From: Thioalkalivibrio versutus
Lineage (GTDB): Bacteria; Pseudomonadota; Gammaproteobacteria; Ectothiorhodospirales; Ectothiorhodospiraceae
Direction of reading: 5' to 3'
Assembly (NCBI RefSeq): GCF_001999325.1
Contig: NZ_MVAR01000003.1
Coordinates: 14,377-78,376 of the forward strand
DNA: 64,000 bases
This document shows positions 1-64,000 of the stretch, piece by piece (positions within the stretch are counted from its first letter, which is position 1; each line of letters begins with the position of its first letter). The translations under genes were made by a program, and so were the position numbers. Under the pieces are notes generated by a model. The model was not told the origin of the DNA. It made no database searches and was given only the letters and a program-made list of their open reading frames with translations.

Positions 1-110
1 GGGATCTCCACACGCCGTTCCAGCCCCAACGTACGCGTCACTCATACCGTGGAGATCCCGGATAACCGCTGCGCGGTTTCCGGGATGACGATGTAGGAGG
101 CGCCTGGAGA
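1..110. repeat. Palindromic intergenic repeat (REP-like)
   Basis: GGGATCTCCAC at 1-11 is the exact reverse complement of GTGGAGATCCC at 50-60. It is followed by a second hairpin at about 57-90, built on CCGGATAACCGC and GCGGTTTCCGG and ending in GGGATGACG. This nested structure resembles the short palindromic repeats scattered through many proteobacterial genomes. No coding capacity is apparent. The left end may be cut by the window edge. Confidence 0.55.
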
Positions 111-424
111 CCCGGGCCCGCACGGGCCTTGAGCCTGGCGGACGCTCGTTGCTAATCAGGAGAGCGCTTTTCCACAAACCGCATGAAGGCACGAAGAAGA
201 TCAAGGGCGGTCTTTCCACGGCGTATACAGAGGGCGCGGCGTGAAGGGGTCCAAGGGTGCGCAGAAATGGGTATCGGTACACCGATCCGTGCTGCTCAGC
301 CCGCATCACAGCTCCGATCCCGTCAACCATCCTGGCGTTCTCGGTGTCCGCTGTGGCCTCCATGGTTACAGGCTCTCGACCGTCTTTGCGTCTTCGTGGC
401 GCGTATCTTTGTGAATCGGCAAGC
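111..424. other. Non-coding region with a degenerate inverted repeat
   Basis: No ORF here has a convincing product. A stretch around 180-215 (GAAGGCACGAAGAAGATC) is loosely inverted against 385-420 (TTTGCGTCTTCGTGGCGCG). This is the pattern of dispersed repeats made of CACGAAG / CTTCGTG units. Otherwise I see nothing. Confidence 0.35.
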
Positions 425-1030
425 TCAGGGGGTGCCGAAGTCGAACTCCCAAGGGTCTTCCGGGGGCGCGTCGAGTAGTGACGGACGCAGGCGGATCACT
501 TCGAAGCCCAGTTCGCGATAGTCATCGAGGCGGTCCGGGGCGCGGTCGGCGACCTCGACGAAGTCGGCAAATGCCTCCGCGTCCAGGCCGCGCCAGCCGG
601 CAAAGGTGCCGCAGACTGCCACGTTCACACCTTCGTCGCGGACCAGGGCCTCCACCTCGTCGTGCAGGCTGGGGTACTGCGTCGCCTCGCTACGCCTCAG
701 GGTGAATTGTTCCGCACCGTGGGAGACGACGGCCACGGGGTAGTCGGGGTCGCGTTCGCGCAGGCGGGTGACACTGGCCCGAATCTCGGGAAGAAGCGCG
801 GATAGCGCTGCGCGGTCGTTCTCGATGATCTCGAAGACCACGCCTTCGGGAAGCTTGTCGCGTTCCAGGAGTTCGAGGACGGCCGCGGAGGGTTCGCCCG
901 GGGGCAGCGGGTCAGAGGAGGTCACGGGGCCCGCGTGCAGGCTGGGCATGGCCAGCATGGCAATGAGGCCGCCCACGAACAGCCAGGCGGGAAGCAGAAA
1001 TGGTCGAGGGCGTGAGCGGGTAATCCACAT
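425..1030 (-). CDS. Periplasmic DsrE/DsrF-like family protein
   Basis: A 201-residue protein. The start at 1030 is chosen because it begins directly with a basic n-region and a hydrophobic stretch ending in PSLHAG, a plausible Sec signal peptide, and AGGG lies just upstream; an in-frame start at 1069 would add 13 residues without benefit. The mature part looks like the DsrE/DsrF-like fold: an alternating alpha/beta region with VAVVSHG and a lone cysteine in VAVCGTFAGW, the position where periplasmic DsrE-like proteins carry their cysteine. Family members are often found in sulfur oxidisers, where cytoplasmic relatives relay sulfane sulfur; the role of the secreted type is not established. It stands alone between repeats and phoU. 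Family assignment is by motif and fold pattern only. Confidence 0.6.
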   Translation of the reverse strand: MWITRSRPRPFLLPAWLFVGGLIAMLAMPSLHAGPVTSSDPLPPGEPSAAVLELLERDKLPEGVVFEIIENDRAALSALLPEIRASVTRLRERDPDYPVAVVSHGAEQFTLRRSEATQYPSLHDEVEALVRDEGVNVAVCGTFAGWRGLDAEAFADFVEVADRAPDRLDDYRELGFEVIRLRPSLLDAPPEDPWEFDFGTP

Positions 1031-1129
1031 GGCCCTATTCAAGCGAGGATCGCCGAACCACGCAAACACCCGCGCACGGGGGCAGCAGAATCGGGGCTCC
1101 CGCGCGTGGGCAGAGTCGAGCCGCCGGGG

Positions 1130-1852
1130 TCAGTGGCGGTCCCCGGTGGCCTGCTCGGCCATTTGCTCGTAGCTGGTGTGGCGCACGTCCTTGCCCTTGA
1201 CGAAATAGACGACGTATTCGCAGATGTTGCGCGCGCGGTCGCCGATACGTTCCAGGGAGCGGGTGGCCCAGACGATGTCCATCAGGCGCGGGACGGAGTC
1301 CGGGGCGGCGGTCATTTGCCGCATCAGTTTGTGGGTGACGGTCTCGTACAGGCTGTCGATCTGGATATCGAGCTGGGCAACGCGCACGGCCTGTTCCACG
1401 TCCATACGGGCGAAGGCATCCAGGGCCCCGCGGGTCATCTCGCGGACATGTTCGCCCATGCTGGCGATATCCGACATCGGGGCGCTGTTGCGGTCTTCAT
1501 CCAGCAGGTGCAGGCCCATGCGGCCGACCCGCTCGGCCTCGTCGCCCATGCGTTCCAGGTCGGTGATGGTCTTGATGACCGCGATCACCAGCCGCAGGTC
1601 GGAGGCGGTCGGCTGGCGTCGGGCGAGGATGTGGGTGCACTCCTCGTCGATCTCGACCTCCTTGGCGTTGACCTCGTAGTCGGAGGTCATGACCTTCTCG
1701 GCGAGTTCGGCATCGCCCTCGACCATCGCGTGGACGGCATCGGCGAGCTGCTGCTCGACCAGGCCGCCCATGGCCATCACCTGCTTGATGATGTCTTCCA
1801 GCTCGGCGTTGAATTGCTGCGAGATGTGTTGCTTGAAGAAGCTCTTGTCCAT
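1130..1852 (-). CDS. phoU: Phosphate signalling complex protein PhoU
   Basis: 240 residues, the usual PhoU length, almost entirely helical, with two repeats of the PhoU metal-binding helical bundle (about 15-105 and 120-215). The E/DxxxD-type motifs are visible, for example in RMGDEAERVGRMG and RIGDRARNICEYV. PhoU couples the PstSCAB transporter to PhoR, keeping the kinase in its phosphatase mode when phosphate is plentiful. It lies 11 nt downstream of pstB and is the last gene of the pst transcript, as in most proteobacteria. Confidence 0.96.
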   Translation of the reverse strand: MDKSFFKQHISQQFNAELEDIIKQVMAMGGLVEQQLADAVHAMVEGDAELAEKVMTSDYEVNAKEVEIDEECTHILARRQPTASDLRLVIAVIKTITDLERMGDEAERVGRMGLHLLDEDRNSAPMSDIASMGEHVREMTRGALDAFARMDVEQAVRVAQLDIQIDSLYETVTHKLMRQMTAAPDSVPRLMDIVWATRSLERIGDRARNICEYVVYFVKGKDVRHTSYEQMAEQATGDRH

Positions 1853-1863
1853 GTCGTCGTTCC

Positions 1864-2694
1864 TCAGCCGAAGCGGCCGGTGATGTAGTCCTCGGTCTGC
1901 TTCTTGGCAGGCGAGGTGAACAGGGTGTCGGTATCCGCGTATTCGATCAGTTCGCCCATGTACATGAAGGCGGTGTAGTCGGAGACGCGCGCGGCCTGCT
2001 GCATGTTGTGGGTGACGATGACCAGCGTGTAATCCTTCTTCAGCTCGATCATCAACTCCTCGATCTTCAGCGTGGCCAGCGGATCCAGCGCCGAGCAGGG
2101 CTCGTCCAGCAGCAGGACCTCGGGGTCGATCGCGATGGCGCGGGCAATGACCAGGCGCTGCTGCTGGCCGCCGGACAGGCCGAAGGCGTTCTCGTGCAGG
2201 CGGTCTTTCACCTCATCCCACAGCGCGGCGCGCTTGAGCGACTTCTCCACCACCTCGTCCAGCTTGCGGCGGTTCTTCACGCCCTGCAGGCGCAGGCCGT
2301 AGGCCACGTTCTCGTAGATCGACTTGGGGAACGGGTTCGGCTTCTGGAAGACCATACCCACACGGCGGCGCAATTCGGGGACATCCACGGACTTGTCGTT
2401 GATGTCCGCGCCGTCCAGGCGGATGGTGCCCTCGATGCGTACGGAATCGATCAGGTCGTTCATGCGGTTGAAACAGCGCAGGAACGTGGACTTTCCGCAA
2501 CCGGAAGGCCCGATGAATGCCGTGATGCGGTTCTTCGGGATGCGGATGTCGATGCCCTTGAGCGCCTGGTCCTCGCCGTAGAAAAGTTTGAGGCCCTCCG
2601 CGGTCAGGCAGATGTCCTCACGGTCGAGGTTGAGGCCGCGCGGGGCCTGGTTATTCTGGGCCACGTTGACGGCGTGGGTCTGGGTGTCACTCAT
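1864..2694 (-). CDS. pstB: Phosphate import ATP-binding protein PstB
   Basis: 276 residues. Walker [10 protein letters not shown] near residue 62, ABC signature LSGGQQQRL near 171 and Walker B LLLDEP near 193 are intact, and the PstB-typical [18 protein letters not shown] is present. It energises phosphate import through PstA and PstC and forms the cytoplasmic side of the PstSCAB-PhoU-PhoR signalling assembly. It has an N-terminal extension of about 28 polar residues. It is separated from pstA by 201 nt containing a palindromic repeat, unusual spacing inside a pst operon. Confidence 0.97.
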
Positions 2695-2758
2695 TTCGGG
2701 TACTCCATGGGGAATGGGGTTCGACGCATCCCGGCACCGCGAGGGGGCGGAAAAGCAC

Positions 2759-2863
2759 CGTCATTGCGAGGCGCGCAGCGACGTGGCAATCGGTTTGGGT
2801 GCCTCCGGCGTGTGGGGTACCGGAAGCCGATTGCCATGGCCCCTGCGGGGCCTCGCAATGACG
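2759..2863. repeat. Palindromic repeat GTCATTGCGAGG type, copy 1
   Basis: The left arm begins GTCATTGCGAGG and contains GCAGCGACGTGGCAATCGG; the right arm (about 2827-2863) reads CCGATTGCCATGG followed by CCTCGCAATGACG, its inverted counterpart. A second copy lies at 8209-8347. It sits between pstA and pstB in the same transcript, so it will be transcribed and can fold into a long hairpin. Short ORFs here are repeat artefacts. Confidence 0.85.
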
Positions 2864-2895
2864 ATGTATGCGAGAGACGTTGTGCATGTCGTATC

Positions 2896-4563
2896 TCAGT
2901 CACTGTCGGCGCGGTACTTCTCGCGCAGGTAGTTGCGGATCGAGATGGCGGTCAGGTTGAGCACGATGATCAGCATCACCAGGATCAGGGCGGTCGCGTA
3001 GACCAGCGGCCGGCCGGCCTCGACGTTCGGGCTCTGAAAGCCGACGTCGTAGATGTGGAAGCCCAGGTGCATGAAGGCGCGATCCAGGTGCAGGTACGGG
3101 AAGTTGCCGTCCACCGGCAGGCTGGGGGCCAGCTTGACCACCCCGACCAGCATCAGCGGGGCCACCTCGCCGGCCGCGCGCGCGACGGCCAGGATCAACC
3201 CGGTCATCATCGCCGGCGCCGAAAGCGGCACGATCAGGCGCCACAGGGTCTCCGCCTTGGTCGCGCCCAGGGCCAGCGAGCCGTGGCGGATGCTGGCGCC
3301 GATGCGGGTCAGGCCTTCCTCGGTGGAGACGATTACCACCGGCAGGGTCAACAGCGCGAGCGTGAGCGAGGCCCAGACGATCGCCGGCGAGCCGAAGGTG
3401 GGCGAGGGCAGGGCGTCCCGGAAGAACATCTGGTCGATGTTGCCGCCGACCAGGTAGACGAAGAACCCGAGGCCGAATACACCAAATACGATGGAGGGGA
3501 CGCCCGCGAGGTTGTTCACCGAGATGCGGATGATGCGCACCAGCGGGCCCTGCTTCGCGTACTCGCGCAGGTAGATCGCGGCCAGCACGCCGAACGGGGT
3601 TACGACGATCGACATGATCAGGACCATCAGCACGGTCCCGAAGATCGCCGGCAGGATGCCGCCTTCGGTGTTGGCCTCGCGCGGATAGCCGGTCATGAAC
3701 TCCCAGAAGGTGTGCACGTAGTGCCCGAGCTTCTGCGGGATGCTCATGTCGTTCGGCCACCAGGCGTTCACGACATCCGCCAGTGCGATCACGGATTCGG
3801 CGCCGTCGGCGGTCTCCATCAGGATGGCGTAGCGGCGCAGTTCGCGGCGCAGCTCGTTACGCTCGTTTTCCAGCTCCGCGTACTGCTCCTCGAGTTCCGC
3901 GCGTTCGGCCTGCAGTTCGGCCTCGCGCTCGGCGCGCTCCTCGATCGACAGCTCGGTGGCACGCTCGATACCGCGCAGGGCAATGCGGATCTGCTCGATC
4001 TGGAAATTGATCGCGCCGATGTCCACGCGTTCGATGCGTTCGATCTGGCGGACCAGGCCGCGGGTCTCGGGGATAACCGCCTCGAAACGCACGCGGGCCT
4101 CGTTGCCGGTGGCCACGGCCTCGCCGTCCACGCGGAACTCGCGAACAAAGCCGTAGAAGTTGCCCCACTGCAGGCGTTCCAGCACCACCGCATCGCGAGG
4201 CATCTCGCGCTCGCCCATGAAGTCGTCCAGATACCAGCGGAAGTCTCGCGAGTCGAGGTCACGATTGCCGCGCTTGACCAGGTGCCGTACCACGATTTCC
4301 TGGCCTTCGGGCACGTCGAAGCCGGCGTCGCGCATGGCCTGGGCGGTCATTGTCTCGGAGCGCTGGAACTCGCCCATGACCTGGGTAGGCTCGCTTTGCT
4401 GCGCCGTCTGGTATTCGAACTGGGCCACGCTGGACGGCCAGAAGAACGACAGGCCGTTGACCGCGATCATCAGGATCAGCCCGAAGACCATCACCAGCGA
4501 GGTGGCCACCGCGCCCGCATTCAGCCAGATCCAGGGGGTGCCGGATTTGAACCATTTATTCAT
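2896..4563 (-). CDS. pstA: Phosphate ABC transporter permease PstA (long form)
   Basis: 555 residues, about twice the E. coli PstA length. A short N-terminal TM is followed by a large extracytoplasmic region with a glutamate/arginine-rich coiled coil (about residues 200-250, ERAEREAELQAERAELEEQ). The C-terminal 270 residues hold the conserved permease: TVLMVLIMSIVVTPFGVLAAIYLREY, the EAA-type loop ALGATKAETLWRLIVPLSAP, and closing TM helices. Such enlarged PstA/PstC pairs occur in Pseudomonas and relatives. The gene starts 27 nt after pstC stops. It forms the phosphate channel with PstC. Confidence 0.95.
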   Translation of the reverse strand: MNKWFKSGTPWIWLNAGAVATSLVMVFGLILMIAVNGLSFFWPSSVAQFEYQTAQQSEPTQVMGEFQRSETMTAQAMRDAGFDVPEGQEIVVRHLVKRGNRDLDSRDFRWYLDDFMGEREMPRDAVVLERLQWGNFYGFVREFRVDGEAVATGNEARVRFEAVIPETRGLVRQIERIERVDIGAINFQIEQIRIALRGIERATELSIEERAEREAELQAERAELEEQYAELENERNELRRELRRYAILMETADGAESVIALADVVNAWWPNDMSIPQKLGHYVHTFWEFMTGYPREANTEGGILPAIFGTVLMVLIMSIVVTPFGVLAAIYLREYAKQGPLVRIIRISVNNLAGVPSIVFGVFGLGFFVYLVGGNIDQMFFRDALPSPTFGSPAIVWASLTLALLTLPVVIVSTEEGLTRIGASIRHGSLALGATKAETLWRLIVPLSAPAMMTGLILAVARAAGEVAPLMLVGVVKLAPSLPVDGNFPYLHLDRAFMHLGFHIYDVGFQSPNVEAGRPLVYATALILVMLIIVLNLTAISIRNYLREKYRADSD

Positions 4564-4590
4564 CGGATCGAGACCTGTCTGGAATGCGTT

Positions 4591-6861
4591 TTAAAGGGAG
4601 GCGTACTTGTTGCGCAGGCGCTGGCGCACGATCTCGGCGACCGTGTTCACGAAGAACGTGAGCGCGAACAGCACCAGTGCAGCGAGGAACAGGATGCGGA
4701 AGTGGCTGCCGCCGACCGCGGCCTCGGGCATCTCGACCGCGATGTTGGCGGAGAGCGTGCGCATGCCTTCGAAGATGTTGAAATTGACCACCGGCGAGTT
4801 CCCGGTCGCCATCAGCACGATCATGGTCTCGCCGACGGCGCGGCCGAAGCCGATCATGACCGCCGAGAAGATCCCCGGGCTGGCGGTCAGCAGAACCACG
4901 CGCAGCACGGTCTGCCAGGGTGTGGCCCCCAGCGCCAGCGAACCCTGGGTCAGGTGCTTGGGCACGTTGAACACGGCATCCTCGGAAATCGAGTAGATGG
5001 TCGGGATCACCGCGAAGCCCATGGCGATGCCGATCACGAGGGCGTTGCGCTGGTCGTAGGTGATGCCGTTGTCGGTCAGCCACTGGCGCGCGTCGCCGCC
5101 GAACATCCAGATCTCGATCAAGGGGCTCAGCGTCACCGCGAACCAGCCCACCAGCAGGATCACCGGGATCAAGATCGCGGCCTCCCAGCCCGCCGGTATG
5201 AATGCGCGGACCTGCTCGGGGAGCACACGGGTCCAGACGAAGGCCATCAGCAGCATGGACAGCGGCAGCAGAATCAGGATGCTCGCGACGGCGGGCAGGT
5301 TCGCCTCGATGAACGGGGCCAGCCACAGCCCTGCGAGGAAGCCAAGGATGACCGTGGGCAGCGCTTCCATCAGCTCGATCGAGGGCTTGGTGAGCGTGCG
5401 CATGCGCGCCGACATGAAGTAGGCGCTGTAGATCGCCCCCATGATCGCCAGCGGGGTGGCGAACAGCATGGCGTAGAAGGCGGCCTTGATGGTGCCGATG
5501 GTCAGGGGGATCAGCGAGAACTTGGGTTCGAACTCGTCGGTGGCCGAGGAGGACTGCCAGACGTAGTCGCCACCCGAGCGGCCCTCGTACCAGACCTTCT
5601 GCCACAGCACGTGGAAGGAGACCTCCGGATGACGGTTCTCCAGGCGCTGCAGGTGCCAGTTCTCGGCCTCGTCGATGGCGATCAGCAGGCGGTTGCGCGG
5701 GTCCACGTACACTCGATGCAGCGCCTGATCGGTAATCTGGCGTTCCACCAGGGTGCGCTGCGAGGTGGGGTAGTGGATCTTGATCTGGCCGGTTTCGTCG
5801 GCGGTCAGGAAGCCCTTGCGGATGTATTCGGGCTGGGTGTTGGTGACCGGCCCCGCGTGCGCGGGGAATTCGCGCACGCGGGTGATGCGGTTCACGTTGT
5901 CGGCGTCGCGCACCAGCATGTACTGGGTGACCGATCCGTCCGAGCCGCCCACGACGATCGACACCGTGCCCAGGAGGTACTCGAGCGAGGTGACCTCGGC
6001 CTCGTCTCCGCGAATCACGCGTTTGCTGTCTTCCAGGGTTGCGCTGGCCGGACGACGGATGTCGTAGGAGTGCAGGCGGCCCTGGTCGTCGCCCACGAGC
6101 ATGATGCGGCCGGTGATGTCGAGCAGGATGCGGGTGGGCGTGCTGCCTTCGGGCAGGGCGGGCATGTCGTAGGCACTGCGGCGCACCTGGGTCTCGCCGG
6201 TCATCATCGAGGTGGTCTCCTCGAACTGGACCAGACGGATGTGGCCGTCTTCGGTGGTGGCGGCGACACGAATACCGCTGGACCCGCGCTGGATCCCGAC
6301 CACGCTGATGGCGGGGCCATCGCCGTCGATATCCAGCAGTGCGGAGTCTTCGTCACCCAGCGGGTAGATCACGCGCGGGTCATATTCGCGGCCCTCGGGG
6401 GTGAAGCGCTCGTTGTATTCGTACTCGATGGCGAGGACCTGCCCGTTGTCGAGGCCAAGCGCCACCAGGCGGGTACGCGGCTCGGCCGCGGTGAAACTTG
6501 TGACCCGGACGTCATCGGGAATCGGCAAGGTCTGTTCGCGCACGATTTCGCCGGTATTCGGGCGGAAGAACACGGCACGCCGGTCGTCGGTGATGCGCAC
6601 GGCCATTTCGCGGTGGCGATTCACCGCCAGGTGCACGGTGCGGGTATCGGCGCCGCCGGGGGCGTCGTACTCGGTCAGGGGGTCGAGCTTGGCGCCCTGG
6701 AACATCGGCAGGGTTTCGCTCAGGAGGTAGACGAACATGAGGGTGAGGGCACCGACCACGGCGATCCCGAAAAACCCGATCATGTAGCGCGCGGAGCGAT
6801 CCTTGGTGCGGCGCCAGCGCTGGAAACCGGCGAGACGCGGGGCGATGGTGGCGGTGGACAT
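4591..6861 (-). CDS. pstC: Phosphate ABC transporter permease PstC (long form)
   Basis: 756 residues from the ATG at 6861 (MSTATIAPRL), which has AGGGGAA just upstream; an ORF extension to 7005 would run through the Pho-box promoter and is rejected. One N-terminal TM precedes a periplasmic domain of about 400 residues with beta-propeller-like repeats (IRLVQFEE, GRLHSYDIRR, GSVTQYMLV). The C-terminal permease domain follows, with LIPLTIGTIKAAFYAMLFATPLAIMGA and the EAA loop ALGATPWQTVLRVVLLTASPG. It heads the pstCAB-phoU transcript, with three Pho boxes upstream and the pstS terminator behind those. Confidence 0.95.
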   Translation of the reverse strand: MSTATIAPRLAGFQRWRRTKDRSARYMIGFFGIAVVGALTLMFVYLLSETLPMFQGAKLDPLTEYDAPGGADTRTVHLAVNRHREMAVRITDDRRAVFFRPNTGEIVREQTLPIPDDVRVTSFTAAEPRTRLVALGLDNGQVLAIEYEYNERFTPEGREYDPRVIYPLGDEDSALLDIDGDGPAISVVGIQRGSSGIRVAATTEDGHIRLVQFEETTSMMTGETQVRRSAYDMPALPEGSTPTRILLDITGRIMLVGDDQGRLHSYDIRRPASATLEDSKRVIRGDEAEVTSLEYLLGTVSIVVGGSDGSVTQYMLVRDADNVNRITRVREFPAHAGPVTNTQPEYIRKGFLTADETGQIKIHYPTSQRTLVERQITDQALHRVYVDPRNRLLIAIDEAENWHLQRLENRHPEVSFHVLWQKVWYEGRSGGDYVWQSSSATDEFEPKFSLIPLTIGTIKAAFYAMLFATPLAIMGAIYSAYFMSARMRTLTKPSIELMEALPTVILGFLAGLWLAPFIEANLPAVASILILLPLSMLLMAFVWTRVLPEQVRAFIPAGWEAAILIPVILLVGWFAVTLSPLIEIWMFGGDARQWLTDNGITYDQRNALVIGIAMGFAVIPTIYSISEDAVFNVPKHLTQGSLALGATPWQTVLRVVLLTASPGIFSAVMIGFGRAVGETMIVLMATGNSPVVNFNIFEGMRTLSANIAVEMPEAAVGGSHFRILFLAALVLFALTFFVNTVAEIVRQRLRNKYASL

Positions 6862-6935
6862 GAAGTTCCCCTGAGAGCCGCCGCGAAGGGCGTGCAAAAC
6901 CATTGGATGTCGGGGCGTGATGCTACGGCCGCTAT

Positions 6936-6973
6936 GTGACAGGGACGTGACATCCATGTGACGGCTGGTTGAC
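6936..6973 (-). promoter_or_regulatory. Pho boxes upstream of pstC
   Basis: On the minus strand GTCAC occurs at 6962-6958, 6951-6947 and 6940-6936, exactly 11 nt apart, with a degenerate fourth unit (GTCAA) at 6973-6969. Direct 7-mers at 11-nt spacing are the PhoB recognition pattern. The array lies 75-112 nt before the pstC start, implying that pstCAB-phoU has its own PhoB-activated promoter separate from pstS. Confidence 0.85.
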
Positions 6974-7005
6974 CGGTGGGCGAGGAAGGCCTGCGCGCAA
7001 CACAC

Positions 7006-7040
7006 AAAAAAGGCCGGAACCCTTGGGTCCCGGCCTTTGC
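7006..7040 (-). terminator. Rho-independent terminator after pstS
   Basis: In the minus direction a GC-rich stem (AAAGGCCGGGACC pairing with GGTTCCGGCC) is followed by TTTTTT. It lies 34 nt past the pstS stop and before the pstC Pho boxes, so pstS and pstC are largely separate units. Confidence 0.85.
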
Positions 7041-7073
7041 ACCCATTCCCTGGGCGCGGGTACTGCGCCCGGT

Positions 7074-8048
7074 TTATTCCAGACCGAGGTTCTTGCGCTC
7101 GCGCTCGGCGACCGTGGCCGGCAGCGGGATGAAGCCGTCACGCACCACGACCTCCTGGCCTTCCTTCGACAGCACCATCTTCAGGAACTCGGCGGCGCGC
7201 GGGGTCAGGCCGTCTTCCGGGTGCTTGTTGACCATCACGTAGAGGAAGCGGGCCAGCGGGTAGTCACCGGAGGCGGCGTTCTCGCCGTTCGGCTCGAAGT
7301 AGTTGCCTTCTTCGGTGCCCAGCGGGATGGCGCGCACGCCGGAGGTGGAGTACCCGATGCCGGAGTAGCCGATGCCGTTCAGGGACTCGGAGACGCCCTG
7401 AACCACCGAGGCGGAACCCGGCTGTTCGTTGATGGCGTTCTTGAAGTCGCCATCGCACAGGGCGTTCTGGCGGAAGTACCCGTAGGTGCCGGAGACGGCG
7501 TTACGGCTGTACAGGGTGATGTCACGGTTGGCCCACGAGCCTTCCAGCCCGAGCTGACCCCAGCGGGTGATGTCCTCGGCACCGCCACAGCGGCGGGTGG
7601 AGGAGAAGACGGCGTCGACCTGATCGATGCTCATGCCTTCGATCGGGTTGTCGCGGTTCACGAACACGGCGATGGTGTCGATGGCGACCGGCACGGCGGT
7701 CATCTCGTAGCCGTGACGCTGTTCGAACTCGGCGTGTTCGCTGTCACGCGGCATGCGCGACATCGGGCCGAAGTCGGCGGTGCCTTCGGTCAGGGCGGGC
7801 GGGGCGGTGGAGGTGCCGGCACCCTGGATCTGGACGTTCACGTTCGGGTAGAAGCCCTGGAATTCTTCCGCCCACAGGGTCATGAGGTTGTTCAGGGTGT
7901 CGGAACCGATGCTCGACAGGTTGCCGGAGATGCCGGAGACCGTCTTGTAGGTCGGGATGTCGGCATCGACTTCGGCCGAGGCGGTCAGCGGGGCGATGGC
8001 GAGGGCTGTGGCCGTGGCCAGCGCGAGGATGCTTCGCTTCAACAACAT
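7074..8048 (-). CDS. pstS: Periplasmic phosphate-binding protein PstS
   Basis: 324 residues from the ATG at 8048, which is preceded by AAGGGAG and opens a clean Sec signal peptide ([20 protein letters not shown], cleavage near ASA-EVD). The mature protein shows the PstS features [17 protein letters not shown], the ligand-loop region [23 protein letters not shown], and [12 protein letters not shown]. It binds phosphate and delivers it to PstCA. It is monocistronic here: Pho boxes upstream, strong terminator downstream. Its ORF can be extended to 8249 only by reading back through the promoter. Confidence 0.96.
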
Positions 8049-8111
8049 GGGTGTGCTCCCTTGGGCTTGCTTGAGGTTTTCAAGGCCGAGTGGCTCGGTC
8101 CTTGATGACGA

Positions 8112-8165
8112 ATTATCGGGAGCGGTGCTTGCAGTTGCGTGACGCGCATGTGACAGCCTCGTGAC
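8112..8165 (-). promoter_or_regulatory. Pho boxes and possible -10 of pstS
   Basis: On the minus strand GTCAC appears at 8165-8161, 8154-8150 and 8143-8139, again exactly 11 nt apart. A GATAAT that could be the -10 lies at 8117-8112. The gap between the last box and GATAAT is about 21 nt, longer than in typical pho promoters, so the -10 call is weaker than the boxes. Confidence 0.82.
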
Positions 8166-8208
8166 ATCTGGCCCGGTAGGGATGGGGCCGGGTTCGTGGG
8201 GGGTGATT

Positions 8209-8347
8209 ACTTCGTTGCGCTTGCAATGACGGGTATTGGTACAGGTCATTGCGAGGAGCGAAGCGACGCGGCAATCGGTCCGAAAGGCCCCTGGACTCGG
8301 GGACTTGGCGGACGATTGCCACGGGCCTTCCGGGCCCTCGCAATGAC
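8209..8347. repeat. Palindromic repeat GTCATTGCGAGG type, copy 2
   Basis: Left arm 8245-8280 starts GTCATTGCGAGGAGCGAAGC; right arm 8313-8346 carries GATTGCCACGGG then CCTCGCAATGAC, the inverted complement. A partial extra arm (TTGCAATGACGGG) is at 8221-8233. It matches the copy at 2759-2863 in arm sequence but not in the loop. It fills the space between pstS regulation and the phoR stop codon, and in the minus direction it could act as a transcript-end hairpin for phoBR. Confidence 0.85.
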
Positions 8348-8348
8348 G

Positions 8349-9671
8349 CTAGTTGGACTGGCGGGAGGTTTCGGCGCGGCGGATGCGGCTCAACGGGAAC
8401 AGGCAGCTGAAGTGGCTGCCGCGGCCGACCTGGCTTTCGATCGCGAGGTGGCCTTCATGGCGGGCGAGGACATGTTTGACGATGGCCAGGCCCAGGCCTG
8501 TCCCGCCGCGCGACTGGGTGCGTCCGGCATCCACGCGATAGAAACGTTCGGTCAGGCGCCCGAGGTGATGGCTGGCAATACCCGGCCCGGTGTCCTCGAC
8601 GCTCAGGCGTGCGCCGTCGTCGTCGGCGCGCCAGCGCAGGCTGATGGTAGTCCCGCCAGGGGTGTACTTCACGGCATTGAACAGCAGGTTGGCGCAGGCG
8701 GAGCGCAGTTCGTCCGGGTTGCCCTGGAACTCCAGTTTGGGGTCGGCGTCCAGCACGATCTCGTGCGCTTCCGTGCCCGAAAGGATGCGCGCCTCGTCCG
8801 TCAGCTTCTGGAACAGTGGGAACGGGTTGAACCAGTCCTGCGGGCCGGTGGTTTCGCCGGTCTCCAGGCGTGAGAGCAGCAGCAGGTCGTCCACCAGCAG
8901 TTTCATGCGCTCGGACTGTTCGCGCAGCATCTGGACCGAACGCGCGAGCTGAGGCTGGTCCTCCAGTTCGTCTTCCAGGCTCTCGGTGACGCCGTAGAGT
9001 ACGGTCAGCGGCGTGCGCAGCTCGTGCGAGACGTTGGCGATGAAGTCGCGGCGCATGACCTCCAGGCGGTGCAGGTGGGTGGTGTCCCGGGCCAGCAGCA
9101 GGTACTGCGCGTCGCCATAGGGGAGCATGCGCATCTCCAGTTGGCGCTCGCTGTCCAGCGGGGAGGGCACGGTCACCCGCGCGAGGGACTCGCGGGCGCG
9201 CTCCATGAACGTCAGGAACTCCGGGTGGCGCAGGAGGTGGGTAATGCGCTGGCCCTCGTCGCGCGGCCAGTGGAGCCCGAGCAGCTGGCAGGACATGTCG
9301 TTCAGCCACTCGATGCGCAGGTCATCGTTCAGGACCACTACCGCGTCGGGCATGGCCTTCGCCGAGTCCCGGTAGCGCTCCAGCAGCTGGCGCAACCGAT
9401 GCACGCGGTTCTCGTGGCGTCTGCGGCGGCGGTAGAGGTGGTCGAAGATCACGCCCCACAGGCCGCGCACGTCCGGTGGGTCGGCACGGCCGCCCCGGCG
9501 CAGCCAGGTCTCCAGCCACAGCAGGTTGGCGATGTTCCAGGCCAGTGCAGCCCCAAGCAGAAACGCGAGGGTGGGCCAGAACTGGCCGGTCGCCCAGCCA
9601 AGCGCCAGGAGCGGCAGCGCGATCAGCAGGCTGGTAATGAGGATGTCGGGCCAGGTCTTGCGGGGCTGCAC
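8349..9671 (-). CDS. phoR: Phosphate regulon sensor histidine kinase PhoR
   Basis: 440 residues. Two short N-terminal TM segments (about 10-28 and 32-50) are followed by a charged linker, a PAS domain (about 95-195, MPDAVVVLNDDLRIEWLN), HisKA with the phosphoacceptor H-box FIANVSHELRTPLTVLYG near 212-230, and a HATPase_c domain (N box NLLFNAVKYTPGG, G boxes VEDTGPGI and GGTGLGLAIVKHVL). This is the standard PhoR layout without a periplasmic sensor; phosphate status reaches it through PstSCAB and PhoU. It starts 15 nt after phoB and is presumably co-transcribed with it. Confidence 0.96.
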   Translation of the reverse strand: MQPRKTWPDILITSLLIALPLLALGWATGQFWPTLAFLLGAALAWNIANLLWLETWLRRGGRADPPDVRGLWGVIFDHLYRRRRRHENRVHRLRQLLERYRDSAKAMPDAVVVLNDDLRIEWLNDMSCQLLGLHWPRDEGQRITHLLRHPEFLTFMERARESLARVTVPSPLDSERQLEMRMLPYGDAQYLLLARDTTHLHRLEVMRRDFIANVSHELRTPLTVLYGVTESLEDELEDQPQLARSVQMLREQSERMKLLVDDLLLLSRLETGETTGPQDWFNPFPLFQKLTDEARILSGTEAHEIVLDADPKLEFQGNPDELRSACANLLFNAVKYTPGGTTISLRWRADDDGARLSVEDTGPGIASHHLGRLTERFYRVDAGRTQSRGGTGLGLAIVKHVLARHEGHLAIESQVGRGSHFSCLFPLSRIRRAETSRQSN

Positions 9672-9686
9672 GGGGACCGCCGAAGG

Positions 9687-10376
9687 TCAGGGAAGTTGCG
9701 AGAAACGGTACCCTGAACCACGCACGGTTTGCACCAGGTGGTCATGCCCGGTGTCGGCCAGCGCCTTGCGCAGGCGGCGGATGTGAACATCCACCGTGCG
9801 TTCCTCCACATAGACGTTGGTGCCCCAGACCTTGTCCAGCAGCTGTTCGCGGCTGAACACCCGATCCTGATGGGTCATGAAGAAGTGCAGCAAGTTGTAC
9901 TCGGTCGGGCCCATGCTGATGGCCGCGCCGTTGCCGGTGATGCGATGCGAGACGGGATCCAGACGCAGGCCCTCGATCTCGATCGGTTCCTCGCTGGTGG
10001 TGGGCGAGGTGCGGCGCAGCACGGCCTTCATGCGCGCGACCAGCTCGCGCGGCGAGAACGGTTTGGTTACGTAGTCGTCGGCGCCGACATCCAGGCCGCG
10101 CACGCGGTCTTCTTCCTCGCCGCGGGCAGTCAGCATGATCAGCGGGATGTCCTTGGTGACCGGGCTGGTCTTGAGCGTACGCGCCCAGTCGATGCCGCTG
10201 ATGTCCGGCAGCATCCAGTCCAGCAGGATCAGATCCGGCGGGTCTTCCAGCAGGAGGGATTTTGCCGAGCGGACATCTCCGGCCTCGCGGACCTCGTAGC
10301 CCGCCTTCTGGAACGGCACCTGCAGCATCTCGCGGATCGCTGCATCATCTTCCACCAGCAGAATTCGAGTGGCCAT
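9687..10376 (-). CDS. phoB: Phosphate regulon response regulator PhoB
   Basis: 229 residues. The receiver domain ([14 protein letters not shown], phosphoacceptor in [13 protein letters not shown], conserved Lys in [11 protein letters not shown]) is followed by an OmpR-type winged helix (about 130-229, [32 protein letters not shown]). It binds the 11-nt-phased boxes upstream of pstS, pstC and its own gene. First gene of the phoBR operon; three box-like units upstream support autoregulation. Confidence 0.97.
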
Positions 10377-10408
10377 GGCCCCGTCTCGTGATTACCTGGT
10401 CCGCATTA

Positions 10409-10438
10409 GATAACAGGGATGTTACAGGCGTGTGAACG
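10409..10438 (-). promoter_or_regulatory. Pho boxes upstream of phoB
   Basis: TAACAG (10411), TTACAG (10422) and TGAACG (10433) on the plus strand are spaced 11 nt apart; on the minus strand they read CTGTTA, CTGTAA and CGTTCA, close to the CTGTCA/CTGTAA half-site of Pho boxes. They lie 35-62 nt before the phoB start. Confidence 0.75.
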
Positions 10439-10538
10439 GGAGGTGGTGCGGCGGCAACCAGCCTGTGGCGTGTCCGGGCGGCTCACGACCGATCGGCGCG
10501 GCCCTGCGGGCCTCGTGATGACGAGCGATGAGTAGCCG

Positions 10539-11324
10539 CTAAGGGTGGGCGCCGAGTTCGAAGCGTTCGTCGCCGTGCAGGAAGATCATGCCGTCGTGAT
10601 GCGGCGAGCGGGCGAGCTGCTGGCGGATGGCCTGTTCGTGGCCGGGCTTGAGATGGGTAATGGCAATGCGCGGGCGGTGCTGCAGTTGTGCCAGGTCCTC
10701 GCCCAGGTGCTGCGGGGTGTAGTGCTTGGCCAGGTCCGCCATGCCCTCCATCTCGTCTGGGAGGCCGGTCTCGATCATCAGCAGATCGAGGTGGGGCAGG
10801 GCGTTCAGCGCGGGCCAGAGCAGGTGCGAGGAGGTCGTGTCGCCGCTGAAGGCGAAGGCGGCGCCGTCGCTGTTGGTGACGCTGTAGCCGACCGCGGGCA
10901 CGGTATGGCGGGCGGGCAGCACCTGGATCTCGCGATGTTCCACCGCGATGCTGTGACCGGGTTGCAGCGACTCCAAGCGGATCAAGGGCTGATCGGGCCG
11001 TGGCAGACGGGTGAAGTCCGGCCAGATCACCCAGTTGAAGACGTGATCGCACAGGGCCTTGAGTGTTGCCGGGAGGCCGTGGACGTGGACGGGCGGGGCA
11101 TCCGGGCTGTAGACCATATCCGCCAGCATCGGGAGGAAGGCGATATGGTCCAGGTGCGAGTGGGTCAGGAAGACATGGCGAATGCGCCGCAGCTCCTCCA
11201 GGGTCAGATCGCCCACGCCACTGCCCGCGTCGATAAGGATGTCGTCATCGATGAGGATGGATGTGGTGCGCCGGCCCGGGCCAATCCCGCCACTGGCGCC
11301 AAGGATGCGAACGGACAGACTCAT
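10539..11324 (-). CDS. MBL-fold hydrolase, cyclic-nucleotide phosphodiesterase-like
   Basis: 261 residues from the ATG at 11324. The metallo-beta-lactamase metal motif HSHLDH (near 65), a further His in PARHT, the bridging Asp in FSGDTTSS and a late His in ITHLKPGH are all present, so the dinuclear metal site should be intact. Overall similarity in arrangement is to class II 3',5'-cyclic-nucleotide phosphodiesterases and RNase Z-like MBL proteins. There is no good Shine-Dalgarno; TATACT lies 7 nt before the ATG (11337-11332), which would fit a promoter for a leaderless transcript. Isolated gene between phoB and tRNA-Ala; substrate not determinable. Confidence 0.65.
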   Translation of the reverse strand: MSLSVRILGASGGIGPGRRTTSILIDDDILIDAGSGVGDLTLEELRRIRHVFLTHSHLDHIAFLPMLADMVYSPDAPPVHVHGLPATLKALCDHVFNWVIWPDFTRLPRPDQPLIRLESLQPGHSIAVEHREIQVLPARHTVPAVGYSVTNSDGAAFAFSGDTTSSHLLWPALNALPHLDLLMIETGLPDEMEGMADLAKHYTPQHLGEDLAQLQHRPRIAITHLKPGHEQAIRQQLARSPHHDGMIFLHGDERFELGAHP

Positions 11325-11575
11325 GTCGGACAGTATATCGAGCGAGCAGCGGGCCGTCGTGTGGCCAGACCCGCGAGCCGGAGGCTGGGGTCGGTCGCCC
11401 CGGGTCGTTGGAGGTGGGTGACGGACATGCCCTAATGCTAGACCGGGTCCAGGCCCAAGTTCCGTGACGTGCGGCGCGAAAAGGTGATCCCGAGGCACGG
11501 CGGGGCGTCTCGCGAATCTTGTGCGGGCGGGGCTTCCCGCCACCCGGCGGAGTTGCTAGAATGCGCGTCCTGTTT

Positions 11576-11651
<76 letters not shown>

Positions 11652-11663
11652 AACACCAAGGAA

Positions 11664-11695
11664 AAGGCCTGCTTTCGCAGGCCTTTTCCTTTTTC
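11664..11695 (+). terminator. Rho-independent terminator after tRNA-Ala
   Basis: AAAAGGCCTGC-TTTC-GCAGGCCTTTT followed by CCTTTTTC. The symmetrical A and T tracts let it serve the minus-strand gene ending at 11700 only poorly, because that gene's end faces it from the other side with A-runs as T-runs; it may be bidirectional. Confidence 0.88.
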
Positions 11696-11699
11696 AGGT

Positions 11700-14165
11700 T
11701 CAGCTGCGCAGGTGGCCCCGTGGGGCCATGGCGGCCTTTACCGGGGCCCGGCGCGCGAACGGTTCGGGTTCGTGGTGGCTCACGAGCTCGGCCAGGGATG
11801 CGGCGGGCAGGGGGCGGCTGCACAAATAGCCCTGCCAGGCATCACAGCCCTCTGCGGCCAGAAATCCGAGCTGATCCTCGGTTTCAACCCCCTCGGCGAG
11901 CACATCCAGCCCCAGGTTGTGGGCCATGTCGATGATGGTCATGGCCAGCTCGGCATCGTTGCGGTCCTCCGGCAGGTCGCGCACGAAGGTCTGGTCGATC
12001 TTCAGGATGTCGATCGCGAATTCCTTCAGGTAGGCCAGCGACGAATACCCGGTGCCGAAGTCGTCGATGGCCAGCGCGATGCCCAGGCCCTTGATCTGCT
12101 GCAGGGTGCCACGGGTCGTGTCGGCCTGTTCCATCAGGGTGCTTTCGGTGAGCTCCAGGGTCAGGCGTTGTGCGGGGAGTCCGGATTCGTGCAGGACCTG
12201 GCGGAGCTGATGGAGCAGGCCCGGTGCGGCGACCTGGCGCGCCGACAGGTTGACCGAGACTTCCAGCGGCGGCAGGCCCTGACGATCCCATTCCACGACC
12301 TGGCGGCAGGCCTCGCGCAGAACAAAATCCCCGACGGCGGCGATCAGGCCCGTTTCCTCGGCCAGCGGTATGAACACGTCCGGCGCGATCAGGCCGCGTT
12401 CGGGGTCACGCCAGCGCACCAGTGCCTCGATCCCGGTGATCTTCCCGGACGTCATGTGTACCTGAGGCTGGTAGAACACCTCCAGTTCGTTCTGGGCCAG
12501 GGCGTGCCGCAGCCGGTTCTCGATCTCCAGGCGCTGGTTGGCGGCATCGGTGAGGGCGGTACGGTAAAAGCGGAAGGTGTTGCGCCCGGCGTCCTTGGCC
12601 TCGTACATCGCCGCATCGGCCTGAGTGAGAAGCTCACCGGCTTCGGTGGCGTCCTCCGGGAACAGTGCAATACCGATGCTCGCGCCTACCTGCAAGTTGG
12701 TCCAGCCGCCGACGGCAAAGGGTTCGGCTATGAGCTCCAGAAGCTGGCGGGCGCGGGCCTCGAGCTCTTGATGCTCTGCGGCGTCGTCGATTACCGCGAT
12801 GAATTCGTCGCCCCCAATCCGGGCCACGGTGCGGGCCTCGAAGCGCGTCTTCAGGCGCTCGCCCAGGATTTGCAGGAGGTCATCGCCGACGCGGTGGCCG
12901 AGGCTGTCATTGATGTTTTTGAAGCGGTCCAGATCCACGAACAGGATGGCCACCAGGCCTTGCCGCTGGCGAGCCTGTTGCATGGCCTCGTCAAGGTGCT
13001 CCTGCAGCAGCGTGCGGTTGGGCAGTCCGGTCAGCGGGTCATGCCCGGCCTGGTACGCCAGGCGAGCTTCGTGTGCGCGCAGGCGGCCCTCCGCCGCGCG
13101 GCGTTGCTCGACCTCCAGTGAAAGCCGCCGCGTCAGACGCCGGTAGTAGAGCGCAGCCAACCCGCTCAGCAGCAATAGCCCCGCCATGAAGCCGAGCAGG
13201 ACCTCCGGCCGGGCCTCCCAGTAGGCGCGCAGGCTGATTGCCACGGTGCGGTCGTAGGGCGGGTAGCCGAGTTCTTCCAGGAGTTTGTGTACCGCCCCGT
13301 AGGACAACGGGGCCGACCAGCCGTGGTAGCCGCCTTCACGCGCCGCGGGGTGATCCGCGGGCAGGCTCAGCAGGGCGATCGTGACTGCTTCGGCCAGTTG
13401 GTCAGGGGTGTGTCCAAGACGCGAGAACGGCCATTCAGGGTAAAGCCGGGTGGAGTGGGCAAATGGAAACCCCGCTGTCTTGCGGGGCGCCAGTACGCGC
13501 AGTGTGTCGGCGGGCAGGTCGCCCGATTGCAGCCGTTCCTCCAGCACGCCGGTGCGCACCATGCCGGCGTCGGCCTCGCCGGTTAGCAAGCCCTCGATCA
13601 CCCGGTAGTGGGGCATGCCCGTGTAGTGAACCGACGCCAGGTCCTCGAACGGATCCACGCCAGCGTTGCGCAGGGCCCCGTAACCGGCCAGCCAACCGCC
13701 CAGAGAGTCTTCTTCCACCGCCAGCAACCGCTGCCCACGAAGGTCGTCCAGTGACTGGAGGTCATTGCGTTCGTCGAGGACCAGGATCGTCCCTCCGAAC
13801 TGACGAATGGGCTGGCCTTGCTCCTCGGCGATGAGGGTGGCCAGGCGGGTGATGCCTTGTTGCGCCTCCAGGCGCACGTAATGGCCGGTGTTGGTGAGGA
13901 CGAAATCAACACCTCCGGTGGCGACGGCCTGCTCCAGGTCCGGATAGTTAAGTGCCTGAATGCGAAATTCGGCCGCGTCGACCTGCGTGCTCAGGTAGTC
14001 GGCTGTGGGTTGCCACTGGGCCGTGGTCTCTTCGGCATCGCGAAAGGCCAGCACGCCGATGGTGTATACGCTGGCGTCGTCACTATTTTCCGCCATTGCG
14101 GAGGCAGCAACGGACAGGCTGATCAGCAGGATCAGCAGACGGGGCAGGGTGGATGGATGGCGCAT
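11700..14165 (-). CDS. PhnD-like sensor / GGDEF / EAL protein
   Basis: 821 residues from 14165 (MRHPSTLPRLL, starting a signal peptide that ends near SAMAEN). Residues about 30-290 resemble the PhnD/phosphonate-type periplasmic binding fold (TIGVLAFRD, FVLTNTGHYV, GGTILVLDERNDLQSLDDLRG cut short here). A TM (VLLGFMAGLLLLSGLAALYY) follows, then GGDEF with intact RIGGDEF near 465 and EAL with intact EALVRW near 600, plus the DDFGTGYSS loop. Both catalytic cores look complete, so it could make or break cyclic di-GMP in response to a periplasmic ligand. It sits between the Pho regulon and the cyanase island, and the tRNA terminator separates it from upstream plus-strand DNA. The Shine-Dalgarno at this start is weak; 14255 is the longest alternative. 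Confidence 0.82.
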   Translation of the reverse strand: MRHPSTLPRLLILLISLSVAASAMAENSDDASVYTIGVLAFRDAEETTAQWQPTADYLSTQVDAAEFRIQALNYPDLEQAVATGGVDFVLTNTGHYVRLEAQQGITRLATLIAEEQGQPIRQFGGTILVLDERNDLQSLDDLRGQRLLAVEEDSLGGWLAGYGALRNAGVDPFEDLASVHYTGMPHYRVIEGLLTGEADAGMVRTGVLEERLQSGDLPADTLRVLAPRKTAGFPFAHSTRLYPEWPFSRLGHTPDQLAEAVTIALLSLPADHPAAREGGYHGWSAPLSYGAVHKLLEELGYPPYDRTVAISLRAYWEARPEVLLGFMAGLLLLSGLAALYYRRLTRRLSLEVEQRRAAEGRLRAHEARLAYQAGHDPLTGLPNRTLLQEHLDEAMQQARQRQGLVAILFVDLDRFKNINDSLGHRVGDDLLQILGERLKTRFEARTVARIGGDEFIAVIDDAAEHQELEARARQLLELIAEPFAVGGWTNLQVGASIGIALFPEDATEAGELLTQADAAMYEAKDAGRNTFRFYRTALTDAANQRLEIENRLRHALAQNELEVFYQPQVHMTSGKITGIEALVRWRDPERGLIAPDVFIPLAEETGLIAAVGDFVLREACRQVVEWDRQGLPPLEVSVNLSARQVAAPGLLHQLRQVLHESGLPAQRLTLELTESTLMEQADTTRGTLQQIKGLGIALAIDDFGTGYSSLAYLKEFAIDILKIDQTFVRDLPEDRNDAELAMTIIDMAHNLGLDVLAEGVETEDQLGFLAAEGCDAWQGYLCSRPLPAASLAELVSHHEPEPFARRAPVKAAMAPRGHLRS

Positions 14166-14250
14166 CGGCAAGAGCCTACTATGCGAAGGGACTTGCCGTA
14201 CACGTTCGGGCGCGAACGGGCGCTGGGGTACCGGCTCGCGGGAAAGGGCG

Positions 14251-14280
14251 GTCACGCGGCGTGCCCGGCCGCCGCGTGAC
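14251..14280 (-). terminator. Hairpin downstream of cynS
   Basis: GTCACGCGGCG (14251-14261) and CGCCGCGTGAC (14270-14280) form a perfect 11-bp stem with an 8-nt loop, 11 nt beyond the cynS stop. No T-run follows on the minus strand, so it may stabilise the 3' end or terminate inefficiently. Confidence 0.6.
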
Positions 14281-14291
14281 CGATGGGGACG

Positions 14292-14741
14292 CTACCAGCT
14301 CTTGTAGGGCAGGAACTTGCCGTTCCAGGTGATCTTCACGCGGTCGCCCTTCGGGTCCTCGACCTTGTCGATGTCCATGCTGAAGTCGATGGCGCTCATG
14401 ATGCCGTCACCGAACTTTTCGTGAATCAGCGCCTTCATGGTGTCGCCGTAGACGTTGATCGCCTCGTAGAAGCGATAGATCACCGGGTCGGTGGGGATGG
14501 TCTTGTCCCAGGTCTTGTGCGGGAAGGCCTGAAGCGCCTGCGAGACCTCCGGGCCGAGCCCGATGAAGGTGGCCAGCTTGTCGGCCTGGTCGCCCTCCAG
14601 GTGGTTCATGCCGTAGCAGGCGGAGGTCACGTAGACCTCGTGCAGTCCGGTGGCCTCGGCGATCGCGGCCCAGGTAGTTCCGCGGTTCTCCTTGGCCTCG
14701 AGGATGGTGGTGGTCATGGCGCTCTTGCTGAGACTCATCAT
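14292..14741 (-). CDS. cynS: Cyanate hydratase (cyanase)
   Basis: 149 residues, close to E. coli CynS (156). The catalytic triad is visible with family spacing: Arg90 and Glu93 in PVIYRFYEAINVYG, and Ser116 in GDGIMSAIDFSM. The N-terminal helical domain carries TWAAIAEATGLHEVYVTSACYG. It converts cyanate and bicarbonate to carbamate, which breaks down to ammonia and CO2, as a cytoplasmic decamer. Two adjacent ATGs (14741, 14738) exist; AAGGAG is better spaced for the second. It ends an apparent operon with an NrtA/NrtB/NrtD-type importer, which points to cyanate or a cyanate-yielding compound as the imported substrate. Confidence 0.96.
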   Translation of the reverse strand: MMSLSKSAMTTTILEAKENRGTTWAAIAEATGLHEVYVTSACYGMNHLEGDQADKLATFIGLGPEVSQALQAFPHKTWDKTIPTDPVIYRFYEAINVYGDTMKALIHEKFGDGIMSAIDFSMDIDKVEDPKGDRVKITWNGKFLPYKSW

Positions 14742-14772
14742 GTGCTCCTTGAATGCGATGGATGGACTGGGG

Positions 14773-15684
14773 TCAGACCGCGCGAACCATGCGCGGGCCG
14801 GGTTCCGGACTGGCCTCGGGCTTGGCCGGGTTGACGATGCGCGGGCTGTGGCGCGGGTTGTCGCCGCGGGCGGCGGCCGCCTGGGCCTTGGCCGACATCT
14901 CCTTGGCGCCGTTCACGAGGAAGTCGACCAGGTGGTTGCGGATCGGGTAGTAGGCGTCGTTCTGGTGCAAAGTGGCGCGTTCCCGCGGCCGCGGGATGTC
15001 GATCTTCACCGACTCGGCGACCTGGGCATGCGGCCCGTTGGTCATCAGCAGCACGCGGTCGGCGAGCAAGATCGCCTCGTCGACGTCGTGGGTGATCATG
15101 AACACGGTCTGGTGGGTCTCCGACCAGATCTTCAGCAGCTCCTCCTGGATGACCCCGCGGGTCAGGGCGTCCAGGGCCCCGAAGGGCTCGTCCATCAGCA
15201 GCAGCTTGGGTTCGATGGCGAAGGCCCGGGCGATGCCGACGCGCTGGCGCATGCCGCCGGAGAGCTGCGCGGGCTTGCGGTCCATGGCGTGATCCAGCCC
15301 GACCATGTGCAGGTAGCGCTCGGCGTGTTCCAGGCGTTTCGCCTTGCTCCAGTTCGGCCAGCGGGCGCGCACCGCGAACATCACGTTGTCGCGCGCCGAC
15401 AGCCACGGCAGCAGGCTGTGGTTCTGGAAGATCACGCCCTGGTCGAGGCTGGGTCCGGTGATCTCCTTATTGTCCATGATCACGTTGCCGTCGGTGGGTG
15501 TGGCCAGGCCGGCGAGAACGTTCAGGATGGTGGACTTGCCGCAGCCGGAGTGACCGATCAGGCAGACGAACTCGCCCTTGTTGATGGTCACGTCCACGCC
15601 CTCGAACACGGTCATCAGGTCGCTGGAATCGGGCTGCGGGAAGCGCTGGCTCAGGTTCTCGATCTCGAGGAATCCCTTGCTCAT
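14773..15684 (-). CDS. NitT/TauT-type ABC transporter ATP-binding protein (cyn operon)
   Basis: 303 residues from the ATG at 15684. Walker A GHSGCGKST (near 42), signature LSGGMRQRVGIARA and Walker B LLLMDEP are intact, and the nitrate/taurine subfamily features (QNHSLLPWLSARDNV, VFMITHDVDEAILLADRV) are present. A C-terminal tail of about 50 residues rich in Ala/Pro/Arg follows the ATPase core. It should power the permease encoded 29 nt upstream. Nrt-, Cmp- and Cyn-type importers are not separable by ATPase sequence, so cyanate specificity is inferred from the following cynS. Confidence 0.9.
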   Translation of the reverse strand: MSKGFLEIENLSQRFPQPDSSDLMTVFEGVDVTINKGEFVCLIGHSGCGKSTILNVLAGLATPTDGNVIMDNKEITGPSLDQGVIFQNHSLLPWLSARDNVMFAVRARWPNWSKAKRLEHAERYLHMVGLDHAMDRKPAQLSGGMRQRVGIARAFAIEPKLLLMDEPFGALDALTRGVIQEELLKIWSETHQTVFMITHDVDEAILLADRVLLMTNGPHAQVAESVKIDIPRPRERATLHQNDAYYPIRNHLVDFLVNGAKEMSAKAQAAAARGDNPRHSPRIVNPAKPEASPEPGPRMVRAV

Positions 15685-15713
15685 GTTTGGTCTCCTTTTG
15701 GGGCCACGCTGAC

Positions 15714-16562
15714 TCAGTCGGCGTAGCGCACGAATTTGGTGGCCTGGGCGAGGGAGGCATCCAGCAGGAAGCCGACGATGCCGATCATGATGATCGCGAA
15801 GATCACGCTGGCGAGGTCGAGGTTGTTCCACTCGTTCCAGATGTAGTAGCCGATGCCGGTGCCGCCCACGAGCATCTCTGCGGCGACGATGACCAGCCAG
15901 GCGATGCCGATGGAGATGCGCATGCCGGTGAGGATGGTCGGCGCCGCGGCGGGCAGGATGACCGTGAACGCGGTGCGCAGGTTCGACAGCTGGTGGGTCT
16001 TGGCGACGTTCAGCCAGTCATTGCGCACCGAGGCGACGCCGTAGGCGGTGTTCACGAGCATCGGCCAGATCGAGCAGATGAAGATCACGAAGATCGCCGA
16101 CATGTTCGAGTCGCGGATCACGAACAGGGCGAGCGGCATCCAGGCCAGTGGCGAGATCGGCTTGAGGATCTGGATGTACGGATCGAACGCCTTGTTCAGT
16201 AGCGGCGACATGCCAATCACGAAGCCGAGCGGAATGGCGATCAGCGCGGCCAGGGCAAAGCCCAGCAGGACCCGGTAGATCGAGTAGGCCAGCTGGATGC
16301 CGATCCCCTTGTCGTTCGGGCCCGCGTCGTAGAATGGGTTGCTCAGTTCGCCGAAGGCGTGGCTGAACACCTGGGTGGGGGCCGGGATGCCGCTGCTGGA
16401 ACTGCGATCGGCCCCGCCCCCCATCAGCTGTTCGTATTCGCTCAGCTCGCCCTGTTGTGGCGCGATGACCTCCGGGGCGGTGGCCAGCTGCCACACGCCC
16501 AGGAAGACCACGAGCATCACCAGCGAGAGAACGGTCGCCCGGAAGTTGAGATTGCTCAACAT
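15714..16562 (-). CDS. NitT/TauT-type ABC transporter permease (cyn operon)
   Basis: 282 residues with about six TM segments and the BPD-type EAA loop (GMRISIGIAWLVIVAAEMLVG, preceded by FTVILPAAAPTILTG). An N-terminal TM is followed by a periplasmic stretch with a Gly/Ser-rich segment (LMGGGADRSSSSG). This is the membrane channel of the importer whose binding protein gene ends 3 nt upstream and whose ATPase gene follows 29 nt downstream. Homologous in layout to NrtB/CmpB/CynB. Confidence 0.9.
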   Translation of the reverse strand: MLSNLNFRATVLSLVMLVVFLGVWQLATAPEVIAPQQGELSEYEQLMGGGADRSSSSGIPAPTQVFSHAFGELSNPFYDAGPNDKGIGIQLAYSIYRVLLGFALAALIAIPLGFVIGMSPLLNKAFDPYIQILKPISPLAWMPLALFVIRDSNMSAIFVIFICSIWPMLVNTAYGVASVRNDWLNVAKTHQLSNLRTAFTVILPAAAPTILTGMRISIGIAWLVIVAAEMLVGGTGIGYYIWNEWNNLDLASVIFAIIMIGIVGFLLDASLAQATKFVRYAD

Positions 16563-16565
16563 GGC

Positions 16566-18020
16566 TTAGCTCCTGCGGATATCGAAGCTGTCGAGATAGC
16601 CTTCCGGGTCGGTGTAGTCGAACACCTTCCCCATGATCTCGAAGTTCTTGTAGGTGTCACTGGGCGCTTCGTAGCCCAGCTCGGTCATCACTTCGGCGCA
16701 CTCGCTGGCGAGGAAGACGTCTTCCGCCAGGCGGTTGTAGTCGAAGTCGCGATCCACATAGCCCCAGCGCTTCATCTGGGTAAGGATCCAGGTGGCCATC
16801 GAGTGCCAGGGGAAGGGGTCGAAGTCGATCCGGTGCGGGTCGTTCTTGACCTCGCCCAGGCCGTCGGCATAGCGCCCGGTCAGCACCTGCTCGACCACCG
16901 ATTGCGGCTGGTTCAGATAGGCACGCGGGGAGATGGCCTCGGCAATCTCGGCGCGATTGTTGATATCCGAGCTGTACTGGGTGGCCTCGATCAACGCGCG
17001 GAACAGGGCACCGAAGGTGTTCGGATGCTCGTCGGCGAAGGCGGCCGAGCAGGCGAAGGCGCAGCACGGGTGGCCGTCCCAGATCTCCTTGGTCAGCATG
17101 TGAATGAAGCCGATGCCGTCCCAGACCGCGCGCTGGTTGAAGGGGTCGGGGGCCAGGTAGCCGTCGACGTTCTCGGCACGCAGGTTGGCGACCATCTCCG
17201 GCGGCGGGACGACGCGGATGCTGATGTCGCGATCGGGATCCAGCCCGTGCTCCGCGACGTAGTAACGCAGCAGGAAGTTGTGCATGGAGTACTCGAAGGG
17301 CACGGCGAAGGTGAAACCCTTCCAGTCCTTGGGATCGCGCTTGTCCTTGTGCTTGTTGTGCAGTGTGATGGCCTGGCCGTTGATGTTCTCAACCGCCGGC
17401 ATGATGTAGTGCTCGCGCGAGGAGCCGGAGCCCAGGGTCATCGACAGCGGCATCGGCGAGAGCATGTGCGAGGCGTCGTACTCACCGGACAGCGACATGT
17501 CGCGGGCCACCGCCCAGCCGGCGGTCTTGATCACGTCGACATCCAAGCCGTGGCGCTCGTAGAAGCCCATGGGGTGGGCCATGATGATCGGCGTGGCGCA
17601 GGTGATCGGGACGAAGCCGACGCGCAGCTTGGTCTTTTCCAGAGGCCCGCCGTCCTTGATTGCGGCCTTGACCTTGTCCAGCGGCAGGATGGAGCCCAGA
17701 GCGGCGGCCACCGTGCCGCCCCCGATCATCTGCAGGAAGCGGCGGCGGTTGATCTCGTTGTGGCCGAACATGCCGCGGACGATGGCGCTCTCCACCGCGC
17801 GATCGACCATGGCCTCGTCACTCAGGTCCTCGCCGGTGGCGTGGGCATCGGCCTGTACGGGCTCATGGGTGGCGCGTCGTTCCAGTTTCTCTTCCAGGTC
17901 CGGGGACGCGGTGTCGAAGCAGCTGCAGCTGCCCGGGCCGGTGTGCCCGTGGCGGCAGCTGGAGCCGTGGCGCAGGTCGGCATTGGCGTCAAAGGGATCG
18001 TGAAGACTCTTGGTCGGCAT
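16566..18020 (-). CDS. NrtA/CmpA-family substrate-binding protein with Cys/His-rich N-terminus (cyn operon)
   Basis: 484 residues from the ATG at 18020 (MPTKSLHDPF); the long ORF running on to 20921 is an artefact. The N-terminus is unusual: residues 18-34 hold three Cys and two His (CRHGHTGPGSCSC), then an acidic linker, and only at residues 92-110 a twin-arginine-type motif NRRRFLQMIGGGTVAAALG. The binding domain begins near 128 (KLRVGFVPITCATPIIMAHP) and contains the NrtA-family ligand-region segments SMHNFLLRYY and RVVPPPEMVANL, plus DGHPCCAFACS, where the HPCC motif is shared with the second binding protein in this window. First gene of the cyn operon, preceded by a -24/-12 promoter. Substrate inferred, not shown. 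Confidence 0.88.
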   Translation of the reverse strand: MPTKSLHDPFDANADLRHGSSCRHGHTGPGSCSCFDTASPDLEEKLERRATHEPVQADAHATGEDLSDEAMVDRAVESAIVRGMFGHNEINRRRFLQMIGGGTVAAALGSILPLDKVKAAIKDGGPLEKTKLRVGFVPITCATPIIMAHPMGFYERHGLDVDVIKTAGWAVARDMSLSGEYDASHMLSPMPLSMTLGSGSSREHYIMPAVENINGQAITLHNKHKDKRDPKDWKGFTFAVPFEYSMHNFLLRYYVAEHGLDPDRDISIRVVPPPEMVANLRAENVDGYLAPDPFNQRAVWDGIGFIHMLTKEIWDGHPCCAFACSAAFADEHPNTFGALFRALIEATQYSSDINNRAEIAEAISPRAYLNQPQSVVEQVLTGRYADGLGEVKNDPHRIDFDPFPWHSMATWILTQMKRWGYVDRDFDYNRLAEDVFLASECAEVMTELGYEAPSDTYKNFEIMGKVFDYTDPEGYLDSFDIRRS

Positions 18021-18083
18021 GGTCGGCTCTCCTCGTGGATCGAATCGATGCGGGCATCGTTGCCGCGCATGTCGAGGGTCATT

Positions 18084-18100
18084 GCAGGTGCCATGCCAAG
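18084..18100 (-). promoter_or_regulatory. Sigma54 promoter of the cyn ABC operon
   Basis: Minus strand TTGGCATGGCACCTGCA (18100-18084) matches TTGGCACG-N4-TTGCA, with GG and GC exactly 12 nt apart. Transcription would start near 18072, giving a leader of about 50 nt before the ATG at 18020. Confidence 0.7.
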
Positions 18101-18148
18101 CGTGGGGAATGGGCCGCCAGGGCGGCGCGCGAGTGCCGGGAGATCGGA

Positions 18149-18175
18149 CCCTTCGTCGACATTGTCGACGAAGGG
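18149..18175. promoter_or_regulatory. 27-bp perfect dyad, candidate activator site
   Basis: CCCTTCGTCGAC-ATT-GTCGACGAAGGG is a perfect 12-bp inverted repeat, 50-75 nt upstream of the -24 element. It contains ATTGTC, also found in the activator-site candidates at 23289-23342; GGACAAA follows at 18175-18181 and again near 23321. No T-run follows on the minus strand, so a simple terminator for the activator gene (ending 18209) is less likely, though not excluded. Confidence 0.5.
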
Positions 18176-18208
18176 GACAAAAGGTCCGCTGGTGTCTGAG
18201 CGGTGGGC

Positions 18209-19858
18209 CTAAGTGGTTTCTATGCCGAGCTTTTTCAGGCGATAGCGCAATTGCCGCGGGGTCAGGCCCAGGTCCATCGCGGCGCGGGTCTTGTTGCCCC
18301 CGGTTTGCTCGATCGCGCGCTTCAGGCGCTCCGCCTCGGTGGCGTGCACGCGCTGATATGGGCGCACCGCGCTGGTGCAGGACGCGCCGGAAGAGGGCAG
18401 GGTTCGGGGCTCGTTGTGCCGCGATGGTGCCGGTGCATGCTCGTCGCGGAGGCCGTGCCTCTCGCTCTCGAACGGGCTGATGCGGGATTCCTCGTGCAGG
18501 ATCTCGTCGATCAGCGGCGTGCCGATGCGGCCATCCGTGGATAGCAGCACGGCGCGCTCCAGCACGTTCTCCAACTGGCGGATGTTGCCGGGCCAGTCGA
18601 AGGCCTCCAGGCGTTCCAGCACGCCCTCGTCGACGACCACGTTCCAGCCGTGCAGGTGGGTGTAGCGGTCGAGGAAGTGGCGGGTGAGCAGGCGGATGTC
18701 GCTGGCGCGGTCGCGCAGGGCCGGCATGTGCAGCGGGATCACGTTCAGGCGGTAGAACAGGTCGAGCCGGAAGTTCCCGGCGTTCACCGCGGCCTGCAGG
18801 TTCTGGTGGGTTGCGGCGATGATGCGTACGTCCACCGGGAGATCGCGGTTGCCGCCAATGGGCTGGACCACCCGTTCCTGCAATACACGCAGGATCTTCG
18901 ACTGCAACGCCTCCGGCATGTCGCCGATCTCGTCCAGAAACAGCGTGCCGCCGTCGGCCAGGGCGATCTTGCCGGTCTTGGCGCTGGACGCGCCGGTGAA
19001 GGCCCCCTTTTCGTGGCCGAACAGTTCGGATTCCAGCAGGTCGGCCGGGATGGCGGCGCAGTTGATGGAGATGAACGGCTTCGCGTTGCGCTGGCTGATC
19101 CGGTGGATCATGCGCGCGATCTTCTCCTTGCCGGTGCCGGAGGCCCCGGTCACCAGCACCGTGGCCTGGGTGTCCGCGATGCGGTGGACCTGCTTGAGGA
19201 CATGGCGCAGGGCCGGACTCTCGCCGAGGATGCCGTACTGCCCGCCCTGGGTATCCAGGGCGCTCTTGAGGTAGCGGTTCTCCGAGACCAGCTCGGCGGT
19301 GCGCTCGGCGATCAGCTGGTGGATGCGCAGCACCTGGCCGATCATGCTCGCGATCACCCGCAGCAGGTTCAGGTCGTCCTGGAACTGGCGCGAGCGGCGT
19401 CGCAGCCGGTGGACGCCCAGCACGCCGATGGCGTGTTCGTCCTGGACGATGGGCACGGCGATGTAGGCGACGGTCTCCTGCGGCAGGGTGGAACGGTCGA
19501 TGGCGCGCGCGAGGTATTCGGGCTCGTTGTCGATGTCCTGGATCAGGGCGATCTGGCCGGTCTTCATGACGCGCCCGGTGACACCCTCGCCGAGGCTGTA
19601 GCTGCCGCGGTCGCGCTCGGCATCGGTCAGGCCGTAGGCGTGGCGGATGCGCAGCTGGCCGCTGTTCGGATCCGGCAACAGGACCCGGCCGCGGTTGAGC
19701 CCCAGTAGCTGGGACATCATCCCGAGGATGCGGTAGATCGCGGCATCCGGGTCGCCGGAGCGGCCCATGAGCTTGGCAACCTCCAGCAGCAGGGTGATCT
19801 CCTGCTCCCGGGTGGCCAGGTCCGGTGGGGTCGAATCGGATATGCGGTGGAGTGCCAT
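18209..19858 (-). CDS. NifA-like sigma54-dependent transcriptional activator
   Basis: 549 residues from the ATG at 19858. N-terminal GAF domain (about 15-175), then an AAA+ sigma54-interaction domain with Walker A GASGTGKE, the sigma54-contact loop GAFTGA, Walker B GGTLFLDEIGDMP and the R-finger region FRLDLFYRLNVIPL. A linker and a Fis-type helix-turn-helix (GGNKTRAAMDLGLTPRQLRYRLKKL) end the protein. The GAF-AAA-Fis order is that of NifA/NorR-type regulators, where the GAF domain senses a small signal. It lies between the two ABC operons whose promoters look sigma54-type, so it is the obvious candidate regulator of this island. A terminator upstream (20008-20037) makes it an independent unit. 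Confidence 0.93.
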   Translation of the reverse strand: MALHRISDSTPPDLATREQEITLLLEVAKLMGRSGDPDAAIYRILGMMSQLLGLNRGRVLLPDPNSGQLRIRHAYGLTDAERDRGSYSLGEGVTGRVMKTGQIALIQDIDNEPEYLARAIDRSTLPQETVAYIAVPIVQDEHAIGVLGVHRLRRRSRQFQDDLNLLRVIASMIGQVLRIHQLIAERTAELVSENRYLKSALDTQGGQYGILGESPALRHVLKQVHRIADTQATVLVTGASGTGKEKIARMIHRISQRNAKPFISINCAAIPADLLESELFGHEKGAFTGASSAKTGKIALADGGTLFLDEIGDMPEALQSKILRVLQERVVQPIGGNRDLPVDVRIIAATHQNLQAAVNAGNFRLDLFYRLNVIPLHMPALRDRASDIRLLTRHFLDRYTHLHGWNVVVDEGVLERLEAFDWPGNIRQLENVLERAVLLSTDGRIGTPLIDEILHEESRISPFESERHGLRDEHAPAPSRHNEPRTLPSSGASCTSAVRPYQRVHATEAERLKRAIEQTGGNKTRAAMDLGLTPRQLRYRLKKLGIETT

Positions 19859-19869
19859 GCCGTGGGTTA

Positions 19870-19886
19870 TGCAGAAAGCCTGCCAG
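19870..19886 (-). promoter_or_regulatory. Possible sigma54 promoter at the activator gene
   Basis: Minus strand CTGGCAGGCTTTCTGCA (19886-19870) has GG and GC 12 nt apart and fair flanking match. The predicted start of transcription (about 19859) coincides with the chosen start codon, so either the mRNA is leaderless, the true start is further in, or the match is chance. Confidence 0.35.
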
Positions 19887-20007
19887 TGCGAAAACGACGT
19901 GTTGGTGGGCGTTCGGGGGCGTCTGGCCGGGTCGGGATGACGCGGTTGCCTCGAGGCGGGGCAGGGCCTTGCACTGTTGGGTTGCGCTTGCCCGCTTTGC
20001 GGGCGCA

Positions 20008-20037
20008 CAAAAAGGCCCGGCCATGAATGGCCGGGCC
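20008..20037 (-). terminator. Rho-independent terminator after the upstream ABC operon
   Basis: Minus strand GGCCCGGCCATTCATGGCCGG is followed by GCC and TTTTT. It lies 20 nt past the permease stop at 20057 and separates that operon from the activator gene. Confidence 0.88.
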
Positions 20038-20056
20038 CGGGTATTGCCCGAGGGGA

Positions 20057-20896
20057 TCAGCCCTCCGCGTGATAGCTGCTGCGCTTGATCAGGCGTACGC
20101 AGATGGCGTCGAGCATGTAGCCGATAATGCCGATGACCAGGACAAATGCGGCCAGTTTGTCGTACTCCAGGGTGTCGCGGGCATCGTTGATGGCGTAGCC
20201 CAGCCCCGAGGTGACGCCCAGGTACTCGGCCGGCACCAGTACGATCCAGGCCACACCCACCGCCAGGCGGATCCCGGCGAACACATCCTGGGCGATCGCG
20301 GGCATCACGATGTAGCGCAGGGTGTGGTACGGATTGGCGCCCAGGTTGTTGCCCACCTTGAGCCACATCGGATCGATGCGTTGCACCCCGTGCGCGGTGG
20401 CGTAGGTAATGGGCCAGACGGCCGCGATGGCGATCAGGAAGATGATGGCCGCATCCCAGGTGGCGAAGGCCAGTACCGCGACCGGCATCCAGGCCAGTGG
20501 CGAGATCATCCGCAGGAACTGGAACGGGACGTGGGTGACCTGCTTCAGCGTCAGGAAGTAGCCGATCATTACGCCCAGTGGCACGCCGATGGCAATGGCG
20601 TAGGCCAGGCCCCAGCCCACGCGGTACAGGCTGGACTCGATCGGCGACCACACGGCCCCGGAGCTGACGATGTCCCAGAAGGCCGCCAGCGTGGGCCCGG
20701 GGGCGAAGCTGGCGAAGGCCATCGTGTCCTCGTTGTTGCCGATGGCCCAGCCGCCCCAGTACCACAGGGCGAACAGGCCGGCGATGCCCAGCGCCGGGTA
20801 CTGCAGCGCCCGGCGCGCTTGGTCCGCGAACCGCAGCACCGGCATGAGCCGCTCCACGGTCGCGGTGTCGACGGAGAGTGTGGCTTCGCGGTTCAT
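20057..20896 (-). CDS. NitT/TauT-type ABC transporter permease (upstream operon)
   Basis: 279 residues from the ATG at 20896, which overlaps the stop of the preceding gene (ATGA), a sign of translational coupling; the long ORF reaching 21343 is rejected. Six or so TM segments with the family loop IVMPAIAQDVFAGIRLAVGVAWIVL. The segment PFQFLRMISPLAWMPVAVLAF parallels the cyn permease (QILKPISPLAWMPLALFVI), so the two importers are paralogous. Last gene of its operon, followed by a terminator. Confidence 0.9.
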   Translation of the reverse strand: MNREATLSVDTATVERLMPVLRFADQARRALQYPALGIAGLFALWYWGGWAIGNNEDTMAFASFAPGPTLAAFWDIVSSGAVWSPIESSLYRVGWGLAYAIAIGVPLGVMIGYFLTLKQVTHVPFQFLRMISPLAWMPVAVLAFATWDAAIIFLIAIAAVWPITYATAHGVQRIDPMWLKVGNNLGANPYHTLRYIVMPAIAQDVFAGIRLAVGVAWIVLVPAEYLGVTSGLGYAINDARDTLEYDKLAAFVLVIGIIGYMLDAICVRLIKRSSYHAEG

Positions 20897-22176
20897 AGGA
20901 CCACCACCTCCTCGCGGGCATAGGGCGAATCCATGTCCACGCCCGGGGCGCCCTGCCAGGCGGTGTGTTTTTCCATCGCCTTGCGCACGAAGTCGTAGTT
21001 CACCAGGTCGTCGGTGACGAAGTCCGGGTCCAGGCCTTCGAGGAAGGTGGTGTCGCCGCCGACCAGGGTCTCGTTCATGGCGCCGACCAGCATCTTGGTC
21101 GCGGACGGGTAGGGCCAGGGCGAGAAGTCGATGCGGCCGTTCTCCCATTCGGGGTGACGGATCGCGCCGTTGTCGGCGTAGGTGCTGTCGTCGTGGTAGT
21201 TCGTCATCGCGCGTTCCACCACGTTGGCGGGCATCGGGAGATACCCCTTGCCATCGCGCGAGAGCATGGTGGCGACACTCTTCTTGTCTTCCTGGATCGT
21301 GCCCTGGGCGCGGACCACGGCGTTCATCACCTTCTGGGTCCACTCCGGCTCGCGGTCGGTCAGGCGCTCGTTCATGCAGACCACGCAGCAGGGGTGGTTC
21401 TTCCAGATATCGCCGGTGAAGCGCAGCACGTTGCCGCGCGCCAGCAGTTCGCCGGCGGCGTTGAACGGCTCGGCGACGATGTAGGCATCAATGGAGCGCG
21501 CGGCCAGGGCCGGCGGCATGTCCGGCGGTGGCATGAGCATCAGGTTGACCTCGTGCGCCTCCAGCGCGTCGCCCTGATCGCGGATCACCGGCGTCAGGCC
21601 GGCATCGCGCAGGGCCATCTGCATGACTACGTTGTGCATGGAATACCAGTAAGGTACGGCCACGCTCTTGCCGCCGAGGTCGGCGAAGCTCTGCACGTCG
21701 ACATGGCGGCCGGTTACTACGGCCGAGCCGTTGGTGTGGGCCCAGGACATGATCTTCACCGGGAAGTCATTCTGGTAGCGCATCCACAGCGGGATCGGCT
21801 TCAGCAGGTGCACCAGGTTGAATCGGTTGGCGGCAAAGGACTCGATCAGCGGCGACCAGCCGCGGATCAGCTGGGGATCGGCGACTTCCAGTCCTTCGTC
21901 CTCGAAATAGCCCTCGGAGTGGGCGACCAGCAGGGCGGCGGCGTCGGTGATCGGGATGTAGCCGATGCGCACGACGCCGTCGAAGTCGCTGACGACGCCT
22001 TCGGGCTCTTCGAGGTTCCCGGGTTCGGCCCCAAACAGGGAACCGGGCAGGGCAAGCCCGCTCCCGGCCAGGCCGCCGACGGCGGCGGTACGCAGGAAGT
22101 TGCGACGGGAGAAGCTGCGATCCAGCAGCCGGTCCAGTTCGCTGTCGATGTCATGGTGGTTGTCGCAGTTGCACAT
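20893..22176 (-). CDS. NrtA/SsuA-family substrate-binding protein, Tat-type signal (upstream operon)
   Basis: 427 residues. It starts MCNCDNHHD, a Cys/His cluster (C2, C4, H7, H8), then a twin-arginine motif SRRNFLRTAAVGGLAGSGLA at about 22-42. The binding domain opens VRIGYIPITDAAALLVAHSEG and carries WYSMHNVVMQMAL, LMLMPPPDMPPALAA and KNHPCCVVCMNE. It is clearly a paralogue of the binding protein at 16566-18020, sharing SMHN, PPPxM and HPCC, yet diverged enough to suggest a different ligand. Second gene of the operon behind the ATPase. Confidence 0.88.
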   Translation of the reverse strand: MCNCDNHHDIDSELDRLLDRSFSRRNFLRTAAVGGLAGSGLALPGSLFGAEPGNLEEPEGVVSDFDGVVRIGYIPITDAAALLVAHSEGYFEDEGLEVADPQLIRGWSPLIESFAANRFNLVHLLKPIPLWMRYQNDFPVKIMSWAHTNGSAVVTGRHVDVQSFADLGGKSVAVPYWYSMHNVVMQMALRDAGLTPVIRDQGDALEAHEVNLMLMPPPDMPPALAARSIDAYIVAEPFNAAGELLARGNVLRFTGDIWKNHPCCVVCMNERLTDREPEWTQKVMNAVVRAQGTIQEDKKSVATMLSRDGKGYLPMPANVVERAMTNYHDDSTYADNGAIRHPEWENGRIDFSPWPYPSATKMLVGAMNETLVGGDTTFLEGLDPDFVTDDLVNYDFVRKAMEKHTAWQGAPGVDMDSPYAREEVVVL

Positions 22177-22219
22177 GGTGGCGGTTCCTCGCTCGGGTTC
22201 GGGGCAGTGGGGTGGTGGA

Positions 22220-23074
22220 TCAGGCGGCGCGTACGCGCGCTCGGGATTCGGATGAAGAAGACTCGTCTTGTTCGCTTTCGGTATCGGGCGTCGGGGCTTC
22301 GGCCTCCGCTGAACCCTTGTCAGCGGCCAGGGTGCGGGTGGCGCCGAAGTAGCCCATCAGTTCGGCCTTGCGGTCGACGAAGGCCTGGCTGTTGCGATCG
22401 CGTGGGTGGGCAATGTCGATCGGCAGTTCGGCGGTGATGGTCCCCGGGTTGGAGCCCATGACCAGCACGCGGTCGGCCATGGCGACGGCCTCTTCGATGT
22501 CGTGGGTGACGAACACCACCGAGATCCCGCGCTCCCGGGCCAGGCGGGTGACTTCGTCCTGCAGGGCGACGCGGGTAAAGGCGTCCAGGGCCGAGAACGG
22601 TTCGTCCAGCAGGAGCAGCTCGGGGTCGGTGGCCAGGCTGCGGGCCAGGGCGACGCGCTGTTGCTGGCCGCCGGAGAGCGACTGCACGTTGACCTCGGCC
22701 TTCTCACTCAGACCCACGGTCTCCAGCAGCTGGTCGATGCGTTCGCGCATGTCGGTCTTGCGGCCCTGGAAGATCAGGCCCAGCGAGGCGTTCTTGCGCA
22801 CCGTCATCCAGGGGTAGAGCGAGGGCTTCTGGAACATCATGTTCCAGCGCGGGCTCGGCTTGATGACCTGGTGGCCGTTGATGCGTACACAGCCTTCGCT
22901 GGGCAGCAGCAGGCCCGCGAGCATGTGCAGCAGGGTGGACTTGCCGCAGCCACTCTGGCCGATCAGGGCGACGGTCTCGCCCGGTGCGACGGTGACCTGG
23001 ATGTCCTTGAGCGTGGGGGCTTCCTGCCCGGGATAGTGGTGGGTGATGTAGTCGATGGAGATGGCGGCGCCCAT
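22220..23074 (-). CDS. NitT/TauT-type ABC transporter ATP-binding protein (upstream operon)
   Basis: 284 residues from the ATG at 23074, chosen because AGAGGGAAA precedes it; starts at 23101 and 23137 are less well placed. Walker A GQSGCGKST, signature [14 protein letters not shown], Walker B LLLLDEP and the H-loop VFVTHDIEEAVAMADRVL are intact. The C-terminal 35 residues are an acidic, serine-rich tail (DTESEQDESSSSES). First gene of an ATPase-binding protein-permease operon driven leftwards from the shared sigma54 control region. Confidence 0.9.
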   Translation of the reverse strand: MGAAISIDYITHHYPGQEAPTLKDIQVTVAPGETVALIGQSGCGKSTLLHMLAGLLLPSEGCVRINGHQVIKPSPRWNMMFQKPSLYPWMTVRKNASLGLIFQGRKTDMRERIDQLLETVGLSEKAEVNVQSLSGGQQQRVALARSLATDPELLLLDEPFSALDAFTRVALQDEVTRLARERGISVVFVTHDIEEAVAMADRVLVMGSNPGTITAELPIDIAHPRDRNSQAFVDRKAELMGYFGATRTLAADKGSAEAEAPTPDTESEQDESSSSESRARVRAA

Positions 23075-23147
23075 GGCGTTTCCCTCTTGACCTTCGTTCA
23101 TGAGCCGCCGGATGGATCGGATCGGCGGCGCGTTCAAGGGGGTTCCT

Positions 23148-23164
23148 TACAAGGGGCGTGCCAA
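23148..23164 (-). promoter_or_regulatory. Sigma54 promoter of the upstream ABC operon
   Basis: Minus strand TTGGCACGCCCCTTGTA (23164-23148): the -24 half is perfect (TTGGCACG), the -12 half is TTGT rather than TTGC. Predicted start near 23136, about 60 nt before the ATG at 23074. Confidence 0.72.
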
Positions 23165-23288
23165 ACCCGTCGTGTTGCCCGGGAATTTCGTCCGGACCGG
23201 GGGCGAAACGGCGCGCTGGTGCGCAATACAGGGAGCGGCGAACGAGGCATCGCAGAAGCGGGGGGATCCGGCGCGGGGGGCGAGAAGT

Positions 23289-23343
23289 GGACAATCCGGA
23301 CAATGCGGACCAGTTCGGGTGGACAAAGCGGACGGATTGTCCG
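23289..23343. promoter_or_regulatory. Candidate activator-binding sites shared by two divergent sigma54 promoters
   Basis: GGACAATCCG (23289-23298) is the exact inverse of CGGATTGTCC (23333-23342). A direct copy GGACAATGCGGAC (23298-23310) and GGACAAAGCGGAC (23321-23333) lie between. The cluster is about 95-150 nt upstream of the predicted rightward start and 150-210 nt upstream of the leftward one, normal distances for enhancer-type sites of sigma54 activators. Confidence 0.65.
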
Positions 23344-23409
23344 ACGGGGGGATGGGTTGGATTCGGGTGGCCCGGCTGGAAATGGCTTTGTGGTGCGGTC
23401 CGCACGGTT

Positions 23410-23426
23410 TTGGCACGGCTTCTGCA
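23410..23426 (+). promoter_or_regulatory. Sigma54 promoter of the OsmC/ACAD/DUF302/rubredoxin-reductase operon
   Basis: TTGGCACGGCTTCTGCA matches TTGGCACG-N4-TTGCA at all but one position, with GG and GC 12 nt apart. The predicted start near 23437 gives a leader of about 53 nt before the ATG at 23490. Confidence 0.82.
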
Positions 23427-23489
23427 CCGGGATGGACGACCCGGTCGAATGCCGGGGATCCACGAATCCCAACTATCAGGAGCACCACC

Positions 23490-24038
23490 ATGTCTGCAGC
23501 CGAAGCCACTACCTCCCTGTCCATCAACGCCCTGGAGCCGATCGACCAGGATGGCCTCAATAACCTCGCCGCCAAGGGCAAGGCCAACCCCGAGAACATC
23601 GTGACGCTGAAGGCCACCACGGTCTGCGAAGGCAAGTTCCGCAACCTGACCTTCGTGCGCGACCTCGAGGCCCACGTGATCGACGAGCCGCCGCACCTGC
23701 TGGGCGACGACACCGCGCCGAACCCCTCCGAGGCCGCGTTGGCCAGTTTGGGTGCCTGCCTGTCCGTGGGGATGCACGCCAACGCGATCGATCGCGGTAT
23801 CACCCTGACCAAGCTCGAGCTGACCCTGGAGGGCGACATCAACGTGACCGCCGTATGGGGCGTCGGGGATACCGACGTGAACAAGCACCTCGGCTTCTCC
23901 GATATCCGGGTGAAGGCGAACCTGGAAGGGGATGCCAGCGAGGAACAGCTGAAGGAGCTGGTCGCCCATGCCGACTTCTGGTCGCCGGTAGCCAACACCA
24001 TGCGCAACCCGGTCAAGCTCAGTGTCGAGCTGGCCTGA
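23490..24038 (+). CDS. OsmC-like protein lacking the second cysteine
   Basis: 182 residues from the ATG at 23490, with CAGGAG 7 nt upstream; the longer ORF from 23100 crosses the regulatory region. OsmC/Ohr-fold features: a central helix with the first Cys (PSEAALASLGACLSVGMHANA, shown in part) and a C-terminal strand-helix-strand. The position where OsmC/Ohr proteins have the second cysteine (usually within a xCPVxxTL motif) reads FWSPVANTM, so the two-cysteine peroxidase chemistry is probably lost. First gene of a sigma54-type operon with an ACAD-like flavoprotein 34 nt downstream. It may be a non-redox carrier or hydrolase-like member of the fold; function unknown. Confidence 0.8.
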   Translation: MSAAEATTSLSINALEPIDQDGLNNLAAKGKANPENIVTLKATTVCEGKFRNLTFVRDLEAHVIDEPPHLLGDDTAPNPSEAALASLGACLSVGMHANAIDRGITLTKLELTLEGDINVTAVWGVGDTDVNKHLGFSDIRVKANLEGDASEEQLKELVAHADFWSPVANTMRNPVKLSVELA

Positions 24039-24072
24039 TTCCGGTCCTGCTGCCCAACGGGAGTAAACCCCA

Positions 24073-25212
24073 ATGCTTGAAACCCGCACTCACGACGTGA
24101 CGGGGGTGTCGCCGGCCGCAGGGCCGGCGGATGCCGATGCCGCGCTGCAGGCGCTGGTGGAGCGCGATCTGGCTCCGCTGACCGCCCGTATCGACCGCGA
24201 AGGCCTGTACCCCGAAGACTTCCTGCGCGAGGCCGGTCGCCTCGGCGCCTTTAACCGCCACCTGGCCAGCCAGAACGCCAGCGGCACCACGGATATTGCC
24301 AGTGCCATCCGCGCGACCGAGGTGATCTCGGCCGAGTGCATGACCACCGGCTTTGTCGCCTGGTGCCAGAACGCCTGTGCCTGGTACGTGGAGAACAGTG
24401 CCTCGGACACCCTGAAGCGCGAGGCCCTGCCGAGGCTGGCGAATGCCGAGGCACTGGGCGCCACCGCGCTGTCCAACCCGATGAAGTGGTTTGCCAATAT
24501 CGAGGACCTCAAGCTCTCCGCCGAACGTGTGGACGGGGGCTATGTGGTCTCCGGTGCGCTGCCCTGGGTATCCAACCTGGGCGAGGACCACTACTTCGGC
24601 GCGATCTTCCGCACCACCGGCGCGAACCCGCGGCCGGTGATGGCGCTGATCAACTGCTCCGACCCCGGGTTCAGCCTGACGGCCTGTCCCGAGTTCACCG
24701 CGCTGGAGGGTTCGCGCACCTTCGGTTGCCATTTCGATCGCGTGTTCGTGCCCGATGAGCACGTGCTGGCCGACGCCCTGCCCGAGTACATCCGCCGGAT
24801 CCGACCGGGGTTCGTGCTGCTGCAGATGGGGATGGGGCTGGGGCTGATCGATGGCTGCATCCAGACCATGCGTGACGCCAACGAGACGCTGTCCCACGTG
24901 AATGGCTATCTGGATGACCAGGTGGGCGAACTGGAAGAGGCGCTGGAGGATGGCCGTGCAGCCTGCTATGCGCTTTCGGAAACGCCCTTCGACGAGTCCG
25001 AAGGCTTCTTTGCCGATGTGCTGCAGATGCGCCTGACCGGTTCCGAGCTGTCACTGCGCGCGTCGCAGTCGGCATTGCTGCATACCGGGGCCCGCGGGTA
25101 TCTGGCGAACGCTGCCGCCCAGCGCAAGCTGCGCGAGTCGTACTTCGTGGCCATCGTGACCCCGGCCATCAAGCACCTGCGCAAGGAGCTGGCGCGGATC
25201 CACGCGCACTAG
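24073..25212 (+). CDS. Acyl-CoA dehydrogenase-like flavoprotein (DszC/SfnC-type)
   Basis: 379 residues with GGGAGT upstream. It shows the acyl-CoA dehydrogenase fold: an N-terminal helical domain, a central beta domain (NPMKWFANIEDLKLSAERVDGG region and GYVVSGALPWVSNLGEDHYF) and a C-terminal four-helix bundle (MGMGLGLIDGC, SLRASQSALLHTGARGYL). Members without clear CoA-ester context, such as DszC and SfnC, are FMN-dependent monooxygenases that act on sulfur compounds; others are true dehydrogenases. With no thiolase, hydratase or CoA ligase nearby and a rubredoxin reductase in the operon, an oxygenase-like role is the better guess. Substrate unknown. Confidence 0.75.
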   Translation: MLETRTHDVTGVSPAAGPADADAALQALVERDLAPLTARIDREGLYPEDFLREAGRLGAFNRHLASQNASGTTDIASAIRATEVISAECMTTGFVAWCQNACAWYVENSASDTLKREALPRLANAEALGATALSNPMKWFANIEDLKLSAERVDGGYVVSGALPWVSNLGEDHYFGAIFRTTGANPRPVMALINCSDPGFSLTACPEFTALEGSRTFGCHFDRVFVPDEHVLADALPEYIRRIRPGFVLLQMGMGLGLIDGCIQTMRDANETLSHVNGYLDDQVGELEEALEDGRAACYALSETPFDESEGFFADVLQMRLTGSELSLRASQSALLHTGARGYLANAAAQRKLRESYFVAIVTPAIKHLRKELARIHAH

Positions 25213-25267
25213 TCCACCACCCACGGTCGGGGCCTACCGGGGCCCCGCACCGAACGAAGGAATCGTC

Positions 25268-25648
25268 ATGCTGGAAACCACTACCCGACTGGACCCCGAG
25301 ACCGCGGTCGCGACCCTGAAGGAGGCGATTGACGCCCAGGGGCTGAAGCTGGTCTCGCACATCAATGGCCAGGCCAATGCCGCGAAGATCGGGGTCGAGG
25401 TCCCGACCGACCAGATCCTGGAGATCTTTCACCCGAGCTACGCGGTGCGTGTCTGGGAGGCTTGCAAGCCGGCCGGCATCGACATCCCTTTGCGCATCCA
25501 CGTCTCCGGCGATGGCGAGATGCTGCGCGTCAGCGCGCGCTCCGCACGGGACGTGTTCGCGCCGTGGGCCAACCCCGATCTGGACGCCATCGGGTCCGAA
25601 CTGGACCCGAAACTGAAGGCCATTCTCGATGCCGTGGAGGCCGCGTGA
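25268..25648 (+). CDS. DUF302 family protein
   Basis: 126 residues with GAAGGAA upstream. The DUF302 pattern is recognisable: an N-terminal helix-strand ([23 protein letters not shown] cut here), then [17 protein letters not shown] and [25 protein letters not shown]302 proteins are small, often linked to sulfur metabolism or redox operons, and have no established biochemical role. No signal peptide, so cytoplasmic. Its stop overlaps the start of the reductase gene (TGATG), so the two are likely translationally coupled. Confidence 0.78.
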
Positions 25649-27081
25649 TGAGCACCGAAACCGACGAGTTCAAGCGCTATATCTGCAAGGTCTGCGGGTA
25701 TATCTACGACGAGGCCAAGGGCGACCCGGATTCCGGTCTGGCCCCTGGGACCCGCTTCGAGGATATCCCCGACGACTGGTACTGCCCTGACTGTAATGTC
25801 ACCAAGGCGGATTTCACCGCCCTGGAGCCGCGCGCCGACACCGCGGACGCCGGTGCCGCCGCGATGGCCTGGAGTGCCGGGGCCGGCGCGGCCGATCCGG
25901 ACGCGGTGGTGATCGTCGGGGGCGGCATGGCGGGCTGGGCCCTGGCCGAGGCCCTGCGCGAGCGGGATCCGCGGCGCACGATCCGCCTGCTGACCGCCGA
26001 TTCCGGTGATTACTACACCAAGCCGCGGATCTCCAATGCCTTTGCCCGGGGCGTCGCGGTCGCGGATCTGGTGGAGGAGACTGGCGTGGCGCGAGCGGCC
26101 CGGCTCGGCATTGACCTGATGCCGTTTGTCCGCGTGCTCGATGTCCAGCGGGCGCAGCAAAGAATCATCACCGCCCGTGGCGGCGTGCCGTACGGCCAGC
26201 TGGTGCTGGCCACCGGGGCGCGTCCGCGGCAAATGGCGTTCCCGGGTGGGGCCAGGGCGCCGCTGTCGGTGAACACGCTGGGGGACTACCGCGCGCTGCG
26301 TGCGGCCCTCGAGGCGCAAGCCGGGTCACCGGCCCATACCCGTGTGGCCATCATCGGCGCCGGCCTGGTGGGCTGCGAGCTGGCGGACGACCTGGCGGCG
26401 GGTGGCCATCCGGTGTCTTTGATCGAGTGTGCGTCACGGCCGCTGCCGAATCTGCTGCCCGAGCCGCTGAGCGTCGATCTGGAGAAGGCGCTGGCCGACC
26501 GCGGCGTGCAGTGGCACACCGAGGCGACCGTCGAGCGCATCGAACCGGTGGCGGAGGGAACGACCCGTCTCGTCCTTGCCAGCGGCGAATCGGTAGAGGC
26601 CGAGGTGGTCATCAGCGCGCTCGGGCTGGTGCCCAACCGCGAGCTGGCCGAGCGGATCGGTCTGGCCTGCCACGCGGGGATCGAGGTGGACGCACTCTTG
26701 CGCACCACCGACCCGGCGGTCTTCGCCCTGGGCGATGGTTGCGAGTTCGACGGCCAGTTACGCCCCTACGTGGAGACCCTGCGCGGGCAAGCAGCTGCGC
26801 TGGCGCGCACGCTGTCCGGCGAGCCGACGGTGTACCGGCCGGATGCCGGGATCGTGCAGGTCAAGACCGGGAGCCTGCCGTTGAACGTCTGCCCGCCGCA
26901 GACGGACGGGGGCGAGTGGGTGGAGATCTCGGGCGACGGCGAAGGGCGTCACCTGGAGTATCACGCCGATGCACGGCTCGAGGGGTTTGCCTTGTCGGGT
27001 TGTCATGCACGCCAGGCGCGGGACCTGGAGACGCGCCTGGGCGAGCCAGTGGCGGATACCCGAACCCGGCTGGCGTCCTGA
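25648..27081 (+). CDS. Rubredoxin / NAD(P)H:rubredoxin reductase fusion
   Basis: 477 residues. Residues 8-60 are a complete rubredoxin ([14 protein letters not shown] ... [14 protein letters not shown]) whose four cysteines can hold one iron. From about 85 an FAD-dependent oxidoreductase follows: [17 protein letters not shown] (FAD dinucleotide motif), [30 protein letters not shown] (NAD(P)H motif) and [10 protein letters not shown] (FAD). It should pass electrons from NAD(P)H to its own rubredoxin and on to a partner; the ACAD-like protein encoded in the same operon is the obvious candidate acceptor. Last gene of the operon, followed by a GC-rich hairpin. Confidence 0.9.
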
Positions 27082-27083
27082 GC

Positions 27084-27112
27084 CGCGTGGCCCGGCCGGT
27101 GCCGGGCCCGCG
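27084..27112 (+). terminator. Hairpin after the rubredoxin reductase gene
   Basis: CGCG-T-GGCCCGGC, loop CGGT, GCCGGGCC-CGCG: a 12-bp GC stem with one bulge, 2 nt past the stop. No T-run. It also lies at the end of the convergent minus-strand gene. Confidence 0.5.
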
Positions 27113-27144
27113 GGGGTGCGGCGATGCGGATCAGAGGGTTCGGG

Positions 27145-27309
27145 TCATATGACCCCGTCGAGGCGCAAATAGCCGATCAGGAACAGCACTGCCAATACAC
27201 CGGCCAGGGCGTAGAGCCAGTTGGATAATGTGGGGTTGTCGGGGCGGCTGAAGAAGGCCGCCCACAGTGCCAGCAGGATCAGGACGAAAAAGAAGAACAA
27301 AAAGCGCAT
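27145..27309 (-). CDS. Small hydrophobic membrane protein (54 aa)
   Basis: 54 residues, beginning MRFLFFFFVLILLALWAAFF, then SRPDNPTLSN, then a second hydrophobic helix WLYALAGVLAVLFLIGYLRL. Two predicted TM helices joined by a short polar loop. The start is 3 nt after the stop of ygfZ, so it is probably the last gene of that transcript. I do not recognise a family. It is too short for routine annotation but has a coherent membrane-protein composition and a clean stop. Confidence 0.6.
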   Translation of the reverse strand: MRFLFFFFVLILLALWAAFFSRPDNPTLSNWLYALAGVLAVLFLIGYLRLDGVI

Positions 27310-27312
27310 GCG

Positions 27313-28359
27313 TCAGGCTCCTTCGGGGACTGCGTAGGGCAGTTCGACGACCTCGGCCTTGGCGCCGTCGGGTGCGTCCCAGCGCAGTTCGCCCTTGGCG
27401 GCCGCGACCTGCAGTACCGCCAGGGCGGAGTACAGCCCGTCCGGGTGCAATTCGGCTGCGACGATCTCGCCGTCCGACTGGTCCGGGTTGCCGCCGGCCT
27501 GGAACACAGGCGAGCCGGGTTGGGGTGGAGTCTGAGTATGGATCGCCAGGCGGAACATGCGCCGCTTGAGCTTGCCCAGGTAGTGCATGCGTGCCACGAC
27601 CTCCTGGCCCGGATAACAGCCCTTTTCGAAGCTGACCGCGCCCAGGGCATGCAGGTTGAGCATCTGCGGCACGAACTTCTCGCTGGTTTCCTCCACCACG
27701 GTGGGGACCCCGGCCAGGATGTCCAGCAGTGCCCAGTCGCGCGGGCCCACCGGGGCCGCGTGGACGTTCAGGCCGTCCCACGCCTTGCGCATGGCGTCGA
27801 ACTCGCCGAACAGCTCGAAGCGCGGGTGGACCCCGGGTACCCGGACCACGGTGACGCCGTCCTTCTCGACGACCTCCTCGACCTCGGCGGGACAGACACC
27901 CAGCGCGCTTTGCACCTCCTTCTCGGCATCCGGCCCGGAGCAGCCGAAGTGGATCCGCGAATCCCCGGCCTGTTCGATGATCACGTTCGCGCGCAGCACG
28001 AACATCTGCAGGCGCTTGGCCACCGGCTCGATCCGGTCTGCGGGCATCTCCAGCAGGTAGCCGTCGCGGGTACGCAGCACGCGGAACACGGCGTAGGCGC
28101 GGCCCTTGGGACTGGAGTAGCTGGACAGCTGGCTGTGTTGCGCGTCCACCGCGCGGATGTCGTTGCCGAACTGGCCCTGCAGGAAGTCGGTGGCGTCGTC
28201 GCCGCGAACCTCCAGCAGGCCGCGATGGGAGAGGTCGCAGATCACCTCGCCGTTGATGGCCATGCGGCGTTCACGTTCCGGGTTGCCGTAGTGCAGGAGG
28301 TCGTCCTCCTCGAACTCGGCACCCGCATCGGTGATGTGGTCTTTCCAGTCTTCGCGCAT
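27313..28359 (-). CDS. ygfZ: Folate-binding protein YgfZ (Fe-S protein maintenance)
   Basis: 348 residues from the ATG at 28359, with GGAGA upstream (start at 28392 rejected). The YgfZ hallmark KGCYPGQEVVARMHYLGK is present with its cysteine; the N-terminal half has the GcvT-like fold (EVRGDDATDFLQGQFGNDI region). YgfZ binds tetrahydrofolate and helps repair or assemble Fe-S clusters in certain enzymes. It is divergent from sdhC by 178 nt, fitting a role near an Fe-S enzyme, and in many gammaproteobacteria it neighbours sdhE (ygfY) and ygfX. Confidence 0.93.
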   Translation of the reverse strand: MREDWKDHITDAGAEFEEDDLLHYGNPERERRMAINGEVICDLSHRGLLEVRGDDATDFLQGQFGNDIRAVDAQHSQLSSYSSPKGRAYAVFRVLRTRDGYLLEMPADRIEPVAKRLQMFVLRANVIIEQAGDSRIHFGCSGPDAEKEVQSALGVCPAEVEEVVEKDGVTVVRVPGVHPRFELFGEFDAMRKAWDGLNVHAAPVGPRDWALLDILAGVPTVVEETSEKFVPQMLNLHALGAVSFEKGCYPGQEVVARMHYLGKLKRRMFRLAIHTQTPPQPGSPVFQAGGNPDQSDGEIVAAELHPDGLYSALAVLQVAAAKGELRWDAPDGAKAEVVELPYAVPEGA

Positions 28360-28537
28360 CGAGGATCTCCAGTGGACTGCTGCCCATGCCATCGCCGGGC
28401 GTACCGCGCGGGAGGCGGCGATACGGGGTCACGACGGCAGCATGGAGTGGTAAGCTGATTCGGTGGATCGATGGTAGACGAACCCCACGCGGGGTGTCAG
28501 CCTGACGGTCCTTTTCTTCCGGCTATTAGGGGTTGGC

Positions 28538-28918
28538 ATGACTCGGCAGGGACGTCCCGTCTTTCTGGATTTGCGCAAGATCCGACTGCCGCTGAATGCC
28601 GTGGTCTCCATTCTGCACCGGATCACCGGTGTCTTCCTGATTCTGTCGATTCCCGTGCTGCTTTGGCTGCTGGACCGCTCGTTGGCCAGCCCCGAGGGCT
28701 TCGCCCAGGCCGTGGCGATCATTCATCACCCGATCGGCCTGGTGGCGCTGGCACTGGGGCTTTGGTGGCTTCTGCATCACCTGTTTGCCGGGATTCGCTA
28801 CCTGCTGATGGAATTCGGCATCGGCGAGGATCGCGCGGGCTCGCTGCGCACGGCGCGCGATGCGCTGTACGCGGGCATCCTCGGCACCGTGCTGGTGTGG
28901 CTGGGGCTGGTGCTATGA
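28538..28918 (+). CDS. sdhC: Succinate dehydrogenase cytochrome b556 subunit
   Basis: 126 residues. Opens RPVFLDLRKIRLPLNAVVSILHR, the SdhC signature with the SILHRITG motif, and has three TM helices; the His in LLHHLFAGIRYLLME is the candidate haem ligand. Anchors SdhAB to the inner membrane and helps form the ubiquinone site. TAGGGG upstream. First gene of the sdh operon; its stop overlaps the sdhD start. Confidence 0.95.
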   Translation: MTRQGRPVFLDLRKIRLPLNAVVSILHRITGVFLILSIPVLLWLLDRSLASPEGFAQAVAIIHHPIGLVALALGLWWLLHHLFAGIRYLLMEFGIGEDRAGSLRTARDALYAGILGTVLVWLGLVL

Positions 28919-29253
28919 GGCTCCTGAGCGGACAGCGCGCCTGGCTGCTGCAACGCATCACGGCGGTGTATGTGGGCGTGTACGTGATCCTGGCCCTCGG
29001 ATTCTTCGTGCTGGCCGCGCCGGCGGATCATGCCGCATGGCTGGGTGTGGTCGGGCACCCGGTGATTGGGTTGCTGACGGCGGTGTTCGTGCTGCTGTTG
29101 CTGCTGCATGCGTGGATCGGGCTGCGCGACGTGGTGATGGACTACGTGCATGCGCCCGGCACGCGGCTCCTGGTGTTCGTGCTGGCCGCCGGCGGGTTGC
29201 TCCTGACGGGGCTGTGGGCATTTTTCATTCTGATTCGGGCGGGACTCGCATGA
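28915..29253 (+). CDS. sdhD: Succinate dehydrogenase membrane anchor subunit
   Basis: 112 residues from the ATG at 28915 (ATGA overlap with sdhC). Opens [20 protein letters not shown], the SdhD pattern WLLQRITA, with three TM helices and the haem/quinone-site segment [17 protein letters not shown]. With SdhC it forms the quinone-reducing membrane domain. Confidence 0.94.
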
Positions 29254-29263
29254 AGGGACTGGC

Positions 29264-31039
29264 ATGAACGTGGCGCGACGCAAGTTCGACGCCCTGATCA
29301 TCGGGGCCGGCGGGGCCGGCCTGCGCGCGGCGCTACAGCTGTCCAATGGCGATGCCAAGGTCGCGGTGGTCTCCAAGGTGTTTCCCACGCGCTCGCACAC
29401 GGTGGCGGCGCAGGGCGGGGTGAACGCCGCCCTGGCCAACGTCCTGCCGGACTCCTGGCACTGGCACATGTTCGACACGGTGAAGGGCTCGGACTATCTG
29501 GGCGACCAGGACGCGATCGAATACATGTGTCGCGCCGCACCTAAGGTGGTCTACGAGCTGGACCACTTCGGCGTGCCGTTCTCGCGCCTGGACAACGGGA
29601 CCATCTACCAGCGCGCGTTCGGCGGCCAGAGCCAGAACTTCGGCCAGGATCAAGCCGCGCGCACCTGCGCGGCGGCGGATCGCACCGGGCACGCGATCCT
29701 GCACTCGCTGTACCAGCAGAACCTGCGCGCGCGCACGCACTTCTTCGACGAGTACTTCGCGGTGGACCTGCTGCGCGACGCGCAGGGCTACGTGCTGGGC
29801 GTGCTGGCGTTCGAGATCCTGACCGGCGAGCCGATCGTGATCGAGGCCAAGACCACCCTGATCGCGACCGGCGGGGCGGGACAGCTGTTTCGCACCACGA
29901 CCAATGCGCTGATCAACACCGGTGACGGCATGGCGATGGCCCTGCGCGCCGGGGTGCCGCTGGAGGACATGGAGTTCGTGCAGTTCCACCCGACCGGGAT
30001 CGCCGGGCGCGGGATGCTGATTACCGAGGGTGCCCGCGGGGAGGGCGGGTTCCTGATCAACTCCGAGGGCGAGCGCTTCATGGAGCGCTACGCCCCGCGG
30101 GCGAAGGACCTGGCCTCGCGCGACGTGGTGAGCCGCTCCATTGCCACCGAGGTGCGCGAGGGACGCGGCTGCGGGCGCAATGCGGATCACGTATTGCTCG
30201 ACCTGCGCCATCTGGGGGCCGATACGATCATGCAGCGCCTGCCGGGGATTCGCGAGACGAGCATGACCTTTCTCGGGGTCGATCCGATCGAGGCGCCGAT
30301 CCCGATCTTCCCGACCTGTCACTACAGCATGGGCGGCATCCCGACCAATCGCTTCGGGCAGGTGGTGACGCCGGAGAAGGACACGCCGGAGGACCCGGTC
30401 CCGGGACTGTACGCGGCCGGCGAGACGGCCTGTGTCTCGGTGCACGGGGCCAACCGCCTGGGTGGCAATTCACTGCTCGACATCCTGGTGTTCGGCCGCG
30501 CGGCGGCCAATCACATCCTTGAGTACCTGGCCGAGAACCGTTACCACCGGCCGCTGGACGAGTCGGCCGTGGAACAGGCGATGGCGCGGCTCACGCGCTG
30601 GGATCGCAAGGACCCGGGCGATGGCACCGCCGAGCAGGTCGAGCCGCTCAAGCGCGAACTGCGCAAGGTGATGGAAGACCACTGCTCGGTATTCCGCACC
30701 GACGAGGTGATGCGCGAGGGCGTGGAGAAGGTCCGCGCGCTCCGCGAGCGCCTGAACCACGCGGTGATCGCGGATCACTCCAGCACCTTCAATACCGCGC
30801 GGGTGGAGGCGATGGAGCTGGAGAACCTGATGGACTGCGCGATCGCGACCATCCGCTCCGCGCTGGGGCGCGAGGAAAGCCGCGGCGCCCACTCGCGGAT
30901 CGATTTCCCCGAGCGCGACGATCAGCACTGGCTCAAGCACAGCCTGTACTCGCTGGCGGATGACAGCCTGGACTACAAGCCGGTGCGGACGCAGCCAAAT
31001 ACCGTGGCCTCGTTCCCGCCGAAGGAACGCGTCTATTGA
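29264..31039 (+). CDS. sdhA: Succinate dehydrogenase flavoprotein subunit
   Basis: 591 residues. FAD-binding motif [14 protein letters not shown], the flavin-linking motif [14 protein letters not shown] (His is the covalent FAD site), [12 protein letters not shown], and the active-site regions HPTGIAGRG and YSMGGIPTN are all present, as is [21 protein letters not shown] in part. Oxidises succinate to fumarate and passes electrons to SdhB. It starts 10 nt after sdhD. Downstream, sdhB is not immediate: 526 nt with a zinc-finger gene intervene. Confidence 0.97.
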
Positions 31040-31052
31040 TGGGTCGACTCGA

Positions 31053-31100
31053 CCGTAGGATGCCGATGAGCGTAGCGAATCGCATCAGGGGGCATGGCAG
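31053..31100. repeat. Dispersed repeat arm (GTAGGATGC type)
   Basis: GTAGGATGCCGATGAGCGTA followed by GCGAATCGCATCAGG resembles the repeat at 47926-48040 and a common bacterial intergenic repeat built on GTAGGATGCG...GAGCG...AGCGA...CGCATC. Here only one arm is seen, in the gap between sdhA and the zinc-finger gene. Confidence 0.6.
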
Positions 31101-31145
31101 CCCGCGCGTTCAACCATGGGCATTGCGCCCAATGGGAGATGAGCA

Positions 31146-31508
31146 ATGAGCAACCCTGCCGAACCGGTACCCGAGGCGTGGCTGCACGAGCAGCTCGAGG
31201 TGCTGCTGACGGAGCTGGATGCCGCACTCGCGGGCGCCGCCGACAGCGGCGCGACCGTGGAGCTGGACCAGCAGCGCACCGGACGACTCTCGCGGATGGA
31301 CGCGCTGCAGGGCCAGGCCATGGCCAAGGCGAGCCAGCAGCGGCGCGAGGCCCAGCGTGTTCGCGCCCGCCGGGCGCTGAAGCGGCTGGAGGAGGGCGAG
31401 GGCGGACTGTGCATCGACTGCCTGGAGCCGATTGCGCGCTCGCGGCTGGAGATCGATCCGTCGGCCGAGCGATGCATCGCCTGTGCCGAAGCGCAGGAAC
31501 AGGATTGA
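31146..31508 (+). CDS. DksA/TraR-type C4 zinc-finger protein
   Basis: 120 residues. An N-terminal coiled-coil region rich in Ala, Glu, Gln and Arg (residues about 8-75) is followed by a C4 zinc finger, CIDC at about 95-98 and CIAC at about 113-116, in the arrangement LCIDCLEPIARSRLEIDPSAERCIACAEAQE cut short here. DksA-family proteins bind the RNA polymerase secondary channel; short members of this type may do so or may bind other partners. It lies between sdhA and sdhB, an unusual place, so it would be co-expressed with succinate dehydrogenase. Confidence 0.82.
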   Translation: MSNPAEPVPEAWLHEQLEVLLTELDAALAGAADSGATVELDQQRTGRLSRMDALQGQAMAKASQQRREAQRVRARRALKRLEEGEGGLCIDCLEPIARSRLEIDPSAERCIACAEAQEQD

Positions 31509-31565
31509 TTGGGGCTTACCGCAGCGTGTGACAACGGTGGCCGCGGTCACCGACAGGAGATACCG

Positions 31566-32267
31566 ATGGAGTTCTCGATCTACCGCTTCAACCCGGAAAC
31601 GGACACGCTGCCGAAGATGCAGCGCTTCAGCCTGCCCGATGACCAGGTCGAGCCCGGGATGATGCTGCTGGATGCCTTGCTTCTGCTGAAGGAACAGGAC
31701 GACTCCCTGGGCTTTCGCCGCTCCTGTCAGCACGGGGTGTGTGGCTCCGACGGCATGAACATCAACGGCACCAATGGCCTGGCCTGCATCACCCCGCTGG
31801 CGGAGCTGGACTCACCCGTGACCCTGCGCCCGTTCCCGGGCATGCCGGTGATCCGCGACCTGATCGTGGACATGGACAACTTCTGGGAGCAATACCGCAA
31901 GGCCGAGCCCTGGCTGGTCAACGACAGCCCGGAGCCCGAGGTGGAGCGCAAGCAAAGCCCCGAAGACCGCGAACAACTGGACGGGCTCTACGAGTGCATC
32001 CTGTGCGGCTGCTGCTCCGCTGCCTGCCCATCCTACTGGTGGAACCCGGACAAGTTCCTGGGGCCGGCGGCGCTTTTGCAGGCCGCGCGCTTCATCCACG
32101 ACAGCCGCGACGAGGCCACCGAGCACCGTCTCGAACAGCTGGATGATGCCTGGAAGCTTTACCGCTGCCACACCATCATGAACTGCACCCAGGTGTGCCC
32201 GAAGGGCCTGAACCCGAGCCGCGCGATCAGCGACATCCGCCGCACCATGCTGAAGAAGTCGCTGTGA
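31566..32267 (+). CDS. sdhB: Succinate dehydrogenase iron-sulfur subunit
   Basis: 233 residues from the ATG at 31566, with AGGAGATACCG upstream. [2Fe-2S] site in RSCQHGVCGSDGMNINGTNGLAC (shown in part), [4Fe-4S] site CILCGCCSAACPSYWWN and [3Fe-4S] site CHTIMNCTQVCPKGLNP. The quinone-site Trp of SYWWN is conserved. Passes electrons from SdhA to quinone through SdhCD. Separated from sdhA by the zinc-finger gene and a repeat arm. Confidence 0.96.
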   Translation: MEFSIYRFNPETDTLPKMQRFSLPDDQVEPGMMLLDALLLLKEQDDSLGFRRSCQHGVCGSDGMNINGTNGLACITPLAELDSPVTLRPFPGMPVIRDLIVDMDNFWEQYRKAEPWLVNDSPEPEVERKQSPEDREQLDGLYECILCGCCSAACPSYWWNPDKFLGPAALLQAARFIHDSRDEATEHRLEQLDDAWKLYRCHTIMNCTQVCPKGLNPSRAISDIRRTMLKKSL

Positions 32268-32331
32268 TCGGCGCGACCCCCAACGGTTGTTCCACCCCTG
32301 TGGGAGCCTGGCCTGGACGGGTGTTTGGGTG

Positions 32332-32586
32332 ATGGAACCGGATAACCGGACACGCTGGCGCTGTCGCCGCGGCATGCTGGAGAACGACTGGCTGCTCGGC
32401 CACTTTCTCGCGCAGGGATATGCGCAACTGGACCAGGAGGGTCGCGATGCCTTCGAGCGCCTGCTCGATTACCCCGACAACGTGCTGCTGGACGTGGTCA
32501 TGGGTCGCCAGACCACGGTGGACGAGGGGATAGCCCGTCTTGTCCCGGCGATCCGCGCCGCCACTCAGGCTTCGGCTCCGGCCTGA
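32332..32586 (+). CDS. sdhE: FAD assembly factor SdhE
   Basis: 84 residues from the ATG at 32332. The diagnostic RRGMLENDWLLGHFL (RGxxExD motif) is present at about 11-25. SdhE promotes covalent FAD attachment to SdhA. Its place directly behind sdhB makes a self-contained SDH assembly unit. The following ORF begins inside its last 47 nt. Confidence 0.92.
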   Translation: MEPDNRTRWRCRRGMLENDWLLGHFLAQGYAQLDQEGRDAFERLLDYPDNVLLDVVMGRQTTVDEGIARLVPAIRAATQASAPA

Positions 32587-33496
32587 CCCGGTTCTTCCCC
32601 GGCTCGCGTTCGCGGGCCAGATCCTCCTGCTCCTGGCTGTGGCCGCCTATGTGCTGGTGTACAGCCCGTTGTGGACGCTGGCCCCGGTCTTCGGGCTGGC
32701 CATCGCCGGGTGGTGGTGGCAAGGGCGCTCGCAACCGCCGGCCTGGGACTGGCTGGGGCAGACGCCCGAGGGTGCAACCTGGCTGGCCACCGCCGAGGGC
32801 CTGCGCCAGGAGCAGGTGGACTGGGTCGAGGTGCTGCCCGATACACGAGTGTTGCGTCGGGTCGTCATCCTCGTCGTTCGGGTGCCCGCGACCGGCCGGG
32901 TATGGCGCCTGTGGCTGCACGCCGGGCGCATGCATCCGGAGGACCTGCGCCGTCTGCGCGTGCGGTTGCGCTGGTCGCCCGCGCGCGAGGTGGTGGATCC
33001 CGGCTGGCGGGTGCGGCTTCGCGCGGGGGTGGAGCGCGGCGTTGCTATACTGGCGAAAAGCCGAGTACCCGGAGGCCCGAACATGGCTGGACCCGACAAT
33101 GCGCAGGTGATGGTGGACGTGTCACACCTGCTGAGTGACGAGCCCGATCACGTGTACAGCGAGGATGAACTGGACGCGATCGAGGAACTCGATCCGGAGC
33201 TCGCGCTGCGCCTGGACCGAGCCCAGACCCATGCGCAACGCGAGGCGGCCGACGTGCCGGCCGATGGCCCGATCGACGTGGACGCGGTGCGCGCCGCGAT
33301 CGAGGAGGCACGGCGGATCATGATGCAGGACGGGGGCGATATCGAGTTCGTGGAGCTCGATGGCCGCACCGTACGGGTCCGACTCAAGGGGGCCTGTGTG
33401 GGCTGTCCGCGCTCCACGCTGGATCTCAAGAATGTGGTCGAACGCCTGGTTCGGTCGCGTGCGCCGGGCGTGGCCAGCGTCGCCAACACCTTCTGA
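32540..33496 (+). CDS. YgfX-like protein fused in frame to a NifU-like domain
   Basis: A single uninterrupted 318-residue frame. Residues 1-about 150 resemble YgfX (CptA), the usual partner of SdhE: basic LRLRLRPDPVLPRL, two TM helices (LAFAGQILLLLAVAAYVLVY and a second), then a cytoplasmic part with RVVILVVRVP. From about 182 the sequence is a NifU C-terminal-like scaffold: an acidic stretch and then LKGACVGCPRSTLDLKNVVE with the CxxC Fe-S motif. An internal ATG at 33083 with GGAGG 8 nt upstream and a TATACT at about 33047-33053 could instead express a separate 137-residue NifU-like protein. Both readings are possible; the shared frame without any stop favours at least some fusion product. 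It would bring YgfX, Fe-S scaffolding and SDH together. Confidence 0.7.
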   Translation: MSRRSAPPLRLRLRPDPVLPRLAFAGQILLLLAVAAYVLVYSPLWTLAPVFGLAIAGWWWQGRSQPPAWDWLGQTPEGATWLATAEGLRQEQVDWVEVLPDTRVLRRVVILVVRVPATGRVWRLWLHAGRMHPEDLRRLRVRLRWSPAREVVDPGWRVRLRAGVERGVAILAKSRVPGGPNMAGPDNAQVMVDVSHLLSDEPDHVYSEDELDAIEELDPELALRLDRAQTHAQREAADVPADGPIDVDAVRAAIEEARRIMMQDGGDIEFVELDGRTVRVRLKGACVGCPRSTLDLKNVVERLVRSRAPGVASVANTF

Positions 33497-33517
33497 TCCG
33501 CTCTTTGGCAGTCAAGC

Positions 33518-34444
33518 CTAGCCGGCACCGAGCCGGCGCAGTAGCTGCCGGATGCGCCCCGGCCCGAACCCGTGCACCCGCTTGAAGGCCTTGCGAAAGG
33601 CCGCCTCCGAGGTATAGCCCACCGCGTCCATCACGCCCGCGACCGACTCCCGCCCGTCGCGTAGCTGGCGTTCCGCCAGGACCATCCGCCACTGGGTCAG
33701 GTAGTCGATGGGCGTCTGTCCGACCAGCGCATGAAAGCGCTCCGCGAAGCTGCTGCGCGACATGGCGGCCTCGCTGGCCAGCCCCTCCAGGGTCCAGGCC
33801 GCCTCCGGGTGGGCGTGCAGGGCATCCAGTGCCCGGCGGATGCGGTCGTCCGCCAGGGCGGCGATCAGCGATCCCTCCGAGTGTTCGCGTTGCGAGCAGA
33901 TGTGATGGCGCACGGCCATCACGAACAGGGTGTCCGCCAGGCGGTCCAGCACGGGCCGGTAGCCCGAGGAACGCTCCGCGAGTTCGATGTTCATCAGGTC
34001 CGCCAGGTGTGACAGCCGGTCGCCGGATTCGCGGCGGCGGATGATGATGTGATCGGGGAGCGCGGCCAGGATCGGGTTGCGGCGGCCGGAATCGAACTCG
34101 AAGTGGCCGCACAGGAGCTGTGTGACCGGGATATCCGGCGGATCCTCGCCTTCCACCAGCGTCAGGTGGTTGTCGCGGTCGGGCACGGTGTCGCGGCTGG
34201 ACATCAGGTGCCAGTCGTCATGCGGCAGCAGGAGAAGATCGCCGGCCTCCATCCAGACGGGGGCCATCGCCTCCATGTGCAGATAGCATCCGCCTTCCCC
34301 CACCAGGTGAAAGCTGGCATTCCCCGAACCCGCCGTGCTGAGCTGCCACTCCCCGCACAGGCGCGGGTTGGTGTCGATGCGGGCACGCAAGTTGTAGGCG
34401 GCCAGAACCGTCGACAGCACGTCTTCGTGGGGGCTGATGTCCAT
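33518..34444 (-). CDS. AraC-family regulator with cupin-like sensor domain
   Basis: 308 residues from the ATG at 34444, preceded by AAGGAAGG. N-terminal AraC-binding/cupin-like domain (WQLSTAGSGNASFHLVGEG and LLLLPHDDWHLM are cupin strands; about residues 20-180) and C-terminal double helix-turn-helix (WTLEGLASEAAMSRSSFAERF and VAGVMDAVGYTSEAAFRKAFK). It is divergent from the doxX-hvfABC-like operon with 180 nt between, so it is the likely local regulator. Histidines in the sensor domain could bind metal, but that is not demonstrable here. Confidence 0.9.
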   Translation of the reverse strand: MDISPHEDVLSTVLAAYNLRARIDTNPRLCGEWQLSTAGSGNASFHLVGEGGCYLHMEAMAPVWMEAGDLLLLPHDDWHLMSSRDTVPDRDNHLTLVEGEDPPDIPVTQLLCGHFEFDSGRRNPILAALPDHIIIRRRESGDRLSHLADLMNIELAERSSGYRPVLDRLADTLFVMAVRHHICSQREHSEGSLIAALADDRIRRALDALHAHPEAAWTLEGLASEAAMSRSSFAERFHALVGQTPIDYLTQWRMVLAERQLRDGRESVAGVMDAVGYTSEAAFRKAFKRVHGFGPGRIRQLLRRLGAG

Positions 34445-34624
34445 CAAACCTTCCTTTTGCCTTTCTTCACCTTAGACCTTTGGGCGCCCGGTTGCCGGGC
34501 GTCACGGGCCTCTCCCCGTGGTCCCGGACGATCGGACATAAAAGCCGGCGGATCACCCCGCGTACAGCGTGAGCCCGCGGTCTAGGCTTTATACCCAGTA
34601 GAAGGGGAAAAGGAGATCAGGACG

Positions 34625-35245
34625 ATGGCTGCGACTGGAACCTTGGCAGTGCGCTTGCAGGCTTGGCTGGACTGGACGCGAGGTGCGGACTTCCTGGCGC
34701 CTTTGCTGTTGCGGCTCTACCTCGCCCCGGTGTTCTGGATGGCGGGGACCAACAAGCTGGACGGCATCCTGCCGAAAGAGAACGTGGTGATGTGGTACGG
34801 CAACGCGGACTGGGGGCTGGGCATGCCCTTCCCCTATCTGATGGTGATGCTGTCGGCGTATGCCGAGGTTCTGGGCGCGCTTGCGTTGCTGCTCGGTCTG
34901 GCGACGCGCTGGTTCTCGATCCCGCTGATGATCACGATGGTCGTGGCGGCCGTGACCGTGCATCTGGAACACGGGTGGCAGCGGATCTCCGATCCGATGA
35001 TGTGCCTGTTCAACTGTTCCGGGGTCGAACAGGCGCAGATGCGTCTGGATCGCGCCAAGTCCATTTTGCAGGAGCATGGCAACTACAATTGGCTGACCGA
35101 GACCGGAAACTTCGCGATCGTGAACAATGGGATCGAGATGGCCGCGACCTTCTTCGTGATGCTGCTGGTCCTGTTCTTCTGGGGAGCGGGACGCTATGTC
35201 AGCATCGACTATTACATCCGTCGGAGGATGATGAGCAGGGGATAA
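34625..35245 (+). CDS. DoxX-family membrane protein (HvfD-like)
   Basis: 206 residues with AAGGAG upstream. About four TM helices; the DoxX pattern is visible in LLLRLYLAPVFWMAGTNKLDG, PYLMVMLSAYAEVLGALALLLGLATRW and the late helix MAATFFVMLLVLFFWGAGRY. A soluble loop with CLFNCSGVEQ lies between TM3 and TM4. DoxX proteins occur with MNIO/DUF692 clusters; in Haemophilus the hvfABCD set includes one. Here it is the first gene rather than the last. Its role in peptide modification or electron transfer is not established. Confidence 0.85.
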   Translation: MAATGTLAVRLQAWLDWTRGADFLAPLLLRLYLAPVFWMAGTNKLDGILPKENVVMWYGNADWGLGMPFPYLMVMLSAYAEVLGALALLLGLATRWFSIPLMITMVVAAVTVHLEHGWQRISDPMMCLFNCSGVEQAQMRLDRAKSILQEHGNYNWLTETGNFAIVNNGIEMAATFFVMLLVLFFWGAGRYVSIDYYIRRRMMSRG

Positions 35246-35319
35246 CTCCAAGAGCTGTTTCAGCAGCCATTTCACAACGGGTCTAGCGGATCCATCATCG
35301 AAAGACGAGGAGTACGACC

Positions 35320-35616
35320 ATGAAGAACGATCTGTTTTCCACCAAGGCCCTGGCCGGTGCCGTCGGCACGGCGGCGATCGGCATGGCCATGGCCACCAGC
35401 CCGGTGTTTGCCTCGGCCGACCTGAACCACGGCTATCAGCAGGGCGGCCAGTCGCCGCTGATGCTGGCCGAGGGTTCCTGTGGCGAAGGCACTTGTGGTG
35501 GCGCGAGCGATACCAAGGACAGTGAAGGCAGCTGCGGCGAGGGCACCTGCGGTGGCTCGGACGGCGACGAGAAGGATTCCGAAGGCGCCTGTGGCGAGGG
35601 GACCTGTGGCGGCTAA
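35320..35616 (+). CDS. HvfA-like precursor peptide with six EGxCG motifs
   Basis: 98 residues. A Sec signal peptide (LAGAVGTAAIGMAMATSPVF, cleavage near ASA-DLN) is followed by a short spacer and three near-identical 11-residue repeats, EGSCGEGTCGG at 51-61 and 69-79 and EGACGEGTCGG at 88-98, joined by acidic linkers (DTKDS, DGDEKDS). Each repeat has two EGxCG motifs, six cysteines in all; the last ends exactly at the C-terminus. EGxCG is the modification site of HvfA-type peptides, where the MNIO enzyme oxidises cysteine into an oxazolone/thioamide pair that binds copper. The gene overlaps the following MNIO gene. Cysteine-rich low-complexity composition alone would be ambiguous; the neighbours decide the call. 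Confidence 0.88.
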   Translation: MKNDLFSTKALAGAVGTAAIGMAMATSPVFASADLNHGYQQGGQSPLMLAEGSCGEGTCGGASDTKDSEGSCGEGTCGGSDGDEKDSEGACGEGTCGG

Positions 35617-36490
35617 GGTCGTCCACCCTGCCAACCCGGCCCGCGTCAGCGGCGCCGGGCTCGGCTTGCGGCGGGCCCTGCTGGGCCCGCTGGCCGAGGC
35701 CCCGGAGGCGACGGAACGTCTGGGGTTTTTCGAGGCGGCACCGGAGAACTGGATGCACCTGGGTGGACGTCTGGGCCGCATCTTTCGCGAATACACCGAG
35801 GCCCAGCCCTTCGTCTGTCACGGGCTGTCTCTCGACATCGGCGGGCCGCGCCCGCTGGACAAGACCTTCCTGCAGGACCTGCGCACTTTCCTGGATACCC
35901 ACGGGATCGAGGATTACAGCGAGCATCTCTCCGCCTGTGGCGACGGCCAGGGGCATCTGTACGACCTGATGCCGATCCCGTTCACCGAGGAGGCGGTGCG
36001 CTACGTTGCCGATCGCGTGCGCCAGGTGCAGGACATCCTCGGGCGCCGGGTGGCGCTGGAGAATGTCTCCTATTACACCCCGGTGGGGGCCGAACTGGAC
36101 GAGATCACCTTCGTGCGGGCCGTGCTGGAGGAGGCCGACTGCGACCTCCTGCTCGACGTGAACAACATCGTCGTCAACAGCATCAATCACGGCTACGAGC
36201 CGACCGAGTTCCTGGATGCAATGCCGCTGGAGCGAGTGCGCTACCTGCACATTGCCGGGCACGAGGAGGAGGCCCCGGACCTGCGGGTCGATACCCATGG
36301 CCAGCCGATCTGTTCCGATGTCTGGGCGCTGCTGGAGGCCACCTATGCCCGCATCGGGCCGGTGCCGACCCTGCTCGAGCGCGACTTCAACTTTCCGCCG
36401 CTGGAGGAACTGCTGGCGGAGACCGACCGGATTCGGGATCTGCAGTTGCGGGCGCGCGCCGGCCAGGAAGAGCGGCTCCTGCATGCCTGA
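35606..36490 (+). CDS. MNIO-family (DUF692) peptide-modifying enzyme, HvfB-like
   Basis: 294 residues from the GTG at 35606, within the last hvfA codons and preceded by GAGGGG; the ORF upstream of it to 35480 is in the hvfA repeat shadow. TIM-barrel with the MNIO metal motifs: FFEAAPENWMH, HGLSLDIGG, EHLSACGD, VALENVSYY, LLDVNNIVVNSINHG, LHIAGHEE and LLERDFNFPPLEE, which supply the His, Asp and Glu ligands of the di/tri-iron centre. It should oxidise the EGxCG cysteines of the HvfA-like peptide. Translation is likely coupled to hvfA (11-nt overlap) and to hvfC (8-nt overlap). Confidence 0.93.
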   Translation: MAAKVVHPANPARVSGAGLGLRRALLGPLAEAPEATERLGFFEAAPENWMHLGGRLGRIFREYTEAQPFVCHGLSLDIGGPRPLDKTFLQDLRTFLDTHGIEDYSEHLSACGDGQGHLYDLMPIPFTEEAVRYVADRVRQVQDILGRRVALENVSYYTPVGAELDEITFVRAVLEEADCDLLLDVNNIVVNSINHGYEPTEFLDAMPLERVRYLHIAGHEEEAPDLRVDTHGQPICSDVWALLEATYARIGPVPTLLERDFNFPPLEELLAETDRIRDLQLRARAGQEERLLHA

Positions 36491-37253
36491 GGCGGATTTC
36501 CAGCAGGTGCAGGAGGCATTCGCGCGGCACTTGCGTGACCCGGAGCGCTATCCGGCCCCGGAGGGGATCGAGAGCCGGCGCCTGGCGATCTACCGGCGTC
36601 TGTTCTTCAACAACGTGGCCAACCTGCTGGCCCGGGGGTTCCCGGTCCTGCGGGGACTGCTGGAGGCGGCCGCCTGGGAACAGCTGGTGCGCGACTTCTA
36701 TCGCGATCATGGCAGCGAAACGCCGTATTTTCCGCAGTTGGCGGCGGAGTTCGTGCGCTACCTGGCGGAAGAACGCCCGGCGCAGCCCGGCGATCTGCCC
36801 TTCCTGGCCGAGTTGGCCCACTACGAGCGGGTGGAGACCGAACTGGTCTATGCGGATACCACGCAACCTCCGGATGTGACGCCGGACGGTGACCTTATGG
36901 TTCAGGTTCCGGTGTTTTCGGCCGCCGCGCGGCTGCTGGCCTACGAGTACCCGGTGCACCGGATCGGGGCCGACTTCCAGCCCGATCAACCGGGAGAGGT
37001 GCCGACCTACCTGCTGGCGTACCGCACCGGGGAGGAACGGGTGCGGTTTGCCGAGCTGAATCCGCTGGGCGCCCGGCTGCTGTGGCGGGTGATCGAGACA
37101 CCGGCGACCGGCGATGAACACATCCGCCGGGTGGCCGACGATTTCGGGCTGGAACTCTCGGACGAGCTGGTGGCCAGTGGGCGCCAGTTGCTGGAGCACT
37201 ACCGCGGGCTGGGCGCCATCGTGGGGACCCGGACTGACCGCGCATCCGCCTGA
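36483..37253 (+). CDS. DUF2063 MNIO partner protein, HvfC-like
   Basis: 256 residues from the ATG at 36483. The N-terminal DUF2063 domain shows the family pattern FARHLRDPERYPAPEGIESRRLAIYRRLFFNNVANLLARGFPVL (shown in part here) with the helix LAIYRRLFFNNV; a second domain of about 110 residues carries AAARLLAYEYPVHRIGAD. Such proteins bind the leader or core of the precursor peptide and present it to the MNIO enzyme. It completes the minimal A-B-C set. No terminator is evident after it. Confidence 0.9.
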   Translation: MPEADFQQVQEAFARHLRDPERYPAPEGIESRRLAIYRRLFFNNVANLLARGFPVLRGLLEAAAWEQLVRDFYRDHGSETPYFPQLAAEFVRYLAEERPAQPGDLPFLAELAHYERVETELVYADTTQPPDVTPDGDLMVQVPVFSAAARLLAYEYPVHRIGADFQPDQPGEVPTYLLAYRTGEERVRFAELNPLGARLLWRVIETPATGDEHIRRVADDFGLELSDELVASGRQLLEHYRGLGAIVGTRTDRASA

Positions 37254-37488
37254 GGCGGAGGGACCGGACGCGCACGTCGCAGTCCCGGACGCCCGGGCAT
37301 GGGAAACGAACGTCCAGGGCAGCCGCAAGGGAAGCAGGAAGTCGCTGTCCCCCAGGCGCCACCGGATATGGGCGCAGTTGCCTCGGTACAGCGGTGCCAT
37401 TGTCTCTTTGCTGATGGCGCTCTCGTGCCTCGATGACACCCGTGACTCGGTGCTGGAGCGGATCCGGAACCTGCGGTGAGACGGGGCC

Positions 37489-38475
37489 TCAGTAACCCAG
37501 GTCGAGGGCGGGTTCGTCGAGGGCGGCGGCCTGCTCGCGCAGGGTGAGGATGTGATCCTCCCAGAAGCGCGGCGTGTAGAAGATCGGGAAGCCGTCGACA
37601 AAGGCGGGGTCGTCGGCGCGCCGGGCCAGCCAGGCGGCGTGGCGCAGGATGCGCAGGGTGCGTAGTGGGGCGATCAGCCCGAGCTGGCGACGATCCAGTG
37701 GTACGAAGGTCTCGTAGCCTTCCAGCAGGGCCTGCATCTGCCAGGCCATCTCGGGCGGTTCGCCGGACAGGAACATCCACAGGTCCTGCATGGCGGGGCC
37801 GGTACAGGCGTCGTCCAGATCGACAAAGTGCGGGCCGTCGTCGGTCCACAGGATGTTGCCGGGGTGGGTGTCGCCGTGCAGGCGCAGCTGCGGGACCGGG
37901 CCGATCGTGTCGAGGTCCCGCTGGATTCGCCCCAGGAGGTCGGCGCTGAGATCGCGGTACACGGATTCCAGCTCCAGGGGGAGATAGCCGGAGTCAAGCA
38001 CAGCCTGGCGTGCCTCCTCGCCACGCGGGACGGGATCGAGCACGGGCCGCTCGTGAAAGCGGGCGGCGCGTCCGACCTCGTGGATGCGGGCGATGAAGCG
38101 GCCGATGCGGACCAGGGTTTCGCGCTGCTCCAGATCCGGTGCGCGACCGCCGCAGCGCGGGTAGACGGCGAACATGAACCCGGCGTGATCGTGCAGGGTT
38201 TCGCCTTCAGGATCGGCCAGAGGGGCGACTACCGGGATCTCGCGGCTTGCAAGTTCCTGGCTGAAGCCGTGTTCCTCGCGGATGGCGGCGGGTGTCCAGC
38301 GTTGCGGACGATAGAACTTGGCGATGACCGGTGTGGTGTCCTCGATGCCGACCTGGTAGACGCGGTTCTCGTAGCTGTTGAGGGCCAGCAGGCGCCCGTC
38401 GCAGCGCAGACCGGTCGTTTCCACCGCGTCGAGGATGACACCGGGTTTCAGTTCGTCGTACGGATGTGCATGCAT
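37489..38475 (-). CDS. srkA: SrkA/YihE-like stress-response protein kinase
   Basis: 328 residues from the ATG at 38475 (MHAHPYDELKPG), length typical of SrkA. APH/choline-kinase fold with LRLHGDTHPGNILW (catalytic loop, HGDxHxGN) and HFVDLDDACTGPAMQDLWMFL (metal-binding DxD). SrkA is a Ser/Thr kinase that counters stress-induced cell death in E. coli. The frame extends upstream to 38895, over the convergent-start region of the next plus-strand gene, which is rejected. Its end faces hvfC. Confidence 0.88.
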   Translation of the reverse strand: MHAHPYDELKPGVILDAVETTGLRCDGRLLALNSYENRVYQVGIEDTTPVIAKFYRPQRWTPAAIREEHGFSQELASREIPVVAPLADPEGETLHDHAGFMFAVYPRCGGRAPDLEQRETLVRIGRFIARIHEVGRAARFHERPVLDPVPRGEEARQAVLDSGYLPLELESVYRDLSADLLGRIQRDLDTIGPVPQLRLHGDTHPGNILWTDDGPHFVDLDDACTGPAMQDLWMFLSGEPPEMAWQMQALLEGYETFVPLDRRQLGLIAPLRTLRILRHAAWLARRADDPAFVDGFPIFYTPRFWEDHILTLREQAAALDEPALDLGY

Positions 38476-38535
38476 GCTTGCAGTGTACGGGTTTGCCGCG
38501 CATCGTTCCGGCAAAGTGACCGCGAGGAGTCGCGC

Positions 38536-39240
38536 TTGAATCGCTATTACTGGGGGTTGGTTGTCGCCCTGGTGGGTCTCGTCGCCGTCTGGCTGGTGGT
38601 TGCGATGGGGCCGGGTCTGGATCTGGAGACCCTGCAGGTCGCGCGCCTGCAGGTGGAGGACTGGCGGGTCGCGCACCCGTTCGTCACGGCCTGGGTGTTC
38701 TTCCTGTTGTACATGGTGGTGGCCGCCTTTTCGGTGCCGGGGATCGTGGTGATGACCCTGGCCGGCGGTGCCCTGTTTGGCGTGGTCTGGGGCACCGTGC
38801 TGTCGTCGCTGGCTTCGACGCTGGGGGCGACCCTGACCTTTGTGGTGGCGCGGGCGCTGGCGCGCGATGCTGTTCAGCGTCGTTACAAGCACCAACTTGG
38901 GCGCATCAATGCCGGCTTTGAGCGCGAGGGCGCGTTCTACCTGTTCGCGCTGCGGATGATTCCGGTGTTCCCGTTCCTGTTGATCAACGCCGGGATGGGC
39001 CTGTTGCCGATCCGGATCTGGACATATTTCTGGGTATCACTCGTGGGGATGCTGCCGGCCACGGCGGTGTTCGCGAATGCCGGGACGCAGTTGGGGCGGC
39101 TTGATGGCATCGAGGGCATTCTCTCGCCGGTGCTGGTCCTGTCCCTGGTTGCCACGGGGCTTTTTCCGCTCCTGGCGCGCTGGCTGGTGAATGCCGTGCG
39201 CCGCAGGCGGGGTCGATTGGAGAACCCGGGCGCGGACTAA
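38536..39240 (+). CDS. TVP38/TMEM64-family (DedA-like) membrane protein
   Basis: 234 residues from a TTG start at 38536 with GAGGAG 6 nt upstream; no ATG is well placed. About six TM segments with the VTT-domain core: VPGIVVMTLAGGALFGVVWGT, the glycine-rich TLGATLTFVVARALAR, a reentrant region LRMIPVFPFLLINAGMGLLPI and a basic C-terminus (AVRRRRGRLENPG). SNARE-associated/TVP38 proteins are putative lipid- or ion-transport membrane proteins; the substrate here is unknown. The minus-strand srkA-like gene starts only 60 nt away, so the two are divergent. Confidence 0.85.
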   Translation: MNRYYWGLVVALVGLVAVWLVVAMGPGLDLETLQVARLQVEDWRVAHPFVTAWVFFLLYMVVAAFSVPGIVVMTLAGGALFGVVWGTVLSSLASTLGATLTFVVARALARDAVQRRYKHQLGRINAGFEREGAFYLFALRMIPVFPFLLINAGMGLLPIRIWTYFWVSLVGMLPATAVFANAGTQLGRLDGIEGILSPVLVLSLVATGLFPLLARWLVNAVRRRRGRLENPGAD

Positions 39241-39267
39241 CACGCACGCAGTATCTGCCATCGCGTA

Positions 39268-39273
39268 TATAAT
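39268..39273 (+). promoter_or_regulatory. Consensus -10 hexamer TATAAT
   Basis: A perfect TATAAT 130 nt before the MBL-fold gene. No clear -35 at the normal distance; a sigma70 promoter is likely but not certain. Confidence 0.5.
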
Positions 39274-39402
39274 AGGGTTTACCGTTGGGAGGCGGCCGTG
39301 GAGCGCGCACCGCTGGATACAATCTCGAAGTTCAACGAACGATCCCGTCACATATTGCGTGCGCTGTCCGACTCGGGGCGCGAACGACACAAGGAGTTTT
39401 CC

Positions 39403-40389
39403 ATGACATTGAATGTTTTGTTGCGCCAGGGTCAGGTGGCCTTCCTCGCGCTGGGCCTGATGGGCTTCGGCATGGCCGCCGTGCAGGCGGAGGAAGAGTC
39501 GCTGGATCGTCCGATCGAGAAGGTGCTGGAGCCGATTCAGCTGACCGACCGGGTTCATTACTTTTACGGCTCGCTCGAGAACCGCACGCCGACCAATCTC
39601 GGTTTCACCAATAACACCGGCTTCGTGGTGACCGACGAAGGCGTGGTGCTGATCGATTCGGGGCCGAGCTACCAGGTCGCCCAGCGCATGGAGAAGGCGA
39701 TTGCCGGGGTCACCGACAAGCCGATCACGCACGTGATTTCGGTGGGCAGCCAGGACCACCGCTGGCTGGGCAACGGCTACTTCCACGAGCAGGGGGCGGA
39801 GCTGGTTGCGCTGCAGCGGACCGCGAGCACCCAGGCCGATCGCGGGGAGGGGCAGATCGCCTCGCTGGCCAATTCCGTGGGCGAAGAGGCGATGGAGGGC
39901 ACCCAGCCGGTTCCGGCACCGAACCCCATCGATGCCGATGAATACACCCTGACCGTGGGCGGTGTGGACTTCGAGCTGATCTATGCCGGGGATGCCCACT
40001 TCCCGGGCGACATCATGGTTCACCTTCCGGGCGAGGACGTCGTCTTTACCGGTGACATCGTCTACACCGAGCGCATGCTGGGCATCCATCCCTTCAGCAA
40101 CCCGGTGGAGAAGCTCGAGGCCTTCCGGCACCTGGAATCCATCGATCCGGAGATCGTCGTGCCGGGGCACGGCCGCGCGACCGACATGGCCGAGGCACGC
40201 CAGGATACGGGGGATTACCTGGAACTCCTGGTGCGCGAGGTGACGGCAGGCATCGAGGACTGGGAATCGCTGGGCGAGGTGGTCGACCGCCTGGCGGATC
40301 TGGAACAGTTCAAGCACCTGCGCCACTACGATGACTGGCACCGCCCGAACGTGAACCGGACCTACCTGTTCATCGAAGGCAACATGTAA
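39403..40389 (+). CDS. Secreted MBL-fold protein with degenerate HxH motif
   Basis: 328 residues from the ATG at 39403 (AAGGAG 6-7 nt upstream). Signal peptide VAFLALGLMGFGMAAVQAEE. The metallo-beta-lactamase fold is clear (NNTGFVVTDEGVVLIDSGPS, GDAHFPGDIMVHLP, VVFTGDIVYTERMLGI, VVPGHGRATDM), but the first metal motif, normally HxHxDH, reads SVGSQDHRWLGN: both leading histidines are replaced. The remaining ligands (D and H of QDH, H of DAH, D of TGD, H of PGH) are kept. Either it binds a single metal or it has changed function. Related SoxH-like proteins occur with sulfur-oxidation genes. Standalone gene upstream of thrS. Confidence 0.85.
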   Translation: MTLNVLLRQGQVAFLALGLMGFGMAAVQAEEESLDRPIEKVLEPIQLTDRVHYFYGSLENRTPTNLGFTNNTGFVVTDEGVVLIDSGPSYQVAQRMEKAIAGVTDKPITHVISVGSQDHRWLGNGYFHEQGAELVALQRTASTQADRGEGQIASLANSVGEEAMEGTQPVPAPNPIDADEYTLTVGGVDFELIYAGDAHFPGDIMVHLPGEDVVFTGDIVYTERMLGIHPFSNPVEKLEAFRHLESIDPEIVVPGHGRATDMAEARQDTGDYLELLVREVTAGIEDWESLGEVVDRLADLEQFKHLRHYDDWHRPNVNRTYLFIEGNM

Positions 40390-40539
40390 CAACCGCACGG
40401 TAATCCCGGCCACAGCCCGGGAGATCTGCCGACGGCGCGGGGCACATGGTATGCTTCGCGCCGTTGTCGTTTCCGGCAACTCCAAATTTCTGATACGCGA
40501 CGTTCGACCCCGCGTATGGGTCGGCGAAGGAGCCTCGCA

Positions 40540-42456
40540 ATGCCCGCAATAACCCTCCCCGACGGCAGCCGCCGCGAGTTCGATCACCCGGTCACCGTGC
40601 TGGACGTGGCGAAGGACATCGGTCCCGGCCTGGCCAAGGCCACCCTGGCCGGCAAGGTCGATGGCGAACTGGTCGATGCCCGCCACGAGATCGACACAGA
40701 CGCCGCGCTGGCGATCGTGACCGACCGCGACCCGGAAGGGGTGGAGATCATCCGGCATTCGACCGCGCACCTGATGGCGCAGGCGGTCAAGCAGCTGTTT
40801 CCCGACGCGCAGGTGACCATCGGCCCGACCATCGAGAACGGCTTCTACTACGACTTCGCCTATGACCGCGGCTTTACGCCGGAGGATCTGGAGAAGATCG
40901 AGAAGCGCATGAAGGAACTGGCCAAGCAGGACCTGCCGGTGGAGCGCTCGCTGATGGATCGCGACGAGGCGGTGAAGTACTTCCGCGACATGGGCGAGGC
41001 GTACAAGGCCGAGATCATCGCGAGCATCCCGCAGGGCGAGAACATCTCGCTGTACAAGCAGGGCGACTTTGTCGATCTCTGCCGGGGCCCGCATATCCCG
41101 TCCACCGGCAAGCTGAAGGCCTTCAAGCTGACCAAGGTGGCCGGTGCCTACTGGCGCGGTGACTCCGACAACGAGATGCTGACGCGTATCTACGGTACCG
41201 CCTGGCCGAACAAGGATCAGCTGAAGGAGCATCTGGATCGGCTGAAGGAAGCCGAGCGCCGCGATCATCGCAAGATCGGTCAGGAGCTGGATCTGTTCTC
41301 GATCCAGGACGAGGCCGGTGGTGGCCTGGTGTTCTGGCACCCGAAGGGCGCGCGCATCCGCCGCGAGATCGAGAAGTACTGGTACGACATGCACGAGAAG
41401 GCCGGTTACGACTTCGTGGTCTCGCCGCATATCGCGAACCTGGAGCTGTGGAAGACCTCCGGCCACGCGGATTTCTACGCCGAGTCCATGTACGAGCCGA
41501 TGGAGGACGAACACCAGTCCTTCCAGCTCAAGCCGATGAACTGCCCGTTTCATGTGCTGATGTACAAGGACCGGCTGCATTCCTACCGCGACCTGCCGCT
41601 GCGCTGGGCGGAGATGGGCACGGTGTACCGCCGCGAGATGTCCGGTGCGCTGCACGGGCTGATGCGCGTGCGCGGCTTCACCCAGGACGATGCCCACATC
41701 TTCTGCCGCGAGGACCAGATCGAGGCCGAGGTCATGGGCGTGATCGATCTGACCCTCGAAGTCCTGCAGACCTTCGGCTTCGAGAAGTTCGACGTGAACC
41801 TGTCGACCAAGCCCGAGGATGCGGTCGGCTCGGATGAAATCTGGGAACACGCGACCGCTTCGCTGCGCTCGGCGATCGAGAAGAAGGGCCTGGATTATTC
41901 GGTGGACGAGGGCGGCGGTGCCTTCTACGGTCCGAAGATCGATATCAAGATCCACGATGCGATCGGCCGCGAATGGCAGTGCTCCACGGTACAGCTGGAC
42001 TTCAATCTGCCCGAGCGTTTCGACATGGAATACGTCGCCGAGGACAACGAGCGACGCCGTCCGATCATGATCCACCGCGCGCTGCTAGGCTCGGTGGAAC
42101 GCTTCTTCGGCGTGCTGATCGAACACTATGCCGGACACTTCCCGGCGTGGCTGGCCCCGGTGCAGGCCGAGGTGCTGACCATTACCGAAAGGCAGGATGA
42201 ATACGCCCGCGAGGTCACGAAGACACTGCGCGCGATGGGGTTCCGGGTCGAGGCCGACTTGAGAAACGAGAAGATCGGCTTTAAGATTCGCGAGCACACG
42301 CTCAAGCGCGTGCCGTACCTGCTGGTCCTTGGAGACAAGGAGATGGAAAATGGGCAGGTGGCGGTGCGTACGCGGAGTGGGGAAGACCTCGGCGTGATGC
42401 GCCTCGAGGACTTCGGCGAACGCCTCCGGGAGGAGGTCGGCAGTCGCCAACACTGA
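40540..42456 (+). CDS. thrS: Threonyl-tRNA synthetase
   Basis: 638 residues from the ATG at 40540 (GAAGGAG upstream). N-terminal TGS domain ([24 protein letters not shown]), editing domain with [15 protein letters not shown], class II core with motif 2 ([26 protein letters not shown]) and motif 3 ([19 protein letters not shown] region), C-terminal anticodon-binding domain. Charges tRNA-Thr. It begins the thrS-infC-rpmI-rplT-pheST-ihfA block, whose order is that of E. coli. A TATGCT at about 40449 may be part of its promoter. Confidence 0.97.
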
Positions 42457-42478
42457 ACCCTGAACTGGAGAGAAGGCT

Positions 42479-42997
42479 ATTAGCGCAGCGAAAACGGTCC
42501 GCCTGAACGATCAGATCACGAGTCCGCAGATCCGACTGATCGACGCCGAAGGCGAGAATCGCGGTGTCTGCAGCACTGCAGAGGCCCTGGAAATGGCCCA
42601 GGAAGGTGGTCTGGACCTGGTCGAGATCTCGCCGAATGCCGAGCCGCCCGTGGCCCGGATCATGGATTACGGGAAGTTCAAGTTCGAGCAGGCGAAGAAG
42701 GCGCAGGAAGCCAAGAAGAAGCAGAAGCAGATCCAGATCAAGGAAGTGAAGTTTCGTCCGGGTACGGACGAGGGCGACTACAACGTCAAGCTTCGCAACC
42801 TGCGCCGCTTCATCGAGGCCGGTGACAAGGGCAAGGTGACCATCCGCTTCCGCGGGCGCGAGATGCGCCACCAGGAACTGGGTGGCGAGCTGCTCGACAA
42901 GGTCGAGAAAGACATGGCCGACATCGCGATCGTGGAACAGCGGCCGAAGATGGAAGGACGCCAGATGATCATGGTGCTGACGGGCAAGAAGAAGTAA
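42479..42997 (+). CDS. infC: Translation initiation factor IF-3
   Basis: 172 residues beginning at the non-standard codon ATT (42479), as in E. coli, where AUU makes infC self-repressing. The frame from ATT to the ATG at 42593 has no stop and encodes the conserved IF-3 N-terminus ([21 protein letters not shown] in part). The C domain has [23 protein letters not shown] and [15 protein letters not shown]-like segments. Preceded by AGAAGG and 22 nt after thrS. Confidence 0.96.
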
Positions 42998-43015
42998 GTC
43001 CGTCAGACGACAAGG

Positions 43016-43049
43016 GCGATCGGGTTTCCGCATACCCGCATCGCTTTTT
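43016..43049 (+). terminator. Hairpin and T-run between infC and rpmI
   Basis: GCGATCGGGT pairs with ACCCGCATCGC (one bulge) over an 8-nt loop, then TTTTT. In the rpmI leader such a structure could be a partial terminator or the L20 autoregulatory element; E. coli rpmI-rplT is repressed by L20. Confidence 0.6.
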
Positions 43050-43099
43050 CATAAACGGTCGGCCCGCAGTGGGTACGGCCCAAAATGCCGGAGAGAGTA

Positions 43100-43297
43100 A
43101 TGCCGAAGATCAAGACCAATCGGGGTGCGGCCAAGCGCTTCACCCGTACCGGGTCGGGGAAGTTCAAGCGGTTCCAGTCGCACCGCAGCCACATCCTGAC
43201 CAAGAAGCCTACCAAGCGTAAGCGTCACCTGCGCAGTCCGGCGATGGTGCACGAGTCGGATGCCCCGGCCGTGCGCAAGCTGCTGCCGTACCGTTGA
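43100..43297 (+). CDS. rpmI: 50S ribosomal protein L35
   Basis: 65 residues from the ATG at 43100 ([14 protein letters not shown]), a few codons inside the longer ORF; GAGAG lies upstream. Basic, with the L35 signature [12 protein letters not shown]-like [19 protein letters not shown] and the conserved end PYR. Followed 20 nt later by rplT. Confidence 0.97.
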
Positions 43298-43317
43298 ACT
43301 GACCGAGGAATCGAGAC

Positions 43318-43677
43318 ATGCCACGAGTCAAGCGCGGTGTAACCGCTCACGCCCGTCACAAGAAAGTCCTGAAGCAAGCCAAGGGCTACTACGGCGCCCG
43401 GAAGAACGTCTTCCGCGTTGCCAACCAGGCCGTCATCAAGGCCGGTCAGTATGCCTACCGTGACCGTCGCCAGAAGAAGCGTCAGTTCCGGTCGCTGTGG
43501 ATCGTCCGCATCAATGCGGCGGCCCGTCAGTTCGATCTCTCCTACAGCCGTTTGATGAACGGTTTGAACAAGGCCGAGATCGATATCGACCGCAAGACCC
43601 TGGCCGATCTGGCCGTGCACGACCTGACCGCGTTCGGCAAGATCGCGGAGAAGGCCAAGGCTGCACTGCCGGCCTGA
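43318..43677 (+). CDS. rplT: 50S ribosomal protein L20
   Basis: 119 residues, the usual L20 length: [20 protein letters not shown] start, [29 protein letters not shown] cut here. Binds 23S rRNA early in assembly and autoregulates rpmI-rplT in E. coli. Followed by a terminator-like hairpin at 43731-43757 before pheS. Confidence 0.97.
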
Positions 43678-44894
<1,217 letters not shown>

Positions 44895-44895
<1 letters not shown>

Positions 44896-47255
44896 TGCGT
44901 ATCAGTGTGCAGTGGCTGCAGGAATGGCTGCAGATCGACGAGACCCCGGAACAACTGGGCCATCGCCTGACCATGGCGGGTCTGGAACTGGATGCGATGG
45001 AAGCGGCGGCGCCCGCGTTCAGTGGGGTGCGGGTGGGCCATGTGGTGGCAGTCGATCCGCACCCGGACGCGGATCGCCTGCGCGTGTGCCGGGTCGAGGC
45101 CGGAGAGACGGAGCCGCTGATCATCGTCTGTGGCGCGCCCAACGTGCATGAAGGCATGCGGGCGCCGGTGGCGGTGATCGGTGCGGTATTGCCCGGCGAT
45201 TTCCGTATCAAGCGCTCCAAGCTGCGCGGCGTGGCTTCCGAGGGCATGCTCTGCTCCGCTCGCGAGCTTGGCCTGGCGGATGATGCCGAAGGCCTGATGT
45301 CGCTGCCGACGACGTTGGAGGCCGGCCAGGACCTGCGTGAGGCGCTGGGGCTGGACGACACCATCCTGGAAGTGGACCTGACGCCGAACCGGGCCGATTG
45401 CCTGGGCATGCGCGGGATTGCGCGGGAGTGCTCGGCATTGCTGGACCGGCCGCTGCATGCCCCGGCGATGCCGGGCGTGGACGTCGCCAGCGATGCCCGG
45501 GTGAGCGTCGTCATCGAGAATCCGGAGGCCTGCCCCTTGTATGCCGCACGGGTGCTGGAGGGCCTGGACGCCAAGGCCGCGACGCCGCTGTGGATGACCG
45601 AACGCCTGCGCCGTGCCGGGGTGCGCCCGCTGAGCGCGATCGTGGATGTGACCAATTACGTGATGCTGGAACTGGGCCAGCCACTGCATGCCTTTGATGC
45701 CGATCGCACGGGCGCCCCGATCCAGGTGCGCCAGGGCAAACAGGGGGAAACTCTGACGCTGCTCGGAGGCGACCAGACGGTGAAATTGTCGCCGCAGGAT
45801 CTGGTCATTGCGGGTGATGACGGCCCCCTGGCGCTGGCCGGAGTGATGGGCGGCGCCGCCAGCGCGGTCGATGCCAGCACCACCCGCGTGATCCTCGAAT
45901 GTGCGCATTTCGCACCGCGCGCCCTGGCCGGTCGGGCGCGGGCCCACGGCCTGCATACCGATGCCTCCCACCGTTTCGAGCGGGGTGTCGACCCGACCCT
46001 GGTCCCGCAGGCGATGGAACGCGCGACCCAGCTGCTGCTGGAACTCTGCGGCGGGCAGTGTGGCCCGGTCGAGCAAGTGGGCGCGACGCCGGCCTCCCAT
46101 GCGGAACAGGCGATCGTCCTGCGCCCGGATCGTGTCCAGCGCTTGCTCGGGGTGACCCTAGAGGCTTCCGAGGTCGAGCGGATCCTGGAGGCACTGGACT
46201 GCCGCATCGAGACAAGCGAGAGCGGCTGGTCGGTACGCGCGCCGCGGGCCCGATTCGACCTCGAACGCGAGGAGGATCTGATCGAAGAGCTGGCCCGGGT
46301 GCACGGCTATGACGCCCTGCCGCAGACACTCCCGAAGCCGGTTGCGCCGGTGACGCCGGAGTCGGGTCTGCGGTCACTGCGCAACGGGCTTGCCCGCCAG
46401 GGCTTCCATGAGGTGATCAGCTTCAGTTTTATCGCTCGCGAGGCCGCCAGTGCGTTCTACCCGGACGTGGAGCCCCTGGCGCTGGCGAATCCCATTTCGT
46501 CCGATCTGGCGGTGATGCGCCCGGGACTGTGGTCCGGGTTGGTGACCACTGCCGCCTACAACCAGGCGCGCCAGCAATCGGACCTGCGCCTGTTCGAGCA
46601 TGGCCTGCGCTTTGTTCCGGATGCGTCCGGTCTGCGGCAGGAGCCGCGACTGGCCGGCCTGCTTGGTGGGAGGGTGGCTCCGGAAGCCTGGGAAGGCGAG
46701 GCGAAGAAGGTCGATTTCTTCGACGCCAAGGGCACCGTGGAAGGCCTGTGCGAACGCGTCGCCGGCGCGCTCGGCTTTCGCGCAGAACGTCATCCGGCGC
46801 TGCATGACGGGCAATCCGCACGGGTACTGGTCGACGGGCAGCCGATCGGCTGGGTCGGGCGCCTGCACCCGGCGTTGTGCGAGCGCTTCGACGTGGAGCC
46901 GGTCTACCTGTTCGATCTGGACGCGACTGCCGTGGTGCAAGCCCCGGTGGCGCAGTTCTCGCCGTTGTCGCCGTACCCGTCCATCCGTCGGGATCTGGCG
47001 CTGGTGGTGGCCGAGTCGGTGGCGGCGGGCGATGTGCTGGCGGCCATCGACGAGCTTGGCCTGGAGATCCTTCAGGATGTTCGCCTGTTCGATGTGTACC
47101 AGGGCAAAGGCTTGAATCCGGACGAAAAAAGCCTGGCTTTGGGCTTGATTTTACGGGCTTTTGATCGCACCCTAGGCGAACAGGACGTGGCTGGCGTCAC
47201 CGACGCGGTGGTGCAGCATCTCCAGGCCCGGTTCAACGCAACCTTGAGACAATAG
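44895..47255 (+). CDS. pheT: Phenylalanyl-tRNA synthetase beta subunit
   Basis: 786 residues, overlapping the pheS stop by 1 nt (TAATG). Domains in order: N-terminal B1 and tRNA-binding EMAP-like domain (FSGVRVGHVVAVDPHPDADRL), B3/B4 editing region (ILEVDLTPNRADCLGM), B5, the inactive class II-like core and a C-terminal ferredoxin-like anticodon-binding domain (FSPLSPYPSIRRDLALVV). Editing domain hydrolyses mischarged Tyr-tRNA-Phe. Ends 3 nt before ihfA. Confidence 0.97.
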
Positions 47256-47258
47256 CCG

Positions 47259-47558
47259 ATGGCAGCTGTAACCAAGGCGGATCTCGCCGCCGCGCTAAAC
47301 GAGGAACTGGGTCTCAACAAGCGCGAGGCCAAGGAATTCGTCGAGATGTTCTTCGAGGAGATGCGGCAGTCGCTGGAGACCGGCGAGGGCGTGAAGCTTT
47401 CCGGGTTCGGGAATTTCATCCTGCGCGACAAGAACCAGCGGCCAGGGCGCAATCCGAAGACGGGCGAAGAGATTCCGGTCTCCGCGCGTCGTGTGGTGAC
47501 CTTCCGGCCGGGACAGAAACTGCGCGAGCGGGTAGAGAGCTATGCTGGAGGCGAGTAA
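47259..47558 (+). CDS. ihfA: Integration host factor alpha subunit
   Basis: 99 residues, the IhfA length. HU/IHF fold with [24 protein letters not shown], the DNA-intercalating arm [20 protein letters not shown] (Pro at its tip) and [11 protein letters not shown]. Bends DNA and assists sigma54 activation; several sigma54-type promoters in this window could use it. Overlaps the next gene by 17 nt. Confidence 0.97.
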
Positions 47559-47898
47559 CCACCAGGAACTGCCCGCCATCCCGGGCAAGCGCTACTTCAC
47601 CATCGGCGAAGTCGCGGAGCTGTGCCAAGTCAAGCCGCATGTGCTGCGGTACTGGGAGCAGGAATTCCCGATGCTGGAGCCGGTCAAGCGGCGCGGCAAC
47701 CGCCGCTACTACCAGCGTCAGGACGTGATCCTGATCCGTCAGATTCGCGCATTGCTGTACGAAGAGGGCTACACCATCAATGGTGCCCGTCAGAAGCTCT
47801 CCGGCGACGAGGCCAAGGGTGATCGTCAGCAGGCCCAGCAGATCATCCAAGACACCATCTCCGAGCTCGAGTCGGTTCTGCGCGTTCTGCGCGCCTGA
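47542..47898 (+). CDS. MerR-family transcriptional regulator
   Basis: 118 residues. The MerR winged helix is at the N-terminus ([24 protein letters not shown], cut) with the wing [30 protein letters not shown], then a short coiled coil. No C-terminal sensor domain or metal-binding cysteines, so it is a minimal MerR member of the type regularly found directly after ihfA in gammaproteobacteria. Target unknown. It starts within ihfA and so is translationally coupled to it. Confidence 0.93.
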
Positions 47899-47925
47899 GG
47901 CTCCCTAGGGGACGCCCAGACGTCG

Positions 47926-48040
47926 TATTGATGCGATTCGCTGCGCTCGTCGCATCCTGCGGTGTCCTTCTGAACCCAACTCCAGTTCGAAATTTCCGCT
48001 CTGTAGGATGCGACGAGCGCAGCGAGTCGCATCAATGCGC
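47926..48040. repeat. Inverted pair of GTAGGATGCG-type repeats
   Basis: The left arm TTGATGCGATTCGCTGCGCT followed by CGTCGCATCCTGC mirrors the right arm TGTAGGATGCGACGAGCGCA followed by GCGAGTCGCATCAATG. The loop is about 45 nt. It fills the gap between the MerR gene and tRNA-Pro and matches the single arm at 31053-31100. Confidence 0.8.
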
Positions 48041-48140
48041 CATTCTCGGTGTACGTGACACGAATGGTCTGCACGGATCTCGCTGCAATGGCTGGCCGAC
48101 GCTTTCGTGAAGGCGGGGAATCGGATATAGTTCGCGGCTT

Positions 48141-48217
48141 CGGGGCGTGGCGCAGTCTGGTAGCGCATCTGCATGGGGTGCAGAGGGTCGCAGGTTCAAA
48201 TCCTGCCGTCCCGACCA
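48141..48217 (+). tRNA. tRNA-Pro (anticodon GGG)
   Basis: 77-nt cloverleaf with encoded CCA. Acceptor CGGGGCG/CGTCCCG (one G-U), anticodon stem TCTGC/GCAGA with loop ATGGGGT giving anticodon GGG (codon CCC/CCU), T loop TTCAAAT. Confidence 0.94.
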
Positions 48218-48230
48218 AACAGGAACGATC

Positions 48231-48259
48231 AAAAAAGGCCGCTTCAAGCGGCCTTTTTT
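48231..48259 (+). terminator. Rho-independent terminator after tRNA-Pro
   Basis: AAAAAAGGCCGCTT-CAAGCGGCCTTTTTT: 10-bp stem flanked by A and T tracts, possibly bidirectional with respect to ycgR. Confidence 0.9.
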
Positions 48260-48300
48260 GTGTTCGGGGTTGCAGGTTGCGGCGTCGCCTGGGCTCAGGC

Positions 48301-49017
48301 TCAATCCATCGAGCGGCGGCGTGCCTCGCGCTGGTAATGGAGCAGGGCGATGTTGGTCTGGCGTTCCATCCACTGGGTCATGCCGACGATCTCGAAGCCC
48401 GCAAACTCGAAGCCATCACGTGTGCTGCGGCGACGGTTGGCCAGACGCAGGTTCCCGGAAAGGCGTTCCCTGACATCGGGGAGCAAGAGGTTCTCGAAGG
48501 CCAGGTTCGCCTGCTCCTCAAGCGCATCCAGGAGGGTGGTGGGCAGCTCGATGCACATGCCCTGGGCAGAGAGGTCGGCAACCTCGCCGATCACGGGATC
48601 CCTCCAGGCCTTCGCATGGAGTTCGATCTGAGGGCGCTGTGCCATCGGAATGTGCACGCGGAATGTTTCGCGGCGTTGCAGGTAGTGCAAAGTCTCCGGA
48701 TAGGTGCAGACGTAGAGCGCGCCTTTTTGCTCCTGCTCGATGCGTGTTACATGCGTGCCGAATCGCACTGCGACCCCGCGCAGCGCCGCGAATACGCGCA
48801 AGTCCATGCCGGCACGGACCTGCTGGTGCGCCCGAGGCGGGGTCAGCTCGTCGAGAAAGAGTTCCTTGGCGGCTGGGTCCAGACGGACCAGGGCCGAGGT
48901 GTACAGGGGGCCGTCGGTATCCACGCGAACGCTCACGACGGTGAGCTTGTGGTCGAGGTCCTTGAGGATGCCGGCAATCCGGTCCGGCTTGTCGACGGTA
49001 TAGTCGGTGTCGTCCAT
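48301..49017 (-). CDS. ycgR: YcgR-like flagellar brake protein (PilZ domain)
   Basis: 238 residues. N-terminal YcgR domain (about 10-115) and C-terminal PilZ domain with the cyclic-di-GMP motifs QRRETFR (RxxxR, near 113) and ADLSAQGM (D/NxSxxG). On binding cyclic di-GMP it interacts with the flagellar motor and slows swimming. Last gene of the flgA-flgM-flgN-ycgR minus-strand cluster; the GGDEF/EAL protein at 11700-14165 is a possible upstream signal source. Confidence 0.9.
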
Positions 49018-49099
49018 GCGTCCGAAGTGTTAGGAAAGTGTGAGGACGCAAGGTACTGGTGGATGCCGCGAAAAGCCAGCCTCCACCAGGACCGGGCTC

Positions 49100-49585
49100 T
49101 CAGGCCTGGGTGATCTGGCGTCCGCCGCGGCTTCCGGGGCGGGCGCGGCCATAGGGGTCGTAGGTGGCCGCGGGGCCGGTTTCCTCGCCGCGGAGGATCT
49201 GCATGGAGAGTTCCACGCGCTGGCGGTCACGGTCGATCAGGCGCGCATTGCCCTGATTCAGAGTGTCGCAGCGTTCGATGGACTGGCGCAGGGCTTGCCA
49301 CAGGTCGTTCAGTACGACGCCATCGTCCATCTTCGAGAACAGGCGCGCGACGCCCTCGGGGCTGAAGGCCTCGCCGGCGGCCTCGACCAGGCCTTGCTGG
49401 TTGCGGGTCTCGGTTTCCAGCTCATGCAGCAGGGTCTGCTTGCCGGTCACCACGTCCTGCAGCGTATCGGGTTGGCGCGCTTCGACTGCGCGCGTCTCCT
49501 GTAGCAGGCTCTCTTCCAGCTGATGAGCCAGCCGGATTGAGGTCTCGAGCGAGCGTTGCAGTTTGTGGTGCGCGTCGGCATTCAT
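49100..49585 (-). CDS. flgN: Flagellar export chaperone FlgN
   Basis: 161 residues, mainly alpha-helical with a coiled coil (LETSIRLAHQLEESLLQETRAVEAR, cut) and a glycine/arginine-rich C-terminus (YGRARPGSRGGRQITQA). FlgN binds the hook-junction proteins FlgK and FlgL before export. 15 nt downstream of flgM, the usual pair. Confidence 0.9.
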   Translation of the reverse strand: MNADAHHKLQRSLETSIRLAHQLEESLLQETRAVEARQPDTLQDVVTGKQTLLHELETETRNQQGLVEAAGEAFSPEGVARLFSKMDDGVVLNDLWQALRQSIERCDTLNQGNARLIDRDRQRVELSMQILRGEETGPAATYDPYGRARPGSRGGRQITQA

Positions 49586-49600
49586 GGGCGATAGACCGGG

Positions 49601-49915
49601 TTAGCGCAGCAGGCTTTCGAGGTCGATCATGCGATCGGCCAGCTGCTGGTTGTCCACCGGATAATTGCCGCTGGAGATCGCCTCGCGCAGTTCGGCAACG
49701 CGGGCGGCGTCGAAGGGTGCGGTGTCACCCGCGCCGGCCGCGGCATTCATCGCCTGGGCGGCCCCGGTGAGCGTGACCGAATCATTGTTTGGCGCCGATG
49801 CGTTACCGGAGGCCGGGGCACGGCTCGCCGTGTTGCCGGACTCGTCGCGACCCTTTACCCCGGGATTCTGGCTGTCGGGGCGCAGGCTGTTCGTGTTGAG
49901 GCCCTTGATATCCAT
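49601..49915 (-). CDS. flgM: Anti-sigma28 factor FlgM
   Basis: 104 residues, starting MDIKGLNTNSLRPD, with a disordered Ser/Ala/Asn-rich middle and the FlgM C-terminal helices (FDAARVAELREAISSGNYPVD and QQLADRMIDLESLL). Holds sigma28 (FliA) inactive until the hook is complete, then is exported. Its own gene has a sigma28-type promoter, giving feedback. Confidence 0.92.
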   Translation of the reverse strand: MDIKGLNTNSLRPDSQNPGVKGRDESGNTASRAPASGNASAPNNDSVTLTGAAQAMNAAAGAGDTAPFDAARVAELREAISSGNYPVDNQQLADRMIDLESLLR

Positions 49916-49950
49916 GATGCCTTCCTGTCGTTGTAACTGTGCTGCAATTG

Positions 49951-49977
49951 TTTACGGCCAGCGGTGCTGAAACTGTA
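49951..49977 (-). promoter_or_regulatory. Sigma28 promoter of flgM
   Basis: Minus strand TACAGTTT (49977-49970), 11 nt, GCCGTAAA (49958-49951). Consensus is TAAAGTTT-N11-GCCGATAA. It lies 36 nt before the flgM start, and the flgA promoter upstream gives a second way into flgM. Confidence 0.8.
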
Positions 49978-50054
49978 GGCCTCGGGGGCGGAAAAGTGTA
50001 ACGGGCTTCACAGTCCGCTTCGAAAATCATCGGCGTGCCTGGTGTGGCGAGGCC

Positions 50055-50921
50055 TCAAAGCGCTACCCGGATGTGGCCGGAGGCCTGGATTTCGCCTTCG
50101 ACGACGCGCCCGGAGGATGCGTTCTTGACGCGGATTCGCTCGCCGAGCGTCCCGTTCTCCAGCGCTTCGCCCTGCATGCGGATGGCGATGGAGCCGTTCT
50201 CTGCCAGGATGGTAACCCGCTGGCCGCGACTGATGATCTCGCGCGGGCTCACGTGCTGGGTGCCGATGATCTGACCCGGGCGGATGCTGCGGCGGGTCTG
50301 TTGGCCGATCAGGGCATTCTTTTCCTCATGATAACTGCCGGCATGGCGCGAGGTCTCGATTCGCTGGAAACGCAGGTCGCCCGCCGAGAGGGTGTGCTGG
50401 CGCGGCAGGGTGCGGTTCGCAACCAGCACTTCGGCGTACCGTTCGACGGTTGCCGGCACGTATAACTGCCAGGTCACCGGGCCGGCACACTGGATATGGA
50501 CAGCGGTGTTGCCGTCACGCCGCCCGCCGGGTGGGAAACGCGCTTCCAGGCCGTCCGTGCAGGGGACGAGGCGCAGACGCTTGTCGAGCTGGCCAATCTC
50601 GATGGAAACATCCTCCTCGCTATCGGTAACGCCCAGTTCCTGAATCAGGAACTGCTCGGCGGCGTGACGGATGTCGTCAACCGGGTGCACTTCGGCCCGG
50701 ACGCTGGTAGACAGCAGCACCAGGGTGAACAAGAGGGCGACTCCGGCAAGGAGACGCGGAAGGGTTCGCACGTTTGCGCTCGAGTCGATTGCGCTCGCTG
50801 GCGAGGCACCGGACCGGCCGCCTTTTTCCGGAACGAAGAGGGCCCCAACGCGAACGAGCGAACGGATCAGCGTCTCCCTGGAAGCGGAAGAAAATTCTGA
50901 AATGTGTCGGCGCTGGTTCAT
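50055..50921 (-). CDS. flgA: Flagellar P-ring assembly chaperone FlgA
   Basis: Up to 288 residues. The SAF-type domain covers the C-terminal half (AGDLRFQRIETSRHAG, RRSIRPGQII and VTILAENGSIAIRMQGEAL, each partly shown). The annotated start gives about 55 residues before a signal peptide (LLAGVALLFTLVLLSTSVRA), longer than usual; an in-frame GTG at 50771 would give a 238-residue protein beginning with it. FlgA helps FlgI polymerise in the periplasm. The minus-strand sigma54 promoter at 51071-51055 precedes it. Confidence 0.9.
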   Translation of the reverse strand: MNQRRHISEFSSASRETLIRSLVRVGALFVPEKGGRSGASPASAIDSSANVRTLPRLLAGVALLFTLVLLSTSVRAEVHPVDDIRHAAEQFLIQELGVTDSEEDVSIEIGQLDKRLRLVPCTDGLEARFPPGGRRDGNTAVHIQCAGPVTWQLYVPATVERYAEVLVANRTLPRQHTLSAGDLRFQRIETSRHAGSYHEEKNALIGQQTRRSIRPGQIIGTQHVSPREIISRGQRVTILAENGSIAIRMQGEALENGTLGERIRVKNASSGRVVEGEIQASGHIRVAL

Positions 50922-51254
50922 GTTGCGGTCCTGTTTGGTCCTGTCCTGCGCAGCCAGGTCGGTGCGGGCGTCGGACTGTGCGCGAATGGCTCGGGTTTGA
51001 CGGATCTTGCGTCGTTGTCGAGCGAATCGCGTGCGGTTTCAGTACGCAAAAACATGCAGATGTCGTGCCAATGACTGATCATCCGGCGCCACGCGTGCAT
51101 TCAAGGCCCGTCGCGGGCGGCCGTTATCACCATGAGGCAGCGCCAGCAGGCGCATGCGCGCGAATGCAAATGACAGGCCGGGGTTGCGCGGTGCACACTT
51201 GGCCTTTGAGGCCTGTCCGGTGCCTAGAGCAATCGGGGCAAGGAGAGCGGCACG
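50922..51254. other. flgA-cheV divergent intergenic region
   Basis: Contains the sigma54 promoter for flgA at 51055-51071. For cheV, AAGGAGAG precedes the ATG; I find no convincing promoter in the remaining sequence, and no gene. Confidence 0.6.
51055..51071 (-). promoter_or_regulatory. Sigma54 promoter of flgA
   Basis: Minus strand TTGGCACGACATCTGCA (51071-51055) matches TTGGCACG-N4-TTGCA with one difference and 12-nt GG-GC spacing. Predicted start near 51043, about 120 nt before the flgA ATG. Confidence 0.8.
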
Positions 51255-52193
51255 ATGAGTCAATTCATTGACGATGTGAATCAGCGAACCCAGTTGGTGG
51301 GGCAGAACCGCATGGAGCTGCTGCTGTTCCATCTGGGCGGGTCGCAGACCTTCGGGATCAATGTCTTCAAGGTCCGCGAGGTGATTCCGTCGCCACCGCT
51401 GCGTCAGATTCCCGGCTCCATGAGCGTGGTGCGCGGGGTGGCGTCGCTGCGTGGCGGTACCGTGCCGATCATTGACCTGGCGCGAGCGATGGGCCTGCGT
51501 GGCGCCGTCGGGGCGGTCGACAACGGGGAGCAGAAAGTGGTGGTCACCGAGTTCAATCGTTCGGTGCAGGGCTTCTGGGTGTCGGCGGTGGATCGCATCG
51601 TCAACGTGAACTGGCAGGATGTGAAATCGCCCCCGCGCGGAACCGGGCGCGAATCCTTCCTCGTGGCCGTCACGGAGATCGACAACAAGCTGGTCGAGAT
51701 CATCGACGTCGAACGGGTGCTCTCCATCGTCAATCCGCTGCCCAGCGAGGTCTCGCCATCCATCCGCGAGAACGCCCGCGAGGCCAGCGGGCGCAAGGTC
51801 GTGATCGTCGATGACTCGGTGGTGGCGCGCAAGCAGATCGAGGGCGCGATCAAGGGCCTCGGTTTCGAATACGACGTCTTCAAGGATGGCCAGGAGGCAC
51901 TGGATTTCCTTGAACAGAAGGCCGCGGAAGGGCCGGTGGGTGACCAGATCGAGATGGTGATCTCGGATATCGAGATGCCACGCATGGACGGCTACACCCT
52001 GACCGCGCGCATCCGGGACAACACCGCGCTGAAGGACCTGAAGGTGCTGCTGCACTCCTCGCTGAGCGGTGAGTTCAATACCGACATGGTCAAGCGCGCG
52101 GGCGCGGATGCCTTTCTCTCCAAGTTCAATCCCGATGAGCTGGCCAATGCCGTACTGGATCAGACCGGGCGCGAGAGTCAGCAGGCCGAATGA
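51255..52193 (+). CDS. cheV: Chemotaxis protein CheV
   Basis: 312 residues: an N-terminal CheW-like domain (LLLFHLGGSQTFGINVFKVREVI, cut, and GVASLRGGTVPIIDL) and a C-terminal receiver (VVIVDDSVVARKQIEGAIKG, phosphoacceptor in MVISDIEMPRMDGY, LLHSSLSG, SKF lysine). CheV couples receptors to CheA and acts as a phosphate sink or adaptor. cheV-cheR directly before flgB is the common gammaproteobacterial arrangement. Confidence 0.94.
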   Translation: MSQFIDDVNQRTQLVGQNRMELLLFHLGGSQTFGINVFKVREVIPSPPLRQIPGSMSVVRGVASLRGGTVPIIDLARAMGLRGAVGAVDNGEQKVVVTEFNRSVQGFWVSAVDRIVNVNWQDVKSPPRGTGRESFLVAVTEIDNKLVEIIDVERVLSIVNPLPSEVSPSIRENAREASGRKVVIVDDSVVARKQIEGAIKGLGFEYDVFKDGQEALDFLEQKAAEGPVGDQIEMVISDIEMPRMDGYTLTARIRDNTALKDLKVLLHSSLSGEFNTDMVKRAGADAFLSKFNPDELANAVLDQTGRESQQAE

Positions 52194-52396
52194 CCGGTCG
52201 GGCGGAACCGCGTTGCCGCTCGGCAAGCCCGGAGCGGCGACGGGTGGCCGGAAGTCGGTGTGTATGGTGCCATGCGCGCGACGCCGTATACTCGATCCGA
52301 TCTTCGGGATCACCCCGGTTTTCGGCCAAGCGGCCTCGGTCAAGGATTCGTCATCAGGATGCCTAATCACGATGGACAGCGCTCAGGGATGACTCG

Positions 52397-53212
52397 GTGA
52401 TCGATTCCCGCGACTACGAGGAGTTCTCCCGCTTCCTGCAGGACTGCTGCGGCTTGGTGTTGGGTGACAGCCGCCAGTACCTGGTTTCCAGTCGTCTGTC
52501 GCGGCTGCTCGACGAGTTCGACTTCAAGAGCGTCCCGGAACTGCTGCATGCGATGCGGCAGGCCCCGAATCCGCGCCTGCGCACCCGCGTGATCGATGCG
52601 ATGACGACCAACGAGACGTCCTGGTTCCGCGATGGCTTTCCGTTCGAGATCCTGCGCCACGTGCTGCTGCCGGAACTGGCGGCGAAGGGAGGCAGCATCA
52701 AGGTCTGGTCCGCGGGATGCTCCAGTGGGCAGGAGGCCTATACGATCTCGATGGTGGTCTCGGAATGGGAGGAGTCGCGGCCGGCTCGGAAGGTGCCGGT
52801 CTCCATTCTGGGCACGGACCTGTCAGAGAAGATCCTGGACGATGCGCGGCGGGCCGTGTACGACGGCTTGAGCATCGTGCGCGGGCTCAGCGAGAGCCGG
52901 CGCGCGCGCTTCTTCGAGACCGTCGCGGATGGCCACAAGGTGATCCCGGATGTGCAGCGGCGCTGTCGCTTTCAGAAGCTCAACCTGATCGACAGCTATG
53001 CGGCGCTGGGCAAGTTCGACCTGGTGTTCTGCCGCAACGTGCTGATCTATTTCTCGGGCGACACCAAGCGACAGGTTCTTGACGCTATCGCCCGGCAGAT
53101 GAATCCGGGCGGGTATCTGTTTCTTGGCGCTTCCGAGACCGCAGGGCCCTATACCCAGGCTTTCGAGACCGTACGAACCGAGTACGGCTCGGTACTTCGT
53201 CTGAAGTCCTGA
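52397..53212 (+). CDS. cheR: Chemotaxis methyltransferase CheR
   Basis: 271 residues from the GTG at 52397. N-terminal helical domain, then an SAM-dependent methyltransferase: TSWFRDGFPFEIL, VWSAGCSSGQEAYTISM (SAM motif), FDLVFCRNVLIYF and GYLFLGASETAG. Methylates glutamates of chemoreceptors. Between cheV and flgB. Confidence 0.94.
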   Translation: MIDSRDYEEFSRFLQDCCGLVLGDSRQYLVSSRLSRLLDEFDFKSVPELLHAMRQAPNPRLRTRVIDAMTTNETSWFRDGFPFEILRHVLLPELAAKGGSIKVWSAGCSSGQEAYTISMVVSEWEESRPARKVPVSILGTDLSEKILDDARRAVYDGLSIVRGLSESRRARFFETVADGHKVIPDVQRRCRFQKLNLIDSYAALGKFDLVFCRNVLIYFSGDTKRQVLDAIARQMNPGGYLFLGASETAGPYTQAFETVRTEYGSVLRLKS

Positions 53213-53330
53213 CGTAATCCAGCCCCGGGGCTGATTCCCGGGAACGCCCGTGCAATGCGGGCGGCGAGTCGTTCCATCCCTTCCCCTGGCTGCCCGCTGT
53301 GCCTGCGCCCCTAAGGCACGCCGCTCGAGA

Positions 53331-53347
53331 ATGGCATAACGATTGCT
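53331..53347 (+). promoter_or_regulatory. Sigma54 promoter of the flgB operon
   Basis: ATGGCATAACGATTGCT has GG and GC 12 nt apart and a perfect TTGC -12. It lies about 98 nt before flgB. FlgB-L genes are class III sigma54-dependent in Pseudomonas and Vibrio. Confidence 0.8.
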
Positions 53348-53428
53348 TCAGTCCCCCTGCGAAGGGTCGCAATCGGTGCGCCCCGTTCTCCAAGCGAGGG
53401 TCCGCCACGGGCGGACAGGACGGAAGCG

Positions 53429-53836
53429 ATGAGTCTCTCTCTCGACAAGGCGATGGGTATTTCTCCGCAGGCGGTGAATGTGCGGGCGCAGCGCATGGAG
53501 CTGCTGGCCTCCAACATCGCCAACGCGGATACCCCGAACTACAAGGCGCGGGATATCGATTTTCGTGCGGTGCTCGAATCCGCGGCCGGCGGCGGCAACA
53601 CCTTGCCCATGGCGCGCAGTCAGGCGGCGCATCTCGACCCCAACGCCGGCGCGATGAACGGGCAGGTCGAGGCGCTTTACCGCGTCCCCTCGCAGGCGTC
53701 GCTGGATGGCAACACGGTGGACCCGCAGATGGAGCGGGCCGCATTTGCCGAGAACGCGGTGCAGTACCAGAGCAGTCTGGAATTCCTCAATCGCCGGGTC
53801 TCCGGCATCCGCGAAGCCCTGCGGGGCGATCGTTAA
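53429..53836 (+). CDS. flgB: Flagellar basal-body rod protein FlgB
   Basis: 135 residues with the FlgB N-terminal pattern RMELLASNIANADTPNYKARDIDF and rod-type C-terminus (LEFLNRRVSGIREAL). Proximal rod component. Its stop codon TAA lies inside the left terminal repeat of the MITE-like element at 53831-54138, so the insertion has replaced or supplied the original 3' end. Confidence 0.95.
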   Translation: MSLSLDKAMGISPQAVNVRAQRMELLASNIANADTPNYKARDIDFRAVLESAAGGGNTLPMARSQAAHLDPNAGAMNGQVEALYRVPSQASLDGNTVDPQMERAAFAENAVQYQSSLEFLNRRVSGIREALRGDR

Positions 53837-54138
53837 GGAAACACTGATTAATGTACACACTCGCGTTGGTACCCCAGGTTTTCCGAGCCAAGGCGCGGTG
53901 CGCAGCCGGTAGTGGTTCTACCGGCAAGTGCCGCAACGCAGGATCGGGGAACCTGGGGTGCCAACCCCCGCAAGTCATGGAAAGTAGGGGGGCGGCCGCC
54001 CGTTGTTATCAAAAACGGGCGCGGGAACGGCGTTGCGGTTCCTTTGTGCAGAATGACTGCACGGCAGTCACCGCGCCTTGTTCGCACGCAAAAGGGACTC
54101 GAGCGCGAGCGTGTACATCAATCAGTGTTTCCTTAACG
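53831..54138. mobile_element. MITE-like element with 28-bp terminal inverted repeats
   Basis: The 308-bp segment starts CGTTAAGGAAACACTGATTA and ends with the inverse TCAATCAGTGTTTCCTTAACG cut to size; the ends match over about 28 bp with a single mismatch and weaker similarity further in. Nested inside, GTTGGTACCCCAGGTT pairs with AACCTGGGGTGCCAAC. There is no transposase ORF. It sits between flgB and flgC, where intact operons have few bases, and fits a non-autonomous transposable element mobilised in trans. No target duplication is obvious beyond the terminal CG. Confidence 0.8.
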
Positions 54139-54163
54139 CGGACCTGATCGGGAGATCGATGTC

Positions 54164-54583
54164 GTGAGCAACCTTTTCAGCCTGTTCAATACCTCCGCCT
54201 CGGCGCTGTCGGCGCAGTCGGTGCGCCTGAACACCGTGGCCTCGAACCTGGCCAACGCGAACACCGCCGCGACCAACCCCGACGAGGCCTATCGCGCCAA
54301 GCAGGTGCTGTTCCAGAGCGTGATGGACCAGGCCAACCCGAACGGTTCGTCGACCTCCGTGCGGGTGGCCGGCGTGACCGAGTCGCAGGCGGCGCCGCAT
54401 GCGCATTACGAACCCCATCACCCGCAGGCCAACGAGGAGGGCTACATCTTCCGTCCGGCCATCAGCGTGGTGGAGGAGATGGCCAACATGATGTCCGCCT
54501 CGCGCAACTACGAAGCCAACGTGGAGGTGATGGAGACCTCGCGTCAGCTGCTCCAGCGCACATTGCAGATCGGTCAAGGCTAG
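54164..54583 (+). CDS. flgC: Flagellar basal-body rod protein FlgC
   Basis: 139 residues from the GTG at 54164. Opens NLFSLFNTSASALSAQSVRLNTVASNLANAN (cut) and ends with the FlgC-type coiled coil (ASRNYEANVEVMETSRQLLQRTLQIGQ). Proximal rod. It now begins 26 nt after the inserted element, so its expression depends on read-through of the element. Confidence 0.95.
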   Translation: MSNLFSLFNTSASALSAQSVRLNTVASNLANANTAATNPDEAYRAKQVLFQSVMDQANPNGSSTSVRVAGVTESQAAPHAHYEPHHPQANEEGYIFRPAISVVEEMANMMSASRNYEANVEVMETSRQLLQRTLQIGQG

Positions 54584-54593
54584 GGAGCCATCG

Positions 54594-55268
54594 ATGACAC
54601 AGATATCCCCCGAATTGCTGGATCGCCTGGGCCTCTCGCGCCCCGAGCAGAAACAGGACAAGGACATGGACCGCCTGGGCCAGTCCGACTTCCTCAAGCT
54701 GATGACGACCCAGCTGGAGAATCAGGACCCGATGGAGCCGATGGACAACGGCGACTTCCTGGGCCAGATGGCGCAGTTCTCGACCGTAACCGGCATCGAG
54801 GAGCTGTCCAAGTCGTTCCAGCAGCTGGCGCAGTCGCTGGGGCAGAACCAGACGCTGCAGGCGGCATCCCTGGTAGGCAAGGACGTGCTGGTTCCCGTCG
54901 AATTCGGCGAGCTGGGTCCGGACGGCCTGATCAAGGGTGCGGTGGACCTGGATCGCTCCACGGAGGAGCTGCAGATCGACGTCTACAGCCCGAACGGCGA
55001 GCGCATCCGCCGCATGAACCTGGGCGCCGCCGGCAGCGGCCTGCAGGAGTTCAGCTGGAACGGCATGCGCGACGACGGGACCTTCGCACCCCCGGGCGTC
55101 TACGAGTTCAAGGCCACGGCCCGCTCCGGTACCCAGTCCGAGGCCGTGGATACCTTCCTGGATGCCCGCGTGGAGAGCGTCGCGGTGGGTAACGATTCCG
55201 GGCTGGCACTGACCGTGCAAGGCCTGGGCGAGATCAGCTTTTCGGATGTACGGCGGATTGGCGGCTAA
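54594..55268 (+). CDS. flgD: Flagellar hook capping protein FlgD
   Basis: 224 residues. N-terminal export/capping region with SDFLKLMTTQLENQDPMEPMDN and FLGQMAQFSTVTGIEEL, then a Tudor/fibronectin-like domain with VYSPNGERIRRMNLG and SWNGMRDDGTFAPPGVYEF. Scaffold for hook assembly; removed later. Confidence 0.95.
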   Translation: MTQISPELLDRLGLSRPEQKQDKDMDRLGQSDFLKLMTTQLENQDPMEPMDNGDFLGQMAQFSTVTGIEELSKSFQQLAQSLGQNQTLQAASLVGKDVLVPVEFGELGPDGLIKGAVDLDRSTEELQIDVYSPNGERIRRMNLGAAGSGLQEFSWNGMRDDGTFAPPGVYEFKATARSGTQSEAVDTFLDARVESVAVGNDSGLALTVQGLGEISFSDVRRIGG

Positions 55269-55311
55269 CGGCCGGCGCGCGTCGAACGAACCCTAACGGA
55301 GGAAACACCCC

Positions 55312-56562
55312 ATGCCCTTCAATATCGGATTGAGCGGACTGAACGCGGCCCAGGCCGACCTGCAGACCACCGGCAATAACGTCTCGAACTCGGGGACCAC
55401 CGGTTTCAAGCGCTCGCGGGCGGAATTCGGTGACGTGTTTGCCCAGAGCTTCGGTGGCATCAGTCAGACGGCGATCGGCTCCGGCACGCGCCTGCAGGCG
55501 GTGACCCAGCAGTTCTCGCAGGGCCGGACCGAGTTCACCGAGAACGGCCTGGACCTGGCCATCAACGGCGAGGGCTTCTTCGTCCTGAACGACCAGGGCA
55601 GCACGGCCTATACCCGCGCCGGGGAGTTCCAGGTCAATCGCGACGGCTTTTTGGTGAACAACCAGGGCCAGCAATTGCAGGGCTATCCACCGCAGGATGC
55701 CAACACCGCCGACCCGAATTTCAATACCGGGCAGCTAGAGGATATCCGCTTGCAGACCGGCGCGGCACCACCCAACGCGACCACCGATATCGAAACATTG
55801 GTGAACCTGCGTTCGGATGCCGAAAATTTGGTGGCTGATAATTTCAGCTTTGATGATCCGGAAAGCTATAACTTCTCTACCTCTCTGACGGTCTACGACT
55901 CTCTCGGCACGGCCCGAGATGCCTCGATCTATTTTGTTAAGACCGACGACCTCGAGTGGGAAACCCATGTCCGTGTGAGTGATGGGTTGGACGGTGCGGG
56001 GGGGGCGCAGTTTTTCGAAAGCGATTCGCATACTCTGCAGTTCAATTCGAATGGTCAATTGGTCGGCGGTGAAGAATTCGACTTCGCGACCGATCGACAA
56101 TTCGAAAACGGTGCGGACGCACTCAACACGACCATTGATTTTTCCGGAACCACGCAGTTCGGTGGGGACTTTGCGGTCAATGACCTGAACCAGAACGGTT
56201 TCGCCTCCGGGCGCCTGACGGGCGTGGATATCGATGACTCCGGGGTGGTTTTTGCCCGCTTCACCAATGGTCAGTCGACGGTACTGGGGCAGGTGGCGAT
56301 GGCCAGCTTCACCAATCCGCAGGGCCTGGAGCAGTTGGGCAACAACAACTGGGCCGAGACCTTCGCGGCCGGCGAGCCGGTTTTTGCGGCACCCGGGACC
56401 GGCAACCTGGGAACCATCCAGTCCGGGGCCCTGGAGGCCTCCAACGTGGATATCGCCCAGGAACTGGTGAATTTGATCACCGCGCAGCGCAACTTCCAGG
56501 CGAACGCGCAGACGATCTCCACGGCCGATCAGGTCACCCAGACGATCATCAACATCCGCTAA
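55312..56562 (+). CDS. flgE: Flagellar hook protein FlgE
   Basis: 416 residues with the FlgE N-terminus (GLSGLNAAQADLQTTGNNVSNSGTTGFKRSRAEF) and C-terminus (IAQELVNLITAQRNFQANAQTIS), each shown in part. The central D1-D2 part (about 155-290) is coded by DNA visibly richer in A and T than the flanks (about 55790-56160). Hook polymer. RBS GGAGGAAAC upstream. Confidence 0.95.
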   Translation: MPFNIGLSGLNAAQADLQTTGNNVSNSGTTGFKRSRAEFGDVFAQSFGGISQTAIGSGTRLQAVTQQFSQGRTEFTENGLDLAINGEGFFVLNDQGSTAYTRAGEFQVNRDGFLVNNQGQQLQGYPPQDANTADPNFNTGQLEDIRLQTGAAPPNATTDIETLVNLRSDAENLVADNFSFDDPESYNFSTSLTVYDSLGTARDASIYFVKTDDLEWETHVRVSDGLDGAGGAQFFESDSHTLQFNSNGQLVGGEEFDFATDRQFENGADALNTTIDFSGTTQFGGDFAVNDLNQNGFASGRLTGVDIDDSGVVFARFTNGQSTVLGQVAMASFTNPQGLEQLGNNNWAETFAAGEPVFAAPGTGNLGTIQSGALEASNVDIAQELVNLITAQRNFQANAQTISTADQVTQTIINIR

Positions 56563-56594
56563 GTCGCGGATGAGACGCTGAAGAGGGCTTGAGC

Positions 56595-57335
56595 ATGGAT
56601 CGATTTCTGTACATCGCGATGTCCGGTGCGAAGGAGACGATGCACGCACAGGCCATCAACAACCACAACCTGGCCAACGCCAATACCGACGGCTTTCGCC
56701 AGGCGCTGGCCACGGCAGATACCTTGCCGGTGCGCGGGCCGGGCCATGCCTCGCGCGACTACACCCAGATTGGCAACGATGCGGTGGACTTCAGCAAGGG
56801 CAAGATGCAGAGCACCGGGCGCGATATGGATATCGCCATCGAGGGCGAAGGCTTTATCGCGGTGCAGGGCCCGGACGGGGAGGAAGGCTACACCCGCGCC
56901 GGCTCGCTGCATGTGGATGCCTTTGGGCTGCTGCGCACCGCGCAGGGTCACCAGGTACTGGGGGATGGCGGTCCGATTGCCATCCCGCCGGCGGAGCAGA
57001 TCGAGATCGGCACTGACGGGACCATCAGCGTGCGCCCCCTGGGCGTGGGCCCGGAGGCCCTGGCGGCGGTGGAACGCATCCGCCTGGTCAACCCGGACAC
57101 CGACGAGCTCCAGCGCGGGGATGACGGCCTGTTCCGCCTGGCGGAAGGGGGCGAGGCCCCGGCGGATGCCGAGGTGCGTGTGGTCTCCGGGATGCTGGAG
57201 GGCAGCAACGTGAACACCGTGGAGGCGCTCACGCGGATGATCGAGCTGTCCCGCCACTTCGAGATGCAAGTGAAGATGATGGACAGCGCCAACACGCTGG
57301 AACAAAGCAGCAACCGCTTGCTCGGCCTCGGCTGA
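56595..57335 (+). CDS. flgF: Flagellar basal-body rod protein FlgF
   Basis: 246 residues from the ATG at 56595 (MDRFLYIAMSGAKETMHAQA), chosen over a TTG 6 nt upstream because GAGGG is better spaced. Rod-family N-terminus NNHNLANANTDGFRQAL and C-terminus MIELSRHFEMQVKMMDSANT. Rod component beneath FlgG. Confidence 0.95.
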   Translation: MDRFLYIAMSGAKETMHAQAINNHNLANANTDGFRQALATADTLPVRGPGHASRDYTQIGNDAVDFSKGKMQSTGRDMDIAIEGEGFIAVQGPDGEEGYTRAGSLHVDAFGLLRTAQGHQVLGDGGPIAIPPAEQIEIGTDGTISVRPLGVGPEALAAVERIRLVNPDTDELQRGDDGLFRLAEGGEAPADAEVRVVSGMLEGSNVNTVEALTRMIELSRHFEMQVKMMDSANTLEQSSNRLLGLG

Positions 57336-57369
57336 TGCGCGGCTTCGAGAGTAACGACAGGAGAGCACC

Positions 57370-58158
57370 ATGAACCAGGCACTGTGGATCGCCAAGACCG
57401 GCCTCGACGCGCAGCACACGCGCATGTCGACGGTCTCGAACAACCTGGCCAACGTGAACACCACCGGCTTCAAGAAGGACCGGGCGGTGTTCGAGGATCT
57501 GATCTATCAGACCGTGCGCCAGCCAGGCGCCCAGGCCACCCAGGATCAGCAGCTGCCCTCGGGCCTGCAGATCGGTACCGGGGTGCGCGCCGTCTCCACC
57601 GAGAAGATGTTCCAGCAGGGCAACCTGCAGCAGACGGACAATTCGCTGGACATGGCCATCGAGGGCCGCGGGTTCTTCCAGATCCTGCTGCCGGACGGAA
57701 ATGTGGGCTACACCCGGGACGGCAGCTTCCAGTTGAACTCGGATGGCCAGGTCGTGATGTCCAATGGCTACCCGCTTCAGCCGGGTCTGTTCGTGCCGGA
57801 GGACACCCAGTCCCTCTCGATCGGCAAGGACGGCACGGTGACCGCGCAGATCCCGGGGCAGGCCGCCCCGGTGGAGCTGGGCAATATCCAGCTGGCGGAC
57901 TTCGTGAACCCGGCCGGTCTGCAGGCGGTAGGTGAGAACCTGTTCCGCGAGTCTGCGGCCTCGGGCGTGGCGCAGCAGTCCCTGCCGGGCCTGAACGGCA
58001 CCGGCACCGTGGTGCAGGGCTCGCTGGAGACCTCGAACGTGAACATTGCCGAGGAGCTGGTGAACATGATCGAGACCCAGCGCGCCTACGAGGTCAACTC
58101 CAAGGCGATCTCCGCGGCCGACCAGTCGCTGCAGTTCGTTAACCAGACGATCGGGTGA
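57370..58158 (+). CDS. flgG: Flagellar distal rod protein FlgG
   Basis: 262 residues, standard FlgG: ALWIAKTGLDAQHTRMSTVSN, NLANVNTTGFKKDRAVFEDL, ending MIETQRAYEVNSKAISAADQ. The distal rod passes through the P and L rings. 35 nt after flgF. Confidence 0.97.
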   Translation: MNQALWIAKTGLDAQHTRMSTVSNNLANVNTTGFKKDRAVFEDLIYQTVRQPGAQATQDQQLPSGLQIGTGVRAVSTEKMFQQGNLQQTDNSLDMAIEGRGFFQILLPDGNVGYTRDGSFQLNSDGQVVMSNGYPLQPGLFVPEDTQSLSIGKDGTVTAQIPGQAAPVELGNIQLADFVNPAGLQAVGENLFRESAASGVAQQSLPGLNGTGTVVQGSLETSNVNIAEELVNMIETQRAYEVNSKAISAADQSLQFVNQTIG

Positions 58159-58162
58159 TCTG

Positions 58163-58861
58163 ATGACGCGCCTCGGAACCGTTCTCCGCCTGGCCCTGGC
58201 CGTGACCGCCGCATTGTTGCTGTCCGCCTGCGCCGCCACCCAGACGACCAAGCCGGACGACAACCCGGAGTACCAGCCGGTGATGCCGGCGCAGCCGGTC
58301 CCGCAGTCGCAGAACAATGGCGGCATCTACCAGGCCGCCCACTCCCAGGGGCTGTTCGAGGACTACAAGGCGCGCAATGTCGGCGACATCCTGACGGTCA
58401 TCCTGGCGGAGAGCACCAACGCGCAGAAGTCGGCGTCGACCTCCACCGGCAAGGATTCCAACCTGGAGCTGGGCAATCTCTCGGCCTTCGGCCGCGATGC
58501 CACGTTCAACGGTCGCCCGTTGTTTGGGGCGAGCAACTCGAGTTCGCGGGACTTCGACGGGTCCGGGGACTCCTCGCAGAGCAACCAGCTAGACGGCGAG
58601 ATCACTGTGACCGTCGCCGAGGTCCTGGCGAACGGCAACCTGGTCGTGCAGGGCGAGAAATGGCTGGGCATCAACCAGGGCGAGGAGTACGTGCGCTTCC
58701 GCGGCATCGTGCGCCCAGTGGACGTAACCACCAACAACACCGTGCTCTCCACCCAGGTGGCCAACGCCCGCGTGTACTACGGCGGTTCCGGCGTACTGGC
58801 GGACAGCAACACACCCGGGTGGATCACGCGCTTCTTCAACAGCCCGATCTGGCCCTTCTGA
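58163..58861 (+). CDS. flgH: Flagellar L-ring lipoprotein FlgH
   Basis: 232 residues. Lipoprotein signal LALAVTAALLLSAC with the lipid-acceptor Cys; then FlgH features GLFEDYKARNVGDILTVILAEST and VQGEKWLGINQGEEYVRFRG (cut). Outer-membrane L ring around the rod. Confidence 0.95.
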   Translation: MTRLGTVLRLALAVTAALLLSACAATQTTKPDDNPEYQPVMPAQPVPQSQNNGGIYQAAHSQGLFEDYKARNVGDILTVILAESTNAQKSASTSTGKDSNLELGNLSAFGRDATFNGRPLFGASNSSSRDFDGSGDSSQSNQLDGEITVTVAEVLANGNLVVQGEKWLGINQGEEYVRFRGIVRPVDVTTNNTVLSTQVANARVYYGGSGVLADSNTPGWITRFFNSPIWPF

Positions 58862-58888
58862 CCCGGCATGACCGTGGCGAGGTACGAC

Positions 58889-60034
58889 ATGGATTCCACA
58901 CGCACGACACAACGCGCCTCAGGCTTACCGGCTGCGCCGTTCGGCGACTGGCGCCGGCTGGGGCTACTGCTCCTGGCGGCGCTGCTGGTGGCGGGGCTGG
59001 GGAGTGCCGCGGTCTCGGCGCAGACCGCGATGCAGCAGCAGGTGGCCATGCAGGAGCGCAGCTACATGGAGCGGGTCAAGGATGTGGCCAGTGTCTCCGG
59101 CGTGCGGGATAACCAGCTGATCGGTTATGGCCTGGTGGTCGGCCTCGATGGTACGGGGGACCAGACCACCCAGACCCCGTTCACCGTGCAGAGCCTGAAC
59201 AATATGCTGGGCCAGCTGGGGCTGACGCCGGACGCCGGCAACCCGCAGCTGCGCAACGTGTCCGCGGTGATGGTCACGGCTGAACTGCCACCGTTCGCCA
59301 AGGCGGGGCAGCGGATCGACATCACCGTGTCGTCCATGGGCAATGCGACCAGCCTGCGCGGCGGCACGCTGCTGATGACGCCGTTGAAGGGGGCGGATGG
59401 CCAGACCTACAGCATCGCCCAGGGCAATCTGATCGTGGGCGGCTTTGGCGCCGAGGGCACCGATGGCTCGCGCATCACCGTGAACGTGCCCAGCGTCGGC
59501 CGTATTCCCAACGGCGCAACCGTGGAGCGCGAGGTCCCGACCGCGTTCGCCCAGGGCGATCACGTCACCCTGAACCTCAATCGGCCGGATTTCACTACCG
59601 CCAACCGCCTGGTGCAGACGGTGAACGATACCTTCGGCCATGGCGTGGCCCATGCCCTCGACGGCTCGTCCGTGCGGGTGCGGGCGCCGGCGCGCGTGAT
59701 CGTCAACTCGCGTACCGGGACCGTGGTGATCGGCTCCAGTGTGCAGGTGACGCCTGCGGCCGTCTCCCACGGCAGCCTGACCGTCACCATCAGCGAGGCA
59801 CCGCAAGTGGTCCAGCCTGCGCCCTTCGGCGAAGGCGAGACGGCTATCCAGCCGGATACCGACATCGCGATCGAGGAGGGCGACAACACCATGTTCCTGT
59901 TCGACCCGGGCACCTCGCTGGACGAGATTGTCCGCGCCGTGAACAACGTGGGCGCGGCCCCGGGCGATCTGGTCGCGATCCTGGAGGCCCTGCGCGAGGC
60001 CGGTGCCCTGCGTGCGGAGCTGGTGGTGATCTGA
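58889..60034 (+). CDS. flgI: Flagellar P-ring protein FlgI
   Basis: 381 residues from the ATG at 58889, which has GAGG 6-7 nt upstream; the ATG at 58868 lacks one. Basic n-region and Sec signal ([22 protein letters not shown]), then FlgI hallmarks [20 protein letters not shown] and [37 protein letters not shown] and [20 protein letters not shown] near the end. Periplasmic P ring. Overlaps flgJ by 1 nt. Confidence 0.94.
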
Positions 60035-61074
60035 TGATTGGCTCGGGCGTCGATACCCAGATGCAGGCCCGCGCGGCCATGGCCTCGGACCCCAGTGGTC
60101 TGCAGGACCTGGCCCGGGGCGCGCGTTCGGGCGATCAGAAGGGTCTGGAGGCCGTGGCTCGCGAGTTCGAGGCCATGCTGATCGGCCAGATGCTCAAGCA
60201 GATGCGTGAGGCCTCTCTGGGCGACGGCCTGTTCGACAACGACCAGAGCGAGATGTACCTGGAGATGCAGGATCAGGAGTTCGCCAAGGCCATGAGCCAG
60301 GGCGACGGCATCGGCCTCCGTGATGCCCTGATGCGCCAGCTCTCCGCCCAGCAGCCTGTCGATCCCGAGACACTGAATGATCCGGATCGCCAGGCGGCTC
60401 TGGAAATGCCGCGTCGACGCTCGGAGCTGGATACCCTGCGGGCGTTGCAGGGCGGTCCCGAGGCCGAGTTGCAGCCCGTGGGGCCGCAGCGACCCGAGTC
60501 TACTGGCCCGCAAGCCGCGCGACCGGGTGCGGCACAACCGGCGCCGATTGCCTGGCCGCCGCGGGATGCCGCCGATTTCGTGCAGACCCTGGAACCGCTG
60601 GCACGGGATGCCGCCGCCGAGCTCGGGGTCGAGCCCGGCATCCTGCTGGCGCAGAGCGCGCTGGAGACCGGCTGGGGGCAGCACGTGCCGTCGCGGGCCG
60701 ACGGCCAGCCGAGTTTCAACCTGTTCGGGATCAAGGCCGACAGCCGCTGGGATGGCGATCGCGTCTCCGTGGGGACGCTGGAGTTCCGCGAGGGCGTCGC
60801 CCAGCGCGAACAGGCACGCTTCCGGGCCTATGCCGATCCGTCCGAGTCGTTCTCCGATTACGTCGATTTCATTCGCAACAATCCGCGTTACCACCGGGCC
60901 CTGCAGGCCGGCGATGACGCGCAGTACATCCGCGAGCTGCAGGACGCCGGCTATGCCACCGACCCGGCTTATGCGGACAAGGTCCTGCGGGTGCGCGACC
61001 AGATGGCCGCGCATCGTGACAGTGGATCGACTCAAGTCGCGGCCGATGCGGCCGTTACCCGTACCAAGGGGTAG
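60034..61074 (+). CDS. flgJ: Flagellar rod-cap muramidase FlgJ
   Basis: 346 residues. N-terminal rod-scaffold domain (VAREFEAMLIGQMLKQMREA region, about 40-115), proline/alanine-rich linker, then a glucosaminidase-type hydrolase domain (LLAQSALETGWGQHV with the catalytic Glu; FNLFGIKADSRWDG; YADPSESFSDYVDFIRNNPRY). Opens peptidoglycan for the rod. Confidence 0.95.
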   Translation: MIGSGVDTQMQARAAMASDPSGLQDLARGARSGDQKGLEAVAREFEAMLIGQMLKQMREASLGDGLFDNDQSEMYLEMQDQEFAKAMSQGDGIGLRDALMRQLSAQQPVDPETLNDPDRQAALEMPRRRSELDTLRALQGGPEAELQPVGPQRPESTGPQAARPGAAQPAPIAWPPRDAADFVQTLEPLARDAAAELGVEPGILLAQSALETGWGQHVPSRADGQPSFNLFGIKADSRWDGDRVSVGTLEFREGVAQREQARFRAYADPSESFSDYVDFIRNNPRYHRALQAGDDAQYIRELQDAGYATDPAYADKVLRVRDQMAAHRDSGSTQVAADAAVTRTKG

Positions 61075-61077
61075 AGC

Positions 61078-61140
61078 ATGAAGCAGAAATGGCCCAGTCC
61101 GATGATTAAACAGGCGTTGTCGCGGGAGGCACGGGCATGA
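61078..61140 (+). other. 20-codon ORF coupled to flgK
   Basis: ATG at 61078, stop TGA at 61138-61140 overlapping the flgK ATG (ATGA). Encodes MKQKWPSPMIKQALSREARA. It could be a leader that couples flgK translation to flgJ, or chance. Only context supports it. Confidence 0.25.
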
Positions 61141-63011
61141 GCGCGTCCGGCATCGGCACCTCCGCGCTGCTGGCGTTCCAGCGCGCGATTGGCACGACCA
61201 GCAACAACATCGCGAACTCGGCGACCGAAGGCTACAGCCGCCAGCGCACCGAGCTGTCCAACCTGACGCCGCAGTTCCTGGGGGGCAGCTTCCAGGGCCA
61301 GGGCGTGCAGGTGGACACGATCCGCCGTATCTCCGACGATTTCGTGAATACGCAGCTACGCAACTCGATCTCGGATCAGTCGAATGCCGAGCTGAAGGCC
61401 TCGCTGGCCGGGCGCATCGACGACCTGCTGGGCAGTTCCAGTTCGGGGCTGACACCGGTGCTGCAGGACTTCTTCGACGCCGGCCAGGATCTGGCCAACG
61501 ACCCTACCTCCAGCGCCGCGCGCACGGTCTTCCTGACCGAAGCGGAGTCTCTGGCCGAGCGATTCGCCTCGATCGACCGGCGCATCGAGGAGCAGCGCGA
61601 CATCATCAACGGCCAGATCCGTACCAACGTCGACGAGATCAACTCGCTGACCGAGGCGGTCGCGGGGCTCAACCGCGAGATCGTGTCCAAGTCCACCCAA
61701 GGCACCCCGAACGATCTGCTGGACCAGCGCGACCGCGTGCTGAACCAGCTGGCGGAGAAAGTGAACGTCCGCATCACCGAGCAGGACGACGGCGCGGTCA
61801 ATGTGTTCGTCGGCAACGGCCAGGCGCTGGTACTGGGCGGTAACAACCGTGAATTGGTCGCCGAGTCGCTCACGGGCGACCCGCGCTCCCCGGACATCGG
61901 ACTGGCCACCAGCGGCGATCCGGTCAACATCTCCCGCTTCATCCAGGGCGGCGAGCTGGGTGCACTGCTGGAGACCCGGACCGGCATCATCGACGAGGCC
62001 CAGAACACCCTGGGCCGCCTCGCGATCAGTATCGGTGAGGAATTCAACCAGCAGAACAATCTCGGGCTGGACCTGGAGGGCAATCTGGGCGCGGATATTT
62101 TCGGGATCAGCGATCCGACCGTGCGTGGGTTCCCGGGAAATGAGTCCGGTGGTGTCCCGGAAGTGGAGATCACGGATGTCCGCGCCATGACAACGTCCGA
62201 CTACCGTCTGCGTAATGTCGGGGGCGAATACGAGTTGACCCGGTTGTCTGATGGCACCTCGGAAACATTCGACAACGGCGTGCTCGAATTCGACGGGATC
62301 AAGGTGAATATCGGGGAAATTACGAATGCCGTGGACGGGGACGAGTGGCTGATCCAGCCGACGCGCAACGGCGCGCGGGATTTGTCTGTGGAGATGACAG
62401 ACCCCTCTAGGATTGCGGCTGCGGCCGCCGTGCGGGCCGACCTCGGCGAGGACAACAAAGGGGATGCCACGATCGCCTCGGTTCGCGCGGTGGACGCCGA
62501 CGCCCTCGACTTGGATTCGGTTACCGTCGAGTTTGATGGGGATGGGTTTGTTGTCGACGGTGATGACGATCCAACCGTTGAGACCGGCCCTGACGGCGTG
62601 ACAACCATTGCGTTCAAAGGCTGGGAGATGGAGATCCGCGGCACGCCAGCGGAAGGGGATACCTTCGTGGTGAGAAGCAATGAGGACCATCCGGGCGATA
62701 ACCGCAACATGCTGGCGATGAACGATCTGTCGGATGAACGGCTGGTGGGCGGTGATCGTACCTTCGGGGATGGCTACAACAGCCTGTTGGCCAATGTCGG
62801 CACGCGCACCCGCCAGGCGCAGGTCGCGCAGGAATCCGCCGATGCGCAACTGGAGCAGGCGCGCGCCCAGCGCGAGGCGGTGTCCGGCGTCAATCTGGAC
62901 GAAGAGGCGGCGGACCTGATCCGCTATCAGCAGGCCTATCAGGCGGCGGCCCAGGTCATCTCGGTCAGCAATTCGCTGTTCGATACACTGCTCGGCGCGG
63001 TCCGCCGCTAG
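61137..63011 (+). CDS. flgK: Flagellar hook-filament junction protein FlgK
   Basis: 624 residues with GGGAGG upstream. N-terminal FlgK pattern (TTSNNIANSATEGYSRQRTEL) and C-terminal helix (VNLDEEAADLIRYQQAYQAAAQVI, cut). The central region (about 320-520) is acidic, rich in Asp and Thr, and is coded by AT-richer DNA than the ends. Links hook to filament; FlgN is its export chaperone. Confidence 0.95.
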   Translation: MSASGIGTSALLAFQRAIGTTSNNIANSATEGYSRQRTELSNLTPQFLGGSFQGQGVQVDTIRRISDDFVNTQLRNSISDQSNAELKASLAGRIDDLLGSSSSGLTPVLQDFFDAGQDLANDPTSSAARTVFLTEAESLAERFASIDRRIEEQRDIINGQIRTNVDEINSLTEAVAGLNREIVSKSTQGTPNDLLDQRDRVLNQLAEKVNVRITEQDDGAVNVFVGNGQALVLGGNNRELVAESLTGDPRSPDIGLATSGDPVNISRFIQGGELGALLETRTGIIDEAQNTLGRLAISIGEEFNQQNNLGLDLEGNLGADIFGISDPTVRGFPGNESGGVPEVEITDVRAMTTSDYRLRNVGGEYELTRLSDGTSETFDNGVLEFDGIKVNIGEITNAVDGDEWLIQPTRNGARDLSVEMTDPSRIAAAAAVRADLGEDNKGDATIASVRAVDADALDLDSVTVEFDGDGFVVDGDDDPTVETGPDGVTTIAFKGWEMEIRGTPAEGDTFVVRSNEDHPGDNRNMLAMNDLSDERLVGGDRTFGDGYNSLLANVGTRTRQAQVAQESADAQLEQARAQREAVSGVNLDEEAADLIRYQQAYQAAAQVISVSNSLFDTLLGAVRR

Positions 63012-63032
63012 CGCCCACCGGGAGACACGAAC

Positions 63033-64000
63033 ATGCGTATTTCGACCACCCAGATCTTCCAGACCGGGATCGACCAGATCCAGCGCGGCCAGACGGAGCT
63101 CAACCGGACCTCGCTGCAGATGGGACGGGGCGAGCGCATCCTGTCGCCGTCCGATGACCCGAGCGGTGCGACCCAGGTCAATCAGTTCGAACGCATCATC
63201 CAGGCCACCAAGCAATACCAGCGCAATATCGACAACACCCAGCCGCGCCTGCAGCAGGAGGAATCGGCCCTGCAAAGCGGGACCGACCTGCTGCAGCGCG
63301 CACGCGAACTGGTGGTGGCCGGCAACAACGACAGCCAGACCAACGAGACCCGTAGCTATCTCGCCGGCGAGCTGCGCCAGCTGCGCGAAGGGATGTTCGA
63401 TATCGCGAACACCAAGGACCCGAACGGCGAATACCTCTTCGCCGGCACGAAGTCGTTGCAGCAGCCCTTCCAGCAGGATGGCACGGGTGAGGTGCGCTAC
63501 AAGGGAGCCGAAGGTACGGGCAGCGTCCGCGAGGTGGCGATCTCGGCCAACCGGAAGATCCCGGTGGGCGATACCGGTGCGCGCGTGTTCATGGATATTC
63601 CGGAGAACGATGGGCGTGTCGGGGCCGAGGTTGCGAACCGTGGGGCCGGCAGTCGGCTGGTAGTAGAGCAAACGGGCGTAGCAAATCAGTCTTCCTTGAC
63701 GACTGACGAGTACATGATCCGGTTTGAAGAAAATGACGACGGCAGTTTCAGTTATGGCGTTTATCAGGTGGGTGAGGACGGTGAAATTCCTTTCGATGAA
63801 GGGGAGCGTGTTTCTCTTCTCGACGGTGACGGTCCCGTGGCGGGCGATTACGTCCCAGGTGCTGCGATCGAGTTTGCAGGCCGTTCCGTTACGGTGAGTG
63901 GAACACCTGCAACTAATGACCAGGTGCTTTCCAGGCCGGCGCAGAACAAGAGTGTGTTCGAGACCCTGGACGCGATCATCGCGGCCCTGGAAGAGGGCGG
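63033..64000 (+). CDS. flgL: Flagellar hook-filament junction protein FlgL (partial, runs off the window)
   Basis: At least 322 residues from the ATG at 63033 (GGGAG upstream); no stop before the window edge. Opens MRISTTQIFQTGIDQIQRGQ and has the FlgL pattern LSPSDDPSGATQVNQFERI and LVVAGNNDSQTNETRSYLAGEL (cut). From about 63650 the DNA becomes AT-richer through the variable middle domain. Distal junction protein, partner of FlgK. Confidence 0.94.
   Translation, partial: MRISTTQIFQTGIDQIQRGQTELNRTSLQMGRGERILSPSDDPSGATQVNQFERIIQATKQYQRNIDNTQPRLQQEESALQSGTDLLQRARELVVAGNNDSQTNETRSYLAGELRQLREGMFDIANTKDPNGEYLFAGTKSLQQPFQQDGTGEVRYKGAEGTGSVREVAISANRKIPVGDTGARVFMDIPENDGRVGAEVANRGAGSRLVVEQTGVANQSSLTTDEYMIRFEENDDGSFSYGVYQVGEDGEIPFDEGERVSLLDGDGPVAGDYVPGAAIEFAGRSVTVSGTPATNDQVLSRPAQNKSVFETLDAIIAALEEG

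Follow-up and report, generated by a model that had tools for sequence, protein, structure and literature searches.

An hvfX-first variant of the EGxCG peptide operon in Thioalkalivibrio, with its own RclR-like regulator gene and a conserved candidate operator

MNIO-made copper peptides are widespread, and the literature, as far as its accessible parts go, says little on what switches EGxCG operons on. The closest described systems are the oxazolin operon of nontypeable Haemophilus influenzae (hvfABC with hvfX; PMC13419390), fontiphorin of Fontimonas thermophila (fonABC) and the captophorins (PMC13097082), the Buf_EGKCG/oxazolin group and the bufferins (PMC12452194), and the gig operons of Cupriavidus and Legionella, which are induced by copper and gold (PMC5413113, PMC10304878). 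Transcriptional regulators co-occur with captophorin clusters, and the word 'AraC' is absent from the available text of that report (PMC13097082). Likewise, the main text of PMC12452194, as available, contains neither 'AraC' nor 'regulator', and the accessible portions of PMC13419390 yielded no statement on hvf gene order or a regulator. On the regulatory side, a disulfide between Cys21 and Cys89 activates RclR (PMC7464077).

We analysed a 64,000-nucleotide stretch of Thioalkalivibrio versutus DNA (the window), to which all positions refer. The host, Thioalkalivibrio, is a soda-lake sulfur bacterium. The features of the locus are as follows:
33518-34444, minus strand: R, an AraC/XylS-family regulator gene (Cupin_6 and HTH_18 by Pfam), RclR-like and divergent from hvfX
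34526-34542, plus strand: GGACGATCGGACATAAA, conserved 17-bp site, candidate R operator (from the Thioalkalivibrio rows, a genus scan and held-out genera)
34582-34590, plus strand: CTAGGCTTT, -10-like element of the putative hvfX promoter (fixed 39-bp spacing to the site)
34625-35245, plus strand: hvfX (doxX), which opens the operon and codes for an inner membrane protein of the DoxX family (NF050144, DoxX)
35320-35616, plus strand: hvfA, secreted precursor peptide of 98 amino acids (NF050137 and sequence)
35470-35502, plus strand: core block 1, EGSCGEGTCGG, HvfA residues 51-61 (sequence)
35524-35556, plus strand: core block 2, EGSCGEGTCGG, HvfA residues 69-79 (sequence)
35581-35613, plus strand: core block 3, EGACGEGTCGG, HvfA residues 88-98 (sequence)
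35606-36490, plus strand: hvfB, MNIO (DUF692) peptide maturase (NF003818), with a predicted GTG start
36483-37253, plus strand: hvfC, DUF2063 partner protein (PME1), ATG start (NF050145, DUF2063 and NGO1945_C)

An initial annotation had described four genes here as an Hvf-type MNIO cluster, and gene calls, NCBIfam and Pfam bear this out: hvfX-hvfA-hvfB-hvfC at 34625-37253 is confirmed as a real cluster, far beyond chance. Its overlaps also stand, at 8 bp for hvfB/hvfC and at 11 bp for hvfA/hvfB if hvfB begins at GTG 35606, the start that we chose, the next Met falling past the conserved Arg pair. The cluster is of a known kind, oxazolin/captophorin, and this is well supported for the biosynthesis part. 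What is new is an X-first variant with its own RclR-like regulator gene and a conserved candidate site.

The protein families were assigned with NCBIfam and Pfam models. Compared with the HvfA-D and bufferin families, HvfX (NF050144, 230.5 bits, cut-off 80), HvfB (NF003818, 413.2 bits, cut-off 360), HvfC (NF050145, 278.2 bits, cut-off 142) and HvfA against the KCGExKCG_twice model (NF050137, 34.1 bits, cut-off 19.5) all passed, whereas HvfA fell below the strict HvfA equivalog NF050188 (42.8 bits, cut-off 95) and HvfB below the BufB cut-off (257.4 bits versus 310). HvfA has no match in the Pfam search and hence none to DUF2282. Because the MNIO lies below the BufB and above the HvfB cut-off and the precursor lacks a DUF2282 match, the 'Hvf' half of the original 'Hvf/bufferin-type' label holds, but 'bufferin-type' is too loose.

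HvfB, the sole PF05114 match in the genome (Pfam MbnB_TglH_ChrH), matched 3BWW at E 2.1e-73. Of 14 inspected positions for iron, base and substrate recognition, thirteen are kept in 81/81 rows and the remaining one in 80/81, with a putative assignment to iron sites after 3BWW and HvfB N175/D242/H244. The metal-ligand motifs already pointed out in the MNIO are intact, ten ligand or catalytic residues (H72, H107, E152, D184, N186, H215, D229, H231, E258 and D260) being kept in 81/81 rows. HvfC carries DUF2063 (PF09836) and NGO1945_C and matched 3DEE at E 5.3e-11. HvfX has 35 invariant columns in 32 rows and belongs to Pfam DoxX; its structure model (pLDDT 81.7) had no PDB match at E <= 0.001. 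All five genes, including that for the AraC protein, are under purifying selection (dN/dS 0.05-0.27, five relatives each).

We consider it likely that the operon makes a secreted, copper-binding EGxCG RiPP under R as a dedicated activator, with modification, copper binding, binding of R to the site and the signal all being predictions. The product would be an EGxCG-type metallophore that belongs with oxazolin and the captophorins. HvfC, as the RRE partner, would present HvfA to HvfB, whose iron centre would oxidise each EGxCG Cys to 5-thiooxazole (six expected, about -24.2 Da). The peptide would then be exported by Sec and would bind Cu(I), whether within the periplasm or beyond it, shielding the cell; HvfX may be an accessory membrane protein. 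R, an AraC protein of RclR type, would be switched by oxidation of Cys30/Cys112 (the region of RclR Cys21/Cys89), would bind the 17-bp site, whose centre lies some 60 bp ahead of the predicted hvfX start point, and would induce hvfXABC when the cell meets oxidant and/or copper stress. We infer copper handling by the Thioalkalivibrio peptide, as the initial annotation did. A more specific version is offered tentatively: a clade-specific captophorin system, in which a dedicated thiol-redox activator of RclR type, with a single operator in the genome, controls a thiooxazole copper peptide. The primary signal would be an oxidant (a reactive chlorine or sulfur species) and copper sequestration would be the output. 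The clade concerned comprises Thioalkalivibrio, Algiphilus, Nevskiaceae genera and a Thiogranum bin. If true, this would be the same coupling of oxidant sensing to copper protection as in E. coli rclR-rclA, by way of unrelated effector proteins.

R combines a cupin-like N domain (Cupin_6) with a double helix-turn-helix (HTH_18) of AraC/XylS type; its model has the AraC fold, and the best Foldseek matches are AraC-family structures. It is 28% identical to E. coli RclR. Cys112 aligns with RclR Cys89, and Cys30 lies three columns off RclR Cys21, in a stretch (residues 27-31) modelled with low confidence. The hvf-linked R proteins form one clade (support 90/83, not starred), in a tree where L123, the R-like gene past hvfC in G009, carried the 'hvf' label. 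Cys30/53/112 as a mark of hvf-linked R was rejected, since other RclR-like rows share them; among the non-hvf-linked rows, Cys30 is present in 11/25 and Cys112 in 23/25.

This kinship bears on an alternative in which the cell chiefly contends with an oxidant or a reactive sulfur species, sensed by R, and the peptide, rich in thiols, either scavenges that species or renders released copper harmless. R is closest to RclR, and two of the neighbouring R genes without an hvf link lie opposite CMD/AhpD-like genes, an arrangement also seen in P. aeruginosa with rclR and the AhpD-family gene rclX (PMC7950407); free copper also rises in E. coli under HOCl stress (PMC7527725). Nevertheless, R scores far under the RclR cut-off (NF040475, 124.2 bits versus 400) and the nearest characterised peptides bind copper, and we regard this alternative as unlikely.

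Soda-lake Thioalkalivibrio use copper enzymes. This favours a second alternative, that the same operon yields a peptide that, like methanobactin, supplies copper enzymes of the periplasm by importing or storing the metal, and HvfB does belong to MbnB's enzyme superfamily. Its score is, however, far below the MbnB cut-off (55.4 bits versus 325), and the characterised EGKCG and bufferin products are tied to excess copper, gold or oxidative stress rather than to starvation (PMC13097082), making an import or storage role rather unlikely.

The preferred reading, R as dedicated activator of a copper-peptide operon, draws on the intergenic region and on gene distribution. The 17-bp site lies between R and hvfX, 39 bp ahead of the -10-like element. 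It is kept at 15-17 of 17 positions in 12/12 R-carrying Thioalkalivibrio rows (two pairs being near-copies), a count made in the same regions from which the motif was derived; the independent evidence is the genus-scan uniqueness, the comparison with R-less rows and the held-out genera. R-less rows score just 9-11/17 and 0/9 have the site, where the 11/17 of L097 is inflated by mis-cutting to 3.3 kb and L091, L092 and L098 repeat L003, L004 and L005. Across the genus, the site occurs in exactly the 10/30 Thioalkalivibrio genomes with the R-hvfX arrangement, one conserved site per genome and always in the R/hvfX gap, plus one stray match. In five held-out loci from other genera, site p values were 0.001, 0.005, 0.016, 0.001 and 0.055 (the last, in Polycyclovorans, not significant), versus 0.12-0.92 in five R-less controls. 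The -10-like element stands exactly 39 bp past the site in 9/9 Thioalkalivibrio blocks and, as CYAR, in 3/5 held-out loci; it is absent at that spacing in Algiphilus, though its R is the closest outside Thioalkalivibrio.

The initial annotation noted that doxX in first place and an adjacent AraC gene depart from the Haemophilus arrangement, and among 80 related loci both features are indeed uncommon. hvfX comes first in ten, with the caution that weak HvfX matches (40-120 bits) in 22/80 could stem from different DoxX proteins. Upstream, a divergent AraC gene of RclR-like type is present in 7/10 X-first loci versus 0/70 others (7/80 overall), and 15 of those 70 have less than 3 kb upstream of hvfB, where R could be missed. 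X-first HvfB proteins form one clade (SH-aLRT 95). The operon can exist without an adjacent R, which is therefore dispensable to it: 3/10 X-first loci, and 9 X-first rows overall, are without it beside hvfX. At a threshold of at least 74% identity, R is found in 10/30 Thioalkalivibrio genomes, all within the 19 with an HvfB orthologue, and always faces hvfX.

R and the site could instead act on R's own gene or on another target, in which case the link to hvf would reflect inherited neighbourhood and no more. R-like genes elsewhere do face other genes: 0/20 non-window class loci carry hvfX, and genome G009 has an R-like gene (42-44% identity) 2.3 kb past hvfC that faces another small secreted gene. 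A comparable gene (42-44%) in G011, 1.2 kb past hvfC, is broken by a stop. Yet the spacing from site to promoter is fixed at 39 bp toward hvfX, and 11/11 genus genomes without an HvfB orthologue have no R orthologue; a purely inherited neighbourhood is improbable. One regulator, one candidate operator and one operon, kept across six genera, make a clean system for testing, in which R and the 17-bp site would reveal which of the two, oxidants or copper, acts as the main trigger.

As the initial annotation had it, the precursor holds three tandem repeat blocks, EG[S/A]CGEGTCGG, which amount to six EGxCG motifs behind an N-terminus that, judged by eye, resembles a Sec signal peptide. Lys is absent before every EGxCG Cys in HvfA, x being S, T, S, T, A and T, and 22/60 related precursors are likewise Lys-poor. 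Both facts would suit a Lys-free HvfA that is unmodified or otherwise modified and simply binds metal through its many Cys. Against this, HvfB retains by motif the Arg pair and Asp-Phe of Lys-Cys enzymes, selection on hvfB and hvfC is purifying, and the characterised relative FonBC takes Thr or Ala for Lys at both repeats (PMC13097082); we hold this alternative to be very improbable. Ser at x, found twice in the HvfA of this locus, was not found among the FonBC variants in the available text of PMC13097082.

That Lys was lost as a side effect of a Lys-poor proteome was not accepted as demonstrated. The fraction of x = Lys correlated weakly with HvfB+HvfC Lys content (rho 0.33, p 0.010; Fisher p 0.18 as a 2x2 table), in a comparison that left out 21/80 loci with no precursor by the motif rule and kept at least one doubtful row (L061). 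Lys-rich precursors go with more acidic enzymes, opposite to expectation (rho 0.52, p 2e-5), and the tree offers no more than 6 independent pairs, within which the trait seldom differs. With its Lys-free core, the precursor provides a natural experiment on the extent to which the enzyme depends on the EGxCG motif.

The oxazolone/thioamide pairs of the initial annotation, a product that NCBIfam names still carry and that was the original oxazolin assignment, are the least credible outcome and outdated, since alkylation-assisted NMR reassigned gonophorin, fontiphorin and oxazolin, of which the last is the nearest product characterised so far, to 5-thiooxazole, at -4 Da per Cys (PMC13097082), as the oxazolin group has accepted (PMC13419390).

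Set beside the described systems, as far as the cited texts portray them, the Thioalkalivibrio cluster shares with the oxazolin operon the same four protein families and six candidate Cys, and the three AEGKCGEGKCG motifs of Haemophilus HvfA have the same layout (PMC13419390); unlike oxazolin, with Lys at x, it has S/T/A. Like fontiphorin and the captophorins, it pairs a Lys-Cys MNIO with PME1 and has EGxCG repeats, the conserved MNIO Arg pair and Asp-Phe being common to that class and HvfB, although fon is a minimal three-gene set (PMC13097082). The RiPP-MNIO-DUF2063-DoxX core recurs 'in various combinations' in the Buf_EGKCG/oxazolin group and the bufferins (PMC12452194); unlike in bufferins, the precursor here is not DUF2282. 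The gig operons resemble it in combining DUF692, DUF2063 and DoxX with a small precursor, but theirs is a DUF2282 precursor and doxX is transcribed last (PMC5413113, PMC10304878). The divergent AraC regulator with a Cys at the place of RclR Cys89 recalls E. coli rclR-rclABC and P. aeruginosa rclR-rclX (PMC7464077, PMC7527725, PMC7950407), in which the regulator adjoins copper- or thiol-protective genes, E. coli RclR lying beside the Cu(II) reductase gene rclA. In contrast to those systems, R shows 28% identity, rclABC homologues are missing and the target is a RiPP operon. At this locus, hvfX stands first, and the AraC gene that faces it is RclR-like and accompanied by a conserved site.

The four genes at 34625-37253 run in one direction, with hvfA/hvfB and hvfB/hvfC overlapping, and lie opposite a regulator gene that we call R.

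33518-34444 (-): R, divergent AraC-family regulator gene, facing hvfX
34526-34542: GGACGATCGGACATAAA, 17-bp site, candidate R operator
34582-34590: CTAGGCTT, -10-like element
34625-37253, first of four genes: hvfX, DoxX, above the NCBIfam HvfX cut-off
same operon: hvfA, 98-aa precursor, above the NCBIfam KCGExKCG domain cut-off, short of the strict HvfA equivalog
same operon: hvfB, MNIO, above the NCBIfam HvfB cut-off
same operon: hvfC, DUF2063 with a C-terminal RRE-like domain, above the NCBIfam HvfC cut-off

These family matches bear out the cluster proposed by the initial annotation, a DoxX protein, an EGxCG precursor, an MNIO and a DUF2063 partner. In this genome hvfB is the sole PF05114 gene, and its product is 98% identical to that of Thioalkalivibrio sp. 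AKL19, the nearest named HvfB. All five genes, R included, gave dN/dS values of 0.05-0.27 (five relatives per gene).

HvfB matches the Histophilus somni structure 3BWW (E 2.1e-73), a diiron protein 72.4% identical to H. influenzae HvfB (PMC13419390). Across 81 aligned HvfB rows (the window and 80 related loci), H72, H107, E152, D184, N186, N187, H215, D229, H231, E258, D260, R23 and F261 were identical in every row and R22 in 80; the predicted His/Asp/Glu metal ligands noted earlier are retained throughout. Counted along the 3BWW alignment, N186, D229 and H231 would correspond to HvfB N175, D242 and H244, whose loss abolishes activity; by motif, R22/R23 and D260/F261 would correspond to FonB R15/R16 and D249/F250. 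Both mappings are our own. The expected product, an oxazolone/thioamide formed from Cys, has been superseded: oxazolin was reassigned to 5-thiooxazole (PMC13097082), which its own group accepts (PMC13419390). The names of NCBIfam NF050137 and NF050188 keep oxazolone/thioamide despite this reassignment.

The three EGxCGEGTCGG repeats noted for HvfA are present, as EGSCGEGTCGG twice and EGACGEGTCGG once, with Lys at none of the six x positions. Over 414 positions in 60 precursors (the window and 59 of 80 related loci), x was Lys in 285, Ser in 76, Thr in 18, Ala in 15 and another residue in 20; 22 of the 60 precursors are Lys-poor, a trait for which the HvfB tree requires 10 changes or more. FonBC tolerates Ala, Arg and Thr at x and is impaired by Phe and Glu, Ser not being among the variants considered here (PMC13097082); this tolerance makes it plausible that HvfA is modified without Lys. 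Lys-poor precursors (EG[S/A/T/N]CG) also occur off the Thioalkalivibrio branch, in Wenzhouxiangella-type loci and an Ectothiorhodospiraceae bin (L020, L022, L030, L033, L042 and L035). Separately, precursors of L008, L026, L040, L053, L058 and L109 carry EF-hand-like stretches between EGKCG motifs; fusions with EF-hand_5 are described in PMC12452194.

We mapped homologues of R and the four operon genes on the 80 loci. Strong HvfX matches lay upstream of hvfB in 10 and downstream in 27, weak DoxX matches upstream in 2 and downstream in 20, and neither was found in 21, some on short contigs. Of the 10 loci with hvfX first, 7 had a divergent R upstream (by record title, two Thioalkalivibrio, Stagnimonas, Thiogranum, Algiphilus, Stenotrophobium and Polycyclovorans), against 0 of 70 others. 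The hvfX-first rows (n = 11 with the window) form one clade in a quick HvfB tree (SH-aLRT 95), on which R presence needs 3 changes. Among 30 Thioalkalivibrio genomes, 19 have an HvfB orthologue (E <= 1e-70); R (at least 74% identity) occurs in 10, all among those 19, and faces hvfX in every one. Genomes G009 and G011 carry an R-like gene (42-44% identity) past hvfC, the G011 copy being broken.

The R-hvfX gap of diverged Thioalkalivibrio aligns poorly apart from GGACGATCGGACATAAA and CTAGGCTT. The 17-mer matched at 15-17 positions in 12 of 12 Thioalkalivibrio rows with R versus 9-11 in nine hvfX-first rows lacking it; the best score in 1300 mononucleotide shuffles was 14, once. With at most 2 mismatches, it occurred in exactly those 10 of 30 genomes where R faces hvfX, each time within the gap, and G020 gave one further, stray match; a reversed control pattern gave 4 matches over the same 30 genomes. 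A matrix built from nine Thioalkalivibrio rows and tried on five held-out genera (1000 shuffles each) gave p values, each for a single test among five, of 0.001 (Stagnimonas), 0.005 (Thiogranum), 0.016 (Algiphilus), 0.001 (Stenotrophobium) and 0.055 (Polycyclovorans), and 0.12-0.92 on five controls without R. The site lies 39 bp from a CTAG-like element in 9 of 9 Thioalkalivibrio and 3 of 5 held-out rows, and 40 bp in Polycyclovorans; Algiphilus lacks the element.

R shares 28% identity with E. coli RclR, a regulator activated by a Cys21-Cys89 disulfide (PMC7464077). R Cys112 aligns with Cys89, and Cys30 falls three columns off Cys21. Cys30, Cys53 and Cys112 do not vary among 8 hvf-linked R proteins, yet they are common in other R-like rows, and a structure model supports the AraC fold with a low-confidence Cys30 loop. 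We hypothesize that R may be under redox control.

An R-like gene (E <= 1e-40) occurs in 20 of 274 class genomes, and none of the 20 non-window matches has hvfX or hvfB within its fetched locus. R-like genes therefore constitute a wider family in which the hvfX-facing ones are a single branch; in a 37-protein tree with RclR as distant outgroup, the 11 rows labelled hvf form one clade (90/83, under the star threshold). Facing genes elsewhere (ten neighbourhoods by eye, six scanned) include two CMD-family (AhpD-like) genes, one cytochrome P460 and a further gene with a sub-threshold YHS match. At L150:969-3172 and L124:2491-2913, R-like genes outside the hvfX arrangement face small secreted proteins that look by eye like one family, without a Pfam match; in L150 a DsrE-like gene follows. 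Near the operon itself, 32540-33496 encodes a protein with a NifU-like C-terminal domain (72 bits) whose N-terminal part has a sub-threshold likeness to Cpta_toxin (25.5 bits, cut-off 27.3), and 39298-40389, two genes after the neighbours of hvfC, encodes a metallo-beta-lactamase-fold protein with a signal-like start.

'AraC' is absent from the main text of PMC12452194 and PMC13097082, the latter mentioning co-occurring transcriptional regulators in a table; nine MNIO papers, among the ten matches listed of 25, do not mention RclR. Two papers match both DUF692 and AraC: in PMC8719888 the match apparently reflects the plant name Arachis, and the other, PMC3621798, is on methanobactin mining. 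No paper in literature searched mostly outside subscription joins Thioalkalivibrio, copper and DUF692. Regulators and gene order do vary elsewhere, since Pseudomonas cluster Pep4 has DoxX upstream of the MNIO and Pep3 a LysR regulator (PMC8719888). Haemophilus HvfA has three AEGKCGEGKCG motifs (PMC13419390); both precursors thus carry three double blocks, with Lys at x there and Ser, Thr or Ala here. The operon is of a known kind, captophorin-type; what is new is hvfX in first place, the Lys-free core and an RclR-like regulator, putatively dedicated to the operon, that has one conserved candidate site.
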